A stretch of 35,457 nt of DNA, taken from assembly GCA_003245635.1 (NCBI GenBank), contig QKCO01000063.1:1-35457 (forward strand). The letters run 5' to 3'. This document shows, piece by piece, positions 1 to 35,457 of this stretch. The position numbers and the translations under genes were made by a program. The notes beneath the pieces were generated by a model. It made no database searches, was not told the DNA's origin, and was given only the letters and a program-made list of their open reading frames with translations. The stretch's first letter is position 1; every line of letters begins with the position of its first letter. Source of the DNA: Treponema sp. Lineage in GTDB: Bacteria; Spirochaetota; Spirochaetia; Treponematales; Breznakiellaceae.

Positions 1-1
1 T

Positions 2-322
2 GAGCAGCCCATCGCTTTGGAGCAGGATCTAGCGATCAAGCCGGGGGCCCTGCGCATCGTGAGCAGCCCGAGCGGGGCGAATGTGGAGATCGATGGCGAG
101 CGGAAGGGCCAGACCCCCCTGGCCTTCGCGGCGCTCGATCCGGGACTTTATCGCATCAAGGTCTATAACTCGCTTGCGGCGGAGACCAAGACGATTGAAG
201 TCAAACCCGACGGCATCGCTACCGCGGAGGTCGAGCTGACGAAAAAGCCGTTCCGCTTCCGCCCGGCCGTGATAATGGCGTCCATCGCCCTCGGCGCGTT
301 CATGTGCGTCGCGGGGCAATAG
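2..322 (+). CDS. PEGA-domain protein, C-terminal part (5' end outside window)
   Basis: The reading frame is open from the left edge, so this is the tail of a longer protein. The visible part has one PEGA domain (GALRIVSSPSGANVEIDGE followed by GQTPL and a GLYRIKV core), then a basic-aromatic stretch and a hydrophobic segment (AVIMASIALGAFMCVAG) that could be a membrane anchor at the extreme C-terminus. PEGA domains are small beta folds common in surface and envelope proteins and are thought to bind cell-wall or surface ligands. The TAG stop overlaps the AGGAG of the next gene, so it is co-transcribed with the secreted protein that follows and with another PEGA protein two genes later. The N-terminal domains, and hence the function, cannot be seen. 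Confidence 0.75.
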   Translation, partial: EQPIALEQDLAIKPGALRIVSSPSGANVEIDGERKGQTPLAFAALDPGLYRIKVYNSLAAETKTIEVKPDGIATAEVELTKKPFRFRPAVIMASIALGAFMCVAGQ

Positions 323-331
323 GAGTCGCGG

Positions 332-1060
332 ATGAAGAAATTTTTCTTCACGGCGTTCTTGTGCATTTCCGTATCGTCGCTTTTCGCGCTCCCTTCGTAT
401 TACGGGCTCGAGGGTCTGTATTTCATCCCCTCCGCCCGTTCCGACGCCGCCGTCCACCTCGCGTATTCTTCGGTGCCTTCGACCGCGAGCGAACTCTCCC
501 TTTTCCCCTATTCCGTTCGGGGAAATTTCAAGCTGTCGTCGGTGGAGATCGGGCTGACGAATACGTACGCGTACTTCCTGAAGGAAGACATCGCGTTTTT
601 CGGCAACGAAGATTGGACGCTTTCGGGCGGCGGGTTCTCCTTGGACCGGACAAGCGTATTTCCCCTGATTCCCTCCGTTAAGTTCGCTTTCCCCGACGAG
701 GCTGTTCCGAATGGTTCATTGGCGGTCGGCCTCGAATTCCCGTACGGCTTGTTCCTTTGCTTCGATTATCTGATTCCGCTTTCCCTTCCGTTCGCTCTGC
801 AGGTCATCGTCGGCATGGGGACGACCGGCTCGACGGTGGCGAGTTTCGGAGGCGTCACCCTCGCGCTGCCTTTGAATCTGGCGCTTGCGGTGGAGGCCTG
901 CTATTCGGGCAAGGCGGATTTCCTCACCGAGGCCCAGGAGCTGTTCGTTTCCGCCGGGCTTTCGTATCGGCTTACCAAGTCGGTGTCGGCCGATTTCGTC
1001 TTCAGGCTGGACGACGACGGAGTCAGGCGCCTTCTGTGCGGAATCGATTGGTCTCTCTGA
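332..1060 (+). CDS. Secreted protein, probable small outer-membrane beta-barrel
   Basis: This 242-residue protein begins with a clear signal peptide (MKKFFFTAFLCISVSSLFA, cleavage expected after about residue 19). The rest is rich in alternating hydrophobic/polar stretches with many Tyr, Phe and Gly (for example LEGLYFIPSARSDAAVHLAY and SAGLSYRLTKSVSADFVF) and ends in a short amphipathic strand. This is typical of a small beta-barrel in the outer membrane. AGGAG at 321-325 lies 6 nt before ATG 332. It sits in a tight plus-strand run of envelope genes between a PEGA protein and another barrel-like protein. I do not recognise a named family; the barrel call rests on composition and signal peptide only. 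Confidence 0.6.
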   Translation: MKKFFFTAFLCISVSSLFALPSYYGLEGLYFIPSARSDAAVHLAYSSVPSTASELSLFPYSVRGNFKLSSVEIGLTNTYAYFLKEDIAFFGNEDWTLSGGGFSLDRTSVFPLIPSVKFAFPDEAVPNGSLAVGLEFPYGLFLCFDYLIPLSLPFALQVIVGMGTTGSTVASFGGVTLALPLNLALAVEACYSGKADFLTEAQELFVSAGLSYRLTKSVSADFVFRLDDDGVRRLLCGIDWSL

Positions 1061-1077
1061 CCACGGAGAATCGGCGC

Positions 1078-2070
1078 ATGCGAAAATTGCTGGCCATAGT
1101 CATTTCGGTGTTTTTCTCCCTCGTTTCCGCTCAGGCGGAGCACGATTTCATTTTTCTCGGCGATGAGCGGGCCGCCATGCCGGGGCCGAATCTTCCCGGC
1201 TCCTTCTACGACGACAATCCGGCGACGGTCGCCGAGACCGCCTTCAACGCTTTGTCCGTCGGATTCGGGTTCTTCCCGTCTTCGATATCCCGGGGCGGAG
1301 CGGAGCGGAACGGGTACGGCAGCAATTTCGTGCTCAGCATCCCGAACTTCAGGCTTTTCCAGATCTCCGGACAGTCCCAGGTACACGATATCGGTTCCGA
1401 CGTTCCCTCGTCCGTATTCCAGGATATGCTCGCGCTCCAATTCGGGCTCTCCACTTTGGATCTGGGAATCGAGCTGCCTGTCGCGGTCGCCGCCGGCGTG
1501 CAGCTGAATCGCCTGACCCGCGGCTTGGCGGAAGACGCGGTCAACGTTTCCGAGAGCGGCGTTCAGGAAGCCGCTCTCGATCTGGGCATCGTGCTCAGCT
1601 CTGGAATCATGAAGCTCTCCGTTCGGGCGATGAACCTCATCTTGCTCAAGCTCGGCGGAGAGGAGGATTCCGCTTCTTCGCTGAATTTCGAAGGCGGCCT
1701 ATCGGGAAGGCTGCTTCTGGATATCGGCTACGAACTGAAGTTAGCGACCGCGATGGCCTACGACTTCGTCGATTTCTCCATAGCAGGTCAGCTCAGCCGG
1801 AGTTTCTTCAGCAATTCATTGCAGACCGGCGTGCTGCTGCGGACCTACGTCGACGCTTCCTCGACGGAACGGAGGCTTCCGATCTATCAATACGGCATGT
1901 CGGTATCCTACGCGGTGCCCGGGCTCGGATCCGCTTCAGGCGCTCTCGGCTTGCTGAATCTTTTTTCGGGACTGGTGCTCAATGGACGCGCTTCGATCCA
2001 GATAAGCAATCTCGACGGTCTCGAGGCGACGATCCCCGTGGTCGCCCTCGGCATAGCGAAGTCGTTCTGA
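1078..2070 (+). CDS. Secreted UPF0164/PorV-like barrel protein (hypothetical)
   Basis: This is a 330-residue product with a signal peptide (MRKLLAIVISVFFSLVSAQA). After it comes a segment mentioning a conserved-looking GSFYDDNPA turn, then long repeated amphipathic strands to a final strand ending in Phe (PVVALGIAKSF). A C-terminal aromatic residue is the usual recognition signal of outer-membrane barrels, and the overall style resembles spirochaetal FadL/PorV-like proteins. That family match is only a resemblance. The frame is open upstream to 757, but ATG 1078 is chosen because it starts the signal peptide and has ACGGAGAA at 1063-1070. Its TGA overlaps the next ATG (TGATG at 2068-2072), implying translational coupling to the PEGA protein downstream. 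Confidence 0.6.
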   Translation: MRKLLAIVISVFFSLVSAQAEHDFIFLGDERAAMPGPNLPGSFYDDNPATVAETAFNALSVGFGFFPSSISRGGAERNGYGSNFVLSIPNFRLFQISGQSQVHDIGSDVPSSVFQDMLALQFGLSTLDLGIELPVAVAAGVQLNRLTRGLAEDAVNVSESGVQEAALDLGIVLSSGIMKLSVRAMNLILLKLGGEEDSASSLNFEGGLSGRLLLDIGYELKLATAMAYDFVDFSIAGQLSRSFFSNSLQTGVLLRTYVDASSTERRLPIYQYGMSVSYAVPGLGSASGALGLLNLFSGLVLNGRASIQISNLDGLEATIPVVALGIAKSF

Positions 2071-3698
2071 TGCGCCGCCGATATGTATTGGCGGCGTTGC
2101 TGCTGCTTGCCTTCGCCGCGCAAGCTCAGGAACCGAAATACCTTTTCTTGAACGATATAGAGGGGAGCGGTCTCGATGATGAAAAGCGGGCCGCGATCGG
2201 CGACCGCCTTACCGAAGCCCTGTTTCGGACCAAGCGCTGGTCGGTGATAAGCCATGCCGATATTGCGCGTTTCCTCGAGGCGCAGGAACTCGTATTCAAG
2301 GGCATCCTCTCTCCTTCGGGCGAAATGCTCTCAGCCGTTTCTCTTCCGGCCGACTATGTCGCGCTGTGCCGCGTCGACCGCGAAGGCGAATCGTATGCGA
2401 TGAATCTGCAGATCCGATCCCTTCGGGACGGCGGCCTTTTCGGATCTTCCTCCGTCGGCCCGCTGCTTTGGCAGGAATTTCAAGAAAGTATGGCCGACGT
2501 CGTTTGGGAAGCCTCTTCGCTCGGCAAGCGGACCGCGGAGCCGGGGACCGGCGGTTCAAGTCTTACTGTCGACGCGGATACCGCGGGGGCTTCGGTCTAT
2601 CTCAACGGCGTGCTGCGCGGGAAGACACCGTTGGTGCTGAACGGTCTCGCCAAAGGGTTCTATTCGCTGGAGGTCCGCAAGGACGCCTATGCCTACCGCG
2701 AGGCGTTCGAACTGGACGGCGGCAAAACCATCCGCGCGCGCCTGAAGATCGAGACCGGCAATCTTATCGTCAAGACGGAGCCCGCGGGCGCCGTCGTCTA
2801 CGTCGGCAGCGATTCGTATCCGGCGGGCGGACTCATCGCGAATATTCCCGCCAAGGAGCTTCTGCTCGGCGCCCGAAAAGGCAGCCTCGTGTGGAGAGGC
2901 CCGCTGCGCGTTCTTCCGGGACGAACCGTCGAAATAACGCTGTCCCTCAAGCCCTCCGCATCCGTTTCGATCGAATCCCCCGAAGGGGTGCGGAACCGCT
3001 TGGAGGGCGTCGATTTTTTGGAAGGCTTCATCGGTCCTAAACTTTTTTCAGCGCTTTTTCCGGGCAGCTACCGCCTGGAAAGCGTGCTCGGCGATAAAAC
3101 GTTCGCCGAAGATTTTTCGCTCTCCTACGGCGATGAAGCTTCGGTCCGTGTCGCCTTCGGCGAAACGCAGCGCGAATCCGCCGAACGGGCAGCGCGCGCC
3201 GACGCGCTCGCCGAAATCGGAAAGCGGCTCGACGATCTGCGCATACCCCCGGAGTACCGGGAACGCCCCGTTCCCGACATCCGCGCCGAAGGGATCAAGA
3301 CAGCGTTCCTGTCCCTCGTTCCCGTTTGCGGTTTTGCTTTACTGAAGTATCCGGATGGCTTGGCATTGCCTGAGCAGGATCGCCTGAGGCTCAGGAAGCG
3401 CGCTCGGCTTCAGATAGGCATCGGTCTCGGGGCTCAGGGCTTCGCCGCTTCCGCTGTCGCCGCTTCTTTCGCGGGTCGGGAAGATATCTCCGGCCTGGGC
3501 TATGCCGTCGCCGGCATCCTCGCCGCGGCGGATCTATTGTACGGTTTTTGGGAAACGGCCTCCGACAGCCTTTGGTACTCGGAGCAAATGAAGCTGCAGG
3601 ATCGGAAAAGCGAACTTGAAAGAGACCGGGACGCGGTATCGAAGGACGCCGCCGGAAAAGGCGGCGCCCCGAATCATGTTCCGCCGGTCAAACGGTGA
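2070..3698 (+). CDS. CsgG-like / PEGA-repeat envelope protein
   Basis: This is a 542-residue secreted protein. It has a signal peptide at about 1-19 ([14 protein letters not shown]). Residues 25-130 resemble the N-terminal fold of CsgG/FlgO-type proteins: a ruler-like segment ([22 protein letters not shown]) then '[22 protein letters not shown]'-type strands (written here only in part). Two PEGA-like repeats follow: about 163-230, with [17 protein letters not shown], and 230-295, with [17 protein letters not shown] third degenerate beta region runs to about 360, then a charged helix, two weakly hydrophobic helices (about 410-490) and a Lys/Glu-rich tail. Start overlaps the preceding stop. Its 3' end overlaps the convergent chemoreceptor gene by 11 nt. 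Likely envelope-associated; exact role unknown. Confidence 0.65.
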
Positions 3699-5772
3699 AG
3701 CGGCCGATCTCGGACTCCATCGAGCCGATCGAGCTGTTCGTGGCCTCCGCGAGGTTCGACACCGATTGGGCAGCCTTGTTTATCTGCTCGGCGCCCGCTC
3801 CCATCTCGTCCATGCTGCCTAGTATCGTCTCCGATGTTTGGGCGAGGTCCTGCATGGCGCTCCGCGCGTTCGCCGCCGCCGAGTTCATATCCGACGCTTT
3901 CGCCCGGACTTCCTCGGTGACCTGATTCATGTCGTGGAGGGCTTCGAGAATCTGCTTGGAGCCGGTTTCCTGCTCGGCCATCGCCTGCGCGATCTGCTTG
4001 ACTAGGCCGTCGGTTTCCTCGATGCCCGCAGTGACCGAAGAGAAGGCCGCTTCCGAATCCTGGGACGCCGAGACTACTTCCTCGATCCCCGCGCGGATCC
4101 GGGCGAGCTCCGCGCCGATGCTGCGCGACTGCTCGGCGGAGGTTTCCGAGAGTCGGCGAATTTCGTCGGCGACGACGGAGAAGCCCTTGCCGGCCTCTCC
4201 CGCGTGCGCCGCCTCGATGGCCGCGTTCATCGCCAGGAGGTTCGTCTGGGAGGCGATGCCCGAAATGACTTCGTTGGCCTCCATGAGGAGCTCGGACTGC
4301 GAGGCGATCTCCTTGACCCGCGCGTCGACCGCTTCCTGCTTGACCTTGCCTTCCGCGGCGGCGGCCATGAGCGTCTCGAACCGGCTGGCCATCTTCTCGA
4401 CCGAGGTGGTGACCGACGCGATGTTGCCGACCATCTGCTCTATGGAGGCGGCCGCCTCCACGTTGCCCGCGACCTGGGTCTCGATCAGCTTATCCAGCCG
4501 CGCGACGCCGGTCGCGACGACCTCCATGGCCGCCGCCGCCGACTCGGCGTTCTCCGCCTGGTGGGACGACTGCCGCCTGACCCCTTCGATGTTCGCCAGG
4601 ATTTCGCTGATCGCGCTCGCCGACTCGTGGGAGCTCGTGGCGAGCTCCTGGCCGATGGATCCGAGCGAGCCCTGCGTGCTCTTGAGCGAGGTCATGATCG
4701 ACTGCAGCTTTCCGATAAAGTCGTTGAAGCCGTGGACGAGCCGTCCGAGCTCGTCGTTGCGCTTCATTTCGATGCGCTTGGTGAGGTCGGCCTCTCCCTT
4801 GGAGATTCCCTGGAAGGTGTCGGCTACGATCTTGAGCGGTTTCGCGAAGGCCGATCCGAGCGCGAGCGCTATGAGGACGCTGATAAGGACGGACGCCGCC
4901 GAGACGAGCAGGAAGAGATTGACGAGTTCCTTCAGCGGGGCGAATACGACGGAGTCGGGAACCGAGATACCGACGCTCCAGCCGAATCCCGCGATCGGCG
5001 CGTAGCCTACGAAACGGAACGTCCCGCCGAAACGGTAATTGCCGACGCCGGTCTCTCCGGCGATCATCCGGTCCGTTATGGCGGCCAGGGGCTTGTACTC
5101 CTCGTTCTCTTTCACCATGTCGGCCGCGCTCTTCTTGGCGCGCACCTGTTCGGGGTCGGTGTGGGCGATTGGATACCCGGCCGGGCCCAACACGTAGGCG
5201 CTCGCCTCGGAGCCGTATTCTATATCCTTGAGCTTTTCGCTGAGGAATTCCGCCTTGCGCTGCCCGATGAGCGCTCCCGCGAGCGCGCCGTCCTTGTAGA
5301 TCGGGACGGCGAAAAGCACGGTGAGGAGGTTCTCCTCGCCGGCGACCGCGCTGAACACCGGCTCGGAGACCACCGCGCGGCGTTCGGAAAAGAGCGTCTT
5401 GAGGTAGGGGCGCTGCGAGAGGTCCGCGGTCTTGCCTCCGGCAAGATGGAGTATGCCCGAACGGTCCGCCGGAGAGATCGAATTGAAGCCGAGCCGGCGG
5501 GCTTCTGAGGCGAGCATATCGAACATGTGGTCGCCGTAGTCGATGTCGACCAGCTGAGCGACGGTCGTCAGCTGGTCGAGCTGGGAGGTGAGCCATCCGT
5601 TGTAGGCGTCGGCCAGGCGCACGGCGTTGACTTTGAGCGACGCGGTCATCTGCGTCTTGAGGATCTTTCCCGATCCGAAAAAAGCGACGAGGCTGATGGC
5701 CGCGCTCAGCGCGAGCCCGAGGCCCGCGAAGGCGATGAACTGCTTGACCTTAATGGAAAACGATAGGCGCAT
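3688..5772 (-). CDS. Methyl-accepting chemotaxis protein (dCache-type sensor, HAMP, MCP signalling domain)
   Basis: This 694-residue transmembrane chemoreceptor has TM1 at about 12-33, a roughly 250-residue periplasmic sensor of dCache type, TM2 at about 282-308, HAMP at about 309-360 and a long coiled-coil signalling domain. The sensor carries the usual PVYKDG-like segment as [15 protein letters not shown], and the hairpin tip is [20 protein letters not shown] at about 506-525. It senses a small molecule outside the inner membrane and controls CheA through CheW; the ligand cannot be predicted from sequence. The frame extends to a GTG at 5796, but ATG 5772 is preferred because AGGAGGAG lies directly upstream and the protein then starts with a normal short cytoplasmic tail. 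No NWETF-like methyltransferase tether is present at the C-terminus (EIGRFTV). Confidence 0.95.
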
Positions 5773-5794
5773 GGCTCCTCCTAGATCATAATCC

Positions 5795-5823
5795 ACTATA
5801 GGGGTAATTGCGGATCAGCGCAA
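5795..5823 (-). promoter_or_regulatory. Sigma-70-type promoter of the chemoreceptor gene
   Basis: On the minus strand, TTGCGC (5823-5818) and TATAGT (5800-5795) are separated by 17 nt. This places transcription start about 15-20 nt before the ATG at 5772, leaving room for the AGGAGGAG ribosome binding site. The -35 hexamer is inside the dyad at 5814-5836. Confidence 0.5.
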
Positions 5824-5836
5824 TAATAGCGCTGAT
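5814..5836. promoter_or_regulatory. Perfect 8-bp inverted repeat (putative operator)
   Basis: ATCAGCGC, a 7-nt A/T-only spacer (AATAATA) and GCGCTGAT form a perfect dyad covering the -35 region of the chemoreceptor promoter. There is no following T-run, so it is not a terminator; a protein-binding site is the simplest reading. No second copy is seen in the window. Confidence 0.4.
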
Positions 5837-5875
5837 ACGGTGCGTTTTTCGAAGCCGTTCCCATTGTCCGGCTCG

Positions 5876-5904
5876 TTGACTTATTCCCCCGGCCCGGCTA
5901 GGCT
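5876..5904 (+). promoter_or_regulatory. Promoter of the DUF554 gene, apparently leaderless
   Basis: TTGACT (5876-5881), 17-nt spacer, TAGGCT (5899-5904), then only 8 nt to the ATG at 5913. Transcription would begin at or next to the start codon, and no ribosome binding site is visible. Confidence 0.5.
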
Positions 5905-5912
5905 CCTCGATC

Positions 5913-6650
5913 ATGTTCGCAACGCTAGTCAACTGCGCAGCCATCGTGCTCGGCTCGCTCATCGGCCTCCTCGGGGCCAAACGGATCAAAGACGGCTACC
6001 GGGAAGTCGTCTTCGCCGGCGCCGGCGTCACCACGCTCGTCATCGGTTTCTCGATGGCTTTCAAAAGCGCCAACGTCGTCTACCTCGCCCTCGCGCTCAT
6101 CACCGGCGGCCTGATCGGCACCGCGATGGATATCGACGGCGCGATACTGCGCTTCGGCGTCTTTCTCGAAAAGTTCGCCAAAGGCGGCCGGATCTCCTCC
6201 GGGAATACGAAGGACGGCTGGGATTTCGGACATGGCTTCCTGAACGCGTCGGTCCTATTCTGCGTCGGGGCGATGTCCCTGGTCGGATCGTTCAAGGCCG
6301 GCACCGAAGGCGACTATACGCTGATCCTGACGAAATCCGTTCTGGACGGCTTCATGGCGATCTTCTTTTCCGCCGCCCTCGGTCCGGGCGTCGCGTTCTC
6401 GGCGCTGCCTATCCTGATCTACCAGGGGGGGCTCACCCTCGGCGCCGGGTTCCTCAAGCCCTACGTTTCCCCGGCGATGCTCGCCGAGCTCACCGGCATC
6501 GGCGGCGCGCTGGTCGTGATGATCGGTCTCAACCTGCTGGCCCTCAAGAAGATAAAAACCGCCGACTTCCTGCCCGGCATCGTGCTGATCGTGCTCCTCG
6601 TGCTCGCCGATCCCCTTGTCGCGCGCATCGCGGGAGCCCTCGGCCTCTGA
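5913..6650 (+). CDS. DUF554 family membrane protein (YdfK-like)
   Basis: This 245-residue polytopic inner-membrane protein has about six to seven hydrophobic segments. It has hallmarks of the DUF554/YdfK family: an N-terminal MFATLVNCAAIVLGSLIGLL, the GGLIGTAMDID turn, a central cytoplasmic stretch ending in GFLNASVLFCVGAMSLVGSF, and ILIYQGGLTLGAG. The length is normal for the family. The biochemical function of DUF554 is not established; a transport role is often supposed. It stands alone between divergent chemoreceptor and ATPase genes and has its own promoter. The start codon at 5913 is fixed by the family N-terminus. No ribosome binding site precedes it, consistent with a leaderless message. 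Confidence 0.9.
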   Translation: MFATLVNCAAIVLGSLIGLLGAKRIKDGYREVVFAGAGVTTLVIGFSMAFKSANVVYLALALITGGLIGTAMDIDGAILRFGVFLEKFAKGGRISSGNTKDGWDFGHGFLNASVLFCVGAMSLVGSFKAGTEGDYTLILTKSVLDGFMAIFFSAALGPGVAFSALPILIYQGGLTLGAGFLKPYVSPAMLAELTGIGGALVVMIGLNLLALKKIKTADFLPGIVLIVLLVLADPLVARIAGALGL

Positions 6651-6672
6651 TTCGCCGTCCGGGCTCTTCGGT

Positions 6673-6702
6673 TTGACAAAATCACTGAAGCGCCCGTACA
6701 CT
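6673..6702 (+). promoter_or_regulatory. Sigma-70 promoter of the ABC ATPase gene
   Basis: A consensus TTGACA (6673-6678) is 18 nt from TACACT (6697-6702). The start site would be near 6709, giving a leader of about 28 nt that contains AGGGAGGA before the ATG at 6737. This is one of the best promoters in the window. Confidence 0.7.
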
Positions 6703-6736
6703 GGGATCCATAAACTAACCCTTTCAGGGAGGATCC

Positions 6737-7855
6737 ATGGCAAAGGTAGAACTCAAAGGCATCTCCAAGGTGTACGACGGCAACGTGCGCGCCGTCGACA
6801 ACGCGAACATCACGGTCGAGGACAAGGAATTCGTGGTGTTCGTCGGGCCCTCCGGCTGCGGAAAGTCGACGACGCTCCGCATGGTAGCGGGTCTCGAGGA
6901 CATCACCGAAGGCGAGCTCCTGATCGACGGCGACCTCATGAACGACGTGCCGCCGAAGGACCGGAACATCGCGATGGTGTTCCAGAACTACGCGCTGTAC
7001 CCGCACATGTCGGTGTACGAGAATATGGCCTTCGGTCTGCGCATCAAGAAGGTCGACAAGGCCGAAATCGACCGCCGCGTGCACGAGGCCGCGCGCATCC
7101 TCGACATCGAGAAGCTCCTGGACCGCAAGCCCAAGGCTCTTTCCGGCGGCCAGCGTCAGCGCGTCGCCGTCGGCCGCGCCATCGTCCGCAATCCGAAGGT
7201 CTTCCTCTTCGACGAGCCGCTGTCCAACCTGGACGCCAAGCTCCGCGTGCAGATGCGCGCCGAGCTTTCCGACCTGCACATGCGCCTGAACGCGACCATG
7301 ATCTACGTCACCCACGACCAGGTCGAGGCGATGACCATGGCCAGCAAGATCGTCGTCATGAAGGACGGAAAGGTCCAGCAGATCGGCTCGCCGCTCTACC
7401 TCTACAACCATCCGATCAACAAATTCGTCGCCGGCTTCATCGGGTCGCCGCCCATGAACTTCCTGACCGTCAAGGTCGTGGAGAAGAACGGCGAAGTGAT
7501 GCTCGACGAGGGCGGCTTCGAGCTCAAGCCCGCTGCCGAGCACGCGAAGTATCTGAAAAGCTATGTCGGCCAGGAGGTCTACTTCGGCATCCGCCCGGAG
7601 GATCTGCTGTACGCCGAGACGCCCGCCGCGGAGAACAACATGCCGCTCAAGGTGACCGTCGTCGAGCCGCTCGGCGCGGACATCCACCTCTGGCTGTCCA
7701 CCAAGACCCAGCCGCTGGTAGCCCGCACCGAACCCCACCATACCTTCAAGATCGGCGACGCGGCCAACTTCACTCCTAAGATGGACAAGGCCCGCTACTT
7801 CGACCGGAATACGGAGCTGTCGCTGCTCGCCGAGCTCGACGCCGCGGCTCGCTAG
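6737..7855 (+). CDS. Sugar ABC transporter ATP-binding protein, MalK/MsmX/UgpC type
   Basis: This 372-residue ATPase belongs to the carbohydrate uptake CUT1 group. It has Walker A GPSGCGKST (37-45), a Q-loop in VFQNYALYPHMSVYENMAFG, the signature LSGGQRQRVA (135-144), Walker B VFLFDEPLSNLD (155-166), an H-loop in YVTHDQVEAMT and a C-terminal regulatory/TOBE region with FGIRPEDL. It energises import of sugars or glycerol-phosphate-like solutes by dimerising under a pair of permeases. No permease or binding-protein gene is adjacent, and it has its own strong promoter, ribosome binding site and terminator. It may therefore be a shared ATPase serving several transporters, as MsmX does in Bacillus. 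The substrate cannot be assigned. Confidence 0.93.
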   Translation: MAKVELKGISKVYDGNVRAVDNANITVEDKEFVVFVGPSGCGKSTTLRMVAGLEDITEGELLIDGDLMNDVPPKDRNIAMVFQNYALYPHMSVYENMAFGLRIKKVDKAEIDRRVHEAARILDIEKLLDRKPKALSGGQRQRVAVGRAIVRNPKVFLFDEPLSNLDAKLRVQMRAELSDLHMRLNATMIYVTHDQVEAMTMASKIVVMKDGKVQQIGSPLYLYNHPINKFVAGFIGSPPMNFLTVKVVEKNGEVMLDEGGFELKPAAEHAKYLKSYVGQEVYFGIRPEDLLYAETPAAENNMPLKVTVVEPLGADIHLWLSTKTQPLVARTEPHHTFKIGDAANFTPKMDKARYFDRNTELSLLAELDAAAR

Positions 7856-7882
7856 CGCGGAGCCGTTCCTCGATTCGACGGG

Positions 7883-7932
7883 GAGGGGAACCGGCTCGGA
7901 TGCAAACAAGCGTTCGAGCCGACCCCCTCTTT
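7883..7932 (+). terminator. Probable terminator after the ABC ATPase gene
   Basis: CGGCTCG (7892-7898) pairs with CGAGCCG (7915-7921). An outer stem, GAGGGG (7883-7888) with CCCCTC (7924-7929), extends it across a small internal loop. It is followed by only a short T-rich tract (TCTTTCC), so it may be a weak intrinsic terminator. Confidence 0.5.
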
Positions 7933-7955
7933 CCATATATATAGAGCCGCCCGTA

Positions 7956-7984
7956 TTGCGGGGACTCCTGCCTGCATTTATACT
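7956..7984 (+). promoter_or_regulatory. Promoter of the receptor-like gene, apparently leaderless
   Basis: TTGCGG (7956-7961), 17-nt spacer, TATACT (7979-7984), then 6 nt to ATG 7991. Transcription would start at the initiation codon. There is no purine-rich ribosome binding site between the promoter and the ATG. Confidence 0.55.
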
Positions 7985-7990
7985 TGCGTT

Positions 7991-9742
7991 ATGGAAACGG
8001 TTAGCGTCGCCGATACCGTCGATGTCAGACAGCGCATTAAATCCCTCATCGGCGATTCGGAACGATTATTTCTGACGTTCGCGGATACCTTCCCGGAATT
8101 CGTCAAGGAAATGAAACGAAGCCTCGAACGATCCTCCTCCATGCTCGGATCGATCGGTTCTGGGTCCGGTTTCGAGAACGCGCTTCATGCTCTCTTCCAT
8201 TCCACCCGATCGGCGGTTTCGGTCGCGGCGGGGCGTTTCAAGGATATGCAGGAGCGCGACCGCGCCCTGCTCTTTTCTCTCGAGAACGGCATCAAGACCC
8301 TCAGCAGCCTCGACTCGATCATCGCCCGGATCAAGGACGATTCGGTCGAGATGGAGATCATTTCCCTCAACGCGATGACCGTCGCGCTCAAGTCCGGCTC
8401 AGCCGGCAAGGCCTTTTCCGTCATAACGGACGAGCTGAAGCGGCTTTCCGCCCGGACCATAACGCTTACCGACCGTCTTACGGAGGACGGCAAGAAGCTG
8501 CTGGTGACCTTCGAATCCTTTCGCGCAGACGTCGAGCAGCTCGAACACCAGCAGAGCGAGCTGTTCGAAGGGCTCGAGAAGCGGCTTGTCGAGCCCTTTT
8601 CGGCGCTCGAGGCGGCGGTCCGGGACATCGGCGGGCGCATGCTCGATCTGGTGGATCGTTCACGCTCCATCGAGCCGCCCGTGCGGGCGATCATGGAGAC
8701 GGTGCAGCTTCAGGACATCGTCCGCCAGTCCCTCGAGCATGTCCTGATGGCGCTGGACGAGATGGATGCGGTCGGGGGCTCCTCCTCGGATCTCCTGTTC
8801 AAGAGCCGCCTCGCGGAGCTCGCTTCGGCGATGGTCGCCGATGTGCGCTCCCAAATCGCCGGCGCCGCCGCCACCATCGCGGAAGGGACGGAGGCGGTGT
8901 CTAAGATCGTCGAGGAGGGCGAATCGAAGCGGCGGGATCTGCTCGGAGAAACGGGCGGCATGGGCGGCGCGGGGCTCGCCGTCAAGGCGTTTTCCCGCGC
9001 TGCGGAGACGCTCGTGTCCCTATCTTCCCAAGTCGACGGCTACCTCCGCACGAAGAGCGCACTTGCTTCCAACGGCGGACAGCTCTCCGGCGCCGTGGAG
9101 ATTCTGGACCGGGGGTTCCTCGAGTTCGGCAAGATATTGAACCGATTCAAGAACATAGACGTCGCTTCCCGCATCGAGGTGGCCAAGCAGCAGTCCCTCA
9201 GGTCTATGAGCGACACCGTGGTCGAGATGTCTTCCCTCACGACGCGGATCGGCGAGGACGTGGGCGAGGCGACGCTCTCCACCCGCGGATTCATCGCGGA
9301 AACCACGACCGCGATCGAGGGCTATACGCTCTTGGCCGAAGAAGAGGGGCTCCTCATAAGGGAATCGCAGGACAGTCTGGAGGAATCCCATCGCGGCGTC
9401 GTTCGCTTGAAGGATGCCCTGCAGCAGAACGCGCGCGATTTCTCCCTTTATACGACAGATTTCCTTTCCCTGCTCGAAGCCTCCAAGACCGAGTCGCTGC
9501 GTTTCGGGAAGATGATCGGCGAACTGCAATCGGCGGAACGGCAGCTCGCGGCTTTCAAGACCGCCGCGGACGCCGAAATCGCCCGCCGCGGCGAGATCGC
9601 CGTATCCGCGCCCGAAGAGCTCGAGCGTTTCAGGGACGTCATCGAGCGCTTCACCATCTACGCCCATAAGCAGGCGGCGGCGGACATCGGCGGTTTCCGG
9701 GTCGAGTCGGGCGTCGAACTGGGCGAAGTCACGCTGTTCTGA
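7991..9742 (+). CDS. Soluble, degenerate chemoreceptor-like coiled-coil protein with CheZ-like DxxxQ motif
   Basis: This 583-residue protein has no signal peptide or membrane segment and is almost entirely helical. Residues 119-155 (EMEIISLNAMTVALKSGSAG and then KAFSVITDELKRLSART) align without gaps to the MCP hairpin tip. Residues that normally make trimer and kinase contacts differ: the QTN is EME, the core Glu is Val and the Arg is Lys. Downstream, VQLQDIVRQSLEHV places D242 and Q246 in the spacing of the CheZ catalytic motif (QDLTGQ in CheZ). The C-terminus, GEVTLF, is a short acidic/hydrophobic tail. It is followed after 21 nt by cheD. I infer a cytoplasmic chemotaxis regulator, possibly a CheY-P phosphatase rather than a receptor. 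Receptor-like ancestry is well supported; the activity is not. Confidence 0.7.
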   Translation: METVSVADTVDVRQRIKSLIGDSERLFLTFADTFPEFVKEMKRSLERSSSMLGSIGSGSGFENALHALFHSTRSAVSVAAGRFKDMQERDRALLFSLENGIKTLSSLDSIIARIKDDSVEMEIISLNAMTVALKSGSAGKAFSVITDELKRLSARTITLTDRLTEDGKKLLVTFESFRADVEQLEHQQSELFEGLEKRLVEPFSALEAAVRDIGGRMLDLVDRSRSIEPPVRAIMETVQLQDIVRQSLEHVLMALDEMDAVGGSSSDLLFKSRLAELASAMVADVRSQIAGAAATIAEGTEAVSKIVEEGESKRRDLLGETGGMGGAGLAVKAFSRAAETLVSLSSQVDGYLRTKSALASNGGQLSGAVEILDRGFLEFGKILNRFKNIDVASRIEVAKQQSLRSMSDTVVEMSSLTTRIGEDVGEATLSTRGFIAETTTAIEGYTLLAEEEGLLIRESQDSLEESHRGVVRLKDALQQNARDFSLYTTDFLSLLEASKTESLRFGKMIGELQSAERQLAAFKTAADAEIARRGEIAVSAPEELERFRDVIERFTIYAHKQAAADIGGFRVESGVELGEVTLF

Positions 9743-9763
9743 CGGCGGCTGAAGGCATGGTTC

Positions 9764-10351
9764 ATGTTCCACCATAAGACGGCGCAATTCGAGCAGCCGA
9801 TCACCATCATCCATCCGGGCGAATACCTGGCAACCACGGACGACATCATCATCGCGACCGTGCTCGGCTCGTGCGTTTCCGTCGCCCTGCGCGATCCTCA
9901 GACCCGCATAGGCGGGCTCAACCATTTCATGCTCGCCGGCGATTTCGACGAGCGCGCCGGCTTCGTGTCCGCGAACGCCAAATACGGCATGTACGCGATG
10001 GAACTGCTGATAAACGACCTGATGAAGCTCGGCTGCCGGAAGGACCGTCTGCGCGCGAAGGTGTTCGGCGGAGGGTCGGTGCTGCACTTGGGGCACGAGA
10101 GGGGCAATACGGTTCCCCGGAGCAATATCGAATTCGCCTTCGATTATCTGAAAACCGAGGGAATCCCGGTGGATAGGCAGGACGTGGGCGGTATGACGGC
10201 CCGGAAGATCCTCTTCTTCGTGAAGGACGGCAAGGTGCTGCTGAAGCGCATCACCGGCACGCTCATCAAAGCGGTGGACATGGAGGAGAAGGAATACCTC
10301 ACCCGCATCAAGAGGACCCAGGAGTCCGCGGGGAACATCGTACTCTTCTAG
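9764..10351 (+). CDS. cheD: Chemoreceptor glutamine deamidase CheD
   Basis: This 195-residue CheD converts specific receptor glutamines to glutamate, and in many bacteria is inhibited by or partners with CheC-type phosphatases. Visible family features are the catalytic Cys37 in ATVLGSCVSVAL, His54 in GGLNHFML (17 residues later, as in characterised CheD), KVFGGGSVL and a C-terminal beta region. Start ATG 9764 is favoured by GAAGG 8 nt upstream; a nearer ATG at 9757 is in another frame. It lies 21 nt behind the soluble receptor-like gene, so the two are probably one transcript. The protein ends GNIVLF, resembling the GEVTLF tail of its neighbour. Its TAG shares the palindrome CTAG with the convergent ribonuclease gene. 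Confidence 0.93.
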   Translation: MFHHKTAQFEQPITIIHPGEYLATTDDIIIATVLGSCVSVALRDPQTRIGGLNHFMLAGDFDERAGFVSANAKYGMYAMELLINDLMKLGCRKDRLRAKVFGGGSVLHLGHERGNTVPRSNIEFAFDYLKTEGIPVDRQDVGGMTARKILFFVKDGKVLLKRITGTLIKAVDMEEKEYLTRIKRTQESAGNIVLF

Positions 10352-12165
10352 ACGACGACGAAATTCGCTTCCAATTCCGGAATCTTCACCGAAGAGACGG
10401 CGACGGCGATCGCATCGTTGAGCGCCGCATCTTCCTTCATCGCCACCGACGCCTCGATCGCCAGATCGGGTATGAGCACGATCGCCCTCCCTCCTTTACG
10501 GTCCACCACCACCGCGTCCCAGCGCGAGTCCTTCATGCGCGACAGCATCACCATCGTCCAATGGCGCCGCGATTCCCTTTCCGCCATGACGGCCGCCTGG
10601 GCGGCAGCTTCGCCCGCCGCGATGCGGGCGAGCACTTCCTCGGAAGTCTGGGGCTGTCTGCCGTCCAGGAACGCGCGTATCTGCTGGTGGGCGACCAGGT
10701 CGGTGTAGCGCCGGAGCGGGCTGGTCACCTGCGTGTATTCGCTCAGGCCGAGCCCTGCGTGCGCGCCGGGCGCCGCGGACAGCCGGCGCGGCCGCATGCA
10801 GCGGCGCAGCTGGTAGGAGCCGGCGAGCCCCGGCAGCGGCTGGGCGGGCAGGTCTCCGACTTCCTGGGCGACGAAGGGGAAGGGCAGTCGGTTCCTGATG
10901 GCCCAGCGCGCGGCGGCGTTGCCCGCTATCAGCATGAATTCTCGGACCATGTCGGCGGCCCGGTAGGATTCGATCGGTTCGATCGTTACTTCGCCGGCCT
11001 CGACCTTCATGTGCGTCTCGGGCAGCTCGATGACGACTGCGCCCGCGGCGAGACGCCGCGCGTACAGCTTGTCCGCGAGCGCGAACAGCGGAGCCAGGGC
11101 CGGATCGGAGGCCTGCTGGTCCGCTTGGCCGTAGGTGAGGCGTTCGACGCGGACGATGGTTTTGCGGATGTCGACATCCTTTATCTCGGCATTCTCGTCG
11201 AGGACGATCCTGAAGGAGAGGGCGGGGGAGGTTTCGGACAAACCGAGCGCGAACAACGGCAGTGAATCTTCGGCGAGCATCCGGAAGCTGCCCTCCGGCA
11301 GGTACAGGGTTTCGCCAAGGCCGCGGGCCTCGATATCGCGGGGATCGTCCGGGAGAACCGAGGCGGCCGGATCGGCGACGTGCACCCAGAGGACGTCGCC
11401 GTCGAGCGAAACCGCGTCGTCGGGGTCGGAGCTCCACGCGTTGTCGATGGCGAAGGATCTGAGTCCGGTGAGGTCGAGCCGTTCTTCGGCGGGAGGCTGC
11501 GGAATGGGCTCTTTGGCCGACGCGAGCGTTTTCCCGTTGCGCGAGGGATACGGATTGACGTCTTCCTTCCAATAGCCGACGGAGAGCAGCAGCTTGTGGG
11601 CCTCCACCGGCGTCTCCGCCTTGCCGGCATCCTTCATCGTCTTGCTCTTGTCCGTCTTCCCCAGGGCGAGGGCTTCGACGTCCTGAAGCCGCCGCGCGTC
11701 ATCGGGTAGCTTCACCGCGCCCTTCGCGAGCCGTTCGAGGAAGGCTTCCCGTTCGGCGCCTTCACGCGCCTTCTCTCCCCGCTTGGCTTCTTCGGCCGCG
11801 ACTTCCGCCGCCGGCTTCGCCCGAACGGCCGCGGGCGTGCCGGAGAAGCGCAGCCCGTCCTGCACGAGCCTCCAGGCGGCCCATGCCGTTTCCGGCGTGA
11901 ATTCGCCGAACGCGAGTTCGGCGAGCTCGGCCAAAGGCACTTCGGTGCCTTCGAGCAGTTCCCACGCGCCGGCGGCGTCTCCCTCGGGAGAGGCCTTTTC
12001 GATCGCCTCGACCTTTCCGGCCGGTCCGGGGTGCAGGAGCTCCACGTCCTTTTCCCGCACCTTCAGGCTTTCCCCGCCGGGCAGGGAAATGGCGAGCTTG
12101 TCCGCTTTTTCGGCGACGACGGCGGGTCGATTCTTGAAGAGCACGAGACTTTTTTCGGCGATCAT
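10348..12165 (-). CDS. RNB-family 3'-5' exoribonuclease (RNase II/R-like)
   Basis: This 605-residue enzyme carries a full RNB catalytic domain. IDNAWSSDPDDAVSL supplies the four metal-binding aspartates (D241, D247, D249, D250 in the RNase II spacing), and SEYTQVTSPLRRYTDLVAHQ carries the conserved catalytic arginine region. It degrades RNA processively from the 3' end. The first 240 residues are a long Ala/Glu/Lys-rich region without an obvious cold-shock domain. The C-terminal part after the RNB core is short, so it differs in layout from classical RNase II or R. The frame is open to 12291, but ATG 12165 is chosen because a promoter lies immediately upstream and the extension would cover the lysC control region. 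No ribosome binding site is visible. Confidence 0.88.
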   Translation of the reverse strand: MIAEKSLVLFKNRPAVVAEKADKLAISLPGGESLKVREKDVELLHPGPAGKVEAIEKASPEGDAAGAWELLEGTEVPLAELAELAFGEFTPETAWAAWRLVQDGLRFSGTPAAVRAKPAAEVAAEEAKRGEKAREGAEREAFLERLAKGAVKLPDDARRLQDVEALALGKTDKSKTMKDAGKAETPVEAHKLLLSVGYWKEDVNPYPSRNGKTLASAKEPIPQPPAEERLDLTGLRSFAIDNAWSSDPDDAVSLDGDVLWVHVADPAASVLPDDPRDIEARGLGETLYLPEGSFRMLAEDSLPLFALGLSETSPALSFRIVLDENAEIKDVDIRKTIVRVERLTYGQADQQASDPALAPLFALADKLYARRLAAGAVVIELPETHMKVEAGEVTIEPIESYRAADMVREFMLIAGNAAARWAIRNRLPFPFVAQEVGDLPAQPLPGLAGSYQLRRCMRPRRLSAAPGAHAGLGLSEYTQVTSPLRRYTDLVAHQQIRAFLDGRQPQTSEEVLARIAAGEAAAQAAVMAERESRRHWTMVMLSRMKDSRWDAVVVDRKGGRAIVLIPDLAIEASVAMKEDAALNDAIAVAVSSVKIPELEANFVVV

Positions 12166-12171
12166 GGCCGC

Positions 12172-12201
12172 ACTGTAGCATGCCGATGCACCGGGGCTCA
12201 A
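12172..12201 (-). promoter_or_regulatory. Promoter of the RNB gene, apparently leaderless
   Basis: On the minus strand, TTGAGC (12201-12196), 18-nt spacer and TACAGT (12177-12172) are followed by 6 nt and the ATG at 12165. Transcript and translation start would coincide. Confidence 0.5.
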
Positions 12202-12263
12202 TATTGCCGCTTCTTGCGGCATTCGGCAGGGATCATCGCGTACGATGACGCGTATGCGAAAAG

Positions 12264-12301
12264 TATGCAGAAACCCTACGCTATTCTGCATAAAGATGCA
12301 G
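12264..12301. promoter_or_regulatory. Putative operator of lysC (nested ATGCAG/CTGCAT dyads)
   Basis: CTGCAT-AAAG-ATGCAG (12286-12301) is a perfect palindrome whose centre and spacing match TTGCAT-AAAT-ATGCAA upstream of dapA (17599-17614). A second, larger dyad, TATGCAGAA (12264-12272) with TTCTGCATA (12284-12292), adds a third half-site. The array ends 8 nt before the lysC -35 hexamer. It is probably a binding site for a lysine-pathway regulator, which is not encoded in the window. Confidence 0.55.
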
Positions 12302-12309
12302 TCGATCCA

Positions 12310-12338
12310 TTGCCTCAGGGCGGCGTTCTTGGTATGCT
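12310..12338 (+). promoter_or_regulatory. Sigma-70 promoter of lysC
   Basis: TTGCCT (12310-12315), 17-nt spacer, TATGCT (12333-12338). Start would be near 12345, giving a 20-nt leader with AGGAGG before the ATG. The leader is too short for a lysine riboswitch. Confidence 0.6.
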
Positions 12339-12364
12339 TTTCGTCACGCTAGGAGGATAGCCGT

Positions 12365-13699
12365 ATGATCGCCATGAAGTTCGGAGGAAGTTCCGTCGCC
12401 AACGCGGAGCGCATTCGCCACGTCGCCGGGATAGTGAAGGACCGTATGGACCTGAAACCCGTGCTGGTGCTCTCCGCGATGGGCGATACCACCGACCATC
12501 TTCTGGACGCCGGCGAAGCCGCCCTCAAGGGTACCGTTTCGGTCGACCAGGTCGAGGCTCTGCACCGCTCGACGGTCGCGGACCTCGGGCTGCCCCAGGC
12601 TGTCGTGGACGCGGAAATCCTGCCGCTCCTGGCGGAACTCAAAAGCCTTCTGGTGGGCATTTCCCTCATCCGCGAACTGACCGGGCGTACCAGGGACTAC
12701 CTGGTTTCCTTCGGCGAGCGGCTGTCCATCCGCGTCGCCGCCGCCTATTTCCGCTCCATCGGGGTGAAGGCGCAGGCCCTCGACGCGTGGGACGCCGGCT
12801 TCCGATCCGATTCCAATTTCACGTCCGCGGAGCTCCTCGACGAGACCTACGCGAACGTCAAGGCGAAGCTCGTCCCGCTCGCCGACTCCGGCGTCCTGCC
12901 CGTCGTGACCGGCTTCATCGCCAAGGACGCGGACGGGAACATCACGACCCTCGGCCGCGGCGGGTCCGACCTGACCGCGACGGTGATCGGCGCGGCGGTC
13001 GGCGCCGAGGAAGTGCAGGTCTGGAAGGACGTGGACGGCATCCTGACCGCCGATCCCCGGGTCGTGAAGACGGCGACCCCCGTCGAGGCGGTGACCTACG
13101 ACGAAGCCGCGGAGCTGGCGTACTTCGGCGCCCAGGTGCTCCATCCCCGCTCGATGCAGCCCTGCATCAAGAGCGGCACGACCGTCCGCGTGAAGAACTC
13201 CTACAACCCCGCGGCGGTCGGCACCCGCATCGTCGGGGCGCTCGACGGCGGCGCGGTCCCCGTGCGCGCGATCACCTCCAAGAAGAACGTGACGGTCGTG
13301 GATATCGTATCCACGCGCATGCTGGGCCAGCACGGCTTCCTCGCCCGCGTGTTCGCTTATTTCGAGGCGCACAAGCTGTCGGTCGATATGGTGGCCACCA
13401 GCGAGGTTTCCCTCTCCCTGACCCTCGATTCAGCGCACGATCTGGCCGCCCTCAAGCGCGACCTCGAGAAGATCGCGAGCGTCGACATCAAGAAGGGCAA
13501 GGCGATCGTCACCCTGATCGGCGAGGTGAGCCGCTCCTCCGAGATACTCGAGAAGACCTTCGGCGTCTGCGTCGCCAAGGGCATCAACGTCCAAATGGTA
13601 TCCCAGGGCGCGAGCAAGGTGAACATCAGCTTCATCGTCGACGATGGCCAAGGACCCGATCTCGTGCGCGCGCTCCACGAGGGTTTTTTCGGCAAATAA
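12365..13699 (+). CDS. lysC: Aspartate kinase
   Basis: This 444-residue monofunctional aspartate kinase phosphorylates aspartate, the first step to lysine, threonine and methionine. Evidence: [14 protein letters not shown] at the N-terminus (nucleotide/aspartate site), the VSFGERLS motif, [15 protein letters not shown] and the [14 protein letters not shown] segment. The C-terminal region of about 150 residues has the two ACT-like segments that bind end products ([39 protein letters not shown]). Such kinases are commonly feedback-inhibited by lysine or threonine; which applies here is unknown. AGGAGG at 12351-12356 precedes ATG 12365. It is followed by a strong terminator, so it is a single-gene unit, but it shares an operator-like palindrome with dapA. 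Confidence 0.95.
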
Positions 13700-13729
13700 G
13701 GGTAGATTTTCAGGATCGATGCTCTTCCC

Positions 13730-13762
13730 GGAAGGCGGCTTTTTGGCCGCCTTCCTTTTTTT
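13730..13762 (+). terminator. Strong intrinsic terminator after lysC
   Basis: A perfect 10-bp stem (GGAAGGCGGC with GCCGCCTTCC) with a 6-nt loop (TTTTTG) is followed by seven T. It is the clearest rho-independent terminator in the window. Confidence 0.9.
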
Positions 13763-13772
13763 CGGCTACAAT
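13743..13772 (+). promoter_or_regulatory. Possible promoter of the glutamate dehydrogenase gene, overlapping the lysC terminator
   Basis: TACAAT (13767-13772) is a good -10. A weak -35, TTGGCC (13743-13748), lies 18 nt upstream inside the lysC terminator hairpin. A second -10-like TATAAG overlaps. The leader to ATG 13854 would be about 75 nt. Confidence 0.4.
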
Positions 13773-13853
13773 ATAAGCGAAGACGCGACGCCCCCGCGGC
13801 GCCGCCCGTTGCCTCCGGAGCGCGAGCCGCGTTCCGCGCATGAAGGAGCGGAT

Positions 13854-16709
13854 ATGAAGAGTCTGAGCGATATCGCCGGAAAGAGCGTCCTTTCGCTCGA
13901 GCAGCTCGTGCGCATCGAGGAGATCATCGTCAGCACCGGGTACCTGACGCTGGAGAAGGCCCGCGCCGAGATGGAATGGTTCATCATCGACCTCGGCATC
14001 GACGACTATTACTTCAAGACGACGCCGGAGACCGAGATCGCCCGGCACCTGATCTCGCTCAGCGCGTCGGAGCTCATCACCGCCCACGGCGGGGGCGGCG
14101 CGGGCATCCAGCTGATCGGCGAGCGCGAGGACAAGGCCGTCTACATCGTCGAGGACGTTCCCGAGAAGACGCTCGAGATCGAATCGCGCGTCGAGCGCCT
14201 GTATCCGGATTTTCACCTCGAAAGCTACATCACCCGCGAATCCTCGCGCGGCCGGCCCTTCCGCTTCTACATTCTGACCAAGCCCGTTTTCGGGCTCCCC
14301 TCCGGCTCGGCGGCGCCGACCTTCGAATCGTGCTCGAGCGCCGAATTCCTGTCCCGCGCGGTGCCCGAAGCGATCGAACGCTACAAGGAAGCTTGGACGG
14401 TCATGAACGGCACCGAGGTCCCCTACATCTCCGTGTCGTTCAAGAGCGAAGCCGACGAGACGCGCATCATGATCGGCGTGAAGGGCGTCGACCGCCTGCG
14501 CACGCTGACCACCTTCGCCCGGCTCCTCTCGAAATACGGCCTTTCGGCCCGCCGGAAGTATATCGAGTGCTTCTCCGACGGCAAGCGCATAGCGAGCCTC
14601 TATCTGCCCCGCCTCGAGGACGCGGTCGCGTCGGACCTGACGCGGGATCTCAACGTCTCGCTGATGATCCCCGAGGGAGCCGGCGCCGCGCTTTTCAACG
14701 CAGGCGTCTTCTCCGCGCAGACGGCCATGTACGCGGCATCGGCCGCCGCCTTCACCCATCAGTTCCTCTCGGTCCTCACCGACGAATACCAGACCCTCCA
14801 GCGGGCGCTCAAGGATCAGCCGGAGGCGCGCGGCATCGTCGATACGCTGAAGCTCCGCCTCATCAAGGATACCTATTCGACCCACCGCATCGCCGGCGCC
14901 GTCTCCGGCTACCCGCGCATCGTCGAACGCCTGTTCGCGCATTTTTCCAAGCGGCTCGAACTCGGGCAGCCGTTCGAGGAGGAGGCCGCCGCCATCCGGT
15001 CGGAGATCGAGAAGGACGTCGCCAACTCCAAGGACCGGACCATCCTTTCGTTCTTCCTGACGTTCAACGCCGCCGTACAGCGCACCAATTTTTTCAATAG
15101 GGAGAAATCCTGCATGGCCTACCGGCTGGAGCCGGGCGTCGTCAACGCGGTCGATTTCCCCGAGCGCCCCTACGGCCTGTTCTTCCTCATCGGCCGGGAT
15201 TTCATCGGGTTCCACATCCGCTTCCGCGACATAGCCCGCGGCGGCATCCGCATCGTGCGGTCCCGCACCATCGACGCGTACGGACACAACGTCGACACGA
15301 TCTTCGCGGAGAACTACAACCTGGCGATGACCCAGCAGCGCAAGAACAAGGACATACCCGAAGGCGGTTCGAAGGGCGCCATCCTGCTCAATCTCGGCAG
15401 CCAGGGCGCCGCGGACCGGGCCTTCAAGGACTACGTCGACGGTCTGCTCGACCTCCTGATCGAGCGCGGCGCCGATGGGAAGACCTCCGTCCGCGAGATC
15501 CTCTTCCTCGGCCCGGACGAGGGCAGCGCTCCCCTGATGGACTGGGCCTCCGTCCACGCGCGCAACCGGGGCTACCCCTACTGGAAGGCGTTCAGCACGG
15601 GCAAGGCGCCCGAGCTCGGCGGCATCCCGCACGACCTGTACGGCATGACGACGATCGGCGTGCACGAATACGTGCTCGGCGTTCTCGAGAAGAACGGACT
15701 CCGCGAGGAGGACGTGACCAAGATCCAGACCGGCGGCCCCGACGGGGACCTCGGCAGCAACGAGATCCTCATCTCGAAGGACCGCACGATCGCCGTGGTG
15801 GACGGCAGCGGCGTGCTCTACGATCCGGCCGGCCTCGAACGGAAGGAGCTCCTCCGCCTGGCGAAGGCTCGTTCGACCGTCGACGGCTTCGACCGGAAGC
15901 TGTTGGGCGAGGGCGGCTTCTTCGTGTCCGTCTCCGACCGCGACGTAAGGCTCCCGAACGGGGAAGCGGTCGCCAACGGGGAGGAATTCCGCAACGCGTT
16001 CCATTTAGGCCCCTACGCGGCCGCCGATCTCTTCGTGCCCTGCGGCGGAAGGCCCGGGGCGGTCAACATCGGCAACTGGCAGCGCCTGCTCGACGAACGG
16101 GGCCGGCCGAAGTTCCGCTTCATCGTGGAGGGCGCGAACCTCTTCATCACCGAAGACGCGCGGCTCCGGCTCGAGGAGCGCGGCGTGGTCGTTATGAAGG
16201 ACGCCTCCACGAACAAGGGCGGCGTGACCTCCTCGTCCTTCGAGGTGCTCGCTTCCCTTTCTTTGACGGACGACGAATACGACCGAGCCCTCGTCGTCAA
16301 GGACGGGAAGATCCCCGCCTTCCGCGCGGACTACGTGGCGGAGACGATCGGCCGTATCGGACGGAACGCGCGCTCAGAGTTCGATCTCCTCTGGCGCGAG
16401 CGCGAAGCGTCCGGCACTCCGCTGGCGACGCTGTCCAATCAGGCGAGCGCCAAGATCAACCAGATCGCCGACGCCATCCGTGAGTCGCCGCTCGCCGACG
16501 ACCCGGTCCTCCGCGAACGCGTGCTGCGCTCCTGCGTCCCCAAGCGCCTGCTCGACGCGCTTGGCCTGCCCGCTATCCTCGAACGCGTTCCCGGCGCGTA
16601 CCTCAAGGCGATGCTCGCCGCGAAAATGGCGACCGATTTCGTCTACGGTCGCGGCCTGCGCGCGAACGAAGTCGACTTCGCCGATTTCGTCTCGGATCTC
16701 GAGCGATGA
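13854..16709 (+). CDS. Large NAD-type glutamate dehydrogenase
   Basis: This 951-residue protein is of the large (about 110 kDa) NAD-dependent glutamate dehydrogenase type, much longer than the usual 450-residue enzymes. The N-terminal half is a regulatory/ACT-like region. The catalytic half has FRDIARGGIRIV (substrate site), PEGGSKGAIL (lysine-containing catalytic segment), QTGGPDGDLGSNEIL (dinucleotide-binding fold) and STNKGGVTSSSFEVLA. It interconverts glutamate with 2-oxoglutarate plus ammonia; NAD preference is inferred from the family. The frame is open to 13644, but AAGGAG at 13843-13848 supports ATG 13854. It has its own transcription unit between lysC and dapB, where it could balance the glutamate/2-oxoglutarate used by DapL. 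Confidence 0.88.
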   Translation: MKSLSDIAGKSVLSLEQLVRIEEIIVSTGYLTLEKARAEMEWFIIDLGIDDYYFKTTPETEIARHLISLSASELITAHGGGGAGIQLIGEREDKAVYIVEDVPEKTLEIESRVERLYPDFHLESYITRESSRGRPFRFYILTKPVFGLPSGSAAPTFESCSSAEFLSRAVPEAIERYKEAWTVMNGTEVPYISVSFKSEADETRIMIGVKGVDRLRTLTTFARLLSKYGLSARRKYIECFSDGKRIASLYLPRLEDAVASDLTRDLNVSLMIPEGAGAALFNAGVFSAQTAMYAASAAAFTHQFLSVLTDEYQTLQRALKDQPEARGIVDTLKLRLIKDTYSTHRIAGAVSGYPRIVERLFAHFSKRLELGQPFEEEAAAIRSEIEKDVANSKDRTILSFFLTFNAAVQRTNFFNREKSCMAYRLEPGVVNAVDFPERPYGLFFLIGRDFIGFHIRFRDIARGGIRIVRSRTIDAYGHNVDTIFAENYNLAMTQQRKNKDIPEGGSKGAILLNLGSQGAADRAFKDYVDGLLDLLIERGADGKTSVREILFLGPDEGSAPLMDWASVHARNRGYPYWKAFSTGKAPELGGIPHDLYGMTTIGVHEYVLGVLEKNGLREEDVTKIQTGGPDGDLGSNEILISKDRTIAVVDGSGVLYDPAGLERKELLRLAKARSTVDGFDRKLLGEGGFFVSVSDRDVRLPNGEAVANGEEFRNAFHLGPYAAADLFVPCGGRPGAVNIGNWQRLLDERGRPKFRFIVEGANLFITEDARLRLEERGVVVMKDASTNKGGVTSSSFEVLASLSLTDDEYDRALVVKDGKIPAFRADYVAETIGRIGRNARSEFDLLWREREASGTPLATLSNQASAKINQIADAIRESPLADDPVLRERVLRSCVPKRLLDALGLPAILERVPGAYLKAMLAAKMATDFVYGRGLRANEVDFADFVSDLER

Positions 16710-16742
16710 CCGCGGAGCACGGGGCGCGCGGAAGCGCTAATC

Positions 16743-16771
16743 TTGCCATCCGCAAAGGATTGTTCTACACT
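16743..16771 (+). promoter_or_regulatory. Sigma-70 promoter of dapB
   Basis: TTGCCA (16743-16748), 17-nt spacer, TACACT (16766-16771). The start would be near 16778, so the leader is only about 10 nt and begins at the CAGGAG ribosome binding site. Confidence 0.65.
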
Positions 16772-16788
16772 GCGCCCCAGGAGTATCT

Positions 16789-17568
16789 ATGCTGAGGATT
16801 ATCGTCAACGGTTGTTTCGGTCGGATGGGGCAGGTTCTTTCGGCCGCTATCGGCGCGCAGGATGATTTGGAGCTGGTGGCCGGCATCGACCTCAAACCCG
16901 CTTCCGCGGCCTACCCCGTATTCGCCTCCCTCGAGGCCTGCGATTTGGCCGCCGACGTCGTCATCGATTTTTCCCATCCCGATTCGCTGCTGACGCTTCT
17001 GCCGCAGGCCGCGGCGAAGGGGCTCGCGGTCGTCGTCGCCACGACGGGGCTGGGGGAGAACCATCTCGCCCTCATCACCGAATACGCGAAGCAGATACCC
17101 GTTTTCCGCTCCGCCAGCATGTCCCTCGGCATCAATCTGGTGAAGGAGCTCATCAAGAAGGCCGCTTCGGTGCTCGGCCGCGGCTACGATATCGAGATCA
17201 TCGAAAAGCACCACCGGATGAAGAAGGACGCGCCGAGCGGCACCGCGCTACTCCTGCTCGAGGGCATCAACGAAGCGGTGCAGCCGCCGCTTCAGCCCGT
17301 CTGCGGACGCGAATCCAAGGAACAACCGCGGACCGACGGCGAAGTGGGCATGCACTCGATCCGCGGCGGAACGTTCGTCGGCGAGCACGAAGTCATCTTC
17401 GCCGGGCCCGACGAAGTCGTGCAGGTTTCGCACTATGCCTTTTCCCGCCAGATCTTCGCCTCCGGGGCGATCAAGGCGGCGCGCTACATCGCCGGCAAGG
17501 CTCCCGGACTCTATTCGATGGACAAGATGATCGCGGAGACGAACGCGGGCTCCGGCGAGGCGTCTTGA
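16789..17568 (+). CDS. dapB: 4-hydroxy-tetrahydrodipicolinate reductase
   Basis: This 259-residue DapB reduces the DapA product to tetrahydrodipicolinate with NAD(P)H. It shows the N-terminal nucleotide-binding loop GCFGRMG (8-14), VVIDFSHPDSLL and the catalytic motif EKHHRMKKDAPSGTA, with H141 and K145 in the expected positions. GGTFVGEHEVIFAG follows near the C-terminus. The length is normal. CAGGAG at 16778-16783 is 5 nt from ATG 16789. dapA follows 90 nt downstream and has its own operator-like sequence, so the two may be only partly co-transcribed. Confidence 0.96.
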   Translation: MLRIIVNGCFGRMGQVLSAAIGAQDDLELVAGIDLKPASAAYPVFASLEACDLAADVVIDFSHPDSLLTLLPQAAAKGLAVVVATTGLGENHLALITEYAKQIPVFRSASMSLGINLVKELIKKAASVLGRGYDIEIIEKHHRMKKDAPSGTALLLLEGINEAVQPPLQPVCGRESKEQPRTDGEVGMHSIRGGTFVGEHEVIFAGPDEVVQVSHYAFSRQIFASGAIKAARYIAGKAPGLYSMDKMIAETNAGSGEAS

Positions 17569-17589
17569 TCGCTAATCCCTCGAGGCCAG

Positions 17590-17618
17590 TTGAATAGCTT
17601 GCATAAATATGCAATATT
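17590..17618 (+). promoter_or_regulatory. dapA control region: palindrome shared with lysC within a tentative promoter
   Basis: TTGCATAAATATGCAA (17599-17614) is a perfect palindrome differing from the lysC site only at the outermost bases and one centre base. It falls in the spacer of a possible promoter, TTGAAT (17590-17595), 17 nt, AATATT (17613-17618). A bound protein would block polymerase. The palindrome is clear; the promoter hexamers are weak. Confidence 0.55.
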
Positions 17619-17658
17619 TGTGCCGTATTCGTCATATTCTTTCTGAACGGAGCACGGT

Positions 17659-18564
17659 ATGCTGAAACTCCGGGGGGCCTTCACGGCCCTCGTCACCCCG
17701 ATGACGGGCAGCGGCGACGTCGACTACGACGGTTTCCGCAAGCTCGTCGCCTTCCAGATCGAGAACGGCATCTCCGGTCTCGTGCCGCTCGGCACGACCG
17801 GCGAGACGCCCACGCTCGAGCGGGACGAACAGGATCGCCTGATCGCCATTTCCGTGGAAGAGACGAAGAAACGAGTGCCGATCATCATCGGCGTCGGGTC
17901 CAATTCCACTCGCCATACGATCGAAAACGCCAAACGCGCCAAACAGCTGGGGGCCGACGCCGTGCTGGTGGTCACCCCCTACTACAACAAGCCGACGAAC
18001 GAGGGCGTCTACCGGCATTTCGCCGCGGTCGCCGATGCGGTCGACGTGCCCATCCTGATCTACAACATCATCGGGCGCACGGCGAAGAACATCGACGTCG
18101 CGACGATGGACCGGCTTTCGCGCATTCCGGCCGTGATCGGCGTGAAGGAGTCCTCGGGCGATATCGGCCAGATCGGCGATATCGTGAAGACCGTCGCCGC
18201 CGCGCGCGCGGCCGAAGGCCGGTTCTTCTCGGTTCTCTCGGGCGACGACTCGTTCACTCTGCCGCTGTGCGCCATGGGCGGCGACGGCGTCGTGTCGGTC
18301 GTCTCGAACCTCGTGCCGCGCCGCGTCGCCGACCTGACGGCCGCGTGCCTCGAGGGCGACTACGCGAAGGCCCGGGAGCTCCACTACGGACTCCTGCCCT
18401 TCTTCAAGGGCGCCTTCGTCGAGACCAACCCTATTCCGATAAAAGCGGCGATGGACTGGGCCGGGCTTCCCGCCGGTCCGACGCGCCTGCCGCTCTGCGA
18501 GATGGAGAAATCGAACGAGCCGAAACTCCGCGCCTCCCTGGAAGCGTCGGGGATAAAGGTATAG
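17659..18564 (+). CDS. dapA: 4-hydroxy-tetrahydrodipicolinate synthase
   Basis: This 301-residue DapA condenses pyruvate with aspartate semialdehyde, the committed step of DAP/lysine synthesis. Key residues are present: PLGTTGETPTL (T46/T47), Tyr135 in LIYNIIGRT, Arg140 and the Schiff-base Lys163 in GVKESSGDI. It is a TIM-barrel of normal length. ACGGAG at 17647-17652 precedes ATG 17659. The usual bacterial YNxPGRT motif reads YNIIGRT here, a mild variation. The gene follows dapB and is separated from asd by a segment of about 300 nt that looks inserted. Regulation by the shared palindrome is inferred. Confidence 0.95.
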   Translation: MLKLRGAFTALVTPMTGSGDVDYDGFRKLVAFQIENGISGLVPLGTTGETPTLERDEQDRLIAISVEETKKRVPIIIGVGSNSTRHTIENAKRAKQLGADAVLVVTPYYNKPTNEGVYRHFAAVADAVDVPILIYNIIGRTAKNIDVATMDRLSRIPAVIGVKESSGDIGQIGDIVKTVAAARAAEGRFFSVLSGDDSFTLPLCAMGGDGVVSVVSNLVPRRVADLTAACLEGDYAKARELHYGLLPFFKGAFVETNPIPIKAAMDWAGLPAGPTRLPLCEMEKSNEPKLRASLEASGIKV

Positions 18565-18572
18565 GAAAAATT

Positions 18573-18840
18573 CGGAACAGGAAGAGAACGCAGATACACG
18601 CAGATGAACGCGGATATGAGCGGTGTCGACGTCGTGGCGCCGTATTCCCTTAATCGGATGCTTCTGTATTTGAGTTTCGCCTCTTAAAGAAGATTGAAAT
18701 GCGGCACGAATAATAAATCGTCGGATGTGGACGCATCGATACGCGATCGGTCGAAGATGGAGGAAGCGGTACTAAGCCGTTTTGCGTCTTTCCCTATCTG
18801 CGCTAATCTGCGTGCATCTGCGTTCTATTTCTTCTTTCCG
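18573..18840. repeat. Inverted-repeat-bounded intergenic element between dapA and asd
   Basis: The left end, 18573-18615, carries three copies of an ACGCAGAT-like unit (AGAACGCAGATACACGCAGA then TGAACGCGGAT). The right end, about 18793-18840, carries the reverse complement (AGAACGCAGATGCACGCAGA when read on the minus strand). The ends begin CGGAA and finish TTCCG. ATAGGA occurs 6 nt outside both ends (18561-18566 and 18847-18852), which could be a target duplication or chance, since the right copy is part of the asd ribosome binding site. The inner 180 nt has lower GC and no convincing gene. ACGCAGAT repeats of this style recur between genes in many bacterial phyla. It may be a MITE-like element. 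Confidence 0.55.
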
Positions 18841-18860
18841 CACCACATAGGAGCTATCGT

Positions 18861-19961
18861 ATGCAGAAGATACCAGTAGGCATTCTCGGGGCGACCGGCA
18901 TGGTCGGTCAGAACTATATTTCGCTCTTGAACGACCATCCCTGGTTCGAAGTCAAGTTCGTCGCCGCCTCCCCGCGGAGCGCCGGCAAGCCCTACGCCGA
19001 GGCGATCAGGGGCCGCTGGCAGTTGGCGCGGTCCTACGCGCCAGATGTCGGCAAGCTCGTCGTCGCCGACGCGAACGACGTGGAGGCCGCCAAGGCCGCC
19101 GCCAAGCGCGGCGACTGCGCGTTCGTCTTCTCCGCCCTCGAAATGGGCAAGGACGAGATCAAGCACCTGGAGGAAGCGTACGCGGCCGCCGGCATCCCGG
19201 TCGTCTCCAACGCTTCGGCCAACCGCTGGACCGACGACGTGCCGATGCTCATCCCCGAAATCAACGCCGCCCACGCCGACATCATCGTCGAGCAGCGCCG
19301 CAAGCGCGGTTGGGACAAGGGCTTCATCGCGGTGAAGCCCAACTGCTCCATCCAGAGCTACATGATCCCGATCTACGCGCTCATGCAGGCCGGCTACGAG
19401 GTCAAGCGCATGTTCGTCACCACCATGCAGGCCGTTTCCGGCGCCGGTTATCCGGGCGTGCCGAGCCTCGACATGATCGACAACATCGTCCCCTATATCG
19501 GCGGAGAGGAAGAGAAGTCCGAACTCGAGCCGCTCAAGATCCTCGGTTCGATCGATGGCGGCATCATCAAGAACGCTGCCGGCCCTCTGGTGACCGCCCA
19601 CTGCAACCGCGTTCCGGTCGTGGACGGGCATACCGCCTGCGTCAGCCTGGAATTCGGCGTGAAGAAGCCCTCTGTCGATGAGGTTAAGAGCATCTTCGCG
19701 GCCTTCAAGTCGCTGCCCCAGGAGCTGGATCTTCCCTTCGCTCCCGTTCAGCCCATCATCCTGCGCGAGGAAGCCGACCGGCCGCAGCCGCGCAAGGACC
19801 GCGACGCGGACAAGGGTATGGCGGTCAGCGTAGGCCGTATCCGGCCCTGCAAGCTCTTTGATCTGCGTTTCGTCGGACTTTCGCACAACACCGTGCGCGG
19901 CGCCGCCGGCGGCGGAATCCTCAATGCCGAGCTGCTCAAGGCCAAGGGCTATATCCAATAA
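18861..19961 (+). CDS. asd: Aspartate-semialdehyde dehydrogenase (archaeal/fungal type)
   Basis: This 366-residue enzyme reduces aspartyl phosphate to aspartate semialdehyde with NADPH, linking LysC to DapA. It shows the nucleotide-binding loop GILGATGMVGQNY (8-20), catalytic Cys162 in VKPNCSIQSYM, and His257 in NRVPVVDGHTACV. The PNCSIQ context and the length are those of the archaeal/fungal subgroup rather than the E. coli type. AGGAG at 18849-18853 lies 7 nt before ATG 18861. lysA follows after 15 nt and dapL after that, forming an asd-lysA-dapL-asparaginase-like run. No good promoter is seen in the preceding segment, so transcription may read through from dapA. Confidence 0.94.
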   Translation: MQKIPVGILGATGMVGQNYISLLNDHPWFEVKFVAASPRSAGKPYAEAIRGRWQLARSYAPDVGKLVVADANDVEAAKAAAKRGDCAFVFSALEMGKDEIKHLEEAYAAAGIPVVSNASANRWTDDVPMLIPEINAAHADIIVEQRRKRGWDKGFIAVKPNCSIQSYMIPIYALMQAGYEVKRMFVTTMQAVSGAGYPGVPSLDMIDNIVPYIGGEEEKSELEPLKILGSIDGGIIKNAAGPLVTAHCNRVPVVDGHTACVSLEFGVKKPSVDEVKSIFAAFKSLPQELDLPFAPVQPIILREEADRPQPRKDRDADKGMAVSVGRIRPCKLFDLRFVGLSHNTVRGAAGGGILNAELLKAKGYIQ

Positions 19962-19976
19962 ATAAGGAAGACTGAC

Positions 19977-21236
19977 ATGAAGCGATTCCCACTCAGCAAG
20001 GAGCGCCTCGCCGAACTCGCCGAGCGCTTTCCGACGCCGTTTTACCTCTACGACGAAGAAGCCATCCGCGCGAACGCCAAGCGGATCAGCAAGGCCTTTT
20101 CCGTCTTTCCGGGCTTCAAGGAGCACTTCGCGGTCAAGGCTCTGCCGAACCCCTTCATCCTCAAGATCCTCGCCGACGAAGGGTTCGGCGCCGACTGCGC
20201 GAGCCTGCCCGAACTCGTTCTCGCCCAAAAGGCGGGCATGACCGGCGAAGCGGCGATGTTCACCTCCAACGAGACCCCGGCGCGCGAATACGCCGAGGCC
20301 GCGAAGATGGGCGCGGTCATCAATCTGGACGACATCACGCACATCGACTTCCTGGAAAAGGCCTGCGGCATCCCCGAGCTCGTCTCCTGCCGCTACAACC
20401 CCGGTCCGCTCAAGGAAGGCAACGCCATCATCGGCAAGCCGGAGGAAGCGAAGTACGGCTTCACCCGGGATCAGCTCTTCGAAGGCTACGCGAAGCTCCG
20501 CGAGAAGGGAGCCAAGCGCTTCGGTCTCCATACGATGGTCGCCTCCAACGAGCTTTCCGCCGACTACCACGTCGAGACAGGGCGGATCCTGTTCGAGCTC
20601 GCCGCGGAGCTGAAGGCGAAGCTCGGCATACGCATCGAGTTCGTCAACGTCGGCGGCGGCGCGGGCATCCCTTACCGGCCCGACCAGAAGGCGTTGGATA
20701 TCGAGTACGTCGCGAAGAATCTGCGCGACGCGTACGACAAGATCGTCGTGCCGGCAGGACTCGATCCGCTGGGCCTTCGCATGGAGTGGGCGCGCATCGT
20801 CACCGGGCCCTACGGCTGGCTGGTGACGACCGCCATTCATAAGAAGGAAATCTACCGCAGCTATATCGGCCTCGATTCCTGCATGGCGGACCTCATGCGT
20901 CCCGGCATGTACGGCGCCTACCACCACATGAGCGTTTCCGGCAAGGAGGGCGCCGCGGCGACCGAAACCTACGATGTGGTCGGCAGCCTCTGCGAGAACA
21001 ACGACAAGTTCGCAGTCCAGCGGCAGCTTCCCAAGATCGACGTGGGCGATTTCGTGGTCATCCACGACGCGGGAGCGCACGGCCGGGCCATGGGCTTCAA
21101 CTACAACGGCAAGCTCCGCTGCGGCGAGGTCCTGCTCCGCAGCGACGGTTCGGCGGTCCGCATCCGCCGCAGCGAGACCATGGACGATTATTTCGCCACC
21201 CTCGATTTCGACGCGCTCGCCGCGTTCAAGGCCTAA
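19977..21236 (+). CDS. lysA: Diaminopimelate decarboxylase-like PLP enzyme
   Basis: This 419-residue fold-III PLP decarboxylase has the cofactor lysine K54 in HFAVKALPNP, the phosphate-binding glycines in FVNVGGGAGIPY, Cys339 and Asp343 in SLCENNDKFA, and DAGAHGRAMGFNYNGKLR near the C-terminus. In its context (asd upstream, dapL 10 nt downstream) it most likely decarboxylates meso-diaminopimelate to lysine. Its CENND motif differs from the CESGD of typical LysA, so a related substrate (ornithine-type or polyamine precursor) cannot be excluded. AGGAAG at 19964-19969 is the ribosome binding site for ATG 19977. Confidence 0.85.
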   Translation: MKRFPLSKERLAELAERFPTPFYLYDEEAIRANAKRISKAFSVFPGFKEHFAVKALPNPFILKILADEGFGADCASLPELVLAQKAGMTGEAAMFTSNETPAREYAEAAKMGAVINLDDITHIDFLEKACGIPELVSCRYNPGPLKEGNAIIGKPEEAKYGFTRDQLFEGYAKLREKGAKRFGLHTMVASNELSADYHVETGRILFELAAELKAKLGIRIEFVNVGGGAGIPYRPDQKALDIEYVAKNLRDAYDKIVVPAGLDPLGLRMEWARIVTGPYGWLVTTAIHKKEIYRSYIGLDSCMADLMRPGMYGAYHHMSVSGKEGAAATETYDVVGSLCENNDKFAVQRQLPKIDVGDFVVIHDAGAHGRAMGFNYNGKLRCGEVLLRSDGSAVRIRRSETMDDYFATLDFDALAAFKA

Positions 21237-21246
21237 GGAGCACAGC

Positions 21247-22473
21247 ATGATCAAGCGCAACCCCGGCTTCGCCAACCTCACCGCCGGATACCTCTTTCCC
21301 GAGATCGCCCGCCGCCGCCGCGAGTACCTGGCCGCGCATCCCGAGGCTAAGCTCATCAGCCTGGGCATCGGCAACACGACCGAGCCGCTGACGCCGCACG
21401 TCGACGCGGGTCTCGTCGATTACGCCAAGCGCCTCTCAACGAAGGAAGGCTATGCGGGCTACGGCGACGAGCAGGGCCTCACGGCGCTGCGCGAGCGCAT
21501 CGCGGCCGTCTTCTACGGCGGCAAGATCGCCGCCGACGAGGTCTTCGTCTCCGACGGCGCCAAGTGCGACATCGGCCGCCTCCAGCTCCTGTTCGGCCGC
21601 GACGTCGAAGTCGCGGTCCAGGATCCCTCCTACCCCGTGTACGTCGACGGAACGGTCATCATCGGCGCCGCCGGCTCCTACAGCGACGGCAAGAAGGGCG
21701 GACACGCGGGCTACGCCGGCATCCGCTACCTTCCCTGCACCGAAGCGAACGGCTATTTTCCGGACCTGAAGGACCTCCCGGAGAACGGCCTGGTCTACTT
21801 CTGCTCGCCCAACAATCCGACCGGCGCGGTCGCTACCAAGGCGCAGCTCGCGGCCCTGGTCGAGGCCGCGTTCAAGAAGGGCTCGATCATCATCTACGAC
21901 GCGGCCTACGCCGAGTTCATCCGCGATCCGAGCCTGCCCAAGTCCATCTTCGAGATCGACGGCGCGCGGGAATGCGCGATCGAAGTGAACTCCTTCTCCA
22001 AGCCCATCGGCTTCACCGGGGTCCGCCTCGGCTGGACCATCGTGCCGAAGGAGCTCAAGTACGCCGACGGCGTCTCGATCAACGGCGACTGGAACCGCGT
22101 GTGCACCACGGTCTTCAACGGCGCGTCGAACATCGCCCAGTACGGCGGTCTCGCCTCCCTCGAACCCGAGGGGCTCAAGGAGATGCGTTCGCTCACCGAT
22201 TTCTACCTCGGCAACGCCAAGCTCATCCGCGCCGCGCTCGAGAAGCTCGGCGTCTCCTGCATCGGCGGCGACAACGCGCCCTACATCTGGGCGCGCTTCC
22301 CCGGCCGCGCGAGCTGGGACGTGTTCGCCGAGATCCTGGACAAGTGCCACGTGGTCACGACCCCCGGCTCCGGCTTCGGCCCCGCCGGCGAGAGCTTCAT
22401 CCGCTTCTCCGCGTTCGGCCACCGCGAGGACGTGGTCGAAGCCTGCGGCCGCCTGGATCGGCTGGGCAAGTAG
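21247..22473 (+). CDS. dapL: LL-diaminopimelate aminotransferase
   Basis: This 408-residue class I/II PLP aminotransferase matches DapL. It starts with NLTAGYLFPEIARRR, and also has LGIGNTTEPL, GYAGYGDEQG, CSPNNPTGAV and IIYDAAYAEF (Asp218). The PLP lysine is K252 in NSFSKPIGFTGVRLGW. It converts tetrahydrodipicolinate directly to LL-DAP using glutamate, bypassing the succinylated or acetylated steps (DapD, DapC, DapE), none of which are encoded here. The frame is open upstream, but AAGGAG at 21235-21240 and the family N-terminus fix ATG 21247. It is followed by TAGGAG, which serves the next gene. Confidence 0.96.
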   Translation: MIKRNPGFANLTAGYLFPEIARRRREYLAAHPEAKLISLGIGNTTEPLTPHVDAGLVDYAKRLSTKEGYAGYGDEQGLTALRERIAAVFYGGKIAADEVFVSDGAKCDIGRLQLLFGRDVEVAVQDPSYPVYVDGTVIIGAAGSYSDGKKGGHAGYAGIRYLPCTEANGYFPDLKDLPENGLVYFCSPNNPTGAVATKAQLAALVEAAFKKGSIIIYDAAYAEFIRDPSLPKSIFEIDGARECAIEVNSFSKPIGFTGVRLGWTIVPKELKYADGVSINGDWNRVCTTVFNGASNIAQYGGLASLEPEGLKEMRSLTDFYLGNAKLIRAALEKLGVSCIGGDNAPYIWARFPGRASWDVFAEILDKCHVVTTPGSGFGPAGESFIRFSAFGHREDVVEACGRLDRLGK

Positions 22474-22484
22474 GAGCGATCGGC

Positions 22485-22970
22485 GTGCCGCTCAGGATCA
22501 TCATCACCGGCGGAACTTTCGACAAGCAGTACGACGAGCTCAAGGGCGTCCTGACCTTCAAGGACAGCCACCTGCCCGACATCGTCAAGCAGGTGCGCCT
22601 CACCGAACCGGTGGAGCTCGAGATCAACCAGCTGGTCGATAGCCTCGAAATGGGCGAAGCGGGCCGGCTGTCGATCCTGGAAGCCTGCCGGCGGGCCCCC
22701 GAGGACCGCATCGTCATCACCCACGGCACTGACCGGATGGTGGAGACCGCAAGGCTGCTCGGTCCCGCGGGGCTCGGCAAGACGATCGTGCTCACCGGCG
22801 CGATGGTGCCGTACTCCGTGTCCGGCAGCGACGCGCTTTTCAATCTCGGCGCGGCGGTCGCGGCGTCGAGCCTCTTGCCTCCGGGCGTGTTCGTGGTGAT
22901 GAACGGGCGGGCTTTCGCCTGGGACAACGTCAGGAAGAATTACGACAAAGGCGTGTTCGAAGCGCTCTGA
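22485..22970 (+). CDS. One-domain asparaginase-like protein
   Basis: This 161-residue protein corresponds only to the N-terminal domain of L-asparaginases: IIITGGTFDKQYDELKG (first catalytic Thr), ITHGTDRMVETARLL (second catalytic Thr-Asp region) and KTIVLTGAMVPYSVSGSDALF. The C-terminal domain of the usual 330-residue enzymes is absent. Since a clean stop and a terminator follow, it is a natural short form rather than a visibly broken gene; such short homologues exist elsewhere. Start GTG 22485 is supported by AGGAG at 22472-22476, which overlaps the dapL stop. Amidohydrolase activity is possible but not certain. Being last in the asd-lysA-dapL run, it may feed aspartate, but that is speculation. 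Confidence 0.8.
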   Translation: MPLRIIITGGTFDKQYDELKGVLTFKDSHLPDIVKQVRLTEPVELEINQLVDSLEMGEAGRLSILEACRRAPEDRIVITHGTDRMVETARLLGPAGLGKTIVLTGAMVPYSVSGSDALFNLGAAVAASSLLPPGVFVVMNGRAFAWDNVRKNYDKGVFEAL

Positions 22971-22986
22971 CCATCATCCGTATACG

Positions 22987-23023
22987 AAAAGGGGCCGCCC
23001 GCGCTTTCGCGGACGGCCCCTTT
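22987..23023. terminator. Bidirectional terminator between the dap run and the porin pair
   Basis: A long stem with AAAGGGGCCG pairing with CGGCCCCTTT, one mismatch, CCGCG with CGCGG and a CTTT loop sits between convergent genes. T-tracts are short on both sides (TTT on plus, TTTTCG on minus). Confidence 0.75.
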
Positions 23024-23044
23024 CCGTTGGTAGGCGGACGGCGC

Positions 23045-23935
23045 CTATTCGGTCTGTTCCGCTGCGGCGGGAGGGAAGATCAGCGTTACGCCGATTTGAG
23101 CCGTGAAGAGGGCCGAAGTCGTCGCCGGGCTGCCCAGGTCTCCGATTCCCCATGCGTACAGGGCGCCTTCGGCGCCGCCCGATACGCGCAGTCGATCGCT
23201 CAGGTATGCGGTCGCCTGGAGTCCGACTATGGCCGCGCCGAGCTCGTCTACATCGCTCGATGCGGCCACGTACGAACGCTTGAGGTTCTCGTAGCCGATA
23301 TTGAGCCGTATCGTGTAGGGCGTATTTTTCTGGAAAGCCTCGGCGACGAATTCGTAGCGCGTGCGCTCGTCTACCGTCGTCAGCGCCGCCGTATCTTTAT
23401 AGGTGAAGGACTGCGATGCGAGGCGCGCCGAAATGAGCAGGTTCGGCACCCAGAAGCCGAGCAGCACCTCGCTCTTTTCCTGGACGTAGTCGCCCGGCGC
23501 AGCGAGCCCCGCGCCGATCGTCGAATCGGACCTGAAGGAGCCGAAGATGATTCCCGGCATCTCGAGCCGGAGGTACGTCGAAATGCCCGAACTGAGCACG
23601 CTTCCGGCCGCGTTGAAGGGGCCGAAGAACGGGCCGACGGAAAGCTTCGCGAAGCCGGCGTCGTAGCCGACCCGGGTGAAGATCACGTTCTTGACGATGG
23701 AATCGCGTTCGAAGCCCGCCGAGAAGGAAATATTGTCCCCGATCCGTTCGGTCGCGCTCAGAGAGCCCCCATACCACCACTGTCCTTCGAAGGAGCCCGA
23801 CGCGGCCGAGATCGCCGATTCGGCGGCGGTGTCGAAATTGAGGTTTCCCGCCGACGCGACGGTCGATACTTCGAGCCCGAACGCCGAGGCCGCGGAGAGA
23901 AGAATTGTCGTTGCGATAAGGTGCGCAAACTTCAT
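23045..23935 (-). CDS. Secreted beta-barrel-like protein, second of a pair
   Basis: This 296-residue protein has a signal peptide (MKFAHLIATTILLSAASAFG) followed by alternating strand-like segments rich in Gly, Ser, Phe and Tyr (for example FEGQWWYGGSLSATERIGD and GDYVQEKSEVLLGFWVP). It looks like an outer-membrane barrel or porin-like protein, although it lacks a C-terminal aromatic residue (ends AAAEQTE). The reading frame continues upstream inside the preceding gene, but the signal peptide sets the start at ATG 23935. That ATG overlaps the upstream TGA by one base, implying translational coupling. No named family recognised. Confidence 0.6.
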   Translation of the reverse strand: MKFAHLIATTILLSAASAFGLEVSTVASAGNLNFDTAAESAISAASGSFEGQWWYGGSLSATERIGDNISFSAGFERDSIVKNVIFTRVGYDAGFAKLSVGPFFGPFNAAGSVLSSGISTYLRLEMPGIIFGSFRSDSTIGAGLAAPGDYVQEKSEVLLGFWVPNLLISARLASQSFTYKDTAALTTVDERTRYEFVAEAFQKNTPYTIRLNIGYENLKRSYVAASSDVDELGAAIVGLQATAYLSDRLRVSGGAEGALYAWGIGDLGSPATTSALFTAQIGVTLIFPPAAAEQTE

Positions 23936-25152
23936 CAAAATGCCGTCCGTACGCCGAGATACAAATTGAACATAGTAAGGGGCTCCGTATAGTTGAGCGG
24001 TTCCATCTTCAGCTTGACGTCCCAGCGGACCCCCTCGGTCACCATCGAGAAGAAGGGGCCGGCGCTGAAGCTGAAGGGCGTCGACGCGTCTTCGCCCCGA
24101 ACGCCGATCGTCGCCTCGGCGCCGCCTTCGACCGAAGTTTCGCGGAGATCGCCGATCAGGAACTTGAAGTTGACGTCGGAGACGCCGCGTTCCGCCGTCG
24201 TTTCGCGCTGCATATACCACACCGGATGGTAGAAGAGCGTCATGATGATGGAGGTGAAGCCGAAATCGACGCGGGGCTCGAACAGGAAGAACAGGTTGTC
24301 GATGCCGAAATCCTCGTCCGGATTCCACCGCGTGACGCCGATCTGCGCCAGAAAATCCGCGCCGACGCCCGTGGAGAAGAACGCGAGCGCGCCGCCGCGA
24401 TAGCTGCCGTAGGTCCCGTCGGGGGCGGTCATCCCGGCGAACAGCTCGAGCTTGACGCGCTCCCCGTTGGCCAGCATGCGCAGGTCCGCAGAATATTTAC
24501 CGCTCGCCGAACTGCCCGACTCGATCGCCGAGTCCTGGTAGGCGTACAGCATCGGCACGAAATTGTCCCACGCCTTCAGCGCGAGGGACAAGCCCGTGCC
24601 CGTCGCGCCGTGGATACCCTCGTACTGGAAGTTCGGGTCGCCGCCGATCCCCTCTGGGAAGTATGCGTAGCCCCGGAACGCCGTGCCGACGGGCGCCGAA
24701 CCGAAGATGGCCGGAAAGTCGTCACCGGAACAGAACCGGTCCGCCTGGCCGATGAAATAGGCGAAGTCGATGGGAACGCCGAAGGGTTCGCGGATGAGCA
24801 CCTTCGCGAGCCGGAAGGAAAGCGCCGCGCTGTTGTTCACGCGGTCGACCAGGGCGTTGTAGTCGTCGGCGGTCGGGGCGGCGGAGACATCTTCTGCGGG
24901 ATTCGTCAGGTAGTAGAGCGCCTTCTCGAGGTCGTCCGCGGTGAAGGCGAAGCGGAGCGTGCCGCCGAATTTGTATCCGCCGTCGACCGACAACTCGGCG
25001 TTCGCCCTGGTCGCGAGGACGAAGGCGCCGTCCTCGAAAGAGCCGGCGGTCGCCAGTTCGAGGGAGGGAACGGAGATTTCTGCGGCGCCGAGGGGCAAGG
25101 CCGTCAGGAGCAGCGCCAGGGCGCCCGTCGCGCGGCGACCGGATTTCGTCAT
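23935..25152 (-). CDS. Secreted beta-barrel-like protein, first of a pair
   Basis: This 405-residue protein has a signal peptide (GALALLLTALPLGAAE) and many amphipathic strand segments to a typical barrel C-terminus, TMFNLYLGVRTAF, with terminal Phe. Aromatic girdle-like segments such as TSIIMTLFYHPVWYMQRE also fit. It is probably an outer-membrane porin-like protein; substrate unknown. GGAGG is 9 nt before ATG 25152; an earlier ATG (25160) is followed by an immediate stop. It is transcribed divergently from cheA and overlaps the next barrel gene by one base, so the pair forms an operon. Confidence 0.65.
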   Translation of the reverse strand: MTKSGRRATGALALLLTALPLGAAEISVPSLELATAGSFEDGAFVLATRANAELSVDGGYKFGGTLRFAFTADDLEKALYYLTNPAEDVSAAPTADDYNALVDRVNNSAALSFRLAKVLIREPFGVPIDFAYFIGQADRFCSGDDFPAIFGSAPVGTAFRGYAYFPEGIGGDPNFQYEGIHGATGTGLSLALKAWDNFVPMLYAYQDSAIESGSSASGKYSADLRMLANGERVKLELFAGMTAPDGTYGSYRGGALAFFSTGVGADFLAQIGVTRWNPDEDFGIDNLFFLFEPRVDFGFTSIIMTLFYHPVWYMQRETTAERGVSDVNFKFLIGDLRETSVEGGAEATIGVRGEDASTPFSFSAGPFFSMVTEGVRWDVKLKMEPLNYTEPLTMFNLYLGVRTAF

Positions 25153-25171
25153 TGGATCATGCCTCCGTTCA

Positions 25172-25200
25172 ATTCTATCATGCGGAAGGGTCTATTACAA
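25172..25200 (-). promoter_or_regulatory. Promoter of the barrel-protein pair
   Basis: On the minus strand, TTGTAA (25200-25195), 17-nt spacer, TAGAAT (25177-25172). The leader would be about 15 nt and contain the GGAGG ribosome binding site. The region from here to cheA (about 100 nt) must also hold the cheA promoter; a -10-like TATAAA is at 25284-25289, but no matching -35 was found. Confidence 0.55.
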
Positions 25201-25302
25201 AAGGGAGCCCTACGTTTCCTATCGGTTTATTGGAAAAATGCTTGAGCGGGAGAAAGCCCTCCCTTGACGGAAGACGTTTTGTGTATAAACATTATGGACG
25301 AC

Positions 25303-27690
25303 ATGAGCGACTATTTGGACCCGAATAACGAAGAACTCCTCAAGGACTTCTTCAGCGAAGCGCAATCCCAGGTCGATACCCTCGAGCAGAATATTCTCGT
25401 TCTCGAAAACGAGAGCGGGAACCGGGACGCGGTGGATGAGATCTTCCGCGCGGCCCATACGCTCAAGGGCGGCGCCGCAACCGTCGAGATGGCGGAGCTC
25501 GCCGGCTTCACCCACCTGGTCGAAGACGTTCTCGACGCGATCCGATCCGACGCCGTATCCGTCGGAGAGTCGGTGATCGACGTTCTGCTCGCCTCAATCG
25601 ACATCATCAAGGCCATGCTGACCGAGCGCATGGAGGGCCGCGTCTACGCGGAGGACGTTTCCGGCGTCGAAGCGCGGCTCGCGGAGCTGTTGCCCGCAGG
25701 GTCTTCGGCTCATAAGAAGCAGAAGGCCAAGCCCGCGGCGGCTCCTGCGGCGGCTCCGTCCAAGAAGGCCGAGCCGAGCGGCGGCATGACCGAATACGAG
25801 CTCCTGGAGATGTCGCAGGCCGCCGAGCCGGGCCAGAAAGTGTACAAGGTCGCCGTGACGTTTAATGAAGACAACGTCATGAATACCGTCGGCGGCATTC
25901 AGGTGTTCGCGGCTCTCAAGGATACGGGCACCGTCCTGCGGACCGTCCCCGAGTTCGAGAAGCTCTACGAGGACACTTTTTATCCGACCGTCGACTACTA
26001 CGTCGCCAGCTCCAAGGCGCCCGACGAGCTGAAAAAACGGGTATCCATTCCCGACGTGACGCTGGCGGCGGACGTTTCGCCCGTAGGCTCCGCGGCTGCC
26101 GCTCCGGCTCCGGTTTCCCGGCCCGTTGCGGCAACGCCCCGTCCGGCGGCCCCCGCCGCCCCGAAGCCCGCTGCTGCGGCCGTTCCCGCGCCGAAGCCTG
26201 CGCCCGCCGCGCCGGCTCCGGTCGCGGAGGCGAAGATCGAAACGGAATCGGAAGCCGAGAAGAGCCAGAAGGAAGCCGATGCGAGAAAGGCCGGAAAAGA
26301 GGCGGGAGCCATCCTCCGCGTCGACTCGAAGCGCATCGACAACCTGCTCAACCTGGTTTCGGAGACGGTCATCACGAAGGCGACCTTCAATCAGGTGTCC
26401 ACTCAGTTCGGCGATCTGATGGCTCAGCTGCAGTCGACCGAATCCGTGTACCGCGAAAAGGTGAAGGATCTCTTCGATTCGCTTCCCGAGTATCTTGAGG
26501 GAATCAGGCAGGGACGCACCGTGAAGGATGTGCGCAAGGAGATCGGGGATCGCTACGGAGACCTCTTTACCCTGTTCGACCCCTTCGAAGCCACCCTCAA
26601 ATCGAACGTCGCGAAATTCAGGTCTACGGCGCAGAACCTCGGCCGCATCACCGGCGAGCTCCAGGAAGGCGTCATGCGGATCCGAATGGTGCCCATCAGC
26701 CAGATATTCTCGCGCTTCCCGCGCCTCGTCCGGGACCTATCCAAGAGCCTCAACAAGAAGATCAATCTGATCATAGAAGGCGAGGAGACCGAGCTCGACA
26801 AGTCGGTGATCGAGGACCTGCTCGACCCGATCATGCATTCGGTGCGAAATTCGATCGACCACGGCATCGAAACTCCCGACGTCCGCCTGGCGGCCGGCAA
26901 GAGCGAGGAAGGCCACGTGTTGCTCAAGGCCAGCAACGAAGGCAACATGATCGTGATCGATATCTCCGACGACGGCAAGGGCATCGACGTCGAGGCCGTC
27001 AAAGCCAAGGCGGTCGAGAAGGGCCTGCTCCATCCGAACAAGATTCTGACCGATATCGAGGCGTTCAACCTGATATTCGAGCCGGGATTCTCCACCGCGA
27101 AGCAGATCACCAACATCTCCGGCCGCGGCGTGGGACTCGATGTGGTCAGACGCCAGATCGAGAAGCTCAACGGCACGGTCACGGTCTTCTCCGAGCGCGG
27201 GAAGGGCACTCGATTCACCATCAAGTTGCCGCTCACCTTGGCCATCATCCAAGGCCTCCTGGTGCGCGTGGGCCGGGAAATCTACTCGATCCCCATCACT
27301 TCGGTCATCGAAAGCCACCGCATCAAACCGTCCGACATCAAGATGATCGACAATTACGAGGTCTTCAACATCCGCAGCGACGTCATCGCGATGCTCAGGC
27401 TGAACCGCCTGTTCGGCATCAAGACGACGGAGCAGCGGGAGTACAATTTCGTCGTCATCGTCGGCACCGCGGAGAAGAAAGTGGGCCTCATGGTCGACAG
27501 CCTCATCGGAGAGGAGGACGTGGTCATAAAACCGCTCCGCGACCAGTTCACCAATTCGCCGGGGATCGCCGGAGCCTCCATCCTCGGCGACGGTTCGGTT
27601 TCTCTCATCATCGACGTCAGTCAGCTCCTCGATTTGGGACTGAAGAAAGAGCTGGAAGAGCGCCGCCGCCGAGAGGCGACCATACGGTAG
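25303..27690 (+). CDS. cheA: Chemotaxis histidine kinase CheA
   Basis: This is a 795-residue kinase that phosphorylates CheY in response to receptors. It has P1 with phospho-acceptor His52 in FRAAHTLKGGAAT, P2 CheY-binding around residues 175-260, a long Ala/Pro linker (about 260-330), dimerisation P3, P4 ATPase (HSVRNSIDHGIE, DDGKGID, GFSTA, GRGVGLDVVRRQIEKLNG) and a C-terminal CheW-like P5. P3 is unusually long: about 105 residues lie between VITKA and RMVPI, against about 40 in Thermotoga. Such enlargement is known in Treponema CheA. ATG 25303 gives MSDYLDPNNEE, the spirochaetal N-terminus as I recall it; ATG 25294 is in frame and also possible. Neither has a clear ribosome binding site. 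First gene of the cheA-W-X-Y operon. Confidence 0.95.
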   Translation: MSDYLDPNNEELLKDFFSEAQSQVDTLEQNILVLENESGNRDAVDEIFRAAHTLKGGAATVEMAELAGFTHLVEDVLDAIRSDAVSVGESVIDVLLASIDIIKAMLTERMEGRVYAEDVSGVEARLAELLPAGSSAHKKQKAKPAAAPAAAPSKKAEPSGGMTEYELLEMSQAAEPGQKVYKVAVTFNEDNVMNTVGGIQVFAALKDTGTVLRTVPEFEKLYEDTFYPTVDYYVASSKAPDELKKRVSIPDVTLAADVSPVGSAAAAPAPVSRPVAATPRPAAPAAPKPAAAAVPAPKPAPAAPAPVAEAKIETESEAEKSQKEADARKAGKEAGAILRVDSKRIDNLLNLVSETVITKATFNQVSTQFGDLMAQLQSTESVYREKVKDLFDSLPEYLEGIRQGRTVKDVRKEIGDRYGDLFTLFDPFEATLKSNVAKFRSTAQNLGRITGELQEGVMRIRMVPISQIFSRFPRLVRDLSKSLNKKINLIIEGEETELDKSVIEDLLDPIMHSVRNSIDHGIETPDVRLAAGKSEEGHVLLKASNEGNMIVIDISDDGKGIDVEAVKAKAVEKGLLHPNKILTDIEAFNLIFEPGFSTAKQITNISGRGVGLDVVRRQIEKLNGTVTVFSERGKGTRFTIKLPLTLAIIQGLLVRVGREIYSIPITSVIESHRIKPSDIKMIDNYEVFNIRSDVIAMLRLNRLFGIKTTEQREYNFVVIVGTAEKKVGLMVDSLIGEEDVVIKPLRDQFTNSPGIAGASILGDGSVSLIIDVSQLLDLGLKKELEERRRREATIR

Positions 27691-27700
27691 CGAGGAAAGA

Positions 27701-29032
27701 ATGACAGCGAACGGCGAAACGACAGCGAAAGAAGAAGCGATCGAAGAGCGCAAGGACCGCATCGACACCATCGATTTCAAGATGGTGACCTTCTCCCTGG
27801 CGGGGAAGGACTACGGCGTCGACATAATGAACGTCAAGGAGATCGCGAAGGCGGGAAAATTCACCTACGTTCCCAACGCGGCGCCCTTCCTGCGCGGCGT
27901 CTACAATCTGCGCGGCGACATCATTCCGGTGATCGACCTGCGGGTATTCTTCCATCTGCCCGCTGAAAAGAAGGAAGAGGATGCGCTGGAGAATACGCTC
28001 ATCCTCCGGGTCGGGGAGCAGGTGATCGGCGTCATCGTCGACAACATCGACAAGGTCGTCGGCATCGCGTCCGCCGCAATCCAGCCTCCGCATCCGATTT
28101 TCGGCGACATCAACATCAAGTACATCCGCGGCGTTGTGGAGAATCAGGGCCGGCTCTACATTATCCTGGACGCGGTGAGGATCTTCGCCCCCAAGGAAGA
28201 ATCGAAGCGCGCCATCGCCGAAGTCGGCGACGCGTCCTTCTCCGCGCCGCTGCCGATCGCTGAACCGCGCGTCGAATCCGATCGGCAGGCGGCATCGTCC
28301 GATCTCGATTTCATCAAAGAGACTCTGTTCGCTTTCCGCCGCTTCTCGACAACCGAGCTCAACGAGGCGTGGGTCGCTTCGCGCTTCGCGGAGTGGAAGG
28401 CTTCGAAAGGCGGCAAGGACCTCCAGCTGAAGGACCCGGATGACGCGGACCAATATCTGAGCACATTCTATTCTCCGTACTCCGGCGCTTTCTGGAGCGA
28501 CGAATACGCCGCGGCCGTTTCGGAGACGCTTCCCGATATTTCCGCGAAGAACATCAACGTATGGAATCCGGGGTGCGGAAAGGGGCAAGAGACCTTCTCA
28601 TTCGCGTGCATCCTGCGGAATCGGTATCCGGACGCGCGCGTGAAGATTTGGGCGAACGATTCGGATCTGCTTTCGATTTCCACCGCCCCCAACATGGTGT
28701 TCGATTTGGACGATGTTCCCGAGTTCTGCCGGGAGCACATGACTAAGGGGCGGAACGGATACGGCTTCAGCCAGGCGATCCGGGATTCGATCGTCTTCGA
28801 GTACCACGACGTCCTGAATTCAAACCCGTATCCGGACCTCGATATCGTTCTCGCCCGCGACCTCCTCTCGCTTTTATCCTCGACCGACCAAGTCCGCGTC
28901 ATCGAGGATTTCGCGGAGAAAATGAAGGGCAATGGTATTTTGATGCTGGGCCGGAACGAGCGCTTGGATTTCTCCGGGGATTGGAAAGCGATAGGGAATG
29001 ATCTGGTGTCGGTCTACACGCGGGCCGAATGA
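27701..29032 (+). CDS. CheW fused to a degenerate CheR-like methyltransferase domain
   Basis: This 443-residue fusion has residues 25-165 as a complete CheW adaptor (TFSLAGKDYGVDIMNVKEI, GVYNLRGDIIPVIDLR, GVIVDNIDKVVGI) that links receptors to CheA. Residues 200-443 resemble the CheR methyltransferase fold, with a SAM-binding-like loop NPGCGKGQETFSFACIL (289-305) and WANDSD (317-322). However, the conserved CheR motif FCRNVLIYF is replaced by LARDLLSLLS, and the N-terminal CheR helical domain is reduced. Family knowledge: CheW-CheR-like fusions occur in Treponema arrays and are thought structural rather than catalytic. GAGGAAAG precedes ATG 27701, 10 nt after cheA. Confidence 0.88.
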   Translation: MTANGETTAKEEAIEERKDRIDTIDFKMVTFSLAGKDYGVDIMNVKEIAKAGKFTYVPNAAPFLRGVYNLRGDIIPVIDLRVFFHLPAEKKEEDALENTLILRVGEQVIGVIVDNIDKVVGIASAAIQPPHPIFGDINIKYIRGVVENQGRLYIILDAVRIFAPKEESKRAIAEVGDASFSAPLPIAEPRVESDRQAASSDLDFIKETLFAFRRFSTTELNEAWVASRFAEWKASKGGKDLQLKDPDDADQYLSTFYSPYSGAFWSDEYAAAVSETLPDISAKNINVWNPGCGKGQETFSFACILRNRYPDARVKIWANDSDLLSISTAPNMVFDLDDVPEFCREHMTKGRNGYGFSQAIRDSIVFEYHDVLNSNPYPDLDIVLARDLLSLLSSTDQVRVIEDFAEKMKGNGILMLGRNERLDFSGDWKAIGNDLVSVYTRAE

Positions 29033-29067
29033 GAGAACTGCGATAGGAACAGCATAAGGAGCGTAGA

Positions 29068-29532
29068 ATGAGAGTCGAATATATCAATCCCTTCGTGGAA
29101 GCAGCATTCAACGTTTTGAAGGAAGTTCTAAACTCCGACGTGAAGCGGGGTGAACTCTATCTGAAATCGACTACTATGCCCGTGCTCGGCGTCGCGGCTC
29201 TCGTCGGATTGGCCGGGGACGTCGAGGGCCGCGTGCTCTTCGACATGTCCAAGCCGACCGCGCTCGGTGTCGCGTCCGTAATGAACGGCGAGGAGCTCGC
29301 TACGATGGACGAGTTGGCGAAGGCCACGATTACGGAGCTCGCGAATATGATCACCGCGCAAGCGGTCACGAAGTTGCACGATCTCGGTTTTAAATTCGAC
29401 CTGACTCCTCCCGCGCTGTTCACCGGCGATAATATGGAAGTGTCCGACCATGAAGTCGAAGCCTTGATAGTCCCGATGGAAGTGCCGCAGGGAAAGATCG
29501 AAATCAACGTCGCGATCCGCGAACGGGCGTAA
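29068..29532 (+). CDS. cheX: CheY-P phosphatase CheX
   Basis: This 154-residue CheC/CheX/FliY-family phosphatase dephosphorylates CheY-P. It has the single ExxN catalytic motif on the central helix (E90 and N93 in TITELANMITAQAV), and a second such motif is absent, as expected for CheX. The beta strands GRVLFDMSK and KIEINVAIRE fit the family fold, which dimerises by strand exchange. AAGGAG (29057-29062) lies before ATG 29068, which is 35 nt after the CheW fusion. cheY starts 10 nt downstream, matching the conserved spirochaetal cheA-W-X-Y order. Confidence 0.93.
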   Translation: MRVEYINPFVEAAFNVLKEVLNSDVKRGELYLKSTTMPVLGVAALVGLAGDVEGRVLFDMSKPTALGVASVMNGEELATMDELAKATITELANMITAQAVTKLHDLGFKFDLTPPALFTGDNMEVSDHEVEALIVPMEVPQGKIEINVAIRERA

Positions 29533-29542
29533 CAGGGAACGT

Positions 29543-29980
29543 ATGAAGACAAAAGAGGATTTTCCTGCGATAAATGCTCGGGAGCCCGATGGCCGGAAAC
29601 CCGACGGTTCCCCCTACCGGGTGCTCGTGGTCGACGATTCAATCTTCGTCGCGAAGCAGATCGGCCAGATCCTTTCATCCGAGGGCTACGATATCGTCGC
29701 TACGGCGGGAGACGGCGAACAGGGCGTGGAAAAGTACAAGGAGCTGTTCCCGAACATCGACCTGGTGACTATGGATATAACGATGCCGCGGATGGATGGG
29801 ATTTCCGCGCTCGAGCACATCATGAATTTCGACAAGAACGCCAAGGTCATCATGATCAGCGCGCTCGGAAAACAGGATCTGGTAAAGAAATCCCTGTTGC
29901 TCGGCGCCAAGAATTATATCGTAAAGCCGCTGGATAGGAAGAAAGTTCTCGAGCGCATTTCGCAGGTTTTGTCCAAGTAA
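29543..29980 (+). CDS. cheY: Chemotaxis response regulator CheY
   Basis: This 145-residue single receiver domain carries phosphorylation from CheA to the flagellar switch. Active-site residues are present: D31/D32 in VLVVDDS, phospho-acceptor D78 in VTMDITMPRMDG, S106 in MISALG and K128 in VKPLD. It carries about 24 extra residues before the receiver core (a charged segment ending DGRKPDGSPY), longer than most CheY proteins. AGGGAA precedes ATG 29543. It is the last gene of the chemotaxis operon; no clear terminator follows before the tRNA promoter. Confidence 0.94.
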   Translation: MKTKEDFPAINAREPDGRKPDGSPYRVLVVDDSIFVAKQIGQILSSEGYDIVATAGDGEQGVEKYKELFPNIDLVTMDITMPRMDGISALEHIMNFDKNAKVIMISALGKQDLVKKSLLLGAKNYIVKPLDRKKVLERISQVLSK

Positions 29981-29994
29981 TCCGACCGTTTCTA

Positions 29995-30024
29995 TTGACA
30001 CTCGGTGCGTACTTCGTATATAAA
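29995..30024 (+). promoter_or_regulatory. Promoter of tRNA-Val with a flanking dyad
   Basis: Consensus TTGACA (29995-30000) is followed by TATATA (30017-30022, 16-nt spacer) or TATAAA (30019-30024, 18-nt spacer). A 7-bp inverted repeat, GTGCGTA (30005-30011) and TACGCAC (30025-30031), brackets the -10 element just before the tRNA. Confidence 0.7.
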
Positions 30025-30035
30025 TACGCACGTTC

Positions 30036-30109
30036 GGGCGGTTAGCTCAGTTGGTTAGAGCACCAGTATGACACGCTGGGGGTCACAAGTTCGACTCTTG
30101 TATCGCCCA
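30036..30109 (+). tRNA. tRNA-Val (GAC anticodon)
   Basis: Full cloverleaf: acceptor GGGCGGT with ATCGCCC (one G-U pair), D arm GCTC-GAGC, anticodon stem CCAGT/GCTGG with loop ATGACAC (anticodon GAC), 5-nt variable region and T arm ACAAG-TTCGACT-CTTGT, discriminator A. CCA is not encoded. It has its own promoter and a terminator. Confidence 0.95.
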
Positions 30110-30111
30110 AT

Positions 30112-30148
30112 AAAAACCTTGATTCGCTGACGCGGGTCAAGGTTTTTT
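30112..30148 (+). terminator. Intrinsic terminator after tRNA-Val
   Basis: AAAAACCTTGA (30112-30122) pairs with TCAAGGTTTTT (30137-30147) around a 14-nt GC-rich loop, and the stem runs into a six-T tract. Confidence 0.85.
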
Positions 30149-30213
30149 ATGCCCGCTTCCGTCTCCCTTGCCGCGCCGCCTCTTTCCGCCGACCGAAAAT
30201 GTTTGCCATTCTG

Positions 30214-30219
30214 TATAAT
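30214..30219 (+). promoter_or_regulatory. -10 element of the TRAP transporter operon
   Basis: A perfect TATAAT lies 66 nt before the dctP start. The expected -35 position (about 30191-30196, GACCGA) does not match consensus, so the promoter may need an activator. The 175-nt gap between the tRNA and dctP otherwise holds only the tRNA terminator. Confidence 0.45.
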
Positions 30220-30284
30220 CGGGACTACCATGAAGGGTCCGTAGTTCTCTACATCATCATTTTCGTTTTGATTAGGAGGAACGC

Positions 30285-31298
30285 GTGAAAAAGAGGTGGT
30301 ATGTTCTAGTATCGGCGTTGCTGGCTTGCGGCTCTGTATTCGCGGGCGGCGGCAAGGAATCGGCTCCGGCCGCCGCGCAGAAAGCGGAACCGGTGAAGCT
30401 TAAATGGGCCCACGTCTACGAGACGAGCGAGGAGTTCCACAAGTGGGCTCTGTGGGCCGCCGACGAGATCCAGAAGCGAACCAACGGCGCCTACCAGATC
30501 GAGGTGTTTCCCGCTTCGTCGCTCGGCAAGGAATCGGACATCGTCCAGGGCTTGAGCCTCGGTTCGGTCGATATCGTCTACGCCGGCGCGGCCTTCATCG
30601 GCAACACCTACGGCCCAATAGCCATGGGCGAAGCCCCCTTCATGTTCACAGGGTTCGACCATTTCCAGAAATACGCGAAGAGCCCCTTCTTCCAGGAGCT
30701 GGCCGACGGCTACGCCAAGGCTTCCGGCGGCAACAAAATCACGTCCGTCACCTACTACGGCGCGCGCTGCGTCACTTCGAACAAGCCGATCAACGTGCCC
30801 GCCGATATGAAGGGCCTCAAGATCCGCGTCCCCAACGCGCCCCTGTACCTGATGTTCACCGAGGCCGTCGGCGCCAACGCCGCGCCCATCGCGTTCGCCG
30901 AGGTATATCTGGCGCTGCAGCAGCACGTCGTCGATGCGCAGGAGAATCCGCTGCCGACGATCCAGGCCAAGAAATTCTATGAAGTGCAGAAGTACATCAA
31001 CCTTACCCAGCACATCGTCAACAATCTCCTGACGATCGTCTCCTCCAACACATGGAACAAGCTTTCGGACGCGAACAAAAAGATCTTCGCCGACGTGCTG
31101 ATCGAGGCTTCTGACAAGTGCTCCGTCGCGATCAGCAAGGCGGAGGGCGATCTGGTGACTTGGTTCGAGCAGCAGGGCAATATCGTCAATAAGGTCGACC
31201 GGACGCCGTTCATCGAAGCCGTCGCGCCGAGCCTCAAGAGTAGCCCGCGCATGACCTGGACGCTCGAGCAGTACAACAAGATGCAGGCGCTCCGGTAA
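30285..31298 (+). CDS. dctP: TRAP transporter solute-binding protein, DctP family
   Basis: This 337-residue binding protein of a TRAP system captures an organic acid in the periplasm. The signal sequence (MKKRWYVLVSALLACGSVFAGGG) contains LLAC, which could be a relaxed spirochaetal lipobox, or cleavage may follow VFA. The family core is present: GSVDIVYAGAAFIG, EAPFMF, and GLKIRVPNAPLYLMF with the arginine that contacts carboxylates, then GANAAPIAFAEVYLALQQHVVDAQENP. GTG 30285 is preceded by AGGAGGA (30274-30280). dctQ and dctM follow after a long hairpin. The ligand cannot be specified. Confidence 0.93.
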   Translation: MKKRWYVLVSALLACGSVFAGGGKESAPAAAQKAEPVKLKWAHVYETSEEFHKWALWAADEIQKRTNGAYQIEVFPASSLGKESDIVQGLSLGSVDIVYAGAAFIGNTYGPIAMGEAPFMFTGFDHFQKYAKSPFFQELADGYAKASGGNKITSVTYYGARCVTSNKPINVPADMKGLKIRVPNAPLYLMFTEAVGANAAPIAFAEVYLALQQHVVDAQENPLPTIQAKKFYEVQKYINLTQHIVNNLLTIVSSNTWNKLSDANKKIFADVLIEASDKCSVAISKAEGDLVTWFEQQGNIVNKVDRTPFIEAVAPSLKSSPRMTWTLEQYNKMQALR

Positions 31299-31327
31299 TC
31301 CGGTCCGTCCTTCGTCAAACATTTTTT

Positions 31328-31371
31328 GAGGGCTGTCCAATAAGTTCTGGGAACTTGCTTGGACAGCCCTC
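31328..31371. repeat. Long intercistronic hairpin between dctP and dctQ
   Basis: GAGGGCTGTCCAA (31328-31340) and TTGGACAGCCCTC (31359-31371) form a perfect 13-bp stem, and AAGTTC/GAACTT adds 6 bp around a TGG triloop after a small internal loop. No T-tract follows, so it is not a standard terminator. It probably stabilises or processes the dctP part of the mRNA. Confidence 0.75.
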
Positions 31372-31411
31372 GTCGCATCATCAGCTAGATCGATAACGCA
31401 ACGGAGTGCTT

Positions 31412-31966
31412 ATGGCGGATTCAGCATCGGGAACGCCGAAAAAGGACGATTCCTCGGCCCCGGAATTCAAATTCAGCGACTATAAGATAGAAGACTACGT
31501 CGTCCTGCTCATGTTCTGGGCGTTGGCGGCGGTCGTGTTCGCGCAATTCTTTTCGCGCTACGTCCTCAATTCGTCCATCGTATGGACCGAGGAGATGGCT
31601 CGGTACCTGCTCATCAGCGTCGGTTTCCTCGGTTCCGTCATGGCGACCCGGAAGCGCGCGCATATATTCGTCGAGATCGGCTACCGCTTCTTCCCCCGCA
31701 AGATCGGCTTCATCTTTTCGACGCTCGTCGACATCATCAAGATCGTCTTCTTCGGCATCTGCGCGTATCTTTCGATCCGGATTTTTCCGATCATGATGCG
31801 GCAGCGGATGGTGACGGTTTCCTGGCCCATGGCGGTTGTATACGCGCCGGTGCTGGTCGGATTCGTCCTCATGACGTTCCGCAGCGCCCAGGTCGCTTGG
31901 GACCATTGGAAGTCCGGGTACATCCCGGTCGTAAACGACCCCAACGCGCCCATGCCGATGGATTGA
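31412..31966 (+). CDS. dctQ: TRAP transporter small permease, DctQ family
   Basis: This 184-residue inner-membrane protein has four hydrophobic helices (about 30-48, 63-80, 100-120, 140-157). It has the DctQ signature around the first loop: FFSRYVLNSSIVWTEEMARY. It forms the membrane complex with DctM. A charged N-terminal extension of about 25 residues precedes the first helix. CGGAG at 31402-31406 supports ATG 31412 over an in-frame GTG at 31406. It is 13 nt upstream of dctM. Confidence 0.9.
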   Translation: MADSASGTPKKDDSSAPEFKFSDYKIEDYVVLLMFWALAAVVFAQFFSRYVLNSSIVWTEEMARYLLISVGFLGSVMATRKRAHIFVEIGYRFFPRKIGFIFSTLVDIIKIVFFGICAYLSIRIFPIMMRQRMVTVSWPMAVVYAPVLVGFVLMTFRSAQVAWDHWKSGYIPVVNDPNAPMPMD

Positions 31967-31979
31967 GAGCGAGGCACAA

Positions 31980-33257
31980 ATGATCGGAATCATGTTCATA
32001 GCGCTTTTCGCGCTGATTATCATCGGGGCTCCCATCGCAATCGCGCTCGGGGGCTCCTCGATGCTTTGGGTGTACCTTTCGAAGGCTGTGCCCGATTTCA
32101 CCATCCTGCACCGCATGGTCAACGGCGTGGACAGCTTCCCCCTGCTCGCCATCCCGTTCTTCATTCTCGCCGGCAACCTGATGAACGCGGCGGGGCTGAC
32201 CAATCAGATATTCGATTTCGCCCGGGCGATCGTCGGCTGGCTTCCCGGCGGACTCGGCCACGTGAACATCGGCGCGAGCATCATCTTCGCGGGGATGTCG
32301 GGCGCGGCGGTCGCCGACGCGGGCGGCCTCGGGACCATCGAGATCAAGGCGATGAACGACGCCGGCTACGATCTCGATTTCTCGATGGCGGTGACGGCTG
32401 CCTCCTCGACGATCGGACCCATCATTCCGCCAAGCCTGCCTATGGTCATCTTCGGCGTCATGGCGTCGGCCTCGATCGGTAAATTGTTCATCGCCGGCTT
32501 CATCCCGGGGCTCCTGATGGGGCTCGCCTTGATGATCATGGTCGCCTATTACGCCAAGAAGCGGAATTATCCGCGCGACGCCTCGTTCTCGATCAAGACG
32601 CTCGGCCGGACCTTCGTGAAGGGGCTTCCCGCGCTCATGACCCCGGTGATCATCATCGGCGGCATCGCCAGCGGCGTCTTCACGCCCACAGAAGCGGCCA
32701 TCGCCGCCGTCGCGTATTCGCTCATCCTCGGCATCGTCTACCGGACGCTCAATTTCAAGAAATTGGTGGCCATCAGCATGGAAACCGCCGAGACGACGGC
32801 GATCATCCTGCTCATCGTCTCCGGCGCCTCCATCTTCGCGTGGGTGCTGACCGCCAACCAGGTCACGGAGAAGTTCGCCGCCCTCATGCTCGGGATGTCG
32901 AACAACAAGTACGTGATCCTCATGGTGATCAACGTCATCCTGCTGGTAGTGGGCTGCTTCATGGAAACGATCGCCGCTATCACGATCCTGACGCCGGTTC
33001 TGCTGCCGGTCGTCATGAAACTCGGCGTCGATCCGATCCATTTCGGGGTGATCATGGTGCTCAACCTTATGATCGGCCTTCTGACGCCGCCGGTCGGCAT
33101 GGTTCTGTTCGTGCTGTCGCGCGTGGCGAAGGTTCCCTTCGAGCGCGCCGCGAAAGCGACGGTGCCCTTCCTGATACCGCTCTTGACCGTACTCATCCTC
33201 ATCACCTTCATCGAGCCGCTGTGCATGTGGCTGCCGGGCATATTGTTCAAGCGCTGA
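31980..33257 (+). CDS. dctM: TRAP transporter large permease, DctM family
   Basis: This 425-residue polytopic transporter subunit (about 12 hydrophobic segments) carries out sodium-coupled uptake of the solute delivered by DctP. Family motifs include PIAIALGGSSM near the start, FPLLAIPFFILAGNLMN, IFAGMSGAAVADAGGLG, SSTIGPIIPPSLPMVIFG and LLTPPVGMVLFV. The length is standard. GCGAGG lies 5 nt before ATG 31980. Last gene of the TRAP operon. The 73 nt to the next gene contain the zwf promoter. Confidence 0.94.
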   Translation: MIGIMFIALFALIIIGAPIAIALGGSSMLWVYLSKAVPDFTILHRMVNGVDSFPLLAIPFFILAGNLMNAAGLTNQIFDFARAIVGWLPGGLGHVNIGASIIFAGMSGAAVADAGGLGTIEIKAMNDAGYDLDFSMAVTAASSTIGPIIPPSLPMVIFGVMASASIGKLFIAGFIPGLLMGLALMIMVAYYAKKRNYPRDASFSIKTLGRTFVKGLPALMTPVIIIGGIASGVFTPTEAAIAAVAYSLILGIVYRTLNFKKLVAISMETAETTAIILLIVSGASIFAWVLTANQVTEKFAALMLGMSNNKYVILMVINVILLVVGCFMETIAAITILTPVLLPVVMKLGVDPIHFGVIMVLNLMIGLLTPPVGMVLFVLSRVAKVPFERAAKATVPFLIPLLTVLILITFIEPLCMWLPGILFKR

Positions 33258-33294
33258 TCCGCGATGCGGCGGCGGGCCGGCGGCGCGAAAGGCG

Positions 33295-33323
33295 TTGATC
33301 GGTCCCGCCGCACGTCGTATATT
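33295..33323 (+). promoter_or_regulatory. Promoter of zwf, apparently leaderless
   Basis: TTGATC (33295-33300), 17-nt spacer, TATATT (33318-33323), then 7 nt to ATG 33331. Start of transcription would be at the ATG; no ribosome binding site is visible. Confidence 0.55.
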
Positions 33324-33330
33324 CAAAGAC

Positions 33331-34809
33331 ATGAATAGAAACCCTCTGTCGATCGGATTGCCCGCCCGCAGGCGGCCCCGCCCTTTCGCCTTGGTCGTGT
33401 ACGGCGCGACCGGCGATTTGGCCGCCCGCAAGCTGTATCCGGCCGTGTTTGCCCTGTTCAGGAACGGCGCGCTCGACGACTGGAAGATGATCGGGTTCGC
33501 GAGGCGGCCCTGGAGCGACACCGATTTCCGTAAGGAGATAGATACCGCGCTCGACAAGGCCGGCGCCGAGAAGACGGATCGCGAAGCGTTCCTCTCGCGC
33601 TGTTCGTACGTCAAGGCCGATTTCGACGATCCCGCCGGCTACGCGGCGCTCGCCGCCGCCGTCGAGCCGGGGCGGGAGCTGGTGCACTATCTGGCTACGC
33701 CCCCTGAGCGCTACGAGCAGATCATCGAGCGCCTGGGCGAAGCCGGCTTGGCACGGCGTGAGGGAGCGGCGACCAGAATCGTGGTGGAAAAGCCCTTCGG
33801 CCGCGACCGGAAGGAGGCGGACAGCCTCAACGCCGCGCTTTCGTCGCGCTTCGACGAGGACGCCGTCTTCAGGATCGACCATTACCTGGGCAAGGAAACC
33901 GTCCAGAACATCGCCGTCTTCCGCTTCGGAAACGGCATCTTCGAGCCGGTTTGGAACAGCCGCTACGTCGACTACGTGGAAATCACCGTGGCCGAGACGG
34001 TCGGCGTCGAGACCCGTGCCGCGTACTACGAGCGTTCGGGCGCGCTGCGGGACATGGTGCAGAACCACCTGCTGCAGCTGCTCGCGCTGGTCGCAATGGA
34101 GCCTCCGAGCTCGATGTCCGCCGACGCGATCCGCGACGAGAAGGTGAAGGTATTCCGGGCCCTCAGGCCCTTCACCGAAGAATCGGTCGTACGGGATACC
34201 GTTCGCGCGCGCTATTCGGCGGGAGTCGTAGACGGCGCGGAGGTTCCCGGCTACCTCGCGGAGCCGGGTGTCGCTCCATCGTCCATGACCGAAACCTATG
34301 CGGCGCTGCGGGTCGCGGTCGATTCCTGGCGATGGTCGGGCGTCCCGTTCATCATCCGCACCGGAAAGCGCATGTCGCGCCGTCTTTCGGAAATCGCCGT
34401 GCACTTCAAAAAGCCGCCGCTCGAGCTTTTTCCGCAAGGATGGACGGGCGGGAATCGCCTCGTGTTCCGGATACAGCCCGAAGAGGGGCTGACGCTCTAC
34501 CTCAACACGAAGATTCCCGGCCTTTCGGACCGTTCGCGGTCGGTGTCCATGGATTTCCTGTACGGCACCGGTTTCGGCGTACCATCCCCGGACGCCTACG
34601 AGCGGCTGCTCCTGGACGCGCTGATCGGCGACGGGACGCTCTACAACCGGCGGGACGAAACCGAAGCCTGCTGGGCCTTCATCGATCCGCTGCGCTCGGC
34701 GTGGGACGCGGGGCTCGTGCCCCTGAGCGAATACGAGGCGGGGCGTTCCGGCCCCGTCGAGGCGCGGACCCTGCCCGCGGCTTTCGGCAAGAAGTGGAGG
34801 CGGCTGTGA
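33331..34809 (+). CDS. zwf: Glucose-6-phosphate dehydrogenase
   Basis: This 492-residue enzyme oxidises glucose 6-phosphate to 6-phosphogluconolactone with NADP, the entry to the oxidative pentose phosphate pathway. It shows the dinucleotide loop VVYGATGDLAARKLYP (about 22-37), EKPFGRD (153-159) and the active-site signature RIDHYLGKE (181-189) with catalytic His. WNSRYVDYVEITVAE and GALRDMVQNHLLQLL also match the family. The frame opens at 33295, inside the promoter, so ATG 33331 is chosen. The stop overlaps the next gene (GTGA), which encodes an OpcA-like partner. Confidence 0.96.
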   Translation: MNRNPLSIGLPARRRPRPFALVVYGATGDLAARKLYPAVFALFRNGALDDWKMIGFARRPWSDTDFRKEIDTALDKAGAEKTDREAFLSRCSYVKADFDDPAGYAALAAAVEPGRELVHYLATPPERYEQIIERLGEAGLARREGAATRIVVEKPFGRDRKEADSLNAALSSRFDEDAVFRIDHYLGKETVQNIAVFRFGNGIFEPVWNSRYVDYVEITVAETVGVETRAAYYERSGALRDMVQNHLLQLLALVAMEPPSSMSADAIRDEKVKVFRALRPFTEESVVRDTVRARYSAGVVDGAEVPGYLAEPGVAPSSMTETYAALRVAVDSWRWSGVPFIIRTGKRMSRRLSEIAVHFKKPPLELFPQGWTGGNRLVFRIQPEEGLTLYLNTKIPGLSDRSRSVSMDFLYGTGFGVPSPDAYERLLLDALIGDGTLYNRRDETEACWAFIDPLRSAWDAGLVPLSEYEAGRSGPVEARTLPAAFGKKWRRL

Positions 34810-35457
34810 ACTATCCGAAAAGCTCCGAGCTCGAGCGCGAACTGGTTTCCCGCCTGAGGGAAAGCGCGTCGGGCAACGCGCGCGCGATGGCCGCGTCCAT
34901 CGTCGTGGCGGGCAGCGCGGCAGATGCTCCCGCCGGAGATTCCTTGGTAGATAAGCTTATGGGCAGGCGGCCCGCGCGCATCATCCATCTGCGGACCCGG
35001 AGCCCCGAGTCGGGCGACGGCTTCCGCGCCTGGTCATCGGCGCGCTGCTCGCTGGATCGGCAGAACCGGGGCGTCTGCTTCGAGGATATCTTCATCGAAA
35101 GTTCGAACGAAGCCGCCGCCGACGCGCGTTCGTGGAGCCCCTTCGTCATGCGCGAGCTGCCGGCGCTTCTCCTGTGGCGTTTCCCCGTCGCGGCTTTGTG
35201 CGACACCGAAGGCGATTGCGCCGAGCGGGTCGATCTGGTCGTGATCGACGGCGGCGCCGATCCGTACCTGGCGCGCGAGGGCGCCGTCGGCTACGCGCGC
35301 ATGGCGCTCGACGCGAGGAAAGCGGTCCCCGCGCTCACCGATCTGGCGTGGGAGCGCGGCGACAGCTTCAGGACGGCGACTGCACGCCTCTTCGATCCTC
35401 CCGGCGGCGCGGCTTCTCTTTCCGATATCTCCGCCGTCGAGGTCGCGGGTCCCGATC
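34806..35457 (+). CDS. opcA: OpcA-like glucose-6-phosphate dehydrogenase assembly protein (3' end outside window)
   Basis: The frame opens with GTG 34806, overlapping the zwf TGA by 4 nt, and runs off the right edge after 217 codons with no stop. The product begins MNYPKSSELERELVSRLRES. It has the features I associate with the OpcA/G6PD-subunit family: RRPARIIHLRTRS (about 54-66), VCFEDIFIE, a MRELPALLLWRFPVA segment (about 117-131), DLVVIDGG and LTDLAWERGDSFRTATARLFD. OpcA activates or assembles Zwf in cyanobacteria and is linked to zwf in actinobacteria. Here the overlap with zwf supports the same role. The family call is from pattern memory. Confidence 0.75.
   Translation, partial: MNYPKSSELERELVSRLRESASGNARAMAASIVVAGSAADAPAGDSLVDKLMGRRPARIIHLRTRSPESGDGFRAWSSARCSLDRQNRGVCFEDIFIESSNEAAADARSWSPFVMRELPALLLWRFPVAALCDTEGDCAERVDLVVIDGGADPYLAREGAVGYARMALDARKAVPALTDLAWERGDSFRTATARLFDPPGGAASLSDISAVEVAGPD

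Follow-up and report, generated by a model that had tools for sequence, protein, structure and literature searches.

A gene of the window (the whole stretch of 35,457 nucleotides from Treponema sp. that was analysed) encodes a receptor-like protein of the BB0569 family with a probably CheZ-homologous site at the base of its hairpin. Judged from its sequence, the protein most likely binds CheY-P at the receptor array and speeds its dephosphorylation, a reading towards which we lean on balance. The site appears to be receptor-derived, CheZ-like and putatively CheY-P-binding, probably that of a phosphatase. The protein family itself is known already, but the literature searched mentions neither its CheZ-type site nor the intermediate receptors described below nor the tail shared with CheD, and the motif strings of the site were not found there in a chemotaxis context.

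Results

Distant membership in the BB0569 family

The original prediction of a receptor-like protein with a CheZ-type motif was confirmed as an observation: the open reading frame of 583 amino acids at 7991-9742 on the forward strand carries VQLQDIVRQSLEHV at residues 238-251, including D242 and Q246 (Table 1). The expected lack of membrane segments was likewise borne out in the sequence. In NCBIfam the protein matched NF052273 (E 2.9e-27, residues 98-561 on positions 104-567 of 590), and its 95.5 bits stay far below the curated equivalog cut-off of 1000 bits, which was built on Borrelia. By sequence it is a BB0569-family homologue outside the narrow Borrelia equivalog, that is, a distant member. 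It was placed there and not under CheZ because both the CheZ profile match and the CheZ tail are absent. What had been suggested as a possible new type of CheY-P phosphatase or array-bound sink is not wholly new, since it belongs to a family already known (BB0569, NF052273), and the interpretation given with it is partly supported overall.

About 100 homologues were collected by genome searches and a scan of named genomes, and the named ones were all from Spirochaetota. Conservation was calculated in 53 non-redundant spirochaete homologues with less than 80% identity. The distribution of strong matches was patchy: only a small number of genomes in the family to which the window belongs had one, compared with the majority of genomes in two further families of the same order (f4 and f5). 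The Borrelia proteins in the alignment share the length, the architecture, the lack of a membrane segment, the receptor tip, the DxxxQ helix, FTxxxHK and a C-terminal GxVxLF with the protein studied here, but they are only 17-19% identical to it, read DRLTQ instead of DIVRQ at the site and are encoded inside a cheA1-cheB2-cheY2 cluster and not beside cheD.

Table 1. Features of the gene and of its chemotaxis neighbours in the window.
Feature	Position	Strand	Basis
BB0569-family receptor-like soluble protein, 583 aa	7991..9742	+	ORF; NCBIfam NF052273; homologues
Residues 16-40, conserved (S/T)E (E24); putative helix opposite the DxxxQ site at the hairpin base, counterpart of the CheZ (M)TExAA helix	8036..8110	+	conservation; profile comparison; symmetry of the hairpin in related proteins
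Tip of the receptor hairpin, residues 118-150 (SVEMEIISLNAMTVALKSGSAGKAFSVITDELK), without QTN and core Glu	8342..8440	+	alignment; Pfam MCPsignal 106-165; helix break at 135 (model); MCP structures as best matches
CheZ-type site, residues 239-250 (QLQDIVRQSLEH); D242 at 8714-8716, Q246 at 8726-8728	8705..8740	+	conservation; helix phase; profile alignments
Second hairpin of long helices (residues 329-483), turning near 400, conserved RFxNIxxASRIE (385-396)	8975..9439	+	AF2 model; invariant I395, E396, M413
Conserved FTIYAHK, residues 554-560 (family FTIxxHK)	9650..9670	+	alignment
C-terminal tail GEVTLF, residues 578-583, common to the neighbouring CheD	9722..9739	+	conservation; tail search
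cheD, ending GNIVLF	9764..10351	+	Pfam CheD E 1.5e-27; neighbour in 49/61 loci
cheX, established CheY-P phosphatase type of spirochaetes	29068..29532	+	Pfam CheX E 8.8e-19
cheY, likely partner/substrate	29543..29980	+	Pfam Response_reg E 1.5e-26

A receptor-type hairpin whose tip is modified

The hairpin-tip pattern of MCPs is real, though weak by Pfam, where MCPsignal matched residues 106-165 with an E of 7.4e-5 and the score (PF00015, 23.1 bits) lies below the curated cut-off of 34.6. All 28 members of the first homologue alignment matched MCPsignal (best E 1e-8). The described loss of tip contacts holds for QTN, replaced by EME (120-122), and for the core Glu, replaced by Val131, whereas the Arg is exchanged conservatively for Lys134; this position is Lys in 94% of the family and Arg in Borrelia.

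In the AF2 model (mean pLDDT 85.7, pTM 0.64) the full-length protein is all-helical and forms two long hairpins, one with its turn near residue 135 and the other near 400. Residues 1-264 were modelled as a single hairpin (pLDDT 83.8, pTM 0.47). Fold searches with the whole model returned mostly generic long-helix matches, and the 1-264 fragment was the informative query: its 14 best PDB fold matches were all chemoreceptor cytoplasmic domains or models, including Tm14 (3g67) and Tsr (1qu7). Tm14 was also found by sequence with the profile of the homologue set (E 6e-16 over 22-232), so that chemoreceptor structures, next to the weak MCP profile match, ranked best by profile and by fold. CheZ (1KMI) was absent from the 50 best fold matches of both the whole model and the fragment. 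Residues 1-264 are therefore predicted, on the model, to fold as an antiparallel chemoreceptor hairpin with a central tip, and this modelled hairpin would place the DxxxQ site at its base, at a distance of about 107 residues (16 nm) from the tip. The protein has the hairpin fold in common with cytoplasmic chemoreceptors (Tm14, TlpC type) but differs from them in its tip without QTN and core Glu, in the additional CheZ-type site and in a second helical part of 320 residues.

Conservation and geometry of the DxxxQ site

The two residues of the motif are conserved among orthologues, D242 in 51 and Q246 in 52 of the 53 sequences, and so are Q239 (52/53), S247 (52/53) and H250 (53/53). These five positions rank 7th to 30th among all 583 by conservation. 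Just two sequences depart from the site, one of them (L114) with the entire segment scrambled. Even the Borrelia proteins, despite an identity of 17-19%, read LQFQDRLTQS here, with D and Q four apart. Conservation of DxxxQ at the sequence level is far above chance.

Burial in a coiled-coil core, which would speak against the original prediction, was not indicated: on a helical wheel, which does not use coordinates, D242 and Q246 lie opposite the hydrophobic face (at about -174 and -134 degrees from it), as in CheZ. Over the span D-1 to D+17 these angles are within 1 degree of those of CheZ and of the intermediate family, although the choice of other spans shifts the values by up to about 28 degrees. 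The protein has in this way a feature that marks members of CheZ, a catalytic-type DxxxQ after a Q-D context on an exposed face, with exposure read from the wheel. The candidate counterpart of the facing CheZ helix is conserved as well. E24 is kept in 91% of the 53 sequences, and the N-terminal part of the homologue alignment scored 21.4 against the intermediate family in hhalign, where the best shuffle reached 14.5.

A link to CheZ through intermediate receptors

Neither Pfam CheZ nor NCBIfam CheZ matched the protein at E up to 1, and when 28 homologues were searched at E up to 10, CheZ was not among their 25 commonest families. In hhalign, run with a set of 13 CheZ sequences and 40 column shuffles as controls, the protein scored 17.7 against CheZ, compared with 21.4 for the best shuffle; a further comparison with CheZ gave a probability of 0.3%. 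Direct CheZ homology was rejected because neither HMM searches nor hhalign gave a significant result. Since the direct comparison is not significant, the proposed CheZ homology is transitive, and the support for it came through an intermediate family alone.

This intermediate family comprises 11 proteins (L057-L060, L144-L149 and L151), about one third identical overall, in which a clear MCP tip is followed by SLQFQDITRQ, invariant in 11/11. Pfam CheZ aligned across the motif in all nine intermediates tested (E 5e-5 to 0.08), and NCBIfam CheZ matched one intermediate (7e-4) as well as a receptor from Methylosinus that is built in the same way (2.5e-5). A Pfam CheZ search of 119 related genomes gave four proteins, all below the cut-off. 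Each of them combines a receptor tip with LQFQDITRQ, and at three of these places the hit overlaps a match to the 583-residue protein. The Bacillus subtilis control genome also contained a Pfam CheZ match below the cut-off.

The intermediates resemble CheZ on both of the helices that are opposed at its active site. Their motif half matched CheZ in hhalign with a score of 45.8 (P 4.6e-7), where the highest of 40 shuffles reached 19.2, and their TE half with 26.0 (P 6e-4; best shuffle 15.8). The two matches are separate and collinear. KTExAAxxLI in the intermediates corresponds to MTExAAxR in CheZ, and the TE and DxxxQ elements are nearly equidistant from the tip in most intermediates and receptors with a readable tip. 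Reversed columns of the motif half still scored 28.6 against CheZ, and part of the similarity is therefore generic coiled-coil bias. Our protein in turn aligned to the intermediates at residues 16-261 (97.9%, E 5e-13) with D242 on the D of the intermediates, and with the tip removed the match remained (P 7e-8, 44.6 compared with 17.1 for the best shuffle). In sum the CheZ link is nothing directly and good indirectly, as far as sequence comparison can tell.

The intermediate profile matched 31 receptor-like places in this genome, and only in the gene described here did the match run through the site. A second gene of the receptor-CheZ type, L193, belongs to the intermediate family and lies in the same genome at the end of contig C112 (23800-24907); the N-terminal part with HTEQAAMTLIERF is present and the gene is cut by the contig end.

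The same arrangement was found in five plasmid-borne proteobacterial receptors from Aeromonas, Pseudomonas, Sphaerotilus, Methylosinus and Methylobacterium, which have QFQDxxxQ after the tip (QFQD[IRV]xxQ in L174, L175, L176, L177 and L194) and end in DVTFF, DITFF or IELF. The Borrelia-built BB0569 profile matched the Aeromonas, Sphaerotilus and Methylosinus receptors (QFQD[IR]xxQ) across the motif with E 3.7e-7 to 4e-4. The five receptor genes adjoin response-regulator genes, and in three of the five also cheA. A chance resemblance, to be considered because DxxxQ is short and the helical protein long, would agree with a direct CheZ comparison no better than shuffled controls. Such a coincidence is nevertheless hardly credible, as the site is near-invariant over the family and recurs in independent intermediate and proteobacterial receptors; conservation already disfavours it.

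Compared with CheZ (PF04344, NF041271; 1KMI), the protein has in common the DxxxQ with its preceding Q-D, the helical phase and the facing (T/S)E helix, and a polar location is reported for BB0569 as for CheZ. It differs in the missing direct profile match, in its tip, which is that of a receptor and not that of CheZ, in its C-terminal tail and in the spacing between the two site elements, which is about 218 residues here and about 81 in E. coli CheZ.

Second hairpin, C-terminal tail and CheD

The turn motif of the second hairpin is followed downstream by an invariant F491. A search for a relative or function of this hairpin (329-483) found none. An internal duplication of the two hairpins was rejected, as the best alignment was not convincing (P 0.009, 4.6% probability).

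The C-terminus had been likened to the acidic and hydrophobic tail of CheZ. A short tail is indeed present and is more specific than described, G-[ED]-[VI]-T-[LF]-F in nearly all members, but the C-terminal CheY-binding helix of CheZ (DDLLxSLGF) is absent, the protein ending in GEVTLF. Among 4113 ORFs of at least 100 amino acids from 74 loci, the form [GND]x[VI]x[LF]F ended only BB0569-family proteins (61) and CheD (7), and 33 of 49 neighbouring CheDs have a form of it at or near their end; in the window the CheD tail is at 10331-10348. Because CheD has the tail too, the tail may bind something other than CheY, and from sequence it looks like a common docking signal. The predicted neighbour cheD was found directly downstream, and this order is common: 49 of 61 non-Borrelia loci have it, and if only the 53 loci are counted whose sequence continues for 700 bases or more after the gene, the number is likewise 49. 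Just upstream (6737-7855) lies a gene for a sugar-type ABC transporter ATPase, present in 52 of the 61 non-Borrelia loci as an unexplained conserved neighbour of the chemotaxis gene pair.

Chemotaxis genes of the window

CheA, a CheW-CheR fusion, CheX and CheY are encoded at 25-30 kb of the window, CheW and CheR being fused in a single protein (27701-29032). CheX/CheC would share the substrate CheY-P with our protein but have an unrelated fold and another motif, ExxN. In E. coli, CheY Lys26 pairs with CheZ D143; the CheY of the window has Ser at this position. A Rhodovastum CheY adjoining a true CheZ has Ser there too, so this residue is uninformative.

As CheX already supplies phosphatase activity in these organisms, the site might only hold CheY-P near the array without hydrolysis and thereby delay or buffer the signal. 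Such a sink or polar holder would draw on the same site and localisation evidence as a phosphatase. We regard it as improbable, since 51 of the 53 sequences retain D and Q together, and in a site that only binds, loss of the catalytic Gln should be more frequent.

Discussion

In E. coli CheZ, Q147 positions the attacking water and D143 holds CheY, and we infer catalysis at D242/Q246 from this family knowledge of Asp143/Gln147. In the mechanism that we favour, the tip or the second hairpin would anchor the protein in the polar receptor array, and the hairpin base would present D242/Q246 to CheY-P. Q246 would then position the attacking water while D242 holds CheY, as their counterparts do in CheZ. 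CheY-P bound at the array would thereby be dephosphorylated faster, which would provide local control besides CheX. A structural role in the array may exist in addition to that of a phosphatase.

What is known from Borrelia limits this reading, as the mutant phenotype does not agree with that of a simple phosphatase. A bb0569 mutant is reportedly one that runs constantly and loses its receptor clusters. BB0569 has a polar location, is indispensable for chemotaxis (PMC5318424) and has been called an atypical MCP (PMC10703414). A Borrelia cheX mutant shows constant flexing and a cheY3 mutant constant running (PMC4013479). Constant flexing is the phenotype expected of a lost phosphatase. Set against the flexing of the cheX mutant, the running reported for bb0569 suggests that an array-building role dominates in Borrelia. 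Since loss of BB0569 resembles loss of signalling, the protein likely has a structural role, and any role as a phosphatase would be visible in point mutants only.

These observations could also mean that the protein does nothing but build the array, with the QDIxRQSxxH stripe as a non-catalytic interface to another receptor, to CheW/CheA or to a second copy, derived from an ancestor shared with CheZ. Constant running would then be the result of lost kinase signalling, and polar location, the need for BB0569 in chemotaxis (PMC5318424) and its atypical MCP character (PMC10703414) would agree with it. So would the fact that Q239 and H250, outside the DxxxQ pair, are conserved as strongly as D and Q, and that residues in and beside DxxxQ of Azorhizobium CheZ also affect polar localisation (PMC7750401). 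We nevertheless consider a purely structural protein rather unlikely. A mere interface would need neither the D-x-x-x-Q of CheZ with the preceding QxQ/xFQ nor the same helical phase, and the intermediate family matches CheZ on both helices.

Returning to a CheY-P phosphatase at the array, the relation to CheZ may extend beyond spirochaetes. To our knowledge CheZ counts as a phosphatase family of its own, and no receptor relatives of it are known; a literature search for a link between CheZ and receptors found nothing. CheZ has AxxFQ-DxxxQ, its hairpin is of variable length before as well as after the turn, and its tip is a localisation element in E. coli (PMC7750401), features that fit a receptor-like origin. 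We tentatively propose, with slightly more doubt than confidence, a class of chemoreceptor-CheZ hybrids across spirochaetes and proteobacteria, in which the base of a receptor hairpin would bear the active site of CheZ and many members would have a C-terminal [VI]x[LF]F tail. CheZ would be a shortened member of this class without the receptor tip, or share a common ancestor with it, and BB0569 of Lyme Borrelia would be included, ending the signal at the array.

If this is true, kinase activation and CheY-P removal would take place in one array. BB0569, long regarded as an atypical MCP, would gain a testable activity, for which D242/Q246 and their BB0569 equivalents are direct targets. It would also suggest where CheZ came from.
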